This document shows positions 1-55,553 of a stretch of DNA of 55,553 nucleotides, piece by piece (position 1 is the stretch's first letter; each line of letters opens with the position of its first letter). Below the pieces are notes generated by a model. The model made no database searches and was not told the origin of the DNA. It was given only the letters and a program-made list of their open reading frames with translations. Source of the stretch: Rouxiella silvae (GTDB taxonomy: Bacteria; Pseudomonadota; Gammaproteobacteria; Enterobacterales; Enterobacteriaceae); NCBI RefSeq assembly GCF_002093625.1, contig NZ_MRWD01000037.1, positions 1-55,553 on the forward strand. The letters run 5' to 3'. Position numbers and translations under genes: made by a program.

Positions 1-205
1 AGTTATATTCTAGCCAGTAGTTTTTTTTCTATCTTGATGGAAATATGATGTTGAAATTTATAGCATTTCTAACTCCTTTTGATTTATCACCACCTGCCAC
101 AATTAAAACTGATCATATTTGGTCATAATGAAATCATGATCTTCTATTCCTTTCTAACTATTCTATTTTCATCTGCTTAATCGGCACTAGGAAATTACTT
201 TTATA
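1..205. other. AT-rich upstream region of the type III secretion genes
   Basis: No convincing open reading frame is seen. The stretch is AT-rich and lies directly upstream of the first secretion gene, so it probably carries that operon's promoter. I cannot point to a reliable -35/-10 pair or an activator site. An AGGAAA motif at about 189-194 is the only ribosome-binding-like sequence and sits rather far (about 12 bases) from the ATG at 206. Confidence 0.4.
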
Positions 206-1072
206 ATGATCAACGAGAGGGCTTTGAAGCCACTTCCGCAAAAGAAACTTACATTACGTCTTATGAGCAGTCCATTATGTGGTTGTGAATTCGAGCTGGT
301 TGAAGGTGTAGCAACGTTTGTTGTAGCACCCGCTCGCGTATTAGAAATTAGCTCACACGAAGGTAATAACACTTTTATTATCCCAGCAGAACAGGGGGGT
401 GTTAATTTTGAAATTATCAATAATGGTGACCCTCACGTATCGTTTAGAAAACTGGGAGATCCAGACACCTCAATCAAACATGAGCCTTTCAACAGTTTAA
501 TCTCCATCGGAAGCTTGGACTTTATAGTCAAAGATAATGACGAAGCTTGGGATTTTAATATCCTAAAAAAAAACAAAGCAACTGAACGAAAAACAAACAA
601 AAAATATTCTATAAAAAAACCTAAAGTAATAAGCTCTATCTTCGTAGTAATGATAATTTTTTTTGCTACTTCATTTTTTTTGAAAGGTGAGAGCAATGGT
701 GCATTAAAAATGGCCAAACTCGATATGAAACTTCAACGTAGTTTACCCATAGATAAAAAATACGCAAACACGACACCTTCCACTGAAGGATCTCTACTCA
801 GCGCCGATGATGCAGAAATGAGATTACGTGCCATGTCAATTAATTATAAAAGGCAAAATGACAACAGTAAGGTGCTATTTATAATTTCTGGAATTTTGAA
901 CGACGAAGATCTACAGCAAATAAAGTTACTTAACATTTTTTATTTACAGCAACATGTTAAATTTGCCGTTAACTTGAAGGATGATCCTACAGTAAACACG
1001 TCATATAAATATGGCGGTAATAGTTATGTTAAAGTTAACCCTAATCATTGGTCATTTAATAACCTAAAATAA
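206..1072 (+). CDS. sctD: Type III secretion inner-membrane ring protein, PrgH/SctD family (short form)
   Basis: Outer component of the inner-membrane ring of an injectisome of the Inv-Mxi-Spa class. The protein has 288 residues: a cytoplasmic N-terminal domain (about 10-118) of the FHA-like type found in PrgH, a basic linker, one transmembrane segment at about 141-159, and a periplasmic part of about 129 residues. Salmonella PrgH has about 390 residues and a larger periplasmic portion, so this copy is short at the C-terminus. The assignment rests mainly on position: the next five genes match prgI, prgJ, prgK, orgA and orgB in order. The ribosome-binding site is weak, and a later ATG at 263 cannot be ruled out. 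The stop is followed closely by the needle gene. Confidence 0.75.
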   Translation: MINERALKPLPQKKLTLRLMSSPLCGCEFELVEGVATFVVAPARVLEISSHEGNNTFIIPAEQGGVNFEIINNGDPHVSFRKLGDPDTSIKHEPFNSLISIGSLDFIVKDNDEAWDFNILKKNKATERKTNKKYSIKKPKVISSIFVVMIIFFATSFFLKGESNGALKMAKLDMKLQRSLPIDKKYANTTPSTEGSLLSADDAEMRLRAMSINYKRQNDNSKVLFIISGILNDEDLQQIKLLNIFYLQQHVKFAVNLKDDPTVNTSYKYGGNSYVKVNPNHWSFNNLK

Positions 1073-1083
1073 TGGAGAGTAAA

Positions 1084-1344
1084 ATGTCGGATAAGATCAC
1101 ACCCACAGGTGAATTTATCATTGGTATGTCAGAAAGATTTAATACAGCAGCAGTTCCTCTTCGCGCAAAGGTTGAAGAAACGCTTACGGCTTTAGCTGGC
1201 GATAAAAGTGACACGTCAAATCCAGTTCTTCTTGCTGATTACCAGGCAGCACTATCAGCCTACACGCTGTTCTGCAATGCGCAATCAAGTACTGTAAAAG
1301 CTTATAAAGATATTGCAGCAGCAACTATCTCTAACTTCCGTTAA
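1084..1344 (+). CDS. sctF: Type III secretion needle subunit (PrgI/MxiH/EprI family)
   Basis: Small helical protein that polymerises into the extracellular needle of the injectisome. From the ATG at 1084 it has 86 residues, close to PrgI (80). The C-terminal third is the family signature: it closely follows PrgI through the NAQSxTVKxxKDI segment and ends in NFR, the part that packs in the needle lumen. The start at 1084 is preferred over the in-frame ATG at 1072 because GGAGAG at 1074-1079 is a good ribosome-binding site for it. There is no signal peptide, as expected for a substrate of the machine. The rod gene follows after 27 bases. Confidence 0.93.
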   Translation: MSDKITPTGEFIIGMSERFNTAAVPLRAKVEETLTALAGDKSDTSNPVLLADYQAALSAYTLFCNAQSSTVKAYKDIAAATISNFR

Positions 1345-1371
1345 TATGAACTTTGATAACAAGGATTTTTT

Positions 1372-1671
1372 ATGTTAGTACCACAAGCGCTAGGCAGCCT
1401 TAATGCTCGCCGTGGTGATATCAATAATTTAGATAATACTCAATTAACATTAGACCAGCAATTGATTTCTGTTTATGCAAATAATGCTGAGAAATTCAAT
1501 GCCCAAAAACAACATGTATTAGGCCAATTGAGCAGTGTTAATTCACCCAGCTCTCCCGAACAGCTGTTTTCTATTCAGCAGCAAACAGCGGATTATAATA
1601 TTGAAGTCTCACTGATTAGCGCACTGACCAGAAAGGCTACCAGTGCTGTCGAGACGTTGCTGCGTGCATGA
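1372..1671 (+). CDS. sctI: Type III secretion inner rod protein (PrgJ/EprJ family)
   Basis: Inner rod (needle adaptor) subunit linking the export gate to the needle. It has 99 residues, against 101 in PrgJ. The C-terminal region matches the family: a SxxDYN-like segment followed by LTRK and an end of AVETLLRA, nearly the same as the PrgJ C-terminus. AAGGA at 1360-1364 is a fitting ribosome-binding site. The gene overlaps the following lipoprotein gene by four bases (ATGA), so the two are probably translationally coupled. The N-terminal half is poorly conserved, which is normal for rod proteins. Confidence 0.92.
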   Translation: MLVPQALGSLNARRGDINNLDNTQLTLDQQLISVYANNAEKFNAQKQHVLGQLSSVNSPSSPEQLFSIQQQTADYNIEVSLISALTRKATSAVETLLRA

Positions 1672-2390
1672 AAGCTCAATATTTTATACTTGGATTATCC
1701 ATTTTTCTCCTTATGGGATGCAGGCAGCAGGAACTGCTGAAAGGCCTTGAACAGAGGCAGGCTAACGAGGTTATTGCTCTTTTACAGAGAAATAAAATAG
1801 ATGCTGAAAAGAAGGATATAGCCAAAGAAGGGTATCGTATTTCTGTTGATCCTAAGGATTTCAGCACGTCAGTTGACCTTTTGCGAATCTTTAATCTTCC
1901 TTCAAAACCCAGGATGGAAATTGCACAAATGTTTCCTTCAGACTCACTTATATCCTCTCCCCTGGCCGAAACGGCCAGGTTATACTCGGCAATTGAGCAA
2001 CGCCTGGAGCAGTCACTGCTAGCCCTTGAGGGTGTAACTTCAGCACAGATTCATGTTAGCTATCACTTTGACTCAGGGAGTAATGGAAGAAAAAAAGATC
2101 CTGAGCACGTTGCGGCACTAATAAGCTATGACCGTAATATAGACTCAACCTTGATGATAAGTGATGTAAAAAGATTATTGAAAAATAGTTTCAACAATCT
2201 CAATTATGACAATATTTCTGTCGTACTAACGCGATCACCTACGCCATTGCCTATTGCGCCTATCGAAAAAACAGCGTCATCACCTTCAGGGCTGTATTGG
2301 TGGCTCGCCATTCTACCTATATTACTTACTGCAATTGCTGGCTATAAATTTTGGCAAAGATTTTCAGTAAGAGATGGATCAAATGGCTGA
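1668..2390 (+). CDS. sctJ: Type III secretion inner-membrane ring lipoprotein (PrgK/SctJ)
   Basis: Lipoprotein forming the inner ring of the basal body. The 240-residue protein opens with a signal peptide and lipobox (LMGC, Cys18), then LLKGL..QANEVIALLQ and the SctJ ring-building modules (EIAQMFPSDSLISSP and RLYSAIEQRLEQSL, almost identical to PrgK). A transmembrane segment near the C-terminus (about 208-228) anchors it. Length agrees with PrgK (252). This is the strongest evidence that the cluster belongs to the SPI-1-like class. It overlaps the rod gene upstream and the orgA-like gene downstream, so the operon is compact. Confidence 0.96.
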   Translation: MKAQYFILGLSIFLLMGCRQQELLKGLEQRQANEVIALLQRNKIDAEKKDIAKEGYRISVDPKDFSTSVDLLRIFNLPSKPRMEIAQMFPSDSLISSPLAETARLYSAIEQRLEQSLLALEGVTSAQIHVSYHFDSGSNGRKKDPEHVAALISYDRNIDSTLMISDVKRLLKNSFNNLNYDNISVVLTRSPTPLPIAPIEKTASSPSGLYWWLAILPILLTAIAGYKFWQRFSVRDGSNG

Positions 2391-2943
2391 GGAAACTTTT
2401 TTACAGAGAATATTGTTCGACCCTTGCGGATGGATTCATCCTGGACGCTTTGTGCTGCCCAAGATGTTGAATTCCGCTGGCTGTCAGAGTGTATTTAATA
2501 CTTTGCTGATTCGACACTATAAGTTGTCTGTTGATGACTTTAAAATCAGAGCAGGTTCTATCACTGAAATGATGGTAGAGAATTGGCTAATTTTGCCTCA
2601 CGTTGTCTTCTTGTTAGCCTGTAAACAGTATCGTGCTCCCCTACTTTACCAAGGGGAGTTTCGAGATATGGAAAAACATGTGCAAGACTTTTGTTCTCGC
2701 CCATCAGCTAACGAACAGCCAATTCGTATATGTCAGCCTGTAACGCTAGATATACTTATGGCTGGTAGCTTGCAGATATTGATGGGGTTCAATAAACAAA
2801 TCCCGCAGTCATTAATACAGAGAATTCCATTATTATTCGATGAAAAACACCTGCAGCTAAATTCATTTAATTTTCTATCAGAAGTCTCTACTATTGACTT
2901 CAAACTGGCTATTCAATATGCAAAAAACCATTATCTGCCCTAA
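2374..2943 (+). CDS. orgA: Type III secretion sorting-platform protein, OrgA/SctK family
   Basis: Cytoplasmic adaptor of the sorting platform that links the inner-membrane ring to SctQ and SctL. It has 189 residues, against about 199 in OrgA. The start matches the OrgA pattern of ..QRIxFDPxxxIHPxR; further matches are the LPHVVFLLAC stretch (OrgA LPQVAYLLGC), QRIPLLF and a C-terminal ..LAIQYAKxxY. It overlaps the ring lipoprotein gene by 17 bases if ATG 2374 is used; ATG 2383 is an alternative. The sequence is divergent, but the gene order supports the call. Confidence 0.85.
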   Translation: MDQMAEETFLQRILFDPCGWIHPGRFVLPKMLNSAGCQSVFNTLLIRHYKLSVDDFKIRAGSITEMMVENWLILPHVVFLLACKQYRAPLLYQGEFRDMEKHVQDFCSRPSANEQPIRICQPVTLDILMAGSLQILMGFNKQIPQSLIQRIPLLFDEKHLQLNSFNFLSEVSTIDFKLAIQYAKNHYLP

Positions 2944-3589
2944 TATGATTGAATCTATTGAAGGTGTACTAATCCCAGGTTCTGATTTAAAAAAGAGGGA
3001 AAGAGTTGAGAACATATTGAAGCAGGCGAAACACAATGCATCAAAAATAATCAAAGAGGCTAATATTCAGGCGCAAACCATCCGTGAGTCAGCCCAAAGT
3101 GCAGGATATCAAGCTGGAATAATACTGTCGATAAATTCTGTTGCAGATTTTATTGGTAATAACCAGTCGATTTATTTGAAATTCTATACTAAAACTCATG
3201 AAAGTATGCAAAAAAATCTTCGTCATGCGCTGAATAGTCCTGAAATATTCCCATTGCTTCTAGAACATTGGTTGGCTGATGTAATCCCCGACGAAGAGCA
3301 TTCCACGCTATTTTTGCTGGTACCTAAAATGGCTCTCAAGCAACAAAGCGAACTTTCATCTTACATAGCCTCTCTATGGCATGGTAAGGTTGTGATTGAA
3401 CAACACACTGATAATCGTTTTGTTATTAAATACAAGAATGATCTCGCCGAGTTCTCACCCGATGTGTGGGTTGAACAACAGAGAATACAGGCTGATTTTT
3501 GTCAGCAGCTTGAAAAAGATTGTAATAGTTTGTCTAGCAATTCAATCCAACAACTCCTGAATGACCTCGCAGTGAGATTAGTAAAATAA
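2918..3589 (+). CDS. orgB: Type III secretion ATPase stator/regulator, OrgB/SctL family
   Basis: Peripheral stalk protein that tethers and controls the secretion ATPase, analogous to FliH. From the ATG at 2918 it has 223 residues, against 226 in OrgB. This start places 13 residues before the conserved (V/I)EGxLI segment, exactly as in Salmonella OrgB, so I chose it over the later ATG at 2945. An Ala/Glu/Lys-rich helix (about residues 32-70) follows, as in FliH-type stators, and AEFSP near residue 175 is shared with OrgB. It overlaps the orgA-like gene by 26 bases. Confidence 0.85.
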   Translation: MQKTIICPNMIESIEGVLIPGSDLKKRERVENILKQAKHNASKIIKEANIQAQTIRESAQSAGYQAGIILSINSVADFIGNNQSIYLKFYTKTHESMQKNLRHALNSPEIFPLLLEHWLADVIPDEEHSTLFLLVPKMALKQQSELSSYIASLWHGKVVIEQHTDNRFVIKYKNDLAEFSPDVWVEQQRIQADFCQQLEKDCNSLSSNSIQQLLNDLAVRLVK

Positions 3590-3614
3590 AATCAACTTAT
3601 TCACAGGAAAAACA

Positions 3615-3830
3615 ATGTTAACTATCAGCATAAATACTATACATAGTGGGGACTCCCCTTCAGCAAGGCCGATATCTTTAACAGAGAGAATCGAAAATAC
3701 TCCTTCCCCCAAATTTACATCTGAAGAAATTTTAAAAGCGCGCAAACAATTTAATGAGTTTATTTTCACTCAAATATCAACTGAGTTCGAGGAGAGGATG
3801 AATGAAGAAAAGGACTCAATTTCGTGGTAA
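3615..3830 (+). CDS. Small protein downstream of orgB, function unknown
   Basis: A 71-residue acidic protein with no signal peptide or membrane segment. It occupies the place of orgC in Salmonella, but I see no recognisable similarity to OrgC and it is only half the length. AGGAAA at 3605-3610 is a good ribosome-binding site for ATG 3615, and the next gene begins inside its last codons, so it is probably translated as part of the operon. The central part is rich in Pro, Ser and Thr and the C-terminal half is predicted helical. It could be an early secreted substrate or a small chaperone. Confidence 0.6.
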   Translation: MLTISINTIHSGDSPSARPISLTERIENTPSPKFTSEEILKARKQFNEFIFTQISTEFEERMNEEKDSISW

Positions 3831-4357
3831 AAGAAAATGTTAATTCAAAAAATAAATCGATTTTCAAAGCAGTCATTTTTTTGCTTTGTTTTTCTTCTGG
3901 CTGTACTTCAACAGTAAGTCCCTCTCCTGCGACTTCTATTAACTCTACACCGCATTGTATTAGCGGCGTTGACAGCCTTGATAGTAACCCGCAAAATCTT
4001 TATCATGTTATGTTGGTGTGTGTGAATGCCAATAATTATCAACAAGCCGTACTTCTCTATGCCAAAGCCGGCACATTAACTTGGTATTATTCACTTAAAG
4101 AGGATAGCGAATCGAACAGAATAAGGCATAAAACCCTCCTTTCCGAGACGCTCAGCTCACTCAATAAAAGCCAAAAAGAAAAACTTACGCAAGCTTTAGG
4201 CGATAATTTAAATATATTAACAAAGAGAGAGTTATTATGCTCCAGAATCGTTTTGCCGCAAAAATCGACCGCTACCAACACTGAGAGTTTTCGTCAAGAT
4301 TATTGGGATAAAGCTAAAAAAGGCTATCTTCATTGTCAAAATATCGTAAGGGGATAG
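3824..4357 (+). CDS. Putative lipoprotein at the end of the type III secretion operon
   Basis: A 177-residue protein beginning with GTG at 3824, overlapping the upstream stop by seven bases. Its N-terminus has a basic region, a hydrophobic stretch and a lipobox-like FSSGC, with Cys27 the probable lipidated residue. The mature part has several cysteines (about residues 44, 66, 139 and 171), which may form disulfides in the periplasm. I do not recognise the family. Injectisomes of this class need a small outer-membrane lipoprotein pilotin (InvH, MxiM) for the secretin, so that is one possible role, but no sequence similarity to InvH is visible. A hairpin follows the stop and probably ends the operon. 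Confidence 0.6.
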   Translation: MVKENVNSKNKSIFKAVIFLLCFSSGCTSTVSPSPATSINSTPHCISGVDSLDSNPQNLYHVMLVCVNANNYQQAVLLYAKAGTLTWYYSLKEDSESNRIRHKTLLSETLSSLNKSQKEKLTQALGDNLNILTKRELLCSRIVLPQKSTATNTESFRQDYWDKAKKGYLHCQNIVRG

Positions 4358-4378
4358 TTATATATTTATGTTGTAAGC

Positions 4379-4418
4379 GTGACTGCCTAATGTATCTCAT
4401 AGACAGTCACTCATATTT
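4379..4418 (+). terminator. Probable terminator of the type III secretion operon
   Basis: GTGACTG (4379-4385) pairs with CAGTCAC (4404-4410) across an 18-base loop, followed by TCATATTTTT. It lies just after the lipoprotein stop and before the convergent 535-codon gene. The loop is long and the T-run starts a few bases late, so the efficiency is uncertain. Confidence 0.5.
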
Positions 4419-4455
4419 TTACTTCTTCAAACCTTATATTCGTTAGAGTTAATCA

Positions 4456-6063
4456 TTAAACAGTTGTTACATCACTTAATGGAAAGAATGCGCCTTTGTT
4501 AACCACTGACGACTTTCGGTGCCGCATTTCCATTCCGTTCATTGGGTTAGAGTCGAGCGTTGTATCCAGCGCTTGTTGAGTAGCAACCGGATTATGCTTT
4601 TTAATATCATGCTCAACGACAAATCCAGAATTTAGACGTTGCATTGAAAGATAGTTTAGAGTACCAAGGTAAGGGACTTCTATATTTGTGTTTACAGAAA
4701 AATCAATCCCTAATGTTAAAGGTTCTATAATATCCACAATATAATCTGGCTCAATAACTTTTATCATTTCACAAAATACTCCTGTAACATCTGCTCCCGC
4801 AATACAACATGCTTTAACCGTTGAGGCCGTGGCGCCTAGGGCTAATGCGGAATAACCTGTCGCCATTGCCCCCGCTGCACGTAAAGCAAGTTGAACCATG
4901 TAACGCGTCGTTCCGGATTTATTGCAGGGAAAAACAAACTGCCTTACCGTGTCTGCGCCCACCTTTAGCTGTAAATCTAAGGGAGTTGACAATTTATCGC
5001 CGGTAACATTAACTGCCGTCTCAAGCCTGTTGACCAATTCAATTACATAGTGAGCTTTTTCACAATGCCATCCCTCGATACTTCTATTCACCGGGATATT
5101 TAGTCCAAAGTGGTTTACTCGCAGTGCCGTCGCAGCGAGTTTTATATTTATGGGTAACTCCATATTTTTTGTAATATCCATACTGGTGCCTATGCCCGCC
5201 TCAAGGTGAACAAAAGGCTGAATAAATATGTTTTCAATCGGCTTACTGTTAAATAATTTCTTTATTACGCCTCTGGAGGGAAGCACGATTTGTATCTGAA
5301 TGCCAGCTTTGGAGTAGGCACCTGGTATTTCCGGCACTGAGGTCGTTAACGCAAGTTGCTCTAATAATAATGGGGTCCTAAAATGTGCTCCCTCTTTCAT
5401 TATATAAAGTAACGATTTAGTTAGCGAACTCGGATTAAGGTTTGATATTGCTGAGTTAATTTCAATTCTTGATAATTCATACAATCTTTTTTTATCATTA
5501 AATTTCTTGCCTAATACTTCAAAATCTGACATTTGTTTAAGCTGAGCTTCTGAATACTCCGGGGTGATGTCTTTTTTCTTATTGTTGTTATAATCTGAGT
5601 TTTGAGTTTGTAAGTTATCAATTTTAATCTTCTCTTTTTCATACAGCAAACTTACCTTATCCAACATTTCCTTATACTCAATGCATATCATATATAATCT
5701 AGATAAATTATTAAACTCTTCACACTCCAAAATATCCCTCAATTCCAGTTGTACATTTTCAATAGATTTCTCAAAAGCACCTAGCGTCTCATTTACTCTA
5801 CTTTGATAATTTTTGGTTAAAATTTGTTTTGCGTCATTACATAGGTGAATGCACATATCAAAAGGACGTAGAAGTGTAGATATCAAAGATTTTTCACCTT
5901 CTGACATTTTCTCTATGATATTTTCCGGGGGTGCGTCGGGATCCTGATAGTTAATTGTTAAACCAATTTCATTTTCTCCCTCACTCCTTGACCGGTTTTG
6001 TTCGTGGGGGTGGTTTTCAATAGAGTGCAATTGGCCGTTAGATACTACGTTATCAATTTTCAT
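4456..6063 (-). CDS. Unrecognised 535-residue protein, candidate type III effector
   Basis: I do not recognise this protein. It has no signal peptide. Residues 1-50 are polar and Ser/Asn/Glu-rich, as in many type III substrates; about 80-215 is charged and probably helical or coiled-coil; about 245-380 looks beta-rich; about 388-430 is a small-residue hydrophobic patch; the last 40 residues are polar. Two segments (about 291-305 and 452-464) share a GI..S-(M/V)-(D/N).. pattern ending in (E)(L/V)P and may be an internal repeat. AAGGT at 6070-6074 (minus strand) is a suitable ribosome-binding site. The gene is AT-rich like the neighbouring secretion genes and unlike ydcR upstream. Its placement supports, but does not prove, an effector or translocator role. 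Confidence 0.6.
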   Translation of the reverse strand: MKIDNVVSNGQLHSIENHPHEQNRSRSEGENEIGLTINYQDPDAPPENIIEKMSEGEKSLISTLLRPFDMCIHLCNDAKQILTKNYQSRVNETLGAFEKSIENVQLELRDILECEEFNNLSRLYMICIEYKEMLDKVSLLYEKEKIKIDNLQTQNSDYNNNKKKDITPEYSEAQLKQMSDFEVLGKKFNDKKRLYELSRIEINSAISNLNPSSLTKSLLYIMKEGAHFRTPLLLEQLALTTSVPEIPGAYSKAGIQIQIVLPSRGVIKKLFNSKPIENIFIQPFVHLEAGIGTSMDITKNMELPINIKLAATALRVNHFGLNIPVNRSIEGWHCEKAHYVIELVNRLETAVNVTGDKLSTPLDLQLKVGADTVRQFVFPCNKSGTTRYMVQLALRAAGAMATGYSALALGATASTVKACCIAGADVTGVFCEMIKVIEPDYIVDIIEPLTLGIDFSVNTNIEVPYLGTLNYLSMQRLNSGFVVEHDIKKHNPVATQQALDTTLDSNPMNGMEMRHRKSSVVNKGAFFPLSDVTTV

Positions 6064-6154
6064 TAGTTTACCTTATCGTTTTATTTAACTAAATAGCACA
6101 GGCTGGCCTATTTTAATTTTATAAAACGCTCTTTTAAGGCAGTTAAACGAATAT

Positions 6155-7588
6155 TCACAGCGTTGAAGATTGTTTTTTTCTCGATTTTTCCGAATGAACC
6201 AAACTAGCCAGCGTCAGCAGAGCTTTTTCAGCACGCGTGTTCCACTCAAAAGAAGTGTTTAGGCGAAGACAGTGGCGATAACGGTCATCTACGGCAAACA
6301 TCGTGCCGGGAGCGACACTGATCCCCTGCCCCAGAGCCAACTGATATATTTTTGTCGCATCGATATTTTCACCTAAGTTTACCCATAAAAAATATCCCCC
6401 TTTAGGTTGACTTACCGTTGTGCCTACAGGAAAACTTTTTATTATCATATTGCGCATCGCGGTTTGACGAAGTTCAAGCTGCCGTCGCAAACGTTTTAAG
6501 TGCGCATCATAACCGCCCTGGTGTAAAAAATCGGCCAGTGCCAGCTGTATTGGAACGCTAGCCGAAAGCGTGCTCATTAACTGCAGTCGTTGTATACGCG
6601 ATGCATAGGCACCTGCTGCAACCCAACCCACCCGAAAACCGGGTGCCAGACATTTCGAGAAAGATGAGCAATGTAAAATTTGCTGTCGATAAGACGACAT
6701 TTTTAAAGGAACAGGCCGCTCCCCGTTAAAATAGAGCTCGGCGTACACGTCGTCTTCAATGAGAGCAACCTCATTTTCTTGCAGAATCTCAACCAATTGC
6801 TGTTTCTTTTCTTCCGCCAGCGTACTGCCCAACGGGTTTTGAAAGTTTGACATCAACCAACAGGCTTTTATTGGGTAAGTGGCTATTGCCTGCTTCAATG
6901 CCTGTAAATCGATGCCGTGCTGCGTATCCATCGGGATAGCCACCGCCTTCAATTTACGACGTTCGATAGCTTGTAAAACCCCATAAAATGCGGGAGATTC
7001 AATTGCGACCCAATCACCCGGTTGAGTCACCACCTGTAGACTCAACCCAAGAGACTCCATTGCCCCTGAAGTAATTACAATTTCGTCAGGTGTAACGTCA
7101 ATACCCTGCTGGGCATAACGTTGGGCGATATTTCGGCGCAGTTCTTCATTACCGGGCGGCAGGTTGGCAATAGCACTGTGAGGAGACATACGTCGCACCG
7201 CGCTGGCGAGTGCGCGCGCCAAACCAGGCTGAGGAAACAGCGTAGGGTCAGGAAAAGCAGAGCCAAAAGGCACAATATCTGGATCCTGACCCGCCTTAAG
7301 AATGTCAAAAATAGCGTCGTTAACGTCTATTTTCTCGGCAGCATGCAAGAGTTGAGGTATTTCTCGAGGCGTCTCGCACGCCGCGACGTAATAGCCGGAC
7401 TGGGGCCGTGAAACAATAACGCCCTGGCTCTCAAGTAATTGATAGGCTTGCAAGACAGTCATCAGACTAAGCCCAGACTGCCTGCTGCTTTCCCTTAAAG
7501 AAGGTAGCTTCTCAGTGGGCAGCCAGACTTGCGCCTCTATTTGTCGGCGAAGCGTCTGTGCCAACTGCTTATATCTCGTGACAGTCAT
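6155..7588 (-). CDS. ydcR: MocR-type (GntR/aminotransferase) regulator, YdcR-like
   Basis: Transcription regulator with an N-terminal GntR winged helix (about residues 1-75: LPSLRESSRQSGLSLMTV..AYQLLESQG) fused to a fold-type I aminotransferase domain (about 100-465). The PLP-binding lysine sits in the SSFSKCLAPGFRVGW stretch, and the FQNPLGSTL and EDDVYAELYF motifs are present. Length (477) and sequence fit the YdcR branch of MocR proteins rather than PdxR. Such proteins sense PLP or an amine adduct; the target of YdcR is not well known. Two direct TTATCG repeats lie immediately upstream of the start and may be its own binding site. Confidence 0.88.
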   Translation of the reverse strand: MTVTRYKQLAQTLRRQIEAQVWLPTEKLPSLRESSRQSGLSLMTVLQAYQLLESQGVIVSRPQSGYYVAACETPREIPQLLHAAEKIDVNDAIFDILKAGQDPDIVPFGSAFPDPTLFPQPGLARALASAVRRMSPHSAIANLPPGNEELRRNIAQRYAQQGIDVTPDEIVITSGAMESLGLSLQVVTQPGDWVAIESPAFYGVLQAIERRKLKAVAIPMDTQHGIDLQALKQAIATYPIKACWLMSNFQNPLGSTLAEEKKQQLVEILQENEVALIEDDVYAELYFNGERPVPLKMSSYRQQILHCSSFSKCLAPGFRVGWVAAGAYASRIQRLQLMSTLSASVPIQLALADFLHQGGYDAHLKRLRRQLELRQTAMRNMIIKSFPVGTTVSQPKGGYFLWVNLGENIDATKIYQLALGQGISVAPGTMFAVDDRYRHCLRLNTSFEWNTRAEKALLTLASLVHSEKSRKKQSSTL

Positions 7589-7919
7589 GATTTATCGCTT
7601 ACTGTTATCGTTTATTTTACTGTGCCGCCAGGCCGTTAATAAAGGCATTTTATAGCGAGATTCTGCGTAATGCGCCTCTTGATATCACATCGTATTTCAG
7701 CCGTGCTGCCCGTAGGCTTACGAATTCTAAACACTTTCTCCACGATCGTCCGAAATATGACATGCCTCCTTGCAGTCTTTTACAGTACCTCGCACTACTA
7801 TTCAATTAACCCGTTAGACTGTATTTCGTCAAGTCAGTAGGGTTATGTCCCGCTGAATGAACGCAACAACACTAGCTGGTTTAGAATCTGGCTATAACAG
7901 AACAATGAGGAATTGAATT
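7589..7919. other. Divergent intergenic region ydcR / spy
   Basis: No gene is seen in these 331 bases. They must hold the promoters of both divergent genes. TTATCG occurs at 7592-7597 and 7605-7610, a 13-base spaced direct repeat next to the ydcR start; MocR regulators often bind direct repeats. I looked for a CpxR box (GTAAA-N5-GTAAA), expected for spy, and found no good match. Confidence 0.4.
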
Positions 7920-8420
7920 ATGCGCAAACTTACCGCAATGATTGTGGCTTCAACTCTGGCTCTTAGCTCTGCTTCTTTTGCCTTTGCTGCAGAAACGACT
8001 CCTGCGACCGGCGCACAAGCACAGACTCAGGGCAAAATGGAACATCACAAAGGCCCACGTCAATTTAATCCTTTCGCCGGTTTGAACCTGACAGAACAAC
8101 AGCGCACCCAAATGAAAGCACTGTGGAAAGACTCAGGTATGCATCACGATCGCGGCGAAATGAAAAAACAGATGGATACCTTGCACGGATTGGTGGCGTC
8201 GAACAACTTTGATGAAGCCAAGGTGAAAGGCGAAATTGACCAGATTTCTCAGGCTCAGTCGGCTCGTATGCTTGAGCGTGCGAAGATTGAGAACAAGATG
8301 TACAACCTGCTGACTCCTGAGCAGCAAAAGCAGTTTAATGAAAACTATCAGAAACGTGCCGAGAAAATGGCTGAACACCATCGTGAGCACAAAGCGGATG
8401 CAGCTAAACCTGCAGCCTGA
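7920..8420 (+). CDS. spy: Periplasmic chaperone Spy
   Basis: ATP-independent periplasmic chaperone of the Spy/CpxP (LTXXQ) family that protects proteins under envelope stress. The 166-residue precursor starts MRKLTAMIVASTLAL, very close to E. coli Spy, with a signal peptide cleaved near AFA-AET (about residue 23). Both family motifs are present: LNLTEQQ (about 59-65) and LLTPEQQKQF (about 131-140). The mature protein is rich in His, Met, Lys and Glu. GAGGAA at 7907-7912 is the ribosome-binding site. In E. coli spy is controlled by CpxR and BaeR; no clear CpxR box was found here. A strong terminator follows. Confidence 0.93.
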   Translation: MRKLTAMIVASTLALSSASFAFAAETTPATGAQAQTQGKMEHHKGPRQFNPFAGLNLTEQQRTQMKALWKDSGMHHDRGEMKKQMDTLHGLVASNNFDEAKVKGEIDQISQAQSARMLERAKIENKMYNLLTPEQQKQFNENYQKRAEKMAEHHREHKADAAKPAA

Positions 8421-8468
8421 TAGTCAATTCATCTATGACCTTTAATTCTTAAGTTTCATCTATCAATG

Positions 8469-8496
8469 AACCGGCCTCTCTGGCCGGTTTTTTTTT
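8469..8496 (+). terminator. Rho-independent terminator of spy
   Basis: AACCGGCC (8469-8476), loop TCTCT, GGCCGGTT (8482-8489), followed by a run of eight or more T. Confidence 0.93.
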
Positions 8497-8740
8497 GCAA
8501 AACTGTGCGCGACAGCGCTGTTAACTCCCCCCTTCCCTACGTGCTTCATGTAAAGCGTTTGCTGCATCACACTTCTGATTTTCAATTTCACTTAGTGGCT
8601 GTGAAACGGCGTTTTTTAAGCTGTAATCTTCAATGACTGCAAGCAGTTACCTCTGAAAGAAATGGATCGTCTATTTCTCGCCTTGCGTATTACACAAACA
8701 ATAGCGACCACAAAGGCCGCACATTGAGGAGTTGTATATC
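8497..8740. promoter_or_regulatory. Upstream region of the cstA-like gene
   Basis: No gene is seen. TTGAGGAG at 8724-8731 is a strong ribosome-binding site for ATG 8741. cstA in E. coli needs CRP. I see single half-sites (TCACA at about 8566, TGTGA at about 8600) but no well-spaced TGTGA-N6-TCACA pair, so CRP control is not shown by the sequence. Confidence 0.35.
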
Positions 8741-10810
8741 ATGACGAACGTCAAGTCCGGAATTATCTGGCTAGCGGTGGCGTTAGTGGGAGCCTTTGCT
8801 TTTGGCATGTTGGCACTTAGCCGTGGCGAACACGTCAATGCGGTATGGTTGGTTATCGCCGCCGTTGCCTGTTACAGCATCGCCTATCGTTTCTACAGCC
8901 TGTTCATTGCAAAAAAAGTTTTTGGTCTGGATGACCGACGTGTGACACCCGCTTTACGCAAAAATGACGGATTGGACTATGTTCCCACCAATAAATGGGT
9001 GCTGTTCGGCCACCATTTCGCAGCCATCGCGGGTGCTGGCCCTCTGGTTGGCCCAATTCTGGCGGCACAGATGGGATTTTTACCCGGCACTATCTGGATC
9101 CTGGTAGGTGTTATGCTGGCCGGTGCGGTTCAGGATTTCCTGATCCTCTTTATTTCAACTCGCCGCGACGGTCGCTCTTTGGGCGAAATGGCCAAGCAAG
9201 AGTTGGGGCAGTTTGCGGGTGTAGTGACCATGCTAGGCGCGCTCGGCGTGATGATTATTATCCTCTCCGCTCTGGCTCTGGTCGTCGTTAAAGCGCTTGC
9301 CGACAGCCCTTGGGGCTTGTTCACCATTGCCGCGACTATCCCTATTGCGCTGTTTATGGGGATTTATATGCGCTTTATTCGCCCTGGTAAAATTGCTGAA
9401 GTCTCAATTATCGGCTTTGTGCTGATGATGTTGGCAATTATCTACGGCGGCAACGTGGCGCAGGACCCGTATTGGGGACCGTTCTTTACGCTGCACGGCA
9501 CGACGTTAACCTGGGTACTGGTTATCTATGGCTTTATTGCCTCCGTGTTGCCGGTCTGGTTGCTGCTTGCACCGCGTGATTATCTCTCCACCTTCTTAAA
9601 AATTGGCGTTATTTTGGGATTGGCAGTTGGGATTATTTTTGCCATGCCTGAGATGAAAATGCCTGCCGTGACCAAGTTTATCGACGGTAGCGGTCCCGTG
9701 TTCTCTGGTGGCCTGTTCCCGTTTCTGTTTATTACCATTGCCTGTGGCTCTATTTCGGGCTTCCACGCTCTGGTCGCCAGCGGCACCACACCGAAACTTA
9801 TAGAGAAAGAGAGTCACATCCGCTTTATTGGCTACGGCGCGATGTTGATGGAATCATTCGTGGCGATTATGGCGCTTATATGTGCCTCGGTAATCGATCC
9901 CGGCGTCTATTTTGCCATGAACTCACCGGCGGCCTTAATTGGCACCACGGTTGAAACAGCCTCACAAGTAATTAACAGCTGGGGATTCGTGGTAACACCT
10001 GAAATGCTCACTGTCATTGCCAGAGACGTTGGCGAACAATCCATTCTCTCTCGTGCAGGCGGAGCCCCAACATTCGCCGTAGGTATGGCGCATATTATCA
10101 GCGACGTATTTAACAGCCGCGCAATGATGGCGTTCTGGTATCACTTTGCCATTTTGTTTGAAGCCCTGTTTATTCTGACTGCGGTTGATGCTGGTACGCG
10201 CGCCTGCCGTTTTATGGTGCAGGACTTGGTCGGCGTGGCCATCCCTTCACTGGCAAATAACCGCTCCTGGATAGGTACTTTTGCCGGCACCAGCGTGGCC
10301 GTTGCGGGCTGGGGATTCTTCGTTTATCAAGGCGTTGTCGACCCTCTTGGCGGTATTAATACCCTGTGGCCGCTGTTTGGTATCGGAAACCAGATGCTGG
10401 CTTCCATGGCACTTATCCTCGGAACCGTTGTACTGTTTAAAATGAAGAAACAGCGTTACGCGTGGGTGACTATTTTGCCGACAGTGTGGTTGTTTATTAC
10501 CTCAATGACCGCCGGTTGGCAGAAAATGTTCCATGAAAATCCGTCAATTGGATTCTTGGCTCAGGCCAATAAATTTTCTGCCGGTATTAACAACGGTATG
10601 ATTATCAAACCGGCTAAAACACTGGCAGACATGCATACCATTGTAATTAACAATCAGATCAATGCGGCACTGTGCGGTTTCTTCATGCTGGTTGCCGTCA
10701 CTATGCTGATTTCAGCTTTCTTTGTCATTCGCAGAGCACTAAAATCTCCGACTCCAACGGTGCACGAAACGAGCCCGCTGGCCACTCAACGGGAGGCTCG
10801 TCATGTCTAG
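8741..10810 (+). CDS. cstA: CstA-family peptide/pyruvate transporter
   Basis: Polytopic inner-membrane transporter of the CstA/BtsT family, implicated in uptake of peptides (CstA) or pyruvate (BtsT) when carbon is scarce. The 689-residue protein has the family hallmarks: NDGLDYVPTN, LFGHHFAAIAGAGPLVGP, QDFxILFxSTRRDGRSLGE, LLAPRDYLSTFLKIG, SGFHALVASGTTPKL and VVDPLGGINTLWPLFGI. It lacks the BtsT-specific insertion after the YFAMN segment and is closer to CstA overall, so I use that symbol; a paralogous role is possible. An in-frame TTG nine bases upstream is rejected in favour of ATG 8741, which has the better spacing to the ribosome-binding site. The YbdD-type gene overlaps its end. Confidence 0.88.
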   Translation: MTNVKSGIIWLAVALVGAFAFGMLALSRGEHVNAVWLVIAAVACYSIAYRFYSLFIAKKVFGLDDRRVTPALRKNDGLDYVPTNKWVLFGHHFAAIAGAGPLVGPILAAQMGFLPGTIWILVGVMLAGAVQDFLILFISTRRDGRSLGEMAKQELGQFAGVVTMLGALGVMIIILSALALVVVKALADSPWGLFTIAATIPIALFMGIYMRFIRPGKIAEVSIIGFVLMMLAIIYGGNVAQDPYWGPFFTLHGTTLTWVLVIYGFIASVLPVWLLLAPRDYLSTFLKIGVILGLAVGIIFAMPEMKMPAVTKFIDGSGPVFSGGLFPFLFITIACGSISGFHALVASGTTPKLIEKESHIRFIGYGAMLMESFVAIMALICASVIDPGVYFAMNSPAALIGTTVETASQVINSWGFVVTPEMLTVIARDVGEQSILSRAGGAPTFAVGMAHIISDVFNSRAMMAFWYHFAILFEALFILTAVDAGTRACRFMVQDLVGVAIPSLANNRSWIGTFAGTSVAVAGWGFFVYQGVVDPLGGINTLWPLFGIGNQMLASMALILGTVVLFKMKKQRYAWVTILPTVWLFITSMTAGWQKMFHENPSIGFLAQANKFSAGINNGMIIKPAKTLADMHTIVINNQINAALCGFFMLVAVTMLISAFFVIRRALKSPTPTVHETSPLATQREARHV

Positions 10811-11108
10811 TCATAATTTGCCCTATCGCGTTACGGTGCGAAGCTCGATGACAATTATTCGCTGTCATCCGCTGGAATTTCACCCGCCTCGCCCTGTTAA
10901 TCTGCGTCAGTGGATAAAGTTCATCGGCAAAGGCGTTGCACAAAGCTTTCGACTGATGGTGGGCGTGCAGGATTATCCAAACTATGTGCGCCATATGCAC
11001 CTACATCATCCTGAGCAGACACCGATGAGCGAAAAGGAGTTTCACCGTTATTGTCTTAACGCCCGCTTCCCCAGCGAAGCAGGCAAGCTTGGAAAGTGTC
11101 CTTGTTAA
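10803..11108 (+). CDS. YbdD/YjiX family protein (DUF466) with N-terminal extension
   Basis: Small cytoplasmic protein normally encoded next to CstA-type transporters; its role is probably to support them but is not established. The C-terminal 66 residues match YbdD/YjiX: KxxGKxxxxSFRLMVGVxDYxNYVxHM..HHPEQTPMSEKEF, ending with a CPC cysteine pair. E. coli members have 65-67 residues, while this frame has 101. The ATG at 10803 overlaps the cstA stop by eight bases and has a very good ribosome-binding site (GGGAGG, 10791-10796). The only later ATG that keeps the domain is 10848, which lacks one. The extra 35 residues therefore seem genuinely translated. Confidence 0.8.
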   Translation: MSSHNLPYRVTVRSSMTIIRCHPLEFHPPRPVNLRQWIKFIGKGVAQSFRLMVGVQDYPNYVRHMHLHHPEQTPMSEKEFHRYCLNARFPSEAGKLGKCPC

Positions 11109-11226
11109 TAAACTCAGCAACTCAGCTGCATATGATTTCTGAGAAAGTTGTGATTTATTGATCCCCCATACGCCTGTATTTGTTTACAGGCGTACTATCG
11201 CCACATCCCTCAGTCCGTACAGCCAG

Positions 11227-11823
11227 ATGATGATTCCAATGAACGTTAACTTAGCCACGGTTCGCCCCGCTACGCCCGCCGATGCAGTGGACGTTATCGA
11301 CCTGATTAGTTTCGCAGACGAGAATGCGTTGTTGTATTTGACTGGGCAATCAGATTTGCAGCACGCCAAACAGATCTATCGGCAAGACTTTGCTCGTGAT
11401 GACGTTTATTTTAGCTATCTTTTCACTCAAGTATGCTTCGTTGATGGCAATCTGGCGGGTTGCATCTTGGCCTTTCCCGGCTTCCTAGAGTCGACCTTTA
11501 TGACTCAGTCAACGAGGCCGCTTGATGATGTCAGAGAAGCGGAAGATGATGAACTCTATATCGACTCTTTAGCTATTTATCCTGCGTTTCGCGGGCAGAA
11601 GCTATCGCGCCATTTGATTGATGCAGCAGATTTTTTGGCAAAAAAATATCAGCTGAACAAGCTTTCCCTACTGGTCGATGACGCCAAACCCCACCTAGAG
11701 AGGATGTATGAGGGTTATGGTTTTGAAACGGTCGGGACTCTTACGCTTGACGGCGTTAAGCACAAAAAAATGACGCGGGTTATTAATCCGATGCTTTCAG
11801 GGCTGCGAATAGAGCAGCCCTGA
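11227..11823 (+). CDS. GNAT family N-acetyltransferase
   Basis: Acetyl-CoA-dependent N-acetyltransferase of unknown substrate. The GNAT fold is shown by the beta4-alpha3 region with YIDSLAIYPAFRGQKLSRHL (acetyl-CoA pyrophosphate binding R/Q-x-x-G-x-A-like motif) and a C-terminal MYEGYGFETVGT segment. There are about 198 residues from ATG 11227; ATG 11230 and 11239 are equally possible because no start has a clear ribosome-binding site. It is a single gene between the YbdD-type gene and the convergent kdgT. A perfect inverted repeat overlaps its stop codon. Confidence 0.8.
   Translation: MMIPMNVNLATVRPATPADAVDVIDLISFADENALLYLTGQSDLQHAKQIYRQDFARDDVYFSYLFTQVCFVDGNLAGCILAFPGFLESTFMTQSTRPLDDVREAEDDELYIDSLAIYPAFRGQKLSRHLIDAADFLAKKYQLNKLSLLVDDAKPHLERMYEGYGFETVGTLTLDGVKHKKMTRVINPMLSGLRIEQP
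11797..11823. terminator. Inverted repeat overlapping the acetyltransferase stop
   Basis: TCAGGGCTGC (11797-11806) and GCAGCCCTGA (11814-11823) form a perfect ten-base stem with a seven-base loop. It sits between two convergent genes (kdgT ends at 11834). No T-run follows directly on either strand, so it may act as a weak or Rho-assisted bidirectional terminator. Confidence 0.5.
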
Positions 11824-11833
11824 GTAATGACAA

Positions 11834-12832
11834 TTATTTAATTCTGGCCATTTGGTCTTCGAGATTAACCTTGCCCTTAACCGCCCGATTTTTAATTCGC
11901 CGCGACCACATCGCAGTCAGGATAGGTACCAGGACCGACGTCACGATGACCGAAGTGGCAACCAGCGCCGTGGCGGCTGGAGCAACGGCCTTAAACTGAG
12001 GCACCATTTCTGCAATCAGCACGGGTGTTGCCACCGCGGCTCCCGCCGAGCTAGAGGCGGCAATTCCCGCAGTTCCATCACCTCCACCAATAAATTTGTC
12101 GGCAAGCATCAGTGGAATACCGGTAATAACGATAACCGAAAGCCCCAGCAGCACGCCTAACAGGCCGGTTTGTGCTATAACGGTCAGGTTGATGGTATTA
12201 CCCAAAGCAAAGGCAAAGAATGGAATCAACGTTTGTACTGCCTTACCAAAGAATTCTCGCAGTTCGGGGTCAATATTGCCCAGTGCAAAACCGACCAGGA
12301 ATGGCAACACTGCACCGACAAACACGTGAGGCTCAAATGAGGCAATACCCGCAGTCCCAAGAATAACCATGGTCATTAGCGGCCCGGACTCCAGCGACAT
12401 CAGTACAAATGCCCCAGCTTCTTCCTTCGAGCCGTATTGCTGCATGATTGAGGCATATAATCCGCCGTTAGTCATGTCCATTGAAGCCACCAGCGCTAGC
12501 GTAGACAGACCGGCAAAAAAGCCGATTTCGACGCCGTGTTCAGGAATAAATCGCGAAGCCAGTGCGGCAACCAACCAGGCAACGGCAATTTTTGTCACCA
12601 CCAGCGTGCCAGATTTACGCAAAACCGTGCCGGTCGCACTGAGTTTAATGGATGCTCCCATGCAAAAAAACCACACTGCCAAAATAGGCACCGTGCCGGT
12701 AATCAGGCCATTGCTGAAGGAACCTAAATATTTGCCGGAATCAGGGGCAAAAGTATGACAGAGCGCGCCGATAAACAGCGGAACCAGCATCATCCCACCG
12801 GGGACTTTTTCGATTGCACGTTTGATATGCAT
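11834..12832 (-). CDS. kdgT: 2-keto-3-deoxygluconate:H+ symporter KdgT
   Basis: Inner-membrane permease that imports 2-keto-3-deoxygluconate, an intermediate of pectin and hexuronate breakdown. The 332-residue protein opens with [18 protein letters not shown], typical of KdgT, and has about ten hydrophobic segments. The [19 protein letters not shown] and [15 protein letters not shown]-type stretches are also characteristic. A KdgR operator about 140 bases upstream agrees with the assignment and predicts induction by KDG. No other pectin gene is nearby. The neighbouring epimerase is transcribed in the same direction but is separated by its own terminator. Confidence 0.95.
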
Positions 12833-12963
12833 GTTATACCCACCTAGTCAGTAGAGCATCAATTGAGGCGAACGAGCCGAGGGATCGGCTGAAAAGCGAA
12901 AATAAACTCGCTGCTGGGCGCTAAATTAAAGCCTTATTGATTTAATAAAAGTGATCAAACATA

Positions 12964-12987
12964 CAAAAATGAAACACTGTTTCTTTT
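12964..12987 (-). promoter_or_regulatory. KdgR operator upstream of kdgT
   Basis: TGAAACACTGTTTC at 12970-12983, flanked by A-rich and T-rich arms, is a near-perfect match to the enterobacterial KdgR box (TGAAAYRNYRTTTCA). It lies between the epimerase terminator and kdgT. A weak CRP-like site (GTGATC...ACATACA, about 12950-12965) overlaps its edge. Confidence 0.85.
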
Positions 12988-13022
12988 TTAAAGGTCTGTA
13001 GTTTCTTTTTTGTGAGGCGGGC

Positions 13023-13050
13023 AAAAAAAACCGCATCTTGAGAGATGCGG
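13023..13050 (-). terminator. Rho-independent terminator of the epimerase gene
   Basis: CCGCATCT (13031-13038), loop TGAG, AGATGCGG (13043-13050). Read on the minus strand the stem is followed by eight T (plus-strand A-run 13023-13030). Confidence 0.93.
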
Positions 13051-13097
13051 CGTTGAGATAATGCAAACAGACGTCTTAAATGGCCCTGATTCAGGAG

Positions 13098-13793
13098 TTA
13101 TTGTCCGTAATATGCCGTTTTACCGTGCTTACGTAAATAATGTTTATCCAACAGCGACTGCTGCATTTTGCCAAGCTGTGGCGTTAGCTGCTGCGAAAAA
13201 ATGCCCATATACGCCACTTCTTCAAGTACAACAGCATTGTGAACTGCGGTATCTGCATCTTTTCCCCAGGAAAACGGCCCGTGAGAATGCACCAGCACCG
13301 CCGGAACGTCTTGAGCCGAAAGCCCACGATCGTTAAAGGTTTCAATAATCACTTCACCGGTCTGCCATTCGTAACGGCCAGCAATTTCCTGCTCGGTCAT
13401 TTTACGCGTGCAAGGAATGGCACCGTAGAAATAGTCGGCATGCGTGGTTCCCCAGGCGGGTATATCCAACCCTGCCTGTGCCCAGATGGTGGCGTGTCGG
13501 GAATGGGTGTGAACTATGCCGCCAATTTGTGCGAAATGCAGATAAAGTGCCCGGTGGGTATCCGTATCTGAAGACGGTTTTTTACTGCCTTCGACCACAC
13601 GGCCAGTCTCAATCTCGACCACAACCATATCGTCTACACGCATTTGCTCATAGTCCACGCCGGACGGTTTGATAACCATCAGTCCTTGCTGCCTGTCGAG
13701 CGCGCTGACGTTGCCCCAGGTAAATGTCACCAGCTTATGAAGGGGCAGAGCCAGATTGGCTTCGAGTACTTGTTCTTTCAATTGTTTAAGCAT
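13098..13793 (-). CDS. araD: L-ribulose-5-phosphate 4-epimerase (AraD/SgbE family)
   Basis: Class II aldolase-fold, metal-dependent epimerase converting L-ribulose 5-phosphate to D-xylulose 5-phosphate. The 231-residue length is exactly that of AraD and SgbE. The metal-binding histidines are in the [13 protein letters not shown] segment (HxH-type, about 95-100) and the [12 protein letters not shown] segment (about 168-180); the KPSGVDY and KKPSSDT motifs bind substrate. Several positions ([38 protein letters not shown]) are closer to SgbE than to AraD. It stands alone here, with no araBA or sgb genes adjacent, so its physiological pathway is uncertain. Confidence 0.92.
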
Positions 13794-14096
13794 CGGAATG
13801 TCCTTAATGGGCGCTTTGCCTATTTTCGGAGCACTCGGCGTTGGTGGGTATGGTGAAAATAGCTAAAGAGTAAGCGAACTCCTGCTGCAATCGCAAAACT
13901 GTCAGGTGGTGGGCATAACAGAATCGAGGCGATTGCACAGTGGAAAGAAAGTATTGGCCATCTATTTTAAATAAAAATCAAAGTAGCCTTTTGTGCTGTT
14001 ACTTAAGAGCGTTACAGTGAATTAAGACTATTTACCTGTTCGTGGAAGACAGTTCACAGTAATTTATGTTAATCCCGCGGAGAAGCCAGTTATTAA
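13794..14096. other. Divergent intergenic region araD-like / osmB
   Basis: No gene is seen. The left part must carry the epimerase promoter, for which I see no convincing AraC or other operator. The right end holds the osmB stress promoter, listed separately. Confidence 0.4.
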
Positions 14097-14106
14097 CTAT
14101 ACTTAA
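14097..14106 (+). promoter_or_regulatory. Sigma-S type -10 element of osmB
   Basis: CTATACTTAA fits the extended -10 sequence preferred by RpoS (KCTAYRCTTAA) in all ten positions present. It lies about 40 bases before the osmB start. E. coli osmB is RpoS-dependent through its proximal promoter. Confidence 0.85.
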
Positions 14107-14145
14107 CAATGAAATTTAGTGAGATCCTTTCTGAGGAGAATGACA

Positions 14146-14361
14146 ATGCAATTAAATAAACGTATTGCCAGTGTTGGATTAGTGCTTGTAATTGTGATGT
14201 CCGTGAGTGCGTGTGGCAACATGTCTCACCGCGGCCGTAATACCGCTATTGGTGCGGGTGTAGGTGCTCTTGGTGGTGCAGTTCTTACCAACGGCAGTGC
14301 GCTGGGTACCCTCGGTGGTGCTGCAGTCGGTGGTATTGTTGGCCATCAGGTAAATAAATAA
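14146..14361 (+). CDS. osmB: Osmotically inducible lipoprotein OsmB
   Basis: Small outer-membrane lipoprotein induced by osmotic and stationary-phase stress, with a glycine-zipper domain. From ATG 14146 it has 71 residues (72 in E. coli), with a signal peptide and lipobox VSAC (Cys23). The mature part RNTAIGAGVGALGGAVLTNGS..GTLGGAAVGG is nearly identical to OsmB. GAGGAG at 14133-14138 is well spaced for ATG 14146 and too close for ATG 14140, which decides the start. It has a sigma-S promoter. The gene order osmB, then yciH and pyrF on the opposite strand, is conserved with E. coli. Confidence 0.95.
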   Translation: MQLNKRIASVGLVLVIVMSVSACGNMSHRGRNTAIGAGVGALGGAVLTNGSALGTLGGAAVGGIVGHQVNK

Positions 14362-14454
14362 GAAAACAATTAAATAACACAGTAACTTAAAGCAAATTAA
14401 TTCTAAGCGCTTATCTGAAATTTAATCTTTCACCCATTAAATCTCTAAGCCCGC

Positions 14455-14483
14455 CGTTCCCATTTTTAAAATAAATGGGAACG
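14455..14483. terminator. Perfect hairpin downstream of osmB
   Basis: CGTTCCCATTT (14455-14465) and AAATGGGAACG (14473-14483) form a perfect eleven-base stem with a seven-base loop. The following sequence is AT-rich but has no clean T-run. Probably the osmB terminator. Confidence 0.55.
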
Positions 14484-14503
14484 CATAATTGAATTTTATT
14501 TTA

Positions 14504-14540
14504 TAACAATCTGCTGCTTGTTAACTTATGCGGCAGATTG
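14504..14540. repeat. Long hairpin between osmB and yciH
   Basis: AACAATCTGC near 14504 pairs with GCAGATTGTT near 14540; three further inner pairs (one G-T) extend the stem to about 13 bases around a 12-base AT-rich loop. It lies between convergent genes and may terminate the pyrF-yciH transcript, but no T-run is present on either strand. Confidence 0.5.
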
Positions 14541-14606
14541 TTACTTTGCTGAACGGTTACTTTACCAGAGTGATATCGCTGTTTTGAAAATGCTGCGCGC
14601 GAGTTG

Positions 14607-14936
14607 TTAACCTCCCGCTAATTTTACTTTCATCCCTTTCGCTTCAAGCAACAGTTTTAACAAATCCCGTTTATCACCCTGGATTTCAATCACGCCGTCT
14701 TTAACTGCGCCACCGCAGCCACACTTCTTTTTAAGTTCGGCGGCCAACTTGTCTAACTCAGCGTCGTCAGCGTCAATACCCGAAACAAGACAGACGCCCT
14801 TGCCCTTTCTACCGCTAGTCTGGCGCTGAATACGCACAATTCCGTCGCCCTTTGGCCGTTCAATCTTGGCTTTTGGCTCGTCAATTCTGCCGGAGTCGGT
14901 GGAGTAAACCAGGCGGCTATTATCATCATTTTTCAT
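14607..14936 (-). CDS. yciH: YciH, SUI1/eIF1-like translation factor
   Basis: Bacterial homologue of eukaryotic eIF1, reported to affect fidelity of translation initiation. From the ATG at 14936 it has 109 residues (108 in E. coli). The SUI1 domain is clear: GIVRIQRQTSGRKGKGVCLVSG, then LAAELKKKCGCGGAVKDG and IEIQGDKRDLL. The cysteines of CGCGG are conserved in the family. The start lies 13 bases after the pyrF stop, as in the conserved pyrF-yciH operon. Confidence 0.95.
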   Translation of the reverse strand: MKNDDNSRLVYSTDSGRIDEPKAKIERPKGDGIVRIQRQTSGRKGKGVCLVSGIDADDAELDKLAAELKKKCGCGGAVKDGVIEIQGDKRDLLKLLLEAKGMKVKLAGG

Positions 14937-14949
14937 GAAATCGTCCCCT

Positions 14950-15678
14950 TTAGGCCAAAGATGCGCGAATATCTCGCAGCGTTTGCGCGGGGTCGGCGGA
15001 CTGAGTAATCGGTCGGCCAATCACCATGTAATCCACACCTGCTGCCTGCGCATCCTGCGGCGTCATGACGCGGCGTTGGTCATCGGCGGCGCTTCCCGCT
15101 GGGCGAATGCCGGGTGTCACCAATTTAAACGCCTGACCCAGGCTATTTTTGAAACTCACGGCTTCCTGAGCGGAGCAGACAACGCCGTCCAGGCCGCAGT
15201 CGCGTGTCAGCGTTGCCAGACGCAGTGCATAATCCGCAGGGCTAAGGCTGATGCCTAGGTCAGCCAAATCGCTGGCTTCCATGCTAGTCAGTACGGTTAC
15301 GGCAATCAGTAAAGGCGCGTCTTTGCCAAAAGAACTCAGCGCGTTTTTAGCCGCCGTCATCATACGCGCGCCCCCGCTGGCGTGAACGTTGACCATCCAC
15401 ACACCCAAGTCGGCGGCGGCGGTAACCGCGTGGGCTACGGTGTTAGGAATATCGTGGAATTTAAGATCCAGGAATACATCAAAATCTCGAGTTTGCAGGT
15501 CTCTTACCAGTTCTGGACCAAACAATGTAAACATCTCTTTTCCGATTTTCAGACGGCAATCGCGCGGGTCGATACGGTCAACAAAATCCAATGCCGCTGA
15601 CTTATTTGCGTAATCCAGCGCGACTACAATAGGTGATGATTTCAAGTCGTTGTTATGAGGGTTATTTTCAGACTTCAT
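14950..15678 (-). CDS. pyrF: Orotidine 5'-phosphate decarboxylase
   Basis: Last step of UMP synthesis: decarboxylation of OMP. It is a TIM-barrel enzyme with the catalytic KFHDIPNT segment preceded by DVFLDL (D-x-K-x-x-D triad) and the VVALDYAN start. The C-terminal VTPGIRP and YMVIGRPIT motifs bind the phosphate. From ATG 15678 it has 242 residues. That start is chosen over ATG 15696 because AGGTGG (minus strand, about 15684-15689) is correctly spaced for it. Cotranscribed with yciH. Confidence 0.97.
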
Positions 15679-15889
15679 TTCTTCCACCTTTTGCATTTTT
15701 TATAGGAAAGGACATCAGGACAAAATTCTGACGCACGCATTCTACATGGCATCCGTCATAAAGCCCAGCCGATCGTTTGACGACGATTTAGTGACGGAAT
15801 CGTTACATTTTTATGAATTTTTTATGAATGGGTAGACAGCAGCATTTAGCTGACTTAGTTTGATGTTTTATTATCAGGAAAGCTTAAAT

Positions 15890-16195
15890 ATGAGTGAGAT
15901 AACGACGTTAACCATTAAAATCCCGGCAGAGCTCAAGGAGCTTATCAAAAATGCCGCCGCTGATGCACAACATTCTTTAAGCGCAGAGGTCTGGGCCCGT
16001 CTAGAAAAAAGCTTTGCCACTCACGATGAAAAACCAGTAGATGATAAAAAAGGGAAAAAAGTCGTAAAAGCAGAGGAGCCAGAGATTGAAGTAGATAACC
16101 AGCATTTGGGTGAACATACCGAACCGGCACTCACCCAAAAAGAGCTCAAAAAATTGCGTCAACTGCTCAGTAAAGCGCCTAACAAAAAAAAATAA
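15890..16195 (+). CDS. Ribbon-helix-helix (Arc-like) DNA-binding protein
   Basis: Small probable DNA-binding protein of 101 residues. The N-terminus has the Arc/MetJ-type fold: a beta strand (TTLTIKIPAEL) followed by a helix (KELIKNAAADAQHSLSAEVWARLEKSF), about residues 4-42. The rest is a charged Lys/Glu linker and a helical LTQKELKKLRQLL tail. CAGGAAAG at 15875-15882 is a good ribosome-binding site for ATG 15890. It is divergent from pyrF and convergent with lapB, a gap that holds no gene in E. coli. Its target is unknown; an antitoxin is possible, but no toxin gene is adjacent. Confidence 0.82.
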   Translation: MSEITTLTIKIPAELKELIKNAAADAQHSLSAEVWARLEKSFATHDEKPVDDKKGKKVVKAEEPEIEVDNQHLGEHTEPALTQKELKKLRQLLSKAPNKKK

Positions 16196-16212
16196 CCGAC
16201 TCTCTCCCTCTA

Positions 16213-17382
16213 TTATTGTCCGTCAAGACCGCGAATCGGTTTTACCGTTGCCCAGGCGCGGCATGACGGGCAATGCCAATACAGCGAATGCGCAGTAAAC
16301 CCACACTTGTGGCACCGATAGCGTGGTTTGGTACGGATTTGCTCGCCCACCATGTCTCGCAGCAGCACCAGGCTCTCTTTAGCACGACCATCTTCAGCAT
16401 CCGCCAAGTGATAATCCATCAGGTGGTGAAATACGCGCATAGTGGGATGCCGCTGGAGCTGGCGGTTGATGTAAAGCTGTGCGACCTCGCGCCCCTCTTC
16501 CTGCTGCAAAATCTCGGCCAGCATTAACTCTGCGGTGGCACCGGTGTTTTCATCGACGCAGCGTTTTAGAAACTCCGCCCACTCCAGTCGATTATCCAGA
16601 TGTTGATAGCATTCCTGCAGCATTGGCAGTGTCTCGCTCACCACCTCTTTGTCCTGCTCAAGGACCCGCTTGAGTGCATCGGCGGCTTTTGCATATTCGC
16701 TCTGGGCCAGCAGAATACGACCCTGCATAATCGACACGCGCGCACAGAGCTTGTCAGCTGACGCTGCTTTTTTAAGCAACCCGCTGGCTTTGTCTAAATC
16801 ATCACCGGCCATCGCCTGCAAGGCAAGCTCGCAGTAAAAGTGCGCAATTTCCTGACGTTTATTCTCTTTACCCTGCTTAACCAGTTTCTCGGCAACATCA
16901 ATCGCACTCTGCCAGTCGCTGGTTGCCTGATGAATAACCAGAAGCTGCTGCAACGCAAACAGTTTGAAGTCTTCTTCTTTGACCAACTGGTTAAACATTT
17001 CTTCTGCGCGGTCATAAAAACCGGCTGCCATGTAGTCTCGACCCAGTTGCTGAACAGCCAACAGGCGCTGCTCGAAGGTCAGCGATGCGCTTTCCATCAG
17101 CGATTGGTGAATACGAATGGCACGGTCAACTTCGCCACGGGAGCGGAAAAGGTTACCCAGAGTCAGGTGCGCCTCAACGGTGTTACTGTCCTCTTTCAAC
17201 ATATCAAGGAACAGGTCTACCGCTTTATCTTGTTGATTGGAGAGTAAAAAGTTTACCCCTGCCACATATTCACGCGATAAACGGTTGGCGCTTTGCTGTT
17301 TATCCTGTTGTGAACTTCTGCGCCCCATATACCAGCCGTAAGCGGCGGCGACGGGCAATAACAGAAACAGCAGTTCTAACAT
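16213..17382 (-). CDS. lapB: Lipopolysaccharide assembly protein LapB (YciM)
   Basis: Inner-membrane-anchored TPR protein that adapts LpxC to FtsH proteolysis and coordinates LPS synthesis. The 389 residues agree with the family. It has an N-terminal transmembrane anchor (about 1-18), about nine TPR repeats, and a C-terminal rubredoxin-like metal site YRCHKCGF...HCPSC (CxxC plus CxxC). It follows lapA by six bases in the same transcript. Confidence 0.96.
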   Translation of the reverse strand: MLELLFLLLPVAAAYGWYMGRRSSQQDKQQSANRLSREYVAGVNFLLSNQQDKAVDLFLDMLKEDSNTVEAHLTLGNLFRSRGEVDRAIRIHQSLMESASLTFEQRLLAVQQLGRDYMAAGFYDRAEEMFNQLVKEEDFKLFALQQLLVIHQATSDWQSAIDVAEKLVKQGKENKRQEIAHFYCELALQAMAGDDLDKASGLLKKAASADKLCARVSIMQGRILLAQSEYAKAADALKRVLEQDKEVVSETLPMLQECYQHLDNRLEWAEFLKRCVDENTGATAELMLAEILQQEEGREVAQLYINRQLQRHPTMRVFHHLMDYHLADAEDGRAKESLVLLRDMVGEQIRTKPRYRCHKCGFTAHSLYWHCPSCRAWATVKPIRGLDGQ

Positions 17383-17388
17383 AGAAGA

Positions 17389-17703
17389 TTATTCCTTAGT
17401 GACCGGATACTGCTGCACCGCAGGTTCGGTCGTTGCCGGAGCAATTTGCTGCTCCAGACGCTTGATTTTTCGCTGCGCACGGCTGAGCGAAAGACGCACC
17501 CGCAAATAAAACAGACCGCAGATAATCCAACCCAACACAAAACCGGTTGCAAAAAGCACCGCCAACAAAGTCGATATGCGGTAATCGCCCTGTGCCAGTA
17601 AATAATTAAAGGTCACTACTTGATCGTTATGGGCACCCAGAGTGATTGAGATCACGACGATGACCAGCACGAACAAAAAAATCAGCAAATATTTCACATT
17701 CAT
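17389..17703 (-). CDS. lapA: Lipopolysaccharide assembly protein LapA (YciS)
   Basis: Small inner-membrane protein acting with LapB. From the ATG at 17703 it has 104 residues (102 in E. coli), with two membrane segments (about 4-23 and 43-66) and a C-terminal charged helix. The upstream in-frame ATG at 17778 would add a non-hydrophobic extension not seen in the family. A hairpin (TTTCCCA...TGGGAAA, about 17771-17791) sits in the probable leader; the sigma-32 promoter known from E. coli was not recognised. Confidence 0.93.
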   Translation of the reverse strand: MNVKYLLIFLFVLVIVVISITLGAHNDQVVTFNYLLAQGDYRISTLLAVLFATGFVLGWIICGLFYLRVRLSLSRAQRKIKRLEQQIAPATTEPAVQQYPVTKE

Positions 17704-17955
17704 TCCTGTAATGCCGGAGAGTCCGGATAAATTATGCCAAAAACTGACGTCCTGACCTAATAAGTTAGCATTTCCCACCGCAGCTGGGAAATTTTGAGAC
17801 CGGATTATGCCGAGATTGAATAAAGTTCGTACAGTCAGAAAGCTCGAGTCAGGTAAAAGATCTTTACCCGACCTAAATCAGTCCTTAATCGGCCCAATGA
17901 TGTAAAGCCATAGTGGTTATATGGGGACAGGGAAGCAGAATTAAAGCCCGTAGCA

Positions 17956-18717
17956 TTATTCAGGCTCACGACTTTGGATCTCTTCTTGCTCCTCAGGCGG
18001 CGGTGCAAAAGGTCCGCACAGCCTTTGTGCCAGCCAGCAGGCCAGCGTCACTAGCACCCAACTGATGCCCACCGAGGCCATAAGATCCCTCGGCCAGTGC
18101 ATGCCGAGCAGCAGACGACTGCCCATAACCAGCGATGCCCAAACCAGCAACGCAGCCGCGGTTTTATAGTGCCGACGTGGCCACAGAAGTCCTACGCCTA
18201 GCAGAGCCCAACTGGCGGCAAACATAGTGTGCCCAGACGGGAAAGAGAATCCGGTATCGGCCTGCCAGCTTTTTCCCAGCCAATCGGGTATTTGTGCGTT
18301 GCCCTGCACTTCATTTTTAACCTGTAGACTGCGGGCTTTCTTTTTTTGTTCATAAAATGCCGTAACGTCCATTGACTGCGTTTTACCAAGCCATTGCACG
18401 TAAGGCCTCGGCTCTTGCACTTGGCGTTTAACGTAGCTTTTTACCCCTTGACCTGTCAGTACCGCTGCGCTTAACAGCACCACCAAAACAATGGCAGGTT
18501 TAATACGATAGCGTAGACACCATAGAAACCAGAGGCACAGCACAATATTGGTCAGCAGGCCCCACGGAGCACTAACCGTCTCGGTTATGGCATAAAATGG
18601 GCGTAAGATAAGGTCACTCATGCCTGGGGTCCAGGCCCATCCGCTTAACCACACCAGCGCGGGCATCAGTAACAGGAACAAAGCTGCACTGCACGTCCTT
18701 ATAGCGATTTGAAGCAT
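17956..18717 (-). CDS. pgpB: Phosphatidylglycerophosphatase B
   Basis: Inner-membrane PAP2-type phosphatase acting on phosphatidylglycerophosphate and undecaprenyl pyrophosphate. The 253 residues contain the three phosphatase motifs: KRQVQEPRPY (about 116-125), PSGHT (about 164-168) and SRLLLGMHWPRD (about 199-210), whose histidines are catalytic. Six hydrophobic segments are visible. The position between ribA (divergent) and lapA is as in E. coli. Confidence 0.95.
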   Translation of the reverse strand: MLQIAIRTCSAALFLLLMPALVWLSGWAWTPGMSDLILRPFYAITETVSAPWGLLTNIVLCLWFLWCLRYRIKPAIVLVVLLSAAVLTGQGVKSYVKRQVQEPRPYVQWLGKTQSMDVTAFYEQKKKARSLQVKNEVQGNAQIPDWLGKSWQADTGFSFPSGHTMFAASWALLGVGLLWPRRHYKTAAALLVWASLVMGSRLLLGMHWPRDLMASVGISWVLVTLACWLAQRLCGPFAPPPEEQEEIQSREPE

Positions 18718-18925
18718 TGTATGACCCTAATATCTAAAGATTCATGAAAATGAAATGTATAATGCGCATTCTACGCAGCGGCCTGCAACGCAGTCCAGCC
18801 GGGAATGATATACTTGTGAGTATGGTTATGTTCAGGAGTCGGCTTATTTTTACTGGTCAACCTGACTATCTCTACGTAGGATGCGCCACAAGAATTAAGA
18901 ATATTTGCAGGTTTTGGAGAGTAAC

Positions 18926-19516
18926 ATGCAGCTGAAACGGGTGGCAGAAGCCAAACTGCCAACGCCATGGGGAGATTTTCTGATGGTGGGTTTTGAAGAA
19001 TTGGCAACCGGACACGATCATCTGGCGCTGGTTTTCGGTGACATTACTGGTGAAACGCCGGTGCTTGCACGCGTTCATTCAGAATGTCTGACGGGTGATG
19101 CGCTGTTCAGCCTGCGCTGCGACTGTGGTTTTCAACTCGAAGCGGCATTGAACAGCATCGCCGAAGAGGGCCGTGGTATTTTGATGTATCACCGTCAAGA
19201 GGGCCGCAACATTGGCCTGCTGAACAAGATCCGCGCCTATGCGTTACAGGATAAAGGTTATGACACGGTTGAAGCCAACCATCAGTTAGGGTTCGCTGCC
19301 GACGAACGTGACTTTACCCTGTGTGCCGATATGTTCAAACTATTGGGCGTTGAGGCTGTTCGCCTGTTGACCAACAACCCTAAAAAGGTCGAAATTTTGA
19401 CCGAAGCGGGGATCAATATCGTTGAACGTGTGCCGCTCATCGTTGGCCGTAATCCGAAAAACGAGCACTATTTGGCGACCAAAGCGGCAAAAATGGGCCA
19501 TCTGCTGGATAAGTGA
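18926..19516 (+). CDS. ribA: GTP cyclohydrolase II
   Basis: First committed step of riboflavin synthesis from GTP. It has 196 residues and is almost identical to E. coli RibA. Zinc ligands are in the [17 protein letters not shown] segment (three cysteines), and the GTP-binding/catalytic region is [13 protein letters not shown] 18926 has GGAGAG upstream at 18916-18921. It is divergent from pgpB and convergent with acnA, with a shared terminator between them. Confidence 0.98.
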
Positions 19517-19544
19517 TTTTTACTTAATCAGACGAAAGCCAAAG

Positions 19545-19574
19545 AAAAAGCACCGAAATTTCGGTGCTTTTTTT
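19545..19574. terminator. Bidirectional terminator between ribA and acnA
   Basis: AGCACCGAAA and TTTCGGTGCT (19549-19568) form a palindromic stem with an A-run before and a T-run after, so it can serve both convergent genes. Confidence 0.92.
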
Positions 19575-19602
19575 ATACCTCCGACAGCTGGAACCTGCCG
19601 TG

Positions 19603-22278
19603 TTAAAGCATTTTACGGATCACGTAGTGCAGAATGCCGCCGTTTTCAAAGTAGGTCAGCTCATTGCCGGTATCAATTCGGCTTCGCGCGTTAATGACTT
19701 CTTTTCTGCCATCTGCGTAGGTAATGTGCACCGGCACGTCCTGACCCGGCTTCAGCGTTTGCATACCACTCACGCTAATGGTTTCATCACCCTGCAAATT
19801 CAGCGTCTTGCGCGTCACACCCACCGGGAACTCCAGCGGCAAAATCCCCATACCAATCAGGTTGGAACGGTGAATACGCTCAAAGGATTCGGCAATAACC
19901 ACGCGAACGCCGAGCAGCCTCGGGCCTTTCGCTGCCCAGTCACGGCTTGAACCCGAACCATACTCTTTACCGGCAATCACGGCTAATGGCACATTGCTCT
20001 GCTGATAGCGCATTGCAGCATCGTATATAGCCAATTGGTCACCGGAAGGAATATGCCGGGTTACGCCGCCTTCAACACCAGGCACCATTTCATTACGAAT
20101 ACGAATGTTGGCAAAAGTCCCGCGCATCATCACCTCGTGATTACCGCGTCGTGAACCGTAGGAGTTAAAGTCGTTGGGCTGCACGCCGTGCTCACCAAGG
20201 TAACGCCCCGCTGGACTCTCTTTCTTGATATTCCCCGCCGGTGAAATATGGTCAGTGGTCACTGAGTCAGCCAGAATCGCCAGAATGCGTGCATCTTTGA
20301 TGTCTTGAATCGGATCGGGTTCGGCCTTCATGTCGCTAAAGAACGGTGGATGACGAATGTAAGTCGAATCCTCCTGCCAAGCATAGGTCGGTGTGCCTTC
20401 AACTTTGATGTTCTGCCAGTCTTTATCGCCGTTAAACACCTCAGCATATTCCTTGTGGAACATCTCAGTTTTAACCTGCTCAACCGCTTTGGCAATTTCG
20501 TTGGACGTCGGCCAGATGTCACGCAGATACACAGGGTTGCCCGCCTGGTCTTCACCTAACGGGTCGTGAGTGAGATCAACCGCCATATTGCCCGCCAACG
20601 CATAAGCTACCACCAGCGGCGGAGAGGCCAGCCAGTTGGTTTTGATTAACGGGTGAATACGTCCTTCAAAGTTGCGGTTGCCCGACAACACGGCACCCAC
20701 CGTTAAGTCGCCCTGCTTAATCGCCGTTTCAATCGGCTCAGGAAGCGGGCCGGAGTTACCAATACAGGTGGTACAGCCGTAGCCCACCAAGTTGAAACCT
20801 AATTTCTCAAGCTCGGGCATCAGCCCGGCAGCATTGAGATATTCGGTCACCACTTTGGAACCCGGTGCCAGCGACGTTTTAACCCAAGGCTTGCTTTTCA
20901 ACCCCTTGGCGGCGGCATTTTTAGCCAGCAGCCCTGCCGCCATCAGCACACTCGGGTTCGAGGTGTTAGTACACGAAGTAATCGCGGCAATCACCACAGC
21001 ACCCGTCTTAAGTTGCAGTGCCTGATTTTTATAATTGAAATCTACGCTGTCGCTATGGGTCGCTGAATTGTTACCCAGCTCAAGCTCGGTGGCAGCCTTG
21101 AAGGCCTGCGGCACGTTGGGAAGCGCCACGCGGTCCTGCGGACGTTTGGGTCCGGCAAGGCTCGACTCGACCAATGCCATATCTAACTCGAGGGTACTGG
21201 TAAAAATAGGCTCATCGCCTTTCTCGCGCCACAGCCCCTGCGCTTTGCTGTAGGCCATAACAAGTGCAATCTGCTCGTCGCTGCGCCCACTGAGTTTCAT
21301 ATAGCTGAGCGTTACTTCATCCACTGGGAAGAATCCACAGGTGGCGCCAAACTCTGGGGACATGTTGGCTATAGTTGCGCGGTCCGCTAGCGGTAAATCC
21401 GCCAGACCATCGCCATAAAATTCAACAAATTTACCCACAACGCCGTGTTTGCGCAGCATTTGGGTGACAGTCAATACCAGGTCGGTGGCAGTGATGCCCT
21501 CACCGAGCTTACCGGTCAGCTTGAAACCCACGACGTCAGGAATAAGCATCGATACCGGCTGTCCGAGCATGGCAGCTTCTGCTTCGATACCGCCGCAGCC
21601 CCAACCTAACACGCCGAGGCCGTTAATCATGGTGGTATGGGAGTCGGTGCCTACCAGCGTATCCGGATAAGCCACTTCTCTACCGTCCTGCTGCTCGTGC
21701 CACACGGTCTGGCCGAGATATTCTAGGTTCACCTGATGGCAAATACCTGTACCAGGTGGCACAACGCGGAAACGGTTAAAAGCTTTCTGCCCCCAGCGGA
21801 GGAAAATGTAACGCTCATGGTTGCGCTCCATTTCGAGCTTGACGTTTTCACCAAACGCCGCACGATCGCCAAACTCGTCGACAGTAACCGAGTGGTCAAT
21901 AACCAGGTCAACCGGCGTTAGAGGATTCACCTGATTCACGTTGCCGCCAAGCCGCTCAACGGCCTGGCGCATGGCGGCAAGGTCAACCACGGCAGGTACG
22001 CCAGTGAAGTCCTGCATGAGCACGCGGGCAGGACGATAGGCTATTTCTTTATCGGCATGGCCGGTTTTTTGCCAGTCAACGATGGCCTGAAGATCGTCTT
22101 CAGTAACGGTATCGCCATCGATGTTACGCAACAAATTTTCAAGCAATACCTTCATGGATTTTGGCAGCCGGTCGATATTGCCAAGGGTGGCAGCGGCTTT
22201 CGGCAAGCTGTAAAAGTGATATTCCTTATCGAGGTTTGCCAGCTTATCCTGACTATTCTTGCGAAGATCGGACGACAT
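19603..22278 (-). CDS. acnA: Aconitate hydratase A
   Basis: [4Fe-4S] enzyme of the TCA cycle interconverting citrate and isocitrate; the stress-stable isozyme in enterobacteria. The 891 residues match AcnA in length and domain order (domains 1-3, linker, swivel domain). Cluster cysteines lie in [12 protein letters not shown] and [10 protein letters not shown]. Substrate-binding [13 protein letters not shown] and the swivel [16 protein letters not shown] are present. It starts with [10 protein letters not shown], as in E. coli. The gap to cysB (271 bases) is shorter than in E. coli and I see no ymiA/yciX equivalents in it. Confidence 0.98.
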
Positions 22279-22499
22279 AGCTTCTCCTTTTAACGCACTT
22301 TTTTAGTATGTTACTTAAACATTCAAGTTTAACTGACGAGAAAGACCCGCCAGACGGTAGGTGTTCTTATAAAGATAACACAGATTATAATTAACATTTT
22401 AATAACAACACAAAGTGTTAACTTAAGGAGTGGAAAGCTGCTTTGCCGGAAGGTTTATAAAGGGGATTGAATTTGAAATTGAGAACAATCTTACTCAAG

Positions 22500-22527
22500 C
22501 CGAAGGCCGCATCAGTGCTGCCTTCGG
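22500..22527 (-). terminator. Probable terminator downstream of cysB
   Basis: CCGAAGGC (22500-22507) pairs with GCCTTCGG (22520-22527), 12-base loop. On the minus strand it is followed by CTTGAGT, a weak T content, so termination may be partial. Confidence 0.6.
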
Positions 22528-22549
22528 ATAAAGCGATGAACGGCAGAGG

Positions 22550-23794
<1,245 letters not shown>

Positions 23795-23823
23795 AAAAAA
23801 ACCAGCCATGGCGGCTGGTTTTT
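23795..23823 (-). terminator. Rho-independent terminator of topA
   Basis: AACCAGCC (23800-23807) pairs with GGCTGGTT (23813-23820); on the minus strand the stem is followed by six or more T. Confidence 0.93.
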
Positions 23824-23853
23824 AAGTTTATTTTAACCTCAGGCGGCAAAAGC

Positions 23854-26451
23854 TTATTTTTTGCCTTCAACCCACTTGCCGTCAACGTAGAACGCTGACC
23901 AGCCAGTGGCTTTACCGTCTTTCTCGGAGGAAACGTATTGCTGCTTGGTCTTACGACTGAAACGCACCATAGACTTGTTGCCTTCTGGATCAGCGACTGG
24001 CGCATCGGCCAGATAGCTCAGTTTTTCAGGCAAGCGGTCTTTGAATCGCAACAACTCTTCCACTAACGGTGCGCGGGTTTCGCGTGATTTAGGGAAAGTA
24101 TTCGCCGCAAGGAACACGCCAGCCGCCCCATCACGCAGCACGAAATAGGCATCAGACTTCTCGCAAGACAGCTCAGGCAGCGGAACGGGATCTTCCTTTG
24201 GTGGTGCAACATCGCCGTTGCGCAAAATCTTGCGCGTGTTTTTACAGGTCTCATTGGTACAACCCATGTATTTACCAAAACGCCCCAACTTCAGGTGCAT
24301 TTCAGAACCACACTTGTCACACTCAACGATTGGACCGTCATAACCTTTGATGCGGAACTCACCCTCTTCGATTTCGTAACCATCACATTCTGGGTTGTTA
24401 CCACAGACGTGCAGTTTACGATGGGTATCGATCAGGTAGCTGTCCATGGCTGTGCCGCACTTGGTACAGCGACGACGGGCACGCAGCGCATTAGTTTCGG
24501 CATCATCCCCCTCGAGGATGTTGAGAACTTCCGATTCCGGCACCAGGTTAATGGTAGTTTTGCAGCGCTCTTTCGGGGGTAAAGCATAGCCCGAACAGCC
24601 GAGGAAAACGCCGGTAGTCGCGGTGCGAATACCCATCTCACGGCCGCAGGTCGGACAATCAATGCTGGTCATCACCATCTGGTTAGGACGCATTCCGCCC
24701 TCTTCCGGATCTTTCTCGGCGGTTTCAAGCTGTTTGCTGAACTGAGCGAAGAAGTCGTCCAGAACGCCTTTCCATTCGGCCTGATTGTTAGCAACCTGGT
24801 CCAGCCCGTCTTCCATGCGTGCGGTGAAATCGTAGTTCATCAGCTCGCGGAAGTTATCTTCCAGACGATCGGTGACGATCTCGCCCATCTTCTCGGCATA
24901 AAAGCGGCGGTTCTCAACATGAACGTAGCCTCTGTCCTGAATAGTAGAAATGATCGACGCATAGGTGGAAGGTCGGCCAATGCCACGCTTTTCAAGTTCT
25001 TTAACCAGAGACGCTTCGCTAAAGCGCGCAGGCGGCTTGGTGAAATGCTGAGTAGGCAACAGCTGTTGCAGCTCAAGCGTACTCCCCACTTCAATAGGCG
25101 GCAGCGTGCGGTCTTCGTCGCCTTTACGCAAAGCTGGCATCACGTGAGTCCAACCGTCAAAACGCAGAGTACGGCCTTTGGCACGCAGTGAATAATCACC
25201 GGCCTTGACTGTCAGCGTGGTTGAATCGTACTGCGCTGGCATCATCTGACAGGCAACAAACTGACGCCAGATAAGCTGATACAGCCTCTGGGCATCGGCT
25301 TCCATATCTTTGAGTTGCTCAGACACCACGCTCACGTCAGAGGGACGAATGGCTTCGTGCGCTTCCTGCGAGTTTTCTTTGTTGCTGTACAAATTCGGCG
25401 CTTTCGGCAGATATTTGGCACCGAAGTTGTCGTTGATATAGCCACGCACCATTTCTACAGCGTCTTTGCTCAGATTGGTTGAGTCAGTACGCATGTAGGT
25501 AATGTGACCGGCCTCATACAGACGCTGGGCCATCATCATGGTCTTTTTCACGCCAAAGCTCAGACGCGTACTGGCCGCCTGCTGCAGCGTAGAAGTAATA
25601 AAAGGTGCACCCGGCTTGCTGCTTGTCGGTTTGTCTTCACGATCGACTACGTCGTAACGCGCTTTTTCAAGCAAAGCAACGGCAGCGTGAGTCTGTTCAC
25701 GGTTAACCGGTTTGAAGGCTTTTTCGAGGTGATGAGTCACCTCCATTTGCAGCGCAATACTCTCTTTAGACTGGAGGTCGGCGTGCAGCTCCCAATATTC
25801 TTCGGGAACGAAAGCCTTGATCTCTTTCTCGCGCTCAACCACCAGACGCACGGCAACGGATTGAACGCGTCCTGCCGAAAGCCCACGGGCAATTTTTTTC
25901 CACAACAGCGGGGAGACCATATAGCCCACCACGCGGTCCATGAAGCGGCGTGCCTGCTGAGCATTGACGCGATCAATATTCAGTTCGCCCGGTTTTTCAA
26001 ACGCCTGCTGAATGGCGTTTTTGGTAATCTCGTTGAAAACAACGCGACTAAAACGCTTATCGTCACCGCCAATCACTTCCCGCAGGTGCCAGGCAATGGC
26101 TTCCCCTTCGCGGTCAAGGTCGGTTGCGAGATAGATGTGGTCTGCTTTTTCCGCGAGCGCTTTTAGCTCGGCCACCACTTTTTCTTTGCCGGGCAGTATT
26201 TCGTACTGCGCTTCCCAGCCGTGGTAGGGGTCAACACCCATGCGATTAACAAGGGCCGTTTTCTCATCCTTTTTTACTTTTTTCTTTGTCTTTTCTTCGG
26301 TTGAGTCAGCGCTTTTTTTAGTCGCAGAACCGCTGGTTGGCAAATCGCGGATATGACCGACGCTGGACTTAACCACGTAGTCATTTCCTAAATATTTATT
26401 AATCGTTTTGGCTTTTGCCGGGGACTCAACTATTACGAGAGCTTTGCCCAT
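23854..26451 (-). CDS. topA: DNA topoisomerase I
   Basis: Type IA topoisomerase that relaxes negative supercoils. The 865 residues equal the E. coli length. It has the Toprim domain ([15 protein letters not shown] at the start and [13 protein letters not shown] near residue 110), an active-site tyrosine in the [11 protein letters not shown] segment, and C-terminal zinc-ribbon repeats (CPTCGREM..., CTKCGTAM..., CDKCGSEM...). The Lys-rich insertion after residue 40 is also found in E. coli TopA. A terminator lies 31 bases after its stop. Confidence 0.98.
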
Positions 26452-26884
26452 AATTACCTTTTACCTAAATTATTCTTCTCGGAAAGAAGATTTTGTCTTG
26501 TTTATGCCGCGGCACATTTAATGTCTTTTTTTATATTGCGGCACTGAGTCAGGAGATCAACCATTTTTTTTCACCCTTCCCAACTGTCCTCCAGAGGCAC
26601 AATCCAATAAAGTCTTGCGGATTGGAACCCGGACAGGGGTAAGGAAATCGCAATCATGGCACTTGGCAACCTTCGAGCGTAAACAAATAATTCCACCCTA
26701 AGCCAGAAAATGCCACACTCTACCTGATAAAAATTGCCACGCAACCTAATTAGCACGTAAATGCACTTTCTGCCAATCTGAACATTATATGCGCAATGTC
26801 AACAGACCTTGCCCACAGCGGGATTGCGGTCTTGTCATCGGCAGGATTACAATTAGATTAATGATTATTGTGAGAGGCACTTTT
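26452..26884. other. Divergent intergenic region topA / yciN
   Basis: 433 bases without a supported gene; the only frames are short and lack coding character or ribosome-binding sites. It should contain the several promoters that drive topA in enterobacteria and the yciN promoter. I do not see a recognisable operator or RNA gene. Confidence 0.45.
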
Positions 26885-27136
26885 ATGCAGACCCACACTG
26901 TGGCAATAAGTTCTGATGCACTACTTATAGAAGCAAATAAAGTTATTCGCCAGCATGAAGATTATCTCCAGGGAATGATAGCAACAGAAGTTGAACAAAA
27001 AGGCGAAGTTTTGGTTTTTCGTGGAGAATTCTTCCTCGATGAACAAGGATTACCCACCGTAAAAACAACTGCCGTCTTTAATATGTTTAAACATCTGGCC
27101 CATCTTTTTTCAGATAAATACCACCTGCAAAAATAG
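26885..27136 (+). CDS. yciN: YciN family protein
   Basis: Small conserved enterobacterial protein of unknown function. From ATG 26885 it has 83 residues, the same as E. coli YciN, and shares LLxEANKxIRxHED, [16 protein letters not shown] and [18 protein letters not shown] upstream (26876-26881) supports this start; longer frames upstream lack similarity. Position between topA and sohB is conserved. The protein is acidic and soluble, without a signal peptide. Confidence 0.95.
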
Positions 27137-27196
27137 TTTATTTTTTCGTCAATACAATACGTCTATACATTAATAAAAAGACCTATTTTAGATGAT

Positions 27197-27222
27197 AAAA
27201 AAAGGGACCAAAGTCCCTTTTA
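27197..27222. terminator. Bidirectional terminator between yciN and sohB
   Basis: AAAGGGAC (27201-27208), loop CAAA, GTCCCTTT (27213-27220), with an A-run on the left and TTTT on the right; serves both convergent genes. Confidence 0.9.
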
Positions 27223-27228
27223 ATAAAC

Positions 27229-28272
27229 TCACAAAAGAGGTTTTTCGCCCCGCTGCAACCAGCGCAAAAACAGCCGATCCGCGCTTTCTGCTGCGCTACC
27301 GGTAAAGCGATCCATCATGCGTTTACGACGGGCATAGCGCACCGAGATAACTTCATGATTTTTCATTTCGGCGATCAGCAAATCGTCGCTGGTGCCAATC
27401 GCATCAACCAGACCTTTTTCTCGCGCCTGCGTTCCAAACCAGTGCTCACCGGTCGCCACAGAATCTATATCCAGAGACGGGCGATGTTCGTGCACGAACT
27501 CTTTAAACAACACGTGAGTTTCATTCAAGTCTTCACGGAATTTCTCACGGCCTTCCTCAGTATTTTCGCCAAACAGCGTTAAGGTACGCTTGTACTGGCC
27601 GGCGGTGTGCAGCTCAACGTCAATATTGCTCTTTTTCAGCAAACGGCTGAAATTGGGAATTTGTGCGACTACGCCGATAGAGCCAATAATGGCAAAAGGC
27701 GCAGCGACGATACGGTCGGCAACGCAGGCCATCATATAGCCACCGCTGGCGGCTACTTTATCAACCGCCACCGTCAAGCGAATGCCAGCCTGAGTTAACC
27801 TAGCCAGCTGCGAGGACGCCAAACCATAGCCGTGCACGACGCCACCAGGGCTTTCCAGGCGCAGTAGCACTTCATCCTGCGGGGTGGCAACGGCAAGAAT
27901 CGCCGTGATTTCTTCACGCAGCGAGGTCACTTCGTGCGCGTCCATGCTGCCTTTAAAATCGAGCACGTAAATACACGCCTTGCCTGGTGTACCGCCCGTT
28001 TTTGCCTGCTGTTTTTTAAGTTTAGATTCGGCTTTTTCTTGTTTTTTGAAGGCTTTAATGCTGATTTTTTGCTCAGCGGGTGTCAGGCGCGCAGTACGCA
28101 TCTCACGCTGCATTTCACGATATTCTTCACCTAAATCCGTCAGGCGAAGCTCACCTTTGCCTGATGATTTACGCTGGCGGAGTCCGACAAACAGCACCAC
28201 GAGAGCGCCAATGGCCACCACAATTGTGACAATTTTGGCTAAAAACAGCCCATACAGAGAGAGTAAATCCAC
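27229..28272 (-). CDS. sohB: Inner-membrane S49 peptidase SohB
   Basis: Signal peptide peptidase A-like serine protease anchored in the inner membrane with a periplasmic catalytic domain. 347 residues (349 in E. coli). An N-terminal membrane segment at about 8-28 is followed by a Lys/Gln-rich region, then the S49 core: LDFKGSMDAHEV, LRLESPGGVVHGYG, the nucleophilic Ser in KVAASGGYMMACVAD, and IGSIGVVAQ with the downstream Lys of the Ser-Lys dyad (HTAGQYKRTLT). Convergent with yciN, divergent from yciK. Confidence 0.96.
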   Translation of the reverse strand: MDLLSLYGLFLAKIVTIVVAIGALVVLFVGLRQRKSSGKGELRLTDLGEEYREMQREMRTARLTPAEQKISIKAFKKQEKAESKLKKQQAKTGGTPGKACIYVLDFKGSMDAHEVTSLREEITAILAVATPQDEVLLRLESPGGVVHGYGLASSQLARLTQAGIRLTVAVDKVAASGGYMMACVADRIVAAPFAIIGSIGVVAQIPNFSRLLKKSNIDVELHTAGQYKRTLTLFGENTEEGREKFREDLNETHVLFKEFVHEHRPSLDIDSVATGEHWFGTQAREKGLVDAIGTSDDLLIAEMKNHEVISVRYARRKRMMDRFTGSAAESADRLFLRWLQRGEKPLL

Positions 28273-28639
28273 AAATACCGCCTTTTAACATTCTGATAAG
28301 ATACAAAGTTCATTCTAGACAATCGTTGTCAATGCGTCTTGCCTGAAAGGGCCCTGAAAACCAAGAGACACTGCATTTTCGCGTTTATTGCGTAAAGATG
28401 TTTAAACATGATGCGTCTGTGATTCAATTTTGTTACAAATGATCTGCAACAAAGTGGGTTAATCATTGAATGTCATGTCCATTTCAGGCATATAACAGCA
28501 ATTATTAATCCATTTTTAAGAAAATTTCTGTCAATTCGTTTATTCACGGTTGAGGTCATTGCTCCCTGTAAACGAGTTGTATTGATGCGTTGAAGGCCTT
28601 TGCCTCCGCGTCCCGACACCTTATATAGAGGACATTTCC
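28273..28639. other. Divergent intergenic region sohB / yciK
   Basis: 367 bases without a supported gene. It must hold both promoters. I see no clear operator; an AGAGGA motif at 28627-28632 is the ribosome-binding site of yciK. Confidence 0.45.
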
Positions 28640-29401
28640 GTGCACTATCATCCTAAATCTGACTTGCTCCGCCAACGTATTATCCTGGTCACTGGTGCCG
28701 GTGACGGCATTGGTCGCGAAGCCGCACTGACCTACGCCCGCTTTGGTGCGAAGGTTATTTTACTCGGCCGCACGGAAAGCAAATTGCTCAAAGTTCAGCA
28801 GGAGATTACCGATAGAGGTCTGCTTCCAGCCGAGGTTATCACACTTGATTTGCTGCACGCCTCTCAGCAGGACTGCCATCAGGTCGCAGAACGTATCGCC
28901 CAATGGGTGCCTCATCTCGACGGCGTGCTGCACAACGCAGGCCTGCTGGGCGAAATCGTTCCGGTTAAAAATATCCAACTTCAAGACTGGCATGACGTGA
29001 TGCAGGTTAACGTTAATGCGGCCTTTATGCTGACGCAAAGCCTACTGCCTTTGCTGTTAAAATCTCACAGTTCCTCTCTGGTCTTTACCACCTCCAGCGT
29101 GGGGCGCGAAGGCCGCAGTGGCTGGGGGACCTACGCGGTGTCAAAATTTGCCACCGAAGGGTTAATGCAGGTGCTGGCCGATGAGTATAAACAGACCAAC
29201 TTACGCGTTAATTGCATCAATCCGGGTGGAACACGCACCAGTATGCGGGCATCGGCGTTCCCGAAAGAAGACAGTCAGAAACTCAAAACGCCGGCTGATA
29301 TCATGCCACTTTATCTTTACTTAATGGGTGATGACAGCCGCCGTAAAACCGGCATCAGTTACGATGCACAGCCCGGCCGTAAACCCGGTGCAGCCGAATA
29401 A
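28640..29401 (+). CDS. yciK: Short-chain dehydrogenase YciK
   Basis: NAD(P)-dependent oxidoreductase of the classical SDR family, substrate unknown. The 253 residues have the Rossmann motif TGAGDGIGREA (about 18-28), the HNAGLLG segment, catalytic Ser in FTTSSVGR and YxxxK in TYAVSKFATEG. It starts with GTG at 28640; the N-terminal HYxPKxDLL is the same as in E. coli YciK, which fixes the start. It precedes btuR by 14 bases in a conserved pair. Confidence 0.95.
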   Translation: MHYHPKSDLLRQRIILVTGAGDGIGREAALTYARFGAKVILLGRTESKLLKVQQEITDRGLLPAEVITLDLLHASQQDCHQVAERIAQWVPHLDGVLHNAGLLGEIVPVKNIQLQDWHDVMQVNVNAAFMLTQSLLPLLLKSHSSSLVFTTSSVGREGRSGWGTYAVSKFATEGLMQVLADEYKQTNLRVNCINPGGTRTSMRASAFPKEDSQKLKTPADIMPLYLYLMGDDSRRKTGISYDAQPGRKPGAAE

Positions 29402-29415
29402 GTCGAGTAAAAAAG

Positions 29416-30006
29416 ATGAGCACAGATCGCCACCAGCAGCGCCAGCAGAAACTAAAAGAACAGGTTGATGCCCGCATCGACGCTGCCAAAGAAGCACGCG
29501 GCATTTTGATAGTCTTGACCGGCAACGGCAAAGGTAAAACAACCGGCGCTTTCGGCACCGTGACTCGCGCAGTAGGACACGGCCAACGCGCGGGCGTTAT
29601 TCAGTTTATCAAAGGTGAATGGCCCAACGGCGAGCGTAATCTGCTAGAGCCGCACGGCGTTGAATTTCAGGTAATGGCGACCGGTTTTACTTGGGAAACG
29701 CAGAATAAAGAGACGGATACCGTAGCCTGTCAGGCCGTTTGGCAGCATGGAAAACGCATGCTTGCCGATGCCTCGCTAGAGTTAGTGGTGCTCGATGAAC
29801 TGACCTATATGGTCAGTTTCGGCTACCTCGACCTGCAGGAAGTGATTGATGCACTGAATGCAAGGCCTTCGCACCAGACGGTCATTATCACCGGACGAGG
29901 CTGTCATCGAGAACTGCTTGAGCTGGCCGACACCGTCAGTGAACTGCGTCCAGTAAAACACGCCTTTGATGCAGGAATTATGGCCCAGCAAGGCATTGAC
30001 TGGTAA
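29416..30006 (+). CDS. btuR: Cob(I)yrinic acid a,c-diamide adenosyltransferase
   Basis: CobO/BtuR-type ATP:corrinoid adenosyltransferase that makes adenosylcobalamin during corrinoid salvage. 196 residues, equal to E. coli BtuR. The P-loop is GNGKGKTTGAFG (about 36-47), with ELVVLDELTYMVSFGYL, RPSHQTVIITGRG and the C-terminal VSELRPVKHAFDAGI characteristic of the family. Transcribed with yciK. Confidence 0.97.
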   Translation: MSTDRHQQRQQKLKEQVDARIDAAKEARGILIVLTGNGKGKTTGAFGTVTRAVGHGQRAGVIQFIKGEWPNGERNLLEPHGVEFQVMATGFTWETQNKETDTVACQAVWQHGKRMLADASLELVVLDELTYMVSFGYLDLQEVIDALNARPSHQTVIITGRGCHRELLELADTVSELRPVKHAFDAGIMAQQGIDW

Positions 30007-30028
30007 CCTCGTTGCTAAGAGACGGACC

Positions 30029-30065
30029 AAAAAAAACCGCAGCTTCTGGCCGCGGTTTTTGTTTT
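30029..30065. terminator. Bidirectional terminator between btuR and rluB
   Basis: AAACCGC (30034-30040) pairs with GCGGTTT (30052-30058), flanked by an A-run on the left and a T-run on the right. Confidence 0.85.
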
Positions 30066-30081
30066 GATCAAGCTTGCGGTA

Positions 30082-31311
30082 TTAACGCTTGGCCGGACCG
30101 TTGCTGCGACGAGATGGCGCAACCTGCGTGTGGCGTTTAACCGCACGGCGGATCTGATTGGCTTTAACACGACGACGATCGCGCTCGACCGGCATCTTGC
30201 TTACCGTCTCTTCGTTCATTTCAACTAACTGACGCAGATAGTTGATGTCCGGCAGATCCAGCTCTTTATAACCGCCGCGAGGCAGGCCTTTAGGCAGGTT
30301 CAAGTCACCGTAGCGAACGCGGATCAAACGACTAACCTGAACGCCGACGGCTTCCCACAGACGACGAACCTCGCGGTTGCGGCCCTCGGTCAGCGTCACG
30401 TTATACCACTGGTTCAGCCCTTCTCCACCCTGGTATTTAATGGTGCGGAAAGCAGCAGGGCCGTCTTCAAGCTGCACGCCACGGCTCAGCTGTTTAATTT
30501 TTTCATCGTCAATCTGACCAAATACGCGCACAGCATATTCGCGTTCAACTTCACGGCTTGGATGCATCAGGCGGTTAGCCAACTCACCGTCAGTGGTGAA
30601 CAGCAGCAGACCTGAAGTGTTGACGTCGAGACGGCCTACGGCAACCCAGCGTGAACCGCGCATTTTTGGCAGCCTGTCGAACACGGTCGGACGGCCTTCA
30701 GGATCGCTGCGAGTACAGAGTTCGCCTTCTGGTTTGTAGTACGCCAGTACGCGGCAGACGGTGTCCTGAGCTTCAATGATTGACAACACGTGGCCATCAA
30801 GACGGATCTTGGTGCCGGCCGTCATTTCAACGCGGTCGCCGAGGGTAGAAATTTTACCGTCAACGCTGACGCGTCCAGCCTGGATCATCGCTTCAACTTC
30901 ACGACGAGAACCATGACCTGCACGCGCGAGAACTTTCTGCAGCTTTTCGCTTTGCAGACCTTCGCCATCGTCGACAGAGTTCTTGGGCTTTTCGTATTTC
31001 GGTGCGTCATCGACTTCTTCATCGCTGACTTTTTTAACGATCAGGGATTCACTGCGCGGCTTGTTAGTGCGCGGCTTATCGCCCTGTGGTTTGCCGTTAC
31101 GCGGCTTGTCGCTGCGTGACTTGTCGGTGCGAGCATTGGCTGCACCTGATTTCTCCGCCGTGGACTTTCCACCGCGGGCAGTTTCTATACGGGATTTTTC
31201 GGCGCCGGGCTTTTTGCCGCGCGGCTTGTCTGAATCGCTGCGCGACGAGCGTGGCTTATCAGATGAAAATTTATCGTTTCTTTGCTTATTGGAATTAAAC
31301 TTCTCGCTCAT
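30082..31311 (-). CDS. rluB: 23S rRNA pseudouridine(2605) synthase RluB
   Basis: RsuA-family pseudouridine synthase modifying U2605 of 23S rRNA. The S4 RNA-binding domain is at about 120-180 ([20 protein letters not shown]) and the catalytic domain follows, with the active Asp in [21 protein letters not shown]. coli RluB has 291 residues; this protein has 409 because of an N-terminal Ser/Lys/Arg/Asp-rich low-complexity tail of roughly 115 residues built from DKPR/DKSR-like units. Such tails vary between genera. The C-terminus is basic ([12 protein letters not shown]). Confidence 0.95.
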
Positions 31312-31519
31312 TGAGCAGCCTCTTTTGTCGCCTTCACAGGCGTCATTGTCTATTCTACTTTCAAAAAGTTACGGCAATTTTGGCCCTAACTCTATAATCT
31401 GTCACACATTATTGAGTCAAACATGCCACTAAAAGTGTCACGCCTGACGCTGCGCAAGCGAGCATATTACATCAATTTTAAGCTAAAAGATTCCTCTAAA
31501 ACCAACGGGATTTACTGAC

Positions 31520-32269
31520 TTACTTTTGAAATCGCCCAAACATTTTATAACGTCCACCCGGATAGAGCAGTCGTGCGCAGGTCACGACTTTTTCCTGATG
31601 CCAAGTGCGGCGCAGTATTTGCAAGCAGGCTTCGGTGTTGCTGATTTTCAGCAATCGCTGTTCTTCGTCATTGGCGATGACTGCTTCAACGGTATGCTCA
31701 CCCGCCGTTAAAGGCGCTAACTGTGAAAGATAGGCAAATGGCGTAGTTTTGGTGAAGTCCTGCTGCAAATAAAGCGGCGCGACTTCCGGGTTAACCACCC
31801 TGTCTTCCAACTGTACCGGATTATCATTTTCATAGTGCACAATCACCGAATGAAACAATTGACTCCCCGGGCGGAGATTGAATTGAATCGCCTGACTGTC
31901 GCTGGCCGTTTGTTTTTGCACCCGTAAAACCCGCGAGGTGTGAAAATGCCCGCGGCTCTTTATTTCATCTGAAATATTACTGACTTCAAGCATCGGCGTG
32001 AATGCTTTAATCTCATTAACGAAAGTGCCGACACCTTGTAAACGCAGCAGATATCCTTCAGTGGATAACTCCCGCAGTGCACGATTAATCGTCATCCGGC
32101 TAAACCCAAGCTCAGAGACCAATTCACTTTCGGACGGCACGCGCTGATGTGGCTGCCAATGCCCGTGAAGGATCTGATTGATAATGCCCTGCTTAACCTG
32201 CTTGTAGAGCGGAGAAGGTTCATCACTGGTCTCTGCAATCACCTCTGATAACGTTTTATTTGCTGACAT
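31520..32269 (-). CDS. HutC-like GntR-family regulator of the lyase operon
   Basis: Transcriptional repressor of the HutC branch of the GntR family: an N-terminal winged helix (about 18-80: PLYKQVKQGIINQIL, VPSESELVSELGFSRMTINRAL) and a UTRA effector domain (about 95-245) ending in YPGGRYKMFGRF, as in HutC. HutC proteins respond to urocanate, so an aryl-acrylate or related ligand is likely here. It is the last gene of the operon, 59 bases after the hydratase gene. ATG 32269 has AGGTGAG upstream; an in-frame GTG at 32278 is less likely. A HutC-type palindrome precedes the first gene of the operon. No hutUHIG genes are present. Confidence 0.88.
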   Translation of the reverse strand: MSANKTLSEVIAETSDEPSPLYKQVKQGIINQILHGHWQPHQRVPSESELVSELGFSRMTINRALRELSTEGYLLRLQGVGTFVNEIKAFTPMLEVSNISDEIKSRGHFHTSRVLRVQKQTASDSQAIQFNLRPGSQLFHSVIVHYENDNPVQLEDRVVNPEVAPLYLQQDFTKTTPFAYLSQLAPLTAGEHTVEAVIANDEEQRLLKISNTEACLQILRRTWHQEKVVTCARLLYPGGRYKMFGRFQK

Positions 32270-32328
32270 TATTCTCACCTTCCGTTGTGCACTGCGAGCG
32301 CTTCGCGAATACGTTGTTCACTGACAAA

Positions 32329-33099
32329 TCAGTCGCCCGTAAATTTCCCCTGCTCTTTCGCCGACAGCGCTCTCATACCTTCGTTTCTGTCTTCACTGGC
32401 GGCAATTAGCGCCGAAAGCGAACGCTCGTAGCTGACACCCGCCGTTAAACTCATATCAAAACTGGCGAGCACGGCGCGTTTTGCCATCATATTTGCCAAC
32501 GGCGAGGCACGGCAAATGTTCTGAGCAATTTTTAATGCCTGATTTATCAGTTGGTCTGGGGCAGTAATCCGGCTAATTAAACCAAACGACAGCGCTTCAT
32601 CGGCATTTAATTTACGTCCCGCGAGGATCATTTCCATTGCCAGAGATTTTCCGACCGCTTTCACCAGCCTCTGGGTGCCTCCCGCACCGGGAATAATACC
32701 AATTTGCGTTTCCGGTAAGCCGAAAATGGCGGTCTCATCGGCAATCACTATATCGCACAACAGAGCCAACTCAAGGCCACCGCCCAATGCATAGCCGGAT
32801 AACGCCGCAACGATCGGGGTATTCATGGCCGCAATGCGGTCCCAATTTTCACTAAAACCGCTGGTATAGAGTGCAATTGCCGAGGCGGTTGCCAGCGTTC
32901 CAGTATCGGCTCCGGCGGCAAATGCGCGCGGAGATCCGGAAATAACTACCGCACGGGTGAATTTATCGGCATCTAGCTCAAGCAACGTGTTCAATAGTTG
33001 AGTGAGCATCTCTGCGCTGAGGGCGTTTAATTTCTCGGGTCGGTTGAGGCCGATGTGCGCGACCCCCTGATGATGCTCGCAGGTGATAAACTCACTCAT
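32329..33099 (-). CDS. Enoyl-CoA hydratase/isomerase family protein
   Basis: Crotonase-fold enzyme of 256 residues, expected to hydrate an alpha,beta-unsaturated acyl-CoA. Oxyanion-hole and catalytic regions are intact: RAFAAGADTG (about 57-66), SGYALGGGLELALLCD and the LPETQIGIIPGAGGTQRL segment. Both glutamates of true hydratases (in GGGLE and LPE) are present, which favours hydration over isomerisation. The start overlaps the dehydrogenase stop by four bases. Within the operon the likely substrate is the CoA ester of the acrylate produced by the lyase; this is inferred from context. Confidence 0.9.
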   Translation of the reverse strand: MSEFITCEHHQGVAHIGLNRPEKLNALSAEMLTQLLNTLLELDADKFTRAVVISGSPRAFAAGADTGTLATASAIALYTSGFSENWDRIAAMNTPIVAALSGYALGGGLELALLCDIVIADETAIFGLPETQIGIIPGAGGTQRLVKAVGKSLAMEMILAGRKLNADEALSFGLISRITAPDQLINQALKIAQNICRASPLANMMAKRAVLASFDMSLTAGVSYERSLSALIAASEDRNEGMRALSAKEQGKFTGD

Positions 33100-33989
33100 G
33101 ATTTTTGCATCCCGTTGATTGAGCGAACGGTGGCGTTGCGGTGCTGCAGGCCTTGCTCGATGTCTTCTGCGCTCCAGCGGTAAAATCCCTCTCCACTTTT
33201 AGTCCCGAGTTTTCCCTGTTCAATTCGCTGCAGCAGCCACGGCGGCAAAACATCTTCATTGGACAACTCAGATAATAAAATTGCGGCCACGTTCTTCACC
33301 GTATCCAGCCCCGCGAAGTCCATCAGTTTAAGTGGACCCATTGCCGACCAGCGCGGAGCCAGCGTGCTTTGCACCGCGAAATCGACATCTTCAATGCTGG
33401 CGATCCCGGCGGTAACCAGATGCAGAGCCTCGCGCAGCATGGCGTACTGTAGTCGGTTGACAATAAATCCCGGCGCTTCCTTATTAATGGTCACCGTTTG
33501 CTTGTCGAGCAGCGCGCAAAGGGCCTTGGCCTGCTTACGGGTCTCTTCGTGTGTTTCAGGACCGCAGACAATTTCAACCATCGGCATCACGTCTGCGGGA
33601 TTGAACCAGTGCAAACCAATAAATCTGGCGGGCGTAGCCAAGACTTTGGCAATCTGCCCCACCGGCACACTGGAGGTATTGGTGGTCAGCAAGCAGTCGT
33701 CGCTGACGTGTTTTTCAATCTCTTGAAACAGCTGCTGTTTAAGCGTCAAAACCTCCGCAATGTTCTCGGAAACAATTTTTGCGCCCTGTAAACATTCACG
33801 TAAAGAGGTGGTGAAGATGACGGACGAAGCCAGCCCTGACTGAATGCTGTCGATCACTTTTTGCGCATTGTGCAGCGATTGCTCCGTGCGCGAATAAAGA
33901 GAAACCTTAAAGCCCTTGGCGGCGAATACGGCGGCGATCCTTGCCCCCATGGTGCCCGCACCAATCACTGCGATTTGCATTGATTCCAT
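33096..33989 (-). CDS. 3-hydroxyacyl-CoA dehydrogenase family protein
   Basis: NAD-dependent dehydrogenase of the 3-hydroxybutyryl-CoA dehydrogenase type. The Rossmann motif is GAGTMGARIA near the start; the catalytic His and Glu are in IGLHWFNPADVMPMVEIV; the C-terminal dimerisation domain has APGFIVNRLQ and GLGTKSGEGFY-type motifs (here GKLGTKSGEGFYRW). There are about 297 residues from ATG 33989; GTG 34004 and ATG 33980 are alternatives. HWFNP is also seen in carnitine and gulonate dehydrogenases, so the substrate could be a free hydroxy acid; the flanking hydratase and CoA-transferase favour a CoA ester. Confidence 0.88.
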   Translation of the reverse strand: MESMQIAVIGAGTMGARIAAVFAAKGFKVSLYSRTEQSLHNAQKVIDSIQSGLASSVIFTTSLRECLQGAKIVSENIAEVLTLKQQLFQEIEKHVSDDCLLTTNTSSVPVGQIAKVLATPARFIGLHWFNPADVMPMVEIVCGPETHEETRKQAKALCALLDKQTVTINKEAPGFIVNRLQYAMLREALHLVTAGIASIEDVDFAVQSTLAPRWSAMGPLKLMDFAGLDTVKNVAAILLSELSNEDVLPPWLLQRIEQGKLGTKSGEGFYRWSAEDIEQGLQHRNATVRSINGMQKS

Positions 33990-34004
33990 TGACTCTATCC
34001 TCAC

Positions 34005-35207
34005 CTAAATGACGCCCTGCTGCTGAAGTTTATCCATCTCCGCCGTTGAAAGACCAAGCCTTTCACCGAGGATTTCACGGGTATGTTCACCCAAACGTGG
34101 GGGCATTAAATCGGGTAGCTCAGTCATGCCGCTCATTTTTACCGGCTGCGGTAAAATAGTCACTTCACCGGCAACCGGATGAATAACCTGATGTAATAAT
34201 CCCCGTTCGACCACGTGCGGGCTTTTCAATACTTCATCCAGTCCCCAAACCGGCGCGGCAGGAATACCAAATTGGTCGAGTAACGCCAGCGCTTCAACGA
34301 TTGATTTATCGTGTAACCACGCTTCAATCAGCACCCGCAGTTCGTATTGATGTTTGAGCCGCTGCGGATCAGTGGCAAAACGTGCGTCTTGCGTCAGCTC
34401 GGGTTTGCCGATGGAATCGGCCAGACGACGGAAAAGGCTGTCATTGGCTACCGCGATCACCAGATAGCCATCGGCGGCGCGATAGCTGTCCATCGGTGCG
34501 CTGATCGGATGCGAGTTGCCCAAGCGTCCGGCTAACGGCATTCCGCCCAGCAACTGGGTCAGCGAAACCATTTGCATCGAGACCATGGCATCGAGCATGG
34601 CAACATCAACGTGCTGCCCCAGGCCAGTTTTGCCGCGTTGCAGCAGCGCCGCCAGGATCCCCCATGAGCAGTAAAGACCAGAGACCACGTCGCCAATTGC
34701 GTCCCCCACCCGCGTCGGTTCGCCGTTTGCCCAGCCTGTGACCTGCATGATGCCGCCCATCGCCTGGATCACGTGGTCATAGGCGGCCTTGTGTGCCAGC
34801 GGCCCCTGCTGACCAAAGCCGGAAATACTGGCGTAAATGAGCTTCGGGTTGATCTTGTTAACCGCGTCGTAGTCGAGGCCGAGACGTGCAGTCACGCCGG
34901 GACGAAAGTTTTCGACCAACACGTCAGCGCTCTCGATAAGCTGCTCTAACAGGGCGCGGCCTTCGGGCGATTTCAGATTCAGCGTCAGGCTTTTTTTACC
35001 GTGATTAAGCAACATGAAATAGGTGCTTTCGCCGTTGAGATGCGGCGTAAAAGCGCGGGAATCGTCACCGGTTTCCGGCATTTCAATTTTGGTGACTTCC
35101 GCGCCTAAATCATTGAGCAAAGAGGCGCAGTAAGGACCGGCCAGCACGCGTGAGAGATCCAGAACCTTCACCCCTTGAAGCGGACGAGAAGCGTTGTGGG
35201 TGGTCAT
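34005..35207 (-). CDS. Class III (CaiB/BaiF family) CoA-transferase
   Basis: Formyl-CoA transferase-type enzyme that moves CoA between carboxylic acids without ATP. 400 residues, usual for the family. The N-terminal LQGVKVLDLSRVLAGPYC and DLGAEVTKIE, then LNLKSPEGR, ENFRPG and the YASISGFGQQGP segment are characteristic. The catalytic aspartate is probably Asp173 in VGDAIGDVVSG. It overlaps the lyase gene by four bases. In this context it would activate the unsaturated acid released by the lyase; the CoA donor is unknown. Confidence 0.9.
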   Translation of the reverse strand: MTTHNASRPLQGVKVLDLSRVLAGPYCASLLNDLGAEVTKIEMPETGDDSRAFTPHLNGESTYFMLLNHGKKSLTLNLKSPEGRALLEQLIESADVLVENFRPGVTARLGLDYDAVNKINPKLIYASISGFGQQGPLAHKAAYDHVIQAMGGIMQVTGWANGEPTRVGDAIGDVVSGLYCSWGILAALLQRGKTGLGQHVDVAMLDAMVSMQMVSLTQLLGGMPLAGRLGNSHPISAPMDSYRAADGYLVIAVANDSLFRRLADSIGKPELTQDARFATDPQRLKHQYELRVLIEAWLHDKSIVEALALLDQFGIPAAPVWGLDEVLKSPHVVERGLLHQVIHPVAGEVTILPQPVKMSGMTELPDLMPPRLGEHTREILGERLGLSTAEMDKLQQQGVI

Positions 35208-36745
35208 GCTGATTCTCCATTGACGGCTGTCGGGAAAATAATCGGTTTGAGTGCCTGATAAATGTCCCCTTGCTTAATCAACTCGCGCACGGCCAGCATG
35301 TCCGGGTACATTTCTGTGTCACTTTGCCTGAACGCCACCCGTTGACGAACCCGCGCAAGCACCAATTCAGTTCCGGCAGAGGCGCGCAGCGGTCGGTGAA
35401 ATTCCACCGCCTGAGTGGCGCATAAAATTTCTATCGCCACGATATCAATCGCATTTTCAACGGCATCAATTGCATTGCGAGCCGCCGTAACGCCCATGGA
35501 AATGTGGTCTTCCTGTCCGGCACAGGTCGAAACGGTATGCACGCTGGCAGGAGCCGCCAGCGCCCGATTCTCACCGGCCAGCGCCGCAGCGGCATAGGGC
35601 GGGATCATCATGCCTGAATTCGCCCCGCCGTCGGCCACTAAAAAGGCGGGTAAACCGCTCAGATGACTGTTGGTAAGACGATCGGATCGCGCCTGCGAAC
35701 CGGTGCTCAGCTGTGCAATGGCAATGGTCAGCGCGTCGAGACACAGTGCCACCGGCGCGCCGTGTCCATTGCCGCCAGGCAGCACGTTAAGCTCGCCGTC
35801 TTCAATCATAAACACCGGGTTGTCAGTGACTGAGTTAACCTCGGTGGTCAGTATTTTCTGGCAATAGCTCAGCACATCGCGCACCGCACCGTGGATTTGC
35901 GGAATACAACGCAGGCTCAGTGCATCTTGCACTCGGAAGTCGCGATACTTGTCGAGGATCTCGCTGTCGCTAAGTAAACATCGCAGTATGCGCGCCGTTT
36001 CCTGCTGCCCCTTGTGCGGGCGCAGTGCATGAAGACGTGCATCATATCCACGAATGTTACCCTTCAACACTTCAAGGCTCATGCCTCCGGCAGCATCGGC
36101 CACAGGAACCAGCGCACTTAAGGATCCTGCGGCCAGACAACCCAGCGCGGTAATTTCATAGGTTCCACTGACCAACGCATGCCCTTCACGCGGGCCGGGG
36201 ATGCGTACGGCAATCCCCGCCCGTTCCAGCGCCTCTCTTGCTGGTAAAAGTTCGCCCAGATAGTATGATTTCCCATAGCCGAACACCGACAGCCCGATAT
36301 GTGCGGTGGCTATCAGATACCCCACCGACCCTTTAGCGGGTGACCAGGGAACCACGCCTTTATTGAGCATCTCGGCCATAGTTTGCACCAGCGAGGGACT
36401 CACGCCGCTAAACCCCTGCAACAGTGATTTAATCATCACCGCCATCATAGCTCGGACTTCATGCTGCGCCAGAACCGGCCCAATACCGCAGGCATGACTT
36501 TTCAACATGTTGAGCTGAACGTCAGAAATCTGCTCAGGGGATAAACGCTGGGTAACCAAATCCCCCACGCCGGTGGTCAGCCCGTAGATCACTTTATTGT
36601 CTGCAATTGCCTGGCGGATTTTTTCATGAACGTTCAGCATGCCATCCAATGCCGACGCCTCAAGCAATACCTCGGCGCCGTAGGCAATTGCAGCAATCTC
36701 GCTGACTGAGGTTTCGGCGGTACCTAATGTGACGGATTGAGTCAT
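35204..36745 (-). CDS. Histidine ammonia-lyase-fold protein without MIO triad (candidate betaine lyase)
   Basis: 513-residue member of the HAL/PAL superfamily. Conserved are YGLTTGVG (54-61, active-site Tyr54), FSGV, KGSVG (138-142), SLRC (277-280, with Arg279), TDNP (307-310), FLVADGGANSG and QEDHISMG (411-418, with Glu412). However, the Ala-Ser-Gly that forms the MIO electrophile, normally right after GSVG, is missing: the sequence runs GSVGYLIATAH, three residues shorter than HAL's GSVGASGDLAPLAH. The Tyr of QDPYSLRC (HAL Tyr280) is Leu (QDALSLRC). MIO loss is known, as I recall, from ergothionase, which eliminates trimethylamine from ergothioneine. With a betaine-type importer directly upstream, a betaine lyase is the best guess. 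It overlaps the binding-protein gene by one base. Confidence 0.82.
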   Translation of the reverse strand: MTQSVTLGTAETSVSEIAAIAYGAEVLLEASALDGMLNVHEKIRQAIADNKVIYGLTTGVGDLVTQRLSPEQISDVQLNMLKSHACGIGPVLAQHEVRAMMAVMIKSLLQGFSGVSPSLVQTMAEMLNKGVVPWSPAKGSVGYLIATAHIGLSVFGYGKSYYLGELLPAREALERAGIAVRIPGPREGHALVSGTYEITALGCLAAGSLSALVPVADAAGGMSLEVLKGNIRGYDARLHALRPHKGQQETARILRCLLSDSEILDKYRDFRVQDALSLRCIPQIHGAVRDVLSYCQKILTTEVNSVTDNPVFMIEDGELNVLPGGNGHGAPVALCLDALTIAIAQLSTGSQARSDRLTNSHLSGLPAFLVADGGANSGMMIPPYAAAALAGENRALAAPASVHTVSTCAGQEDHISMGVTAARNAIDAVENAIDIVAIEILCATQAVEFHRPLRASAGTELVLARVRQRVAFRQSDTEMYPDMLAVRELIKQGDIYQALKPIIFPTAVNGESA

Positions 36746-37629
36746 TATTTATCCAGACCGTGTTGAGTCAGCCACTCTTTAGCGACGACGTCGACGCTCA
36801 CGAAATTAGCCAGCTTGCCGTTCATGTCGATCAGGTCGCTGGTGGTCAACTGTTTGGAAACGGCGTTAAGGGTTTGTTCAACCACAGCGCTGTCTTTGTC
36901 TTTGGCAATCAAAGGTACGATGTTTTGCGCAGGGAACAGGTGCTTGGAATCGGTCAATGCCACCAGATTTTTAGTTTTCATCGCAGGGTCGGTTGAGGTC
37001 ATATCTGCCGCCTGAATCTGATTATTGGTCAGTGCTGACAGGGTAAGCGGGCCCGCAACGTCAAGAACTTTAAAATTTTTAAAAGTAAGGCCGTAGACTT
37101 CGTTCAGCCCCTTCACACCTTCACGACGGGTTTTCCACTCTGCCGGGCCACCCAGCACGAGGGTTTTAGCAACCGGTGACAAATCACTGATGTCTTTCAG
37201 ATTAAATTTCTTCGCCGTTTTCTCGGTGACGGCCAGCACATCGCTGTCTTGGGCTGAAGAAATCTCGAGCATCTTTATTTTTGCGGGCAACGCTTTCGCC
37301 AGCGCGGCCGCCACATCTTCAGGAGCATGCGCCTGCGCTTTCTCGTCGAGATAGCTCAGCGTTGCGCCGCTGTATTCGGGGATCAGATTAATCGAACCGT
37401 CGAGCAACGCAGGCATGTACACTTCACGGCTGCCGATGTTTAGCTTGGTTTCTACTTTCACGTGTTTAGCTGCCAGCGCCTGCTGATAAATGGTGGCAAT
37501 CAGCTGGCTTTCCGGGAAGTCTGCTGAACCGATAATTATTGTGCCTGTGGCTTCAGCGGCAAAAACTGCCGGGGCATGAACGACAACGGCTGAGAACAGT
37601 GCAACGGTGAGCAAATTTTTCAATTTCAT
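36745..37629 (-). CDS. Periplasmic substrate-binding protein of a quaternary-amine ABC importer
   Basis: OpuAC/OsmF (YehZ)-family binding protein of 294 residues with a signal peptide (residues 1-24, cleavage near FA-AEA). IIIGSADFPESQLIATIYQQAL, SREVYMPALLDGSINLIPEYSG and the AADMTSTDPAM segment are typical of glycine betaine/choline-type receptors. These bind quaternary ammonium groups in an aromatic cage; here Tyr residues in REVYM and PEYSG are candidates. Related proteins also bind ergothioneine in other bacteria. The ligand is unknown; the adjacent lyase suggests an aromatic amino-acid betaine. Confidence 0.9.
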   Translation of the reverse strand: MKLKNLLTVALFSAVVVHAPAVFAAEATGTIIIGSADFPESQLIATIYQQALAAKHVKVETKLNIGSREVYMPALLDGSINLIPEYSGATLSYLDEKAQAHAPEDVAAALAKALPAKIKMLEISSAQDSDVLAVTEKTAKKFNLKDISDLSPVAKTLVLGGPAEWKTRREGVKGLNEVYGLTFKNFKVLDVAGPLTLSALTNNQIQAADMTSTDPAMKTKNLVALTDSKHLFPAQNIVPLIAKDKDSAVVEQTLNAVSKQLTTSDLIDMNGKLANFVSVDVVAKEWLTQHGLDK

Positions 37630-37663
37630 TTTGTCAGGCTCCGATAATGAATTATTAGATGGA

Positions 37664-38371
37664 TTAACTGTTCGATAAAGAAGGTGTTTTCCGACGACGG
37701 CGTTGCCGCTGCCGTATTCCTGGTGAGACCATTAAACGAATTAAAAAAGAGAATAAAACATCAACCAGTAACGCTAAAATTCCAACCATTACGGCACCCG
37801 AAACCATTTGTGGGTAATCATTCTGGGCGCGGCCGTCAATAATCAGACGTCCTAAGCCGCCGAGAGAAACATACGCGGCGATGGTGGCAGTCGAGATTAT
37901 TTGTAATGCAGCACTTCTAATACCGGATAATATGAGCGCCAGCGCACAGGGAATTTCAACCGTAAGCAATAATTTCCACGGTGAATATCCCATGCCAATA
38001 GCCGCGTCTATTATCGAGGGGTCAATGGCCCTGATTCCCGAGTATACGCCCATCATTATCGGTGGCAGCGCAAGCACAATCAGTACGATAAGACACGGAA
38101 CAATAAAGGCCAGATCCGATTCAAACACCGGACCAAAAATAATGACCAGTAGAATAATCAGACCAAATGACGGCAGTGCGCGCATAGCATTGGCACTGCC
38201 AATTAATAAGGTTGCCCCTTTACCTGTATGTCCAACATAACAACCGACGGGAAAAGCAATAATGACCGCCGCGGCCAACGCTTCGACGCTATAGATCAGA
38301 TGCTGAAAAATAAGCATCAATAAACCATCGTCGTTTAACCAATGCGCAGAGTCGAGAAGCCAGCTAATCAT
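37664..38371 (-). CDS. ABC transporter permease (OpuC/YehW type)
   Basis: Inner-membrane permease of 235 residues with about six membrane segments and the binding-protein-dependent permease domain: ANAMRALPSFGLIIL, IMMGVYSGIRAIDPSIIDAAIGMGYSPWKLL (EAA-loop, with GMG) and ALQIISTATIAAYVSLGGLG. It overlaps the other permease gene by four bases and is separated from the binding-protein gene by 34 bases. With the second permease it should form a heterodimeric channel. Confidence 0.92.
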   Translation of the reverse strand: MISWLLDSAHWLNDDGLLMLIFQHLIYSVEALAAAVIIAFPVGCYVGHTGKGATLLIGSANAMRALPSFGLIILLVIIFGPVFESDLAFIVPCLIVLIVLALPPIMMGVYSGIRAIDPSIIDAAIGMGYSPWKLLLTVEIPCALALILSGIRSAALQIISTATIAAYVSLGGLGRLIIDGRAQNDYPQMVSGAVMVGILALLVDVLFSFLIRLMVSPGIRQRQRRRRKTPSLSNS

Positions 38372-39018
38372 TTCGCACTCCTTTTCGGTTGCCAGCGGGT
38401 CATTTTATTGCCGGTACGCAGGACAAGGTTGTCCAGCACCAAAGCCAACATAATGCACAGAAAAATACCGGCGATAATCGGCGTCAAGAAATGCAGTTGA
38501 AAACCCTGAGTAAATAACGCACCCAGCTGTGGCATACCCACCAGCGCCGATATGGATACAATACTGACGTTAGACACCACAACCACCCGCATCCCTGCTG
38601 CAATCACCGGCACTGCCAACGGCAGTTCAACGCCGATAAACCGCTGCACGGGACGGTATCCCATCGCGGTCGCCGCCTGATGTGTTTCGGGCGGAACAGA
38701 ATCCAGCCCGTCGCAAACGGTGCGAATAAGGAGTGCAAAGGCATAAATTGTTAATGCAACCACGACATTAACGGTATCGAGAATTTTGGTACCCAGCAGC
38801 CCAGGAAGTAATACAAATAATGCCAGAGAAGGAAGGGTATACAGCAGCCCGATTATATTAAGGATACCGTCTTTAAATTTCCCGCAGCGCTGTAGCAACC
38901 CGCCCACTGGAATAGCCAAAGCCAGGCCAATAAATACCGGTACAATAGACAAATAGATATGCCATCCCAGCAGCATTACTATATTGTCCCTTTGCTCAAA
39001 CAACCAATCGAAGCGCAT
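38368..39018 (-). CDS. ABC transporter permease (OpuC/YehY type)
   Basis: Second permease of the importer, 216 residues, the same size as OpuCB-type subunits. GLLYTLPSLALFVLLPGLLGT and the EAA loop GLDSVPPETHQAATAMGYRPVQRF are characteristic. It starts four bases after the ATPase stop and ends inside the next permease gene (ATGA overlap), showing translational coupling. Confidence 0.92.
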   Translation of the reverse strand: MRFDWLFEQRDNIVMLLGWHIYLSIVPVFIGLALAIPVGGLLQRCGKFKDGILNIIGLLYTLPSLALFVLLPGLLGTKILDTVNVVVALTIYAFALLIRTVCDGLDSVPPETHQAATAMGYRPVQRFIGVELPLAVPVIAAGMRVVVVSNVSIVSISALVGMPQLGALFTQGFQLHFLTPIIAGIFLCIMLALVLDNLVLRTGNKMTRWQPKRSAK

Positions 39019-39022
39019 GGCA

Positions 39023-40117
39023 TTACCTCATATTGGACGTGTGAGTAAGCGAAAATGCCTGTTCGATATTAGCAGTACCGATAAATCGCTGATTTTCGTC
39101 AACGACAATTCCGCGCTGGCAGGGGGAGCTGAGTATTGAATCCATTAATTGCCGCAAAGTGCCATTTTTAGGGGCAAAGGTGCTGCCAAGATTTATGTCC
39201 TCGGCTTCAACGGTCAGTTTATTGCTGTTAACGTCGAACCAGCCGAGTGGAATATTATTCTCGACCACTAAAACCCACTGTTCATGACCCGCGATTGCTT
39301 TCGCATCGCTGACCGAAAATCCTGTCGTAATCATCTTCTCTTTATTGAGCCGGATATTTTCAGGAATAGCGTCAAAAGACAGTTTACGGTAGCCGCGATC
39401 GCGGCCGATAAAGTCTGCAATAAAGGTATCTTCAGGCTCGTTTAACAGCTTAACCGGCGCGGCAATCTGTGCCAGACGACCTCCCGGTCGAAACACCGCG
39501 ACCTGATCGCCTAATTTCATCGCTTCATCAATATCATGAGTCACCATGATGATTGTTTTACCGATTTCACGCTGCAAACGTAAAAACTCGTCCTGTAACT
39601 GCTCACGCACCACCGGGTCGACGGCGCTAAAAGGCTCGTCCATCAGCATAAACTCAGGATCTGAAGCCAGTGCGCGTGCAACGCCTACCCTTTGCTGCTG
39701 ACCACCGGATAACTGCCACGGATAGCGTTCTGCCATTGCGGTTGAAAGTCCCACCAGCTCTAAAAGCTCCAGGGACTTTTTACGCGCCGCCTGCCGCGTT
39801 GCCCCATTGAGCAGCGCAGTGACGGCGATGTTGTCTTGAACCGTTTTGTGGGGAAACAGACCGGCATTCTGAATGACATAACCAATCTTGCGCCGAAGTT
39901 TAACCAGGTCCATCCCTGCCGTGGATTGCCCGTTAAGCAAAATAGATCCAGAAGAAGGCTCTATTAACCGGTTGATCATCCGAAGTGAGGTCGTTTTGCC
40001 GCACCCCGAAGGCCCTACCAGCATGGTGATTTTTGCCGTCGGGGCGCTGAACGACAACCGGTCTACCGCCACCGTCCCGTCTGGGTAAAATTTGCTTATG
40101 TTCTCAAATGAAATCAT
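39023..40117 (-). CDS. ABC transporter ATPase with CBS domains (OpuCA/YehX type)
   Basis: ATP-binding subunit of the quaternary-amine importer and first gene of the operon. From ATG 40117 it has 364 residues. Walker A is GPSGCGKTT, the signature LSGGQQQRVGVARAL, Walker B EFMLMDEP, and the switch HD is in MVTHDIDEAM. The C-terminal 100 residues resemble CBS modules (VVDENQRFIGTANIEQAF), which sense ionic strength or nucleotides in OpuA-type importers. An in-frame start 57 bases upstream (40174) would add a non-conserved tail and run across leader sequence. The operator TTGTATGTACAA lies 79 bases upstream. Confidence 0.92.
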   Translation of the reverse strand: MISFENISKFYPDGTVAVDRLSFSAPTAKITMLVGPSGCGKTTSLRMINRLIEPSSGSILLNGQSTAGMDLVKLRRKIGYVIQNAGLFPHKTVQDNIAVTALLNGATRQAARKKSLELLELVGLSTAMAERYPWQLSGGQQQRVGVARALASDPEFMLMDEPFSAVDPVVREQLQDEFLRLQREIGKTIIMVTHDIDEAMKLGDQVAVFRPGGRLAQIAAPVKLLNEPEDTFIADFIGRDRGYRKLSFDAIPENIRLNKEKMITTGFSVSDAKAIAGHEQWVLVVENNIPLGWFDVNSNKLTVEAEDINLGSTFAPKNGTLRQLMDSILSSPCQRGIVVDENQRFIGTANIEQAFSLTHTSNMR

Positions 40118-40400
40118 GAAGTTTCCAACCACATTACGGAGTGTTTTAACAGAGCATCTGCATCGCATCATCATGCAGACCTAACATGTACTAACTTGTA
40201 TGTACAACCAATGCAAACAAGATGCCAATTTCATTGAAGGTGAGAATGTAGGCGGAATCACTGGGTGTAATGCTTCGAAATGGGGTATGAAGAGAAAACC
40301 GTGGAGGGATATTTTTGCACTATTAATACGCAGCACGCACCAGTTCAGTGCTCGGAATTAACTGCACACAGAAAAAACATGATGTTTAAAACACAGTAAA
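40118..40400. promoter_or_regulatory. Upstream region of the lyase/importer operon
   Basis: No gene is seen. On the minus strand a TTGGCA (plus 40223-40228) could be a -35 element, with TACATA 18 bases further as a poor -10 that overlaps the operator at 40196-40207. The arrangement fits repression by a HutC-type protein but is not certain. Confidence 0.45.
40196..40207. promoter_or_regulatory. HutC-type operator
   Basis: TTGTATGTACAA is an inverted repeat TTGTA-N2-TACAA of the type bound by HutC-family regulators (TGTA-N2-TACA core). A second ATGTAC copy at 40186-40191 lies 14 bases from the ATGTAC within the operator (40200-40205) and may be an accessory half-site. The operon encodes its own HutC-like regulator as last gene. 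Confidence 0.75.
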
Positions 40401-40432
40401 TAAAACGGGCAGTCACATTCAATGACTGCCCG
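40401..40432 (-). terminator. Rho-independent terminator of yciO
   Basis: CGGGCAGTCA (40406-40415) pairs with TGACTGCCCG (40423-40432), seven-base loop; on the minus strand it is followed by TTTTATTT. Confidence 0.92.
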
Positions 40433-40459
40433 CCAGAACACTTATACGTGGGAATGAGG

Positions 40460-41080
40460 CTAGAGAAACGGCGCCGGGTCGCCTGCGCCTTCACGCACCA
40501 CTTCGGGTACGGAATCGGTGAGATCAATCACCGTCGTAGGCTGCTGGCCCAGCGAACCGCCGTCGATAATCAAATCAACCAGTTTACCGATTGAATCTTT
40601 AATCTCTTCCGGATCTGACTCGGCGAAGTCATTGCCAGGCAGCATCAGGGTGGTCGACATCAACGGCTCACCCAGTACGTCGAGCAGCGCCAGGGCTATC
40701 GGATTTGACGGCACCCGCAGGCCAATCGTTTTCCGTTTTTCACTCATCAAGCGACGCGGCACTTCTTTAGTCGCTTTGAGAATAAAAGTGTAATTCCCCG
40801 GCGTGTTGTTTTTGATTGAGCGAAACGCCGTATTATCAACATAGGCATAGGTCGACAACTCAGACAGATCGCGGCACACCAAGGTAAAGTTGTGGTTGCC
40901 GTCGAGCTGGCGAATGCGGCAGATACGCTCCATAGACGCTTTATCTTCAAGACGGCAACCCAAGGCGTAACCGGAATCGGTCGGGTACACAATCACCGAC
41001 CCTTTGCGCAGCATGTCAACAGCCTGATTAATCAGGCGTGGCTGCGGATTTTCTGGATGGATATAAAAGTACTGACTCAT
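40460..41080 (-). CDS. yciO: YciO, Sua5/YrdC family protein
   Basis: Member of the Sua5/YrdC/YciO family; the fold binds ATP and L-threonylcarbamoyladenylate, but YciO is not the main tRNA t6A enzyme and its role is unsettled. 206 residues as in E. coli. VIVYPTDSGYALGCRLEDK, the KxR-type KRKTIGLRVPSNPIAL and GEPLMSTT motifs are intact. It lies 44 bases downstream of rnm on the same strand; a strong terminator follows. Confidence 0.95.
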   Translation of the reverse strand: MSQYFYIHPENPQPRLINQAVDMLRKGSVIVYPTDSGYALGCRLEDKASMERICRIRQLDGNHNFTLVCRDLSELSTYAYVDNTAFRSIKNNTPGNYTFILKATKEVPRRLMSEKRKTIGLRVPSNPIALALLDVLGEPLMSTTLMLPGNDFAESDPEEIKDSIGKLVDLIIDGGSLGQQPTTVIDLTDSVPEVVREGAGDPAPFL

Positions 41081-41124
41081 AATAAATCCTCTTTACTCCT
41101 TGTTGGCGAGTGTAATAGAACCCT

Positions 41125-41994
41125 TCAGCTGGTCGGCCAATCGCGCCACACCGGCTCTACACCAGCCGGCAGCCACAGCTTGCGGCCCAGTTCTATCCAC
41201 GAGCAGGGTTGATGAAAATCTGAACCCTGCGACGCCAGTAAATTATAATCTCGGGCAAATGCCGCATGCTGCGTGCGCTCGTGCGGCGCCTGCTGACATT
41301 GCGCAACTTCCATCGCATCGCCACCCTGTGCAGCGAAATAGGCCAACAGGCGCTTGAGCCACTTGGTTGACAGCTCATATCGCCCCGGATGTGCGACGAC
41401 GGCCTGGCCGCCAGATTGATGAATCACATCAATCGCTTCTTCTATTGTACACCACTGAGGCGGAACGTAGCCGGTATTGCCCTTTGCGAGATACTTTTTG
41501 AATACTTTGGCGATGTTGTCGGCCGCGCCTATTTCGACCAAATAACGGGCAAAGTGCGCACGCGTCACCGCACCGCCGTTGGCATGTCGCAGCGCCCCTT
41601 CCCATGCACCTTCAATGCGCGCTTTTGCCAATCGACGGCCAATTTCCTGCGCCCGCTCAACGCGCAGCTGTGCCTGTTTTTCAAGCAGCGTAACCATCGC
41701 GGGATGTTCCGGGTCAATGCGCAGGCCAACAATATGGATCTCGTGGTTCTCCCATAGAGTCGAGATTTCAACGCCGTTAATCAGCTGTAGAGGCAGTGTC
41801 TGCTCTGCGATTGCCGCCGCTGCTCGCGCCAAACCGTCGGTGTTGTCGTGGTCGGTAATCGCTAAAACGCCGACGCGCATTTCTACCGCCCGCGCCACCA
41901 GCTCCTCGGGAGTCAGGTAACCGTCAGATGCCGTAGTGTGACTGTGCAAGTCATAAAGCGTGAATGCAGGATTGTCGGATAAACTGGAAGTCAT
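41125..41994 (-). CDS. rnm: RNase AM (5'-3' exoribonuclease, PHP domain; TrpH/YciV)
   Basis: PHP-domain phosphoesterase that matures 5' ends of rRNAs and degrades 3',5'-nucleoside bisphosphates in E. coli. 289 residues. Metal ligands are visible in YDLHSHTTASDG (HxH), AITDHDNTDG, GVEIST, VVAHPGRY and GSDFHQP. Located directly upstream of, and divergent from, the trp promoter, exactly as in E. coli. Confidence 0.95.
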   Translation of the reverse strand: MTSSLSDNPAFTLYDLHSHTTASDGYLTPEELVARAVEMRVGVLAITDHDNTDGLARAAAAIAEQTLPLQLINGVEISTLWENHEIHIVGLRIDPEHPAMVTLLEKQAQLRVERAQEIGRRLAKARIEGAWEGALRHANGGAVTRAHFARYLVEIGAADNIAKVFKKYLAKGNTGYVPPQWCTIEEAIDVIHQSGGQAVVAHPGRYELSTKWLKRLLAYFAAQGGDAMEVAQCQQAPHERTQHAAFARDYNLLASQGSDFHQPCSWIELGRKLWLPAGVEPVWRDWPTS

Positions 41995-42110
41995 AGTAAT
42001 TGCGGATAAACCTATTATAGAAAACTGCCACTATCATAACCCGTAAGCCACATTGGGGTTACCGCAATCTGGCATTAAGGTCTAAATCGAGAGAATACTG
42101 AAAAAGAAGG

Positions 42111-42141
42111 TTGACTTTAGACCCATGAACTAGTTAACTAG
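42111..42141 (+). promoter_or_regulatory. trp promoter and TrpR operator
   Basis: -35 TTGACT (42111-42116), 17-base spacer, -10 TTAACT (42134-42139). The palindrome CTAGTTAACTAG (42130-42141) and the following GTACGCAAG are identical to the E. coli trp operator, which overlaps the -10 element in the same way. TrpR with tryptophan should repress here. Confidence 0.97.
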
Positions 42142-42205
42142 TACGCAAGTTCACAGGAGACTGTGACAACCGAATTCAGGCAAGCACAACTTACAAGAGC
42201 GACTG

Positions 42206-42271
42206 ATGATGAAAAACAACATGACTTCTTCAAACAGCTGGTGGCGCGCCTCCCCTTCGCGGGCGGTGTAA
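42206..42271 (+). CDS. trpL: trp operon leader peptide
   Basis: Leader peptide of 21 residues with two adjacent tryptophan codons (TGGTGG, 42239-42244), which senses charged tRNA-Trp for attenuation. The first of two ATG codons (42206, 42209) is used here; ATG 42209 is equally possible. The peptide differs in its first half from the 14-residue E. coli leader but keeps WWR. A terminator hairpin follows 37 bases after the stop. Confidence 0.9.
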   Translation: MMKNNMTSSNSWWRASPSRAV

Positions 42272-42308
42272 TTGCGCATAGCTGTCGTCAGACGCTGCAG
42301 ATACCCGA

Positions 42309-42332
42309 AGCCCGCATAATGCGGGCTTTTTT
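42309..42332 (+). terminator. trp attenuator
   Basis: AGCCCGC (42309-42315), loop ATAAT, GCGGGCT (42321-42327) and a T-run (to 42332). This is the intrinsic terminator whose formation depends on translation of the tandem Trp codons in the leader. Confidence 0.95.
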
Positions 42333-42355
42333 GTGGATAAATTTTAGGAATAATC

Positions 42356-43918
42356 ATGAGTAATCAACGATATAAACTGGAACTGTTGACATCACAAGGA
42401 AGTCACCGTGGTGATCCGACAGCAATTTTCCACCAACTGTGTGGTGCACGCCCCGCTACGTTGCTGCTAGAAAGTGCAGAAATCAATACTAAACAAAGCC
42501 TTAAGAGTCTGCTGATTGTTGACAGTGCCCTGCGCATCACGGCTATGGGTCGCGTGGTAAACATTCAGGCGCTGACCGTCAACGGTGCCTCTCTGCTGCC
42601 GCTGCTGGATGCTTCACTGCCGAAAGACGTCATTAACACCGCACGTCCCAATGGCCGTGAACTGACCTTCCCGGTTATCGATACCCTACAGGATGAAGAC
42701 GCGCGCCTGCGTTCCAAGTCCGTATTCGACGCGCTGCGCAATGTGCTGAATCTGGTTGAGTCACCTGTAGAAGAACGCGAAGCTATGTTCCTCGGCGGCC
42801 TGTTTGCCTACGATTTGGTTGCAGGCTTTGAAGATTTGCCTCAGCTGCGCGCCGATCAGCGTTGCCCAGACTTCTGCTTTTATCTGGCAGAAACGCTGCT
42901 GGTGCTCGACCATCAGAAACGCACCAGCCGTCTACAGGCCAGCCTGTTTACGCCTAATCAGGATGAAAAACAGCGTCTGGTTGAGCGCCTCGAGCAGTTG
43001 CAGCACCAGTTACAGCAGCCTCCACACGACATCCCTCAGCAAACTGTTCAAAACATGCAGCTAAGCTGCAATCAGAGTGATGAGGTATTTGGCGGCGTCG
43101 TTGAGCAGATGAAAGTGGCGATTCGCGCAGGAGAAATCTTCCAGGTCGTGCCTTCACGCCGCTTCTCCTTGCCTTGCCCTGCTCCGCTGGCGGCCTATGA
43201 AACACTGAAGAATAGCAACCCAAGTCCTTATATGTTCTTCATGCAGGATAACGATTTCACTCTGTTTGGCGCCTCGCCTGAGAGCGCGCTGAAGTATGAA
43301 GCCACCAGCCGTCAGATTGAAATCTACCCTATCGCAGGGACTCGCCCTCGCGGACGCCGCGCAGATGGTTCTCTGGATGCCGACCTCGACAGCCGCATCG
43401 AACTCGAAATGCGCACCGACCACAAAGAACTGGCCGAACATTTAATGCTGGTTGACTTGGCGCGAAATGACTTAGCGCGCATCTGCGAACCCGGCAGTCG
43501 TTACGTCGCCGACCTGACTAAGGTTGACCGCTATTCCGTGGTGATGCATCTGGTTTCTCGCGTAGTGGGCACTCTGCGTGCCGACCTCGACGTGCTGCAT
43601 GCCTATCAGGCGGTAATGAACATGGGAACGCTGACCGGCGCGCCAAAAGTGCGCGCCATGCAGCTGATTGCAGAATCTGAAGGCTCTCGCCGCGGCAGCT
43701 ACGGCGGTGCAGTCGGCTATTTAACCGCCCACGGCGACTTGGACACCTGCATCGTTATTCGCTCTGCCTACGTTGAAGACGGTATTGCTACCGTGCAGGC
43801 AGGCGGAGGCGTGGTACTGGATTCTGTACCGCAGGCCGAAGCAGACGAAACCCGTAATAAAGCCCGTGCCGTGCTGCGCGCCATCGCCACAGCCCATCAT
43901 GTTAAAGAGGTGTTTTAA
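42356..43918 (+). CDS. trpE: Anthranilate synthase component I
   Basis: Converts chorismate to anthranilate with ammonia delivered by TrpG. 520 residues, full length. The chorismate-binding C-terminal domain has [52 protein letters not shown] and [12 protein letters not shown]. The N-terminal LLES-type motif (ATLLLESAE) supplies the tryptophan feedback site. trpG starts two bases after the stop. Confidence 0.98.
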
Positions 43919-43919
43919 G

Positions 43920-44498
43920 ATGGCCGACATTTTACTTATCGACAACGTAGACTCATTTACCTACAACCTGGTCGATCAACTGCGCTCAAGCGGCCACCAC
44001 GTGGTGATTTATCGTAACCAGATCCCGGCCGATATCATCGTTGAGAAACTGAGCCAGATGGAAAAGCCGGTGTTACTGCTTTCGCCGGGCCCGGGTACAC
44101 CTTCCGAAGCAGGATGCATGCCGGAGTTGCTGCGCCGCCTGCGTGGGCAACTGCCGATTATCGGTATCTGCCTTGGCCATCAGGCCATCGTTGAAACCTA
44201 CGGCGGACACGTCGGTCAGGCGGGTGAAATTCTGCACGGTAAAGCCTCTTCTATTACTCACGACGAGCAGGGCATGTTCGCCGGAATGAACAACCCGCTG
44301 CCGGTGGCGCGTTATCACTCGCTGGTCGGCAGCCAAATTCCTGAAGGATTGACCGTAAACGCCCAGTTTGGCGAGATGGTGATGGCGGTTCGTCACGACG
44401 CTGACCGCGTATGCGGATTCCAGTTCCACCCAGAATCAATTCTAACCTCTCAGGGTGCCCGTCTGTTGGAACAGACATTGGCCTGGGCTTTGGCGTAA
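43920..44498 (+). CDS. trpG: Anthranilate synthase component II (glutamine amidotransferase)
   Basis: Type 1 glutamine amidotransferase providing ammonia to TrpE. 192 residues. The catalytic Cys is in GICLGHQAI and the His/Glu in [10 protein letters not shown]. It is a separate gene here, while E. coli has a TrpG-TrpD fusion; Serratia and Yersinia also have separate genes. Start ATG 43920 is next to the trpE stop. Confidence 0.97.
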
Positions 44499-44509
44499 GG
44501 AGAACAGTC

Positions 44510-45523
44510 ATGGAAACGCAAAATATCGCAGGTATTCTGGAAAACCTTTACCAGGCACAGCCGATGACTCAGCAAGAGAGCCAGACCCTGTTCAGTGCTA
44601 TCGTCAGGGGTGAACTTGACCCCGCTCAGTTGGCCGCAGCGCTAATCAGTATGAAAGTGCGTGGCGAACAACCGGCAGAAATTGCCGGTGCTGCCAAAGC
44701 GTTGCTGGCCGACGCAGAGCCTTTCCCGCGTCCAGACTATAAGTTTGCCGATATCGTGGGGACCGGCGGCGACGGTACCAACAGCATTAATATCTCCACT
44801 GCCAGCGCTTTTGTGGCGGCCTGCTGCGGTGCGCCGGTGGCCAAACACGGCAATCGCAGCGTATCAAGCCGTTCAGGTTCGTCAGACTTGCTCGCCGCTT
44901 TTGGCATCCGTCTCGACATGCCGGCAGCAGAATCACGCGCGGCCTTGGATGACCTAGGCCTTTGCTTTCTGTTCGCGCCGCAGTATCACACCGGTTTTCG
45001 CCATGCGATGCCGGTGCGTAAAGCGCTGAAAACTCGGACGCTGTTTAACGTTTTAGGCCCGCTGATTAACCCAGCACGTCCACCGCTGGCGCTGATTGGT
45101 GTTTACAGCCCGGAACTGGTGCGACCTATCGCAGAAACGCTGCGCACCCTCGGCTACGAGCGTGCGGCGGTGGTTCACGGCGGCGGCATGGACGAGGTCG
45201 CCATCCACGCGCCAACCCAGGTAGCCGAGCTTAAAAATGGTGAGATTGTCACCTACGAATTGACCCCGCAGGACTTCGGATTAGACAACTATCCAATCTC
45301 TGCACTGTTGGGCGGAGAGCCCGAAGAAAACCGTGACATTCTTGCACGCTTGTTACAAGGTAATGGCGACCCGGCCCACGAAGCCGCCGTTGCCGCCAAC
45401 GTGGCAATGCTGTTACGACTTTTTGGTCATGAAGATTTAAAATTAAACGCACAGAAAGCTTTGGCAGTAATGCGCAGCGGAGAACCTTTCCGACGCGTTA
45501 CTGCATTGGCAGCAAGAGGATAA
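44510..45523 (+). CDS. trpD: Anthranilate phosphoribosyltransferase
   Basis: Transfers phosphoribosyl from PRPP to anthranilate. 337 residues. The PRPP-binding motif is [18 protein letters not shown], with [21 protein letters not shown] and [13 protein letters not shown]. Start ATG 44510 has TAAGGAGA just upstream, overlapping the trpG stop; earlier in-frame starts would lie inside trpG. Confidence 0.98.
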
Positions 45524-45526
45524 GTG

Positions 45527-46891
45527 ATGCAGCAGGAAACCGTGCTCCACAAAATTGTTCGCGACAAAGAAGTTTGGGTTGCGGCACGTAAAGAACAGCA
45601 ACCGCTGGCCAGTTTTCAAAATGAAATCAAACCAAGCCAGCGCGGCTTTTATCACGCGCTGCAGGGTGCCAGAACCGTCTTTATTCTTGAGTGCAAAAAG
45701 GCCTCTCCGTCCAAAGGCGTTATTCGTGAAAACTTTGATCCAGTAGAAATCGCGGGTGTGTATAAAGACTTCGCATCGGCTATTTCAGTACTGACCGACG
45801 AAAAGTATTTTCAGGGCAGCTTTGATTTTCTGCCTTTGGTAAGCGCCGCAGTGACTCAGCCAGTGCTGTGCAAAGATTTTATCATTGATCCTTACCAGAT
45901 TTATTTGGCCCGTTTTTATCAGGCCGATGCCATTTTGCTGATGCTGTCAGTACTCGATGACGAACAGTACGTTCAGCTTGCCGCCGTGGCACACAGCCTG
46001 AATATGGGCGTATTGACCGAGGCCAGCAATGAAGAAGAACTCGACCGCGCGGTGCAGCTTAAAGCCAAAGTGGTGGGCATTAACAACCGCGATCTGCGTG
46101 ACCTGTCTATTGACTTACAGCGCACTCGCGAGCTTGCTCCGCGTGTTCCGCACGGCGTAACGGTGATTAGTGAGTCGGGCATCAATGACTACGCACAAAT
46201 TCGTGAACTGAGCCGTTTTGCCAATGGATTCCTGATTGGCAGCGCCCTGATGTCTGAAAGCGACCTCACCAGCGCCGTTCGACGCGTGCTGTTAGGTGAA
46301 AACAAAATTTGCGGACTGACACGCCCGCAGGACGCCAACGTCGCCTATAAGGCCGGTGCAATTTACGGGGGACTGATTTTTGTTGAAGGTTCTCCGCGCT
46401 TTATCGACAGCACTCAGGCGAGACAAGTGCAAAGCGGCGCACCGCTGAAATATGTCGGCGTATTCCGTGACGCAGAGGTTACTGCCGTTGCCGACAAGGC
46501 TAAAGCGTTAAACCTGTTTGCCGTGCAGTTACACGGTGAAGAAGACCAAAGTTATATTAATTACCTGCGCGAAATTCTGCCGCAGAGTTGCCAAATCTGG
46601 AAAGCGCTGAGCGTCAAAGAGTCGATTCCTGCCCGCGACCTAAAGCACGTGCAGCGTTATGTACTCGACAACGGCAAAGGTGGCACGGGTCAACGGTTTG
46701 ACTGGAGCAAGCTGGCCGGCGAAAAACTCGATAACGTGCTGCTGGCCGGTGGGCTGGGCGCAGATAACTGCGTAGAAGCCGCTCAGTTGGGCTGTGCCGG
46801 ACTGGATTTCAATTCTGGCGTAGAACGCGAGCCTGGCATTAAAGATGCGGACAAGATTACCGCCCTATTCCAGACGCTGCGCGCTTACTAA
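45527..46891 (+). CDS. trpC: Bifunctional indole-3-glycerol-phosphate synthase / phosphoribosylanthranilate isomerase
   Basis: Fused TrpC-TrpF, two TIM barrels, catalysing the two steps after TrpD. 454 residues from ATG 45527 (GTG 45524 is an alternative). TrpC domain, about 1-255: VFILECKKASPSKG, VLTDEKYFQGS, VLCKDFIID, VVGINNRDL and VISESGI. TrpF domain, about 256-454: KICGLTRPQDA, VGVFRDA, VQLHGEED and the LLAGGLGADN segment near the end. The fusion is typical of enterobacteria. Confidence 0.98.
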   Translation: MQQETVLHKIVRDKEVWVAARKEQQPLASFQNEIKPSQRGFYHALQGARTVFILECKKASPSKGVIRENFDPVEIAGVYKDFASAISVLTDEKYFQGSFDFLPLVSAAVTQPVLCKDFIIDPYQIYLARFYQADAILLMLSVLDDEQYVQLAAVAHSLNMGVLTEASNEEELDRAVQLKAKVVGINNRDLRDLSIDLQRTRELAPRVPHGVTVISESGINDYAQIRELSRFANGFLIGSALMSESDLTSAVRRVLLGENKICGLTRPQDANVAYKAGAIYGGLIFVEGSPRFIDSTQARQVQSGAPLKYVGVFRDAEVTAVADKAKALNLFAVQLHGEEDQSYINYLREILPQSCQIWKALSVKESIPARDLKHVQRYVLDNGKGGTGQRFDWSKLAGEKLDNVLLAGGLGADNCVEAAQLGCAGLDFNSGVEREPGIKDADKITALFQTLRAY

Positions 46892-46914
46892 ATTAGTGTA
46901 TAGGAAGAAATAAT

Positions 46915-48105
46915 ATGACGTTACTTAATCCCTACTTCGGTGAATTTGGCGGCATGTATGTGCCACAAATTTTGATGCCAGCGCTGGTGCAGCTTGAAGA
47001 GGCCTTTGTGACAGCCCAGAGCGACCCAGAGTTTCAGGCTGAGTTTATCGATCTGCTTAAAAACTATGCCGGTCGCCCTACTGCCTTAACACTTTGCAAG
47101 AACTTGACGGCAGGCACTAAGACTAAACTTTATCTTAAGCGTGAAGACCTGCTGCACGGCGGCGCGCACAAAACCAACCAGGTGTTAGGTCAGGCTCTGC
47201 TGGCAAAACGTATGGGTAAAACCGAAATTATCGCCGAAACCGGTGCCGGTCAACACGGCGTAGCATCGGCGCTTGCCTGTGCCCTGCTCGGTTTGAAGTG
47301 CCGTATTTATATGGGTGCTAAAGACGTTGAACGTCAGTCGCCTAACGTATTCCGCATGCGTTTGATGGGTGCAGAAGTTATTCCGGTGCACAGCGGCTCA
47401 GCGACGCTGAAAGATGCTTGTAATGAAGCGCTGCGCGACTGGTCTGGCAGCTATGAAAAAGCACACTATATGCTTGGCACCGCCGCAGGCCCGCACCCTT
47501 ATCCGACTATCGTGCGCGAGTTCCAACGGATGATTGGTGAAGAAACTAAAGCACAAATGCAGGAGCGCGAAGGTTGTCTGCCAGACGCCGTTATCGCCTG
47601 CGTGGGCGGCGGTTCCAACGCAATTGGCATGTTTGCCGACTTTATCGACGACGAGACTGTAAAACTGATTGGCGTTGAGCCAGCCGGTTTGGGTATCGAA
47701 ACCGGACAGCACGGCGCGCCACTCAAACACGCACCGGTGGGGATCTATTTTGGTATGAAAGCCCCGATGATGCAGACGTCAGAAGGTCAAATCGAAGAGT
47801 CCTACTCGATTTCTGCCGGTTTAGACTTCCCTTCCGTCGGCCCACAGCACGCATTTTTGAACAGTATCGGCCGCGCTGAATACGTATCTATCACCGATGA
47901 CGAGGCGCTGGAAGCATTCAAAGAACTGTCTCGCAGCGAAGGTATCATTCCTGCGCTGGAGTCTTCTCATGCGCTGGCTTATGCCCTTAAAATGATTAAA
48001 GAAGAACCGCAAAAAGAACAGATTTTGGTCGTAAACCTCTCTGGCCGCGGCGATAAAGACATATTTACCGTTCATGATATTCTGACTGCCCGGGGAGAAA
48101 TCTAA
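46915..48105 (+). CDS. trpB: Tryptophan synthase beta chain
   Basis: PLP enzyme condensing indole with serine. 396 residues. PLP-binding Lys in [11 protein letters not shown], phosphate-binding [12 protein letters not shown], and [12 protein letters not shown]; all normal for TrpB1. trpA starts within its stop codon (one-base overlap). Confidence 0.98.
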
Positions 48106-48911
48106 TGGAACGCTATCAACAGCTTTTCAAGCGTTTAGAGAGCCAAAAAGAAGGCGCATTCGTTCCCTTTGTGACGCTGGGTGATCCGAATCCTGAGCAC
48201 TCATTGGCGATTATCGACACACTGATCGAAGCCGGTGCCGACGCCCTTGAGCTGGGTATTCCGTTCTCGGACCCGCTGGCCGACGGCCCAACGATTCAAA
48301 ATGCCAACCTGCGCGCCTTTGCCTCCGGTGTAACGCCAACAATTTGTTTTGGCATGCTGGAGAAAATCCGTCAAAAGCATCCCACCATTCCTATTGGTTT
48401 GCTGATGTACGCTAACCTGGTGTTCCACAACGGCATTGACGCGTTTTATGCACGCTGTGCCGAAGTGGGCGTTGACTCGGTTCTGATAGCAGACGTACCG
48501 CTTGAAGAGTCTGCACCGTACAGATCCGCAGCGTTGCGTCACGGAGTGGCGCCAATCTTTATTTGTCCGCCAAACGCCAGCGACGACCTTCTGCGCGAAA
48601 TTGCTTCGCACGGCAGAGGTTATACCTATCTGCTTTCCCGCGCTGGCGTAACCGGCACGGAAAAACGCGCGGTTACGCCGCTTAATCACCTAGTTGATAA
48701 GCTGCGTGAATATAATGCTGCACCGCCACTGCAAGGCTTTGGCATTTCTGAGCCTTCACAGGTTAAAGAGTCATTGGCCGCAGGCGCAGCGGGCGCAATT
48801 TCAGGCTCGGCGATCGTACGTATTATTGAAAATAATCGAGATAATCCTGCAGAAATGCTGGCTCAGCTGTCACGATTTGTCACTGACATGAAGGCCGCAA
48901 CCCGCAGCTAA
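48105..48911 (+). CDS. trpA: Tryptophan synthase alpha chain
   Basis: Cleaves indole-3-glycerol phosphate to indole. 268 residues, the E. coli length. Catalytic Glu in [16 protein letters not shown] region with the Asp of FSDP, then [32 protein letters not shown] and [10 protein letters not shown]. Last gene of the operon, followed by a strong terminator. Confidence 0.98.
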
Positions 48912-48938
48912 CGGATCCAGAGTTACATACCGCCTCAC

Positions 48939-48973
48939 GGCCCCTGTCATCCTGTGACCGGGGCCTTTTTTTT
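48939..48973 (+). terminator. trp operon terminator
   Basis: GGCCCC plus GTCA on the left pair with TGAC and GGGGCC on the right (to 48965), each arm with one bulged base, followed by eight T. Confidence 0.93.
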
Positions 48974-49158
48974 AACAAAAATTTTTAACTTTTTTACCTT
49001 TCGAAATTGGCGATCCCGCACTTTTGAACCACACTTAATTTGCTGATTGTTTATTATTTTTAATCAGGCACTTGTCTATGCCAGATTAATTATTTACCGG
49101 ATAAGTTACTTAGGTGAACTCATTAGTTTCTGATAACAAATTGCATGGAGAGTAAAAT

Positions 49159-49473
49159 ATGAAGCTATTAAAAAGTCTTTCAGCTATTTGCATGGCGGCA
49201 GTGGTGGTAACAGCTCTCGCGGCCTGTGCGCCAACGGCAAAGCAGGAAGGAACGGGTGGCTATCTTGATGACACCGTAGTGACGACTAAAGTTAAGTCTG
49301 CCCTGCTGGCGGATAAAACAATCAAGTCGCGTGAAATCAGCGTCGAGACCTTTAAAGGCCGCGTGCAGCTAAGCGGGTTTGTTACTTCTGCGTCAGAAGC
49401 AAGCAGGGCCGTTACCGTCACTAAAGGCGTAGCTGGCGTACGTTCCGTAGAAAACGACACACAGATTAAGTAA
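49159..49473 (+). CDS. BON-domain lipoprotein
   Basis: Small envelope lipoprotein of 104 residues with a signal peptide and lipobox ALAAC (Cys23), followed by one BON domain (about 37-104: DDTVVTTKVKSALLAD..., then GRVQLSGFVTSASEASRAV and GVRSVENDTQI). The OsmY/YraP proteins carry two such domains; this one has a single copy. GGAGAG at 49147-49152 is the ribosome-binding site. It is a single gene between the trp terminator and its own terminator. Probably a membrane-stress protein, by family only. Confidence 0.88.
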   Translation: MKLLKSLSAICMAAVVVTALAACAPTAKQEGTGGYLDDTVVTTKVKSALLADKTIKSREISVETFKGRVQLSGFVTSASEASRAVTVTKGVAGVRSVENDTQIK

Positions 49474-49518
49474 TGATCTGATCCTGCACGTTAAGGCAGT
49501 CAATTGATCAGTATTTTG

Positions 49519-49544
49519 AAAGGCGTCGCGATGACGCCTTTTCT
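49519..49544 (+). terminator. Terminator downstream of the BON lipoprotein gene
   Basis: AAAGGCGTC (49519-49527), loop GCGAT, GACGCCTTT (49533-49541), then TTTCTTTA-like sequence. Confidence 0.88.
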
Positions 49545-49567
49545 TTAGGCTCAGTTCACTGCGGTTA

Positions 49568-50203
49568 TTAGAACTTATAGCCCACGGCAAACATAAAGAC
49601 CCAAGGATTTAACTGGGTGCTGACCGACTGCTGCTCGCCACCGGCTTTGAACCTGGCAGTGGTATCAATATCCATCCACCACACCGACGCATTTAGCAGC
49701 CAATTTTTATTGATGTTGTAGTCAACACCCGCCTGCGTTGCCCATCCCCAAGAATGCTTCATGCTCAGGTCAGTTAAACCGGCGTCTGAACCCGTTTGAT
49801 TGAAACGTGCATGGTAGAAAGTGGTGTAGTTAACACCGAGACCAAGATACGGCCGCAGTTTGTCTTCTTTACTGCCAAAGTAATACTGCGCCATCAACGA
49901 CGGCGGCAGTTGCCTTACCGTGGCGATATCACCGATGCCATTGAGACCGATTTTATGCCTAAACGGCGTAGCGGCCAGCAATTCTGTGCCAATGTTATCG
50001 GTCCACATGTAGCCCAGCGTCAGACCGACCTGCGTATTGTTGCTGGCGTTAAATGAACCTAGCGAGCCTAAAACACTTGGTGAATTCGCCGAAGGTCTTA
50101 CCGTTGCACTCCCTACGCGAACGATGACATCCCCGGCCTGATTGGCACTGGCTACCGTTGGCAAAACGGCTGCTGCGAGCAGTGCCCAATGTGCTGCTTT
50201 CAT
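49568..50203 (-). CDS. ompW: Outer-membrane protein OmpW
   Basis: Eight-stranded beta-barrel porin-like protein of the outer membrane. From ATG 50203 it has 211 residues (212 in E. coli) with a signal peptide cleaved at about ASA-NQAG (residue 21). Alternating barrel strands, the LTLGYMWTDNIGTELLAATPF segment, RPYLGLGVNYTTF and a terminal Phe after VGYK support the call. GAGGGA on the minus strand (about 50211-50216) sets the start. A perfect FNR box lies upstream, in line with oxygen control of ompW in E. coli. Confidence 0.96.
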   Translation of the reverse strand: MKAAHWALLAAAVLPTVASANQAGDVIVRVGSATVRPSANSPSVLGSLGSFNASNNTQVGLTLGYMWTDNIGTELLAATPFRHKIGLNGIGDIATVRQLPPSLMAQYYFGSKEDKLRPYLGLGVNYTTFYHARFNQTGSDAGLTDLSMKHSWGWATQAGVDYNINKNWLLNASVWWMDIDTTARFKAGGEQQSVSTQLNPWVFMFAVGYKF

Positions 50204-50345
50204 TATCCATTCCCTCGTTGTGGTTATTTGCGGGTATTTAGCCACACTCCGCAAAAGATTTACCGTAGCGAGGTCAGGTTTTTATATGAAAATTGATGTA
50301 ATTGCACTTTGTTAAATTAATTATAACCCATTAATAACAAAGGGA

Positions 50346-50359
50346 TTGATCTAGATCAA
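50346..50359. promoter_or_regulatory. FNR box upstream of ompW
   Basis: TTGATCTAGATCAA matches the FNR consensus TTGAT-N4-ATCAA perfectly. It lies about 143-156 bases upstream of the ompW start and about 130 bases before the divergent cysteine-cluster gene, so it could act on either. Confidence 0.88.
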
Positions 50360-50485
50360 TTAATGGTTTTTTTCGCAGCAATACATATCCACAAAATACC
50401 TGTTGCGGAAAATATGGCGAGTGCGTAAGTTGCTCACTCACTGTTTGTTTTTGGTTTTATGTTTCCGTTCTCGGTAGCGTCCAAA

Positions 50486-50851
50486 ATGAGCGATATTAAT
50501 AATCCGTGCGTATCCTGCGGCGCCTGTTGCGCCTATTTCCGCGTTTCATTTTATTGGGCTGAATCTGAAGAGGCTGGCGGCGTCGTCCCGCAGGCATTGA
50601 CAGAGCAGATCACTCCCTTCTTAAGCTGTATGCAAGGCACCAATGCCCGTTCGCCGCGATGTGTGGCGCTTGAGGGTGAAATTGGTCAATCGGTTTCATG
50701 CTCCATCTATCTGAACCGTCCAACGCCTTGCCACGAGTTTGACCAGTCAGGATTAAACGGTGTGACGAATGAGGCCTGCGACCGTGCACGCGCGCGATAT
50801 GGACTGCCTCCTTTAGTAGAAGCGATCTCGTTGGCGACATGTGTCATTTAG
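50486..50851 (+). CDS. YkgJ family cysteine-cluster protein
   Basis: Small protein of about 121 residues with the CxxCGACC motif near the N-terminus ([13 protein letters not shown]) and further cysteines (SCM, RCVAL, SCSIY, TPCHEF, ACDRAR), probably binding zinc or an iron-sulfur cluster. Function unknown. ATG 50486 gives the N-terminus usual for the family; ATG 50459 is an alternative, and neither has a clear ribosome-binding site. Divergent from ompW and possibly under the same FNR site. Confidence 0.82.
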
Positions 50852-50878
50852 GGAGTAAGAGGATAAATTTAGACAGTA

Positions 50879-50902
50879 AAACGCCGGAATGCTCCGGCGT
50901 TT
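50879..50902. terminator. Bidirectional terminator between the cysteine-cluster gene and the glycosyltransferase gene
   Basis: AAACGCCGGA (50879-50888), loop ATGC, TCCGGCGTTT (50893-50902), with T-rich sequence on the plus side and on the minus side. Confidence 0.88.
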
Positions 50903-50914
50903 ATTTAATGAGGA

Positions 50915-51940
50915 TTAAGCACAGAGGTCCTGATCTGTGGTCATAACTTTGATGCGCAGACCAATAAACTGGTTATAGACTTCGTCGACTTCCAGCAGTC
51001 CAACATCGTCAGATGGACCTTTAAGTACTGCGTTAGGCACTTTCCACGGCCCCCAATAATCAGCATCGCTATTGCCAAACAGGGCAACCACCGGCTTTTG
51101 CACGCCCGCAGCGATGTGTAAGGCACCGCCATCACTGGTAATAATCTGATCGCACAGCGACATCGCTGCCATAAGCTCGCGAATACTAAAGGTCGGCAAG
51201 GCAATCAAATTAGTGTCTCGACAGGCGTCAACGATTTGCTGAGCTTTCTTGTCATCGCCAGGATGTTCGGGGTTATCGTCAGCCCCAGGAGACCAGAACA
51301 GCACTATCTGGCAATCCTCATGCGCCGACAGTCGCGTGATAAATTCAATGAATTTCTCAACCTGCCAGCGCTGCTGCGGCTTGCGAGAGCTAATTTGCAC
51401 GCCATAAACCGGTTTATCGCGACTGATACGGAATTTTTCCGCCATGTCATTAATTTCACGTTTGGAAACGTACAGCTCGAGTGGCCCCGGCGCTTCGCTA
51501 ATGCCCAAAGGACTTGCCAGTGCATTCAGCTCCTCGACGATGTGCCGACCTTTAACACTGACAATCTTGTCAGTGACGCAATCCGGTCCGTTAGCACCCA
51601 TCGCAATAATACGTTTTGCACCGGACATTTTCGCCCACTGAAGCGGACGCTTGTCGGTGCTGCCCACGATCGCCACGTCGTAACCGGCAAAACGAATAGC
51701 AAGAATCGTTTTCAGCCGTTGGAAATAGACGCCAAGCAAGGTTTGCCCAGGCTTACGGTGGTGAGATTTGCAATAAAGGTGAACTTTGCCAATATGCGGG
51801 TTCCCTTCTAATACGTCTTTATTATAGGTATTAACCAGCAAATCAAGCTTGACGGTTTGTTGCCCTGCAAGCGTTGCAATAAGGGGAGTTGTTAAAATCA
51901 AATCACCAATATTGTCACGTCTAATCAAAAGAATTTTCAT
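50915..51940 (-). CDS. Glycosyltransferase family 9 protein (heptosyltransferase-like)
   Basis: GT-B fold transferase related to LPS heptosyltransferases (RfaF/RfaC/RfaQ). 341 residues from ATG 51940. The N-terminal RRDNIGDLILTTPLI and C-terminal ITSDGGALHIAAGVQKPVVALFGNSDADYWGPW are family hallmarks. ATG 51967, nine codons earlier, has a better ribosome-binding site (TAGGA) and may be the true start. It stands alone here, away from LPS core genes, so acceptor and sugar are unknown. E. coli has no such gene between ompW and yciC. Confidence 0.85.
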   Translation of the reverse strand: MKILLIRRDNIGDLILTTPLIATLAGQQTVKLDLLVNTYNKDVLEGNPHIGKVHLYCKSHHRKPGQTLLGVYFQRLKTILAIRFAGYDVAIVGSTDKRPLQWAKMSGAKRIIAMGANGPDCVTDKIVSVKGRHIVEELNALASPLGISEAPGPLELYVSKREINDMAEKFRISRDKPVYGVQISSRKPQQRWQVEKFIEFITRLSAHEDCQIVLFWSPGADDNPEHPGDDKKAQQIVDACRDTNLIALPTFSIRELMAAMSLCDQIITSDGGALHIAAGVQKPVVALFGNSDADYWGPWKVPNAVLKGPSDDVGLLEVDEVYNQFIGLRIKVMTTDQDLCA

Positions 51941-52255
51941 ATGCGCAGCTAAGGTAAGTAAACTCATTGCATCCTAATTTAAAAAAATAAACAAGCAAGC
52001 CTCTTTACGCAAAAAGAGCGATTTTTCATTTATTTATCTTGCAATTGAATTTTTTTTCAATGTCATTGTCCGTATATTTATTCTTTATAAATCGGGTTAT
52101 TAAACCTAAAGCGGGCCATTACCCTGCTGTGTGAAATTCGAGCAAGCGTAATAGTTCGTAAGTACAGAGTTTGCAACGATTGCCGGGGTGCCAGCGCGGT
52201 GATTACAGGGTACAATCCCGGTTCGGAAACATTTTAGATACCCCAAGGAGCATTC

Positions 52256-53008
52256 ATGCCTATCACGGCCAGTACGTTGTACCGTGACAGTTTCAATTTT
52301 ATGCGTAACCAACTCGGCAGCATTTTGCTTTTGGCCCTGTTGACCGCATTTATTACCGTCATTTTGAACCACGCTTTCACACCGGGCGGCGATCAGCTTA
52401 GCCTGCTCACCAGCGGCAGCGACGCTCTTTCCGATACGGCGGGCATGAGTATTCAGGAAATCATCCAGTCGATGACGCCTGATCAACAAATGGTGCTGCT
52501 CAAGGTTTCAGCGGCGGCGACGTTCTCTGCGCTGGTAGGAAACGTGCTGCTAGTGGGTGGAATGCTAACCCTGATTCAGCAAGTCTCGGCGGGCGGGCGG
52601 ACAAGTGCCCTGCGTTCGATTGGCTCTGCGGCACCTATTCTGCCGCGTCTGCTGGTTTTGATGCTGCTGTGTACCATTGTTGTGCAGCTGGGTTTGACCC
52701 TGTTTATTGTTCCAGGCCTGATCATCGCCGTTGCCGTTTCTCTCGCGCCGATTATTGTATCGACTGAAAAAATTGGCATCTTCAAGTCGATTAAAGTGAG
52801 TGCCAAATTGGCCTTTGCTAACAGTCGTGTGATTATTCCTGCAATCATGCTGTGGCTGGCGGCCAAAATGCTGGTTCTGCTGGCGGTAAGCCACCTGAAG
52901 TTTCTCGGTCCTGAAGTGGCCACGGTGGTGTTAAGCGCAGTGAGCAATTTGATTTCAGCCTACCTGCTGATTTATCTGTTCCGCCTTTACAGTAAATTGC
53001 GCAGCTAA
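52256..53008 (+). CDS. yciC: UPF0259 membrane protein YciC
   Basis: Inner-membrane protein of unknown function; 250 residues (247 in E. coli) with about six membrane segments. [19 protein letters not shown] start (here [16 protein letters not shown]), TSGTLLxxIQ-like central part and [15 protein letters not shown] at the end match the family. CAAGGAG at 52241-52247 is the ribosome-binding site. First of the conserved yciC-yciB-yciA group. Confidence 0.95.
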
Positions 53009-53032
53009 GAATCGATTTAAGATAAGTAAACG

Positions 53033-53054
53033 GGGGCGCACTGACGCCCCTTTT
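53033..53054 (+). terminator. Terminator of yciC
   Basis: GGGGCG (53033-53038), loop CACTGA, CGCCCC (53045-53050), then TTTTATTT. Confidence 0.9.
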
Positions 53055-53128
53055 ATTTATAGCCTGCATTTTGAAGGCACATAAAGGATACGGTATAGTC
53101 AGCTCTTACCTATAATATGGAATGAAGT

Positions 53129-53677
53129 ATGAAGCAGCTCCTTGATTTTCTTCCCCTGGTTGTTTTTTTTGTTTTTTATAAGCTTTACGACATTTATGTT
53201 GCATCCGGCGCGCTCATTGCCGCCACAGCGCTGGCACTGATTTTTACCTGGATCAAGTACCGCAAGGTTGAAAAGATGACCTTGATTACCTTTGTTATGG
53301 TGGCTGTGTTTGGCACTTTGACGCTGGTGTTCCACGATGACCTGTTCATCAAGTGGAAGGTCACTGTTATTTATGTGCTGTTCTCTGGCGCACTGCTGGT
53401 CAGTCAACTGATTTTGAAGAAACCGCTAATTCAGCGGATGCTGGGGAAAGAGCTGACGTTACCCGATGCAGTCTGGGGCAAACTGAATATCGCATGGGCA
53501 ATCTTTTTCCTGCTCTGTGGTCTGGCCAATATTTATGTGGCCTTCTGGTTGCCTGAAAACGTGTGGGTTAACTTCAAAGTATTTGGTCTCACCGTTCTGA
53601 CTCTGGTATTCACGCTGTTAAGCGGCATTTATATCTTCAGACACATGCCTGAAGAAGAAAAAGAAGAAAAAAAATAG
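53129..53677 (+). CDS. yciB: Inner-membrane septation protein YciB (IspA/IspZ family)
   Basis: Polytopic inner-membrane protein linked to septation and envelope synthesis. 182 residues (179 in E. coli), five hydrophobic segments. [23 protein letters not shown] at the start and [13 protein letters not shown], then [20 protein letters not shown] are family signatures. It has its own upstream space of 120 bases after the yciC terminator. The C-terminus is Glu/Lys-rich. Confidence 0.96.
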
Positions 53678-53839
53678 TCGTTCCCCAACAGTTTTCGACC
53701 TGCAATAGTGCGGCAAGCTAATACATTCTCGAGGGTTTACTCAGGTAGGCGACTGGGGAGATAGAGCGAAACCGCAGTATAGGCAGATTCAAAAGTTAGA
53801 GGGGATGCATTCTAAATTTTCAATGTGAAGCCCATCGAT

Positions 53840-54280
53840 ATGAACGATAAACATAAGTTACCCAATGGCGAAATGGTGTTACGTACATTGGCAATGCCTG
53901 CAGACACCAATGCAAATGGCGATATTTTCGGCGGTTGGTTAATGTCTCAAATGGACATGGGCGGCGCAATCCAGGCTAAGGAAATAGCCAAGGGTCGCGT
54001 AGTCACGGTTCGCGTTGACGGCATGACATTTCTGAAACCCGTAGCGGTGGGTGACGTCGTTTGTTGCTACGCGCGCTGTATTAAAACCGGCAACAGCTCA
54101 ATTACTATTAACGTTGAGGTGTGGGTTAAAAAAGTCTCTTCTGAGCCGATCGGTCAGCGCTATATTGCTACCGAAGCGGTGTTTACCTACGTAGCCGTGG
54201 ATGAAGAAGGTAAATCACGTAAATTGCCTGACGGTCGCAGCAATTTCAGCGTTGATTCAGCCGGCTCAATTGACGACTAA
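53840..54280 (+). CDS. yciA: Acyl-CoA thioesterase YciA
   Basis: Hot-dog-fold thioesterase hydrolysing a broad range of acyl-CoA. 146 residues from ATG 53840 (132 in E. coli; the extra part is a C-terminal tail after the LPDGRS segment). Core LRTLAMPADTNANGDIFGGW with the catalytic Asp in GDIFGGW, GRVVTVRVDGMTFLKPVAVGD and VEVWVKKVSSEPIGQRY are almost identical to E. coli. A GTG at 53825 could add five residues. Confidence 0.96.
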   Translation: MNDKHKLPNGEMVLRTLAMPADTNANGDIFGGWLMSQMDMGGAIQAKEIAKGRVVTVRVDGMTFLKPVAVGDVVCCYARCIKTGNSSITINVEVWVKKVSSEPIGQRYIATEAVFTYVAVDEEGKSRKLPDGRSNFSVDSAGSIDD

Positions 54281-54308
54281 ATAACTCATTTTCCTGCCCG
54301 CTTTCTCT

Positions 54309-54342
54309 ATTATTTGCGGTCGATGACTCGACCGCAAATAAT
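54309..54342. terminator. Perfect hairpin between yciA and the membrane protein gene
   Basis: ATTATTTGCGGTCGA (54309-54323), loop TGAC, TCGACCGCAAATAAT (54328-54342): a perfect 15-base stem between convergent genes. The T-rich outer arms make it a likely bidirectional terminator. Confidence 0.8.
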
Positions 54343-54373
54343 CCCATCAGTTAGCTTCATTAATGCTAAAAAC

Positions 54374-55411
54374 TTAGCGTTTTAGATTTCTATCGGCCAC
54401 CGTGCTATCGGTATAGATCACGCGATGAGTTTGAGTACGCAGTCCCAACTCACCTGCAAATCCAGCCACTACACCACCAATCACCAGTAGAACAAAGGCA
54501 AACCAGCTGGCCTTAGATAGCTGAGCCGCCGCTTTGTCTGCAACTTCCCGCGCTTTCTGCTCTGCATCGGCCTTCAACTGCTGAAATTTCTGATAAGCCT
54601 GAGCATAAGCCTGCTGGGCTTTGTCCACGATTTGGTCAGCCTCCTGGTCGGTTTTGCCAGTGCGTGCTTTGATAATATTTTTCAGCGCGTCACGGTCAGC
54701 CGCCTGCAAAGTGCTGTCGCCACGCTCAATAACACCACTGAGCCACTGCTTGAGGTCTTGATCAGGCGCCTGCGAACTGCCTGACTGGGCGGCCGCCTCT
54801 GCCTTGTTAGCCTCGCCCTGAGCCTGTCGTTGCAGGTTTTCAGGCTGTAGTTCAGGTTTTCCGGTTTGGCGCAGCGTGGTGGTTAACTCATTTTGCAAAT
54901 CGTCGAGATTAATATTGGCCTGCTGTAGCTGATTTTTTACCATTCCACCGGCCTGCGGCACGGCGCTGGCAATGCCGCTGCCAACGGCTTTAAGGCCTTC
55001 ACCCGCCACGTTCATCGCGCCGCCGATGGCGCTGCTAAACAGCATGGCAACGATATAGGCGGAAATAAGCGTCACTACGCCCCAAGAGAGCACGCCGTGA
55101 AATGCCCCTTCTCTGCTTGCCAGACGGCCTGCAACATAGCCGCCAACCGCATAGGAGATAAGCACGTTAGCCAGCATCCAGATTAATGCGCCTGTGCCCA
55201 GCCCATTCAGTGGATTACTTTCCTGTAGGGGATCGACGGTCGATGCGCCGATTGCCGTCCCGAGCATGGACAGCAGCATGTAAGTCACTATGGCTAAAAT
55301 AACACCTGCAAATACGGGCCCCCATGAAATTCGCTTCAGCAAATGGGTACGGTATGCGTCCGCAGAAACTCCATCAGGAGATGGATAAAGGGTGGGTTCA
55401 TGATGCGTCAT
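54374..55411 (-). CDS. Unrecognised membrane protein with Ala/Gln-rich helical domain
   Basis: 345 residues. I do not recognise a characterised family. The N-terminal part has about four hydrophobic segments (about 30-50, 74-96, 104-125 and a Gly/Ala-rich stretch at 125-150), then a long polar, Ala/Gln/Lys-rich helical region (about 155-300) and a final membrane segment at about 303-325. A cytoplasmic or periplasmic coiled-coil domain between membrane anchors is thus likely. AGAGGAA on the minus strand just before ATG 55411 is a good ribosome-binding site. Family members are often stress-related membrane proteins, but I cannot support a function. tonB, which follows yciA in E. coli, is absent here. 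Confidence 0.8.
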   Translation of the reverse strand: MTHHEPTLYPSPDGVSADAYRTHLLKRISWGPVFAGVILAIVTYMLLSMLGTAIGASTVDPLQESNPLNGLGTGALIWMLANVLISYAVGGYVAGRLASREGAFHGVLSWGVVTLISAYIVAMLFSSAIGGAMNVAGEGLKAVGSGIASAVPQAGGMVKNQLQQANINLDDLQNELTTTLRQTGKPELQPENLQRQAQGEANKAEAAAQSGSSQAPDQDLKQWLSGVIERGDSTLQAADRDALKNIIKARTGKTDQEADQIVDKAQQAYAQAYQKFQQLKADAEQKAREVADKAAAQLSKASWFAFVLLVIGGVVAGFAGELGLRTQTHRVIYTDSTVADRNLKR

Positions 55412-55553
55412 AATTATTTCCTCTATAAATTAATGACCTAAAGCAACAGTTCTCGATACACCCCATTGATGACCAGACTAGATCATTTAAAATCGGCAAT
55501 GGATATGCATTGATAGTACATAGAGCGTGATCGTCAATAATTTATGCTTACTT
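55412..55553. other. Upstream region of the membrane protein gene, end of window
   Basis: No gene is seen in the last 142 bases. They should contain the promoter of the membrane protein gene; no operator is recognised. Confidence 0.35.

Follow-up and report, generated by a model that had tools for sequence, protein, structure and literature searches.

A conserved, mobile operon of Rouxiella silvae with a MIO-free HutH paralogue, proposed to import and cleave a modified histidine

A run of nine tightly packed minus-strand genes (31520-40117 in the list of open reading frames) lies in the window analysed here, a stretch of 55,553 nucleotides from Rouxiella silvae, and combines an ABC importer, a paralogue of histidine ammonia-lyase (HutH), three CoA-handling enzymes and a HutC-type repressor (Table 1). 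Two questions are raised by this locus: which compound is imported and cleaved, and whether the CoA enzymes act in place of the histidine utilization (Hut) pathway or beside it. Neighbouring reading frames overlap at 33096-33099, 35204-35207 and 38368-38371 and share a single base at 36745; together with the recurrence of the gene order elsewhere, this bears out the view of the first-pass annotation that the nine genes form one unit. The reading frame of the ATPase ends with a stop at 39023 and is open to 40174, the ATG at 40117 being taken as its start. A scan for promoters and terminators yielded signals no better than those of shuffled sequences.

Table 1. Genes and predicted operator of the operon (positions in the window)
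Feature	Position	Strand	Basis
HutC-type GntR/UTRA repressor	31520..32278	-	TIGR02018 293.3 bits vs cut-off 220; PF07702 + PF00392
Enoyl-CoA hydratase (crotonase)	32329..33099	-	PF00378; closest solved relative EchA8 3pzk; E110 + E130 kept
3-Hydroxyacyl-CoA dehydrogenase family	33096..34004	-	PF02737/PF00725; closest solved relative 4om8
Family III (CaiB/Frc) CoA-transferase	34005..35207	-	PF02515; closest solved 10uh, 9br7
MIO-free aromatic amino acid lyase, HutH paralogue, urocanate release proposed	35204..36745	-	PF00221, 515.5 bits
OpuAC-family substrate-binding protein, ligand cage altered	36745..37629	-	PF04069; relatives 4z7e + EgtUC
ABC permease 2	37664..38371	-	PF00528 (BPD permease)
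ABC permease 1	38368..39018	-	PF00528 (BPD permease)
ProV/OpuC-type ABC ATPase	39023..40117	-	PF00005; TIGR01186 297.9 bits, under cut-off 326.6
HutC-type operator TGTACATACA (TGTA-N2-TACA)	40197..40206	.	starts 89 bp ahead of ATG 40117

The operon is a conserved, mobile unit. Within the family, the lyase was detected in 15 genomes and the dehydrogenase in nine of 392, every one of them among those 15 and with the two genes within about 1.3 kb of each other (co-occurrence p 9e-15 by a simple Fisher test that takes no account of relatedness). The gene order recurs in both Gammaproteobacteria and Alphaproteobacteria, including plasmids of Rhizobium, Neorhizobium, Agrobacterium and Sodalis, as well as in a Microbacterium with HutU inserted, so that the co-occurrence which the first-pass annotation had proposed as a check was indeed found. 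Plasmid records with relatives of the lyase numbered 161 for Klebsiella and 12 for Rhizobium, and two of 5,426 E. coli genomes have importer and lyase on a plasmid. The Acidisoma locus gave no importer match, and its lyase, used as query in a phylum-wide scan, matched one of 398 genomes, which was the window genome itself. The stretch available for one further locus (L084, genome G493) covers yciO only, not the rluB side.

The lyase reads GSVG-YLIAT-AHIGL at the place of GSVG-ASGDLAP-LAH in HutH, and the alignment revealed replacement of the MIO triad (Ala-Ser-Gly) in all 34 distinct sequences of its clade, the window lyase included, which confirms its earlier description as MIO-less. H83, R283 and E414, which together with Y53 we take to be active-site positions in HAL numbering, are kept in 34 of 34 sequences, and Y53 in 33, the remaining one having a gap there. 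The window lyase falls under the cut-off of the HutH equivalog TIGR01225 (490.3 bits vs 539.15) and is nearer to HutH 7tqr (332.5 bits) than to ergothionase 6s7j (168.7 bits); like the latter, it is a HAL homologue without MIO. In a tree of 54 of the 71 sequences found, from which one fragment, seven near-copies and some of the ordinary HutH sequences were omitted and which contains no ergothionase, the clade forms one side of a branch with an SH-aLRT of 100. The MIO-free groups also join on one side, with an SH-aLRT of only 81 and long branches in an unrooted tree, so that MIO may have been lost once or several times. Other MIO-free groups adjoin BCCT transporters (L057, L050). In Microbacterium, the reading frame of the lyase is open from about residue 62 onwards only, and this copy may therefore be broken or missequenced.

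Matches to OpuC-type families support the presence of an importer, and the transporter family implied by the earlier label "betaine-type" stands, the binding protein being a member of the OpuAC family; the ligand implied by that label fares worse. The aromatic cage residues F293, Y341, Y419 and Y443 of EgtUC, as given in PMC9732360, align with Y86, D130, T211 and Q235 of the window protein, and hence one of four (Y86) is kept. Among 32 binding proteins, Y86, D130 and Q235 are invariant, while position 211 is Thr in 25, Leu in five and Tyr in two; in all 32, G244 and T275, both near the thioimidazole in EgtUC, correspond to Phe and Arg (F38 and R68). A trimethylammonium ligand is thus not supported by the pocket and, for an importer without most of the known quaternary-amine cage, "betaine" has to be read as an inferred label.

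Regulation points to imidazole metabolism. HutC-type control had been predicted, and the repressor indeed passes TIGR02018 (Table 1), while missing the other HutC equivalog, NF011575 (305.9 bits vs 424). The predicted site ahead of the ATPase matches TGTA-N2-TACA, the operator consensus of HutC-regulated promoters according to PMC12977541; the motif occurs 19 times in the entire 5.28-Mb genome, and in 19 of 20 enterobacterial loci the same operator sequence precedes the ATPase by 78-95 bp. In Sodalis, in Microbacterium and in three of the four rhizobial loci scanned, a search up to 400 bp from the ATPase detected no operator. Likewise, seven of 31 loci (L033, L034, L048, L049, L075, L088 and L089) yielded no HutC-type gene, and an IclR-family gene takes its place in Microbacterium.

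The link to the Hut pathway is broader than regulation. Every one of the 15 lyase genomes has a HutU that scores above cut-off, compared with 56 of 149 genomes in a background sample. That sample contains at least four genomes with the lyase, as well as small reduced genomes whose lack of HutU has other causes; part of the association may stem from relatedness or shared ecology. In two genomes rated 100% complete (G708, six contigs; G730, one contig), the MIO-free lyase is the sole PF00221 protein and HutU is encoded about 3.9 kb away. Among the 31 loci examined, hutU is part of the lyase locus in 18. On two K. pneumoniae plasmids, importer and lyase are surrounded by hutG, hutI, hutU, hutD, hutC and hutF, with no second lyase reading frame of at least 400 aa in the 29-kb stretches, and Microbacterium carries importer, HutU, lyase, the CoA trio, an amidohydrolase, HutF and HutI in this order on one strand. 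Similarly, hut genes adjoin the trio in Cedecea (L036, tested with profiles) and in Klebsiella indica (L041) and Kosakonia sacchari (L045), the latter two read by eye with hutU matched.

The clustered enzymes resemble those acting on urocanate. Three clustered HutU proteins (L036, L048 and L049) reached 833-1013 bits as urocanate hydratases (cut-off 375) and missed the cut-off of 930 of the thiourocanate hydratase model NF058530 (652.1, 663.9 and 692.3 bits); the single HutU of the window genome obtained 959.2 bits against TIGR01228, the only model scored. Ordinary urocanate-side cut-offs were passed by HutU, HutI, HutF and HutG in L036 and by HutU, HutI and HutF in L048. Since the three hydratases score as urocanate hydratases, ergothioneine is not favoured as the main substrate, and as sole substrate it is disfavoured by all of these scores. 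The Microbacterium hydrolase misses the ErtE model NF058540 (259.4 bits vs 520).

Of the three enzymes of the CoA trio (CoA-transferase, hydratase and dehydrogenase), the last two are beta-oxidation enzymes by family. The Glu pair of the crotonase (E110, E130) and the Ser, His, Glu and Asn of the dehydrogenase, which we take to be the catalytic residues, are kept in 20 of 20 sequences compared in each case; Asp169 of the CoA-transferase is found in 20 of 21, with Glu in one. Among solved structures, the dehydrogenase is closest to a pyridine-aldehyde dehydrogenase (4om8, 178.5 bits; next 154.0), and the CoA-transferase to a formyl-CoA transferase (10uh, 291.3 bits), with the succinate-HMG CoA-transferase 9br7 also matching. 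The closeness to 4om8 had suggested a scheme of hydratase-lyase and aldehyde dehydrogenase, which was set aside as less likely because the catalytic residues of both beta-oxidation enzymes are kept. A carnitine-type function was likewise rejected, CaiB proper (1xk6) being a distant match (100.4 bits) and the hydratase reaching 140.4 bits as crotonobetainyl-CoA hydratase, for which the cut-off is 500. The trio is present in 20 of 31 loci and is thus optional, and hutU lies alongside in nine of these 20; with near-copies counted, the trio is missing from nine of 18 loci with hutU and from two of 13 without. It is therefore more likely to complement Hut than to replace it. It is probably ancestral, as each of the three main branches of the lyase tree includes loci that carry it. 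The nine genes include no thiolase and no methylamine-handling gene, nor do the incomplete gene tables of the plasmid stretches name a thiolase.

Based on these comparisons, the operon probably imports a chemically modified histidine, and we favour, with a probability of about 0.5, a reading in which it is a cassette under HutC control that takes up and cleaves a compound derived from histidine. This compound would enter the cell through the ABC system, and the MIO-free HutH paralogue would expel from it a leaving group better than ammonia and free urocanate, which would be converted to glutamate by ordinary HutU, HutI, HutF and HutG, clustered or encoded elsewhere in the genome. That the lyase makes urocanate for Hut is quite probable given HutU in 15 of 15 genomes, the two genomes with a sole lyase, the HutC-type operator and the urocanate-type hydratases. 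The leaving group would most likely be trimethylamine and the substrate hercynine, a tentative best guess that falls somewhat short of even odds. PMC13405746 describes, for 6s7j, that a MIO-free family member can be a trimethylamine lyase; on the other side stand the single cage position kept, the greater closeness of the lyase to HutH than to ergothionase and the lack of a methylamine gene in the operon. A plain route from hercynine to glutamate offers no step for the trio, and we infer that these three enzymes work alongside Hut on a second acid, already unsaturated or beta-hydroxylated, which might be what the lyase releases from an analogue or else the non-imidazole part of its substrate.

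The first-pass annotation had instead placed the trio where Hut would be, with the lyase product (urocanate, thiourocanate or another aryl-acrylate) undergoing CoA transfer, hydration and beta-oxidation. The proximity of dehydrogenase and lyase (about 1.3 kb or less in nine family genomes), the probably ancestral trio with its intact catalytic residues, its rarer absence from loci without hutU and the absence from the nine genes of an acyl-CoA dehydrogenase, which an already unsaturated acid would not require, would all agree with such a route. However, it is unlikely: HutU accompanies the lyase in every lyase genome, including the two without another PF00221 lyase, hut genes share a strand with the trio in Microbacterium and adjoin it in Cedecea, K. 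indica and K. sacchari, and a thiolase is missing from the nine genes. The companionship of Hut and an optional trio would be explained if one lyase used two substrates, releasing urocanate for Hut from hercynine and, from ergothioneine, thiourocanate, which HutU could not use and the trio would degrade. A MIO-free ergothionase does exist, but the changed thioimidazole-side residues in 32 of 32 binding proteins and the lack of precedent, in the open-access literature searched, for CoA activation of thiourocanate make this doubtful as well.

An acidic, mostly non-aromatic ligand pocket and the presence of trio and Hut on one strand would also suit a conjugate of histidine or imidazolelactate, of which the expelled half would yield an acid for the trio and the other half urocanate for Hut. 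This is improbable, as none of the nine genes encodes a hydrolase or transaminase that could process the other half and the BCCT partners of other MIO-free groups suggest quaternary amines; moreover, we know of no such conjugate. Plain histidine uptake beside a dead or structural HutH paralogue would fit the non-cage pocket, and HutC regulons are known in which several HutH paralogues occur along with histidine ABC transporters (PMC5343134), yet with HAL positions conserved throughout the clade and HutU encoded in two genomes that lack any other PF00221 protein, this has little to commend it. Least likely of all, the lyase would act on betaines of tyrosine or tryptophan and the trio on coumarate- or indoleacrylate-like products; His84 is presumably the ring-binding position of tyrosine lyases too, whereas Hut genes, HutC and the operator suggest imidazole.

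If the import-and-cleave cassette that we favour is correct, some of the genes near hut that carry the annotation histidine or aromatic amino acid ammonia-lyase may encode MIO-free enzymes with another substrate, and, should this be hercynine, the operon would represent a gene system for hercynine breakdown and a route to trimethylamine, with relatives on Klebsiella and Rhizobium plasmids. No description of the operon was found in the open-access literature searched. It is possible, at rather less than even chances, that it represents an undescribed mobile system in which a MIO-free HutH makes urocanate from hercynine or a histidine conjugate, and the trio runs a second, CoA-dependent branch for thiourocanate, another acrylate or the non-imidazole half; to our knowledge, no pathway for such a branch has been described. 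A 2026 paper (PMC13405746) states that no functional ergothionase homologue is apparent from the annotations of E. coli, although early extracts were active; with importer and lyase on plasmids of two of 5,426 genomes, strain-specific activity becomes testable.

Among known systems, the aerobic ergothioneine route also opens with the elimination of a group other than ammonia from a histidine derivative, but the clustered hydratases and the Microbacterium hydrolase miss its models (NF058530 and, for the N-carbamyl-glutamate hydrolase ErtE, NF058540). The ergothionase of T. denticola (6s7j), an ergothioneine trimethylamine-lyase according to PMC13405746, shares membership of the HAL/PAL superfamily without MIO; it is a remote relative by score, and the relatives of the window lyase cluster with urocanate rather than thiourocanate hydratase in the three loci scored. 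EgtU/OpuC quaternary-amine importers belong to the same transporter family, although most of their cage residues are not conserved here. Carnitine (Cai) and other CaiB-type CoA schemes likewise combine a CoA-transferase with a crotonase, whereas CaiB is distant from the transferase of the window and an NAD dehydrogenase is added here. The hut pathway with HutC shares the type of repressor and operator and, in 18 of 31 loci, hutU; here, however, HutH is replaced or joined by a MIO-free paralogue with its own importer, and the CoA trio is added in 20 of 31 loci.

The system to which the window operon belongs is real, conserved and mobile, and its predicted core biochemistry is the conversion, probably by the MIO-free lyase, of a histidine derivative to urocanate. 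ORF calling in the window bore out the nine genes and the overlaps described in the first-pass annotation, and the operon is flanked by two genes that we take to be rluB and yciO. The same operon genes lie between the same two neighbors in one genome of the genus (G714; locus L085), and in another (G588; locus L086) these neighbors are about 200 bp apart with the operon absent between them, a lyase operon lacking the CoA-transferase, dehydrogenase and enoyl-CoA hydratase genes (the CoA trio) being found on a different contig. No description of this system was found in open-access literature searches.

Coordinates of the operon and of individual features in the window and compared loci
Feature	Sequence	Coordinates	Strand
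Nine-gene operon	window (NZ_MRWD01000037.1)	31520-40117	minus
Dehydrogenase gene	window	33096-34004	
Second ORF upstream of the Microbacterium operon	L048	1268-2806	minus
Transferase remnant (G516)	L088	9169-9393	
Annotated hutH without MIO triad	L093 (Priestia megaterium plasmid NZ_CP085419.1)	9010-10548	

The window lyase is a full PF00221 protein from which the MIO triad is absent, being replaced as in GSVGYLIATAHIGL. It belongs to a clade that occupies one side of a tree branch with an SH-aLRT of 100, and the first two triad positions are Tyr and Leu in all 34 distinct sequences of this clade, the window included. In HAL residue numbering, with positions transferred via an alignment, Leu occupies the Tyr280 position and Gly the Phe329 position throughout the clade, and the Asn195 position is Ser (29 sequences) or Gly (five); H83, R283 and E414 are retained in 34 of 34 sequences and Y53 in 33, with one gap. 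The window lyase misses the HutH equivalog (490.3 against a cut-off of 539.15) and matches structures of ordinary HutH more closely than that of ergothionase (6s7j). The clade divides, in an order that the tree leaves open, into a branch of Alphaproteobacteria and Microbacterium and two enterobacterial branches, one of which holds the window.

Several observations link this lyase to histidine utilization. HutU was above its cut-off in all 15 lyase-bearing genomes, compared to 56 of 149 background family genomes (Fisher p 1.4e-6, a rough guide only because small reduced genomes form part of the background, as do at least four genomes that carry the lyase, namely the window genome G000, G396, G450 and G516). 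In two genomes (G708 and G730) the MIO-free lyase is the sole PF00221 protein, with HutU about 3.9 kb away. On the large K. pneumoniae plasmids pINF019_1 and AR_0087 unnamed1 (loci L073 and L074), lyase and importer are located between hutG-hutI-hutU and hutD-hutC-hutF, and no second lyase ORF of at least 400 aa was found in the 29-kb stretches. The hut set of these plasmids is thus built around the MIO-free lyase, and L073 also has a gene of the cytosine permease family. Three hydratases clustered with the lyase scored 895.3, 833.2 and 1013.4 bits against the urocanate hydratase model (cut-off 375), and fell below the cut-offs of the thiourocanate hydratase model (652-692 bits; cut-off 930) and the S-methyl model (678-720.5 bits; cut-off 880). 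The clustered HutI, HutF and HutG proteins tested each exceeded at least one equivalog cut-off.

Among 392 family genomes, the lyase was detected in 15 (E at most 1e-120) and the dehydrogenase in nine (E at most 1e-90), at most three and six candidates being scored per genome, so that misses are possible. All nine were among the 15, with the two genes within about 1.3 kb of each other (Fisher p 9e-15, ignoring the kinship of the genomes), and the full trio accompanies the lyase on several plasmids, which is the co-occurrence anticipated by the first-pass annotation. Since a phylum-wide draw matched the window's own genome alone (1/398), the cassette appears rare and patchy. A search of 72,556 plasmid records with an Acidisoma lyase matched 178 (E at most 1e-120), belonging to Klebsiella (161), Rhizobium (12), Escherichia (2), Neorhizobium (1), Agrobacterium (1) and Sodalis (1). 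Both Klebsiella records inspected of the 161 were without the CoA trio; the dehydrogenase search found four Klebsiella plasmid records, three of which, among the matches listed, had 34-35% identity. In E. coli, importer and lyase were found in two of 5,426 genomes, where they are plasmid-borne.

One scan of genome contigs yielded 22 lyase loci, three of which (L050, L052 and L054) encode lyases of 34-39% identity outside the clade. Gene content was compared across 31 loci (those longer than 9 kb with a lyase of at least 55% identity, plus the window; L087 and L092 were dropped as repeats of L034 and L077), counted by hand with near-copies retained and unequal locus lengths: the CoA trio was present in 20, a HutC-type gene in 24, hutU in 18, and hutU together with the trio in nine. 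The window's order of importer, lyase, transferase, dehydrogenase and hydratase recurs on Rhizobium, Neorhizobium, Agrobacterium and Sodalis plasmids. The Acidisoma locus (L049) has no importer match, and its transferase (48% identity) is set apart. In Microbacterium (L048), importer, HutU, lyase, CoA trio, amidohydrolase, HutF and HutI follow in succession on one strand, but only the part of the lyase ORF from about residue 62 onward is open. By eye, a second ORF, located upstream of that operon, resembles an aromatic amino acid lyase. All three branches of the lyase tree include loci with the trio, which is absent from scattered enterobacterial rows, and in G516 a 75-residue transferase remnant adjoins an intact lyase, likely a recent loss of the trio. 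An informal reading of the tree is that the trio is ancestral and was lost repeatedly.

Catalytic residues are retained in 20 of 20 hydratases and 20 of 20 dehydrogenases, and the catalytic Asp in 20 of 21 transferases. The first-pass annotation had proposed that the trio degrades the lyase product by a CoA-linked, beta-oxidation-like route. Because there is no acyl-CoA dehydrogenase among the nine operon genes, the trio fits an acid already bearing a double bond or a beta-hydroxyl, as an elimination yields, and this is the best argument for a CoA route acting on the lyase product. A replacement of Hut by such a route is hard to defend where hutU and the trio share one strand, and hutU shares the locus in nine of the 20 trio-bearing loci. 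The acid handled by the trio may be the lyase product, a thio-analogue, or the other half of the substrate. As a separate observation, the closest solved relative of the window dehydrogenase (4om8) is not a typical hydroxyacyl-CoA dehydrogenase but a pyridine enzyme that oxidizes an aldehyde.

The window regulator scores above the TIGR02018 HutC cut-off; a HutC operator consensus, with urocanate as effector, is described in PMC12977541. A putative operator, TGTACATACA, starts 89 bp upstream of the ATPase ATG in the window and lies 78-95 bp before the ATPase in 19 of 20 enterobacterial loci. TGTA-N2-TACA was found within 400 bp of the ATPase in 20 of 25 loci scanned (the Agrobacterium locus L091 being outside the scan) and was absent from this interval in Sodalis, Microbacterium and three of four rhizobial loci. 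Since one near-match (0.94) is expected by chance in the window alone, the weight of the putative operator lies in its position and conservation. Across the whole window genome TGTA-N2-TACA occurs 19 times, less often than a reversed control pattern (42); contig 32, which carries ordinary hutH and hutU, has none, so these genes may be under a different regulator.

Among other MIO-free lyases, two are adjoined by BCCT transporters (L057 and L050), and in L055, L056 and L058 the lyase is next to a family-3 binding-protein importer, with a TGTATATACA site directly before the binding-protein gene. A second MIO-free group, with GSVGYL[ST]HMAH (L055, L056, L057 and L058), lies amid hut genes or follows a HutC-type site, partnered by either transporter type. 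In a Priestia plasmid hut cluster, the gene annotated hutH is MIO-free (GSLGYLNHQAHISL) and is accompanied by hutU, by hutI and by a gene of the agmatinase family.

The window binding protein is an OpuAC-family member with EgtUC and Lmo1422 among its relatives. At the EgtUC ligand residues given in PMC9732360, 32 binding-protein sequences have Y86 for F293, D130 for Y341, Q235 for Y443, R168 for R379, E164 for E375, R68 for T275 and F38 for G244; Y419 corresponds to T (25), L (5) or Y (2), and N339 to D (19) or N (13). With these substitutions, most of the known quaternary-amine cage is lost, which is the chief evidence against a simple betaine ligand.
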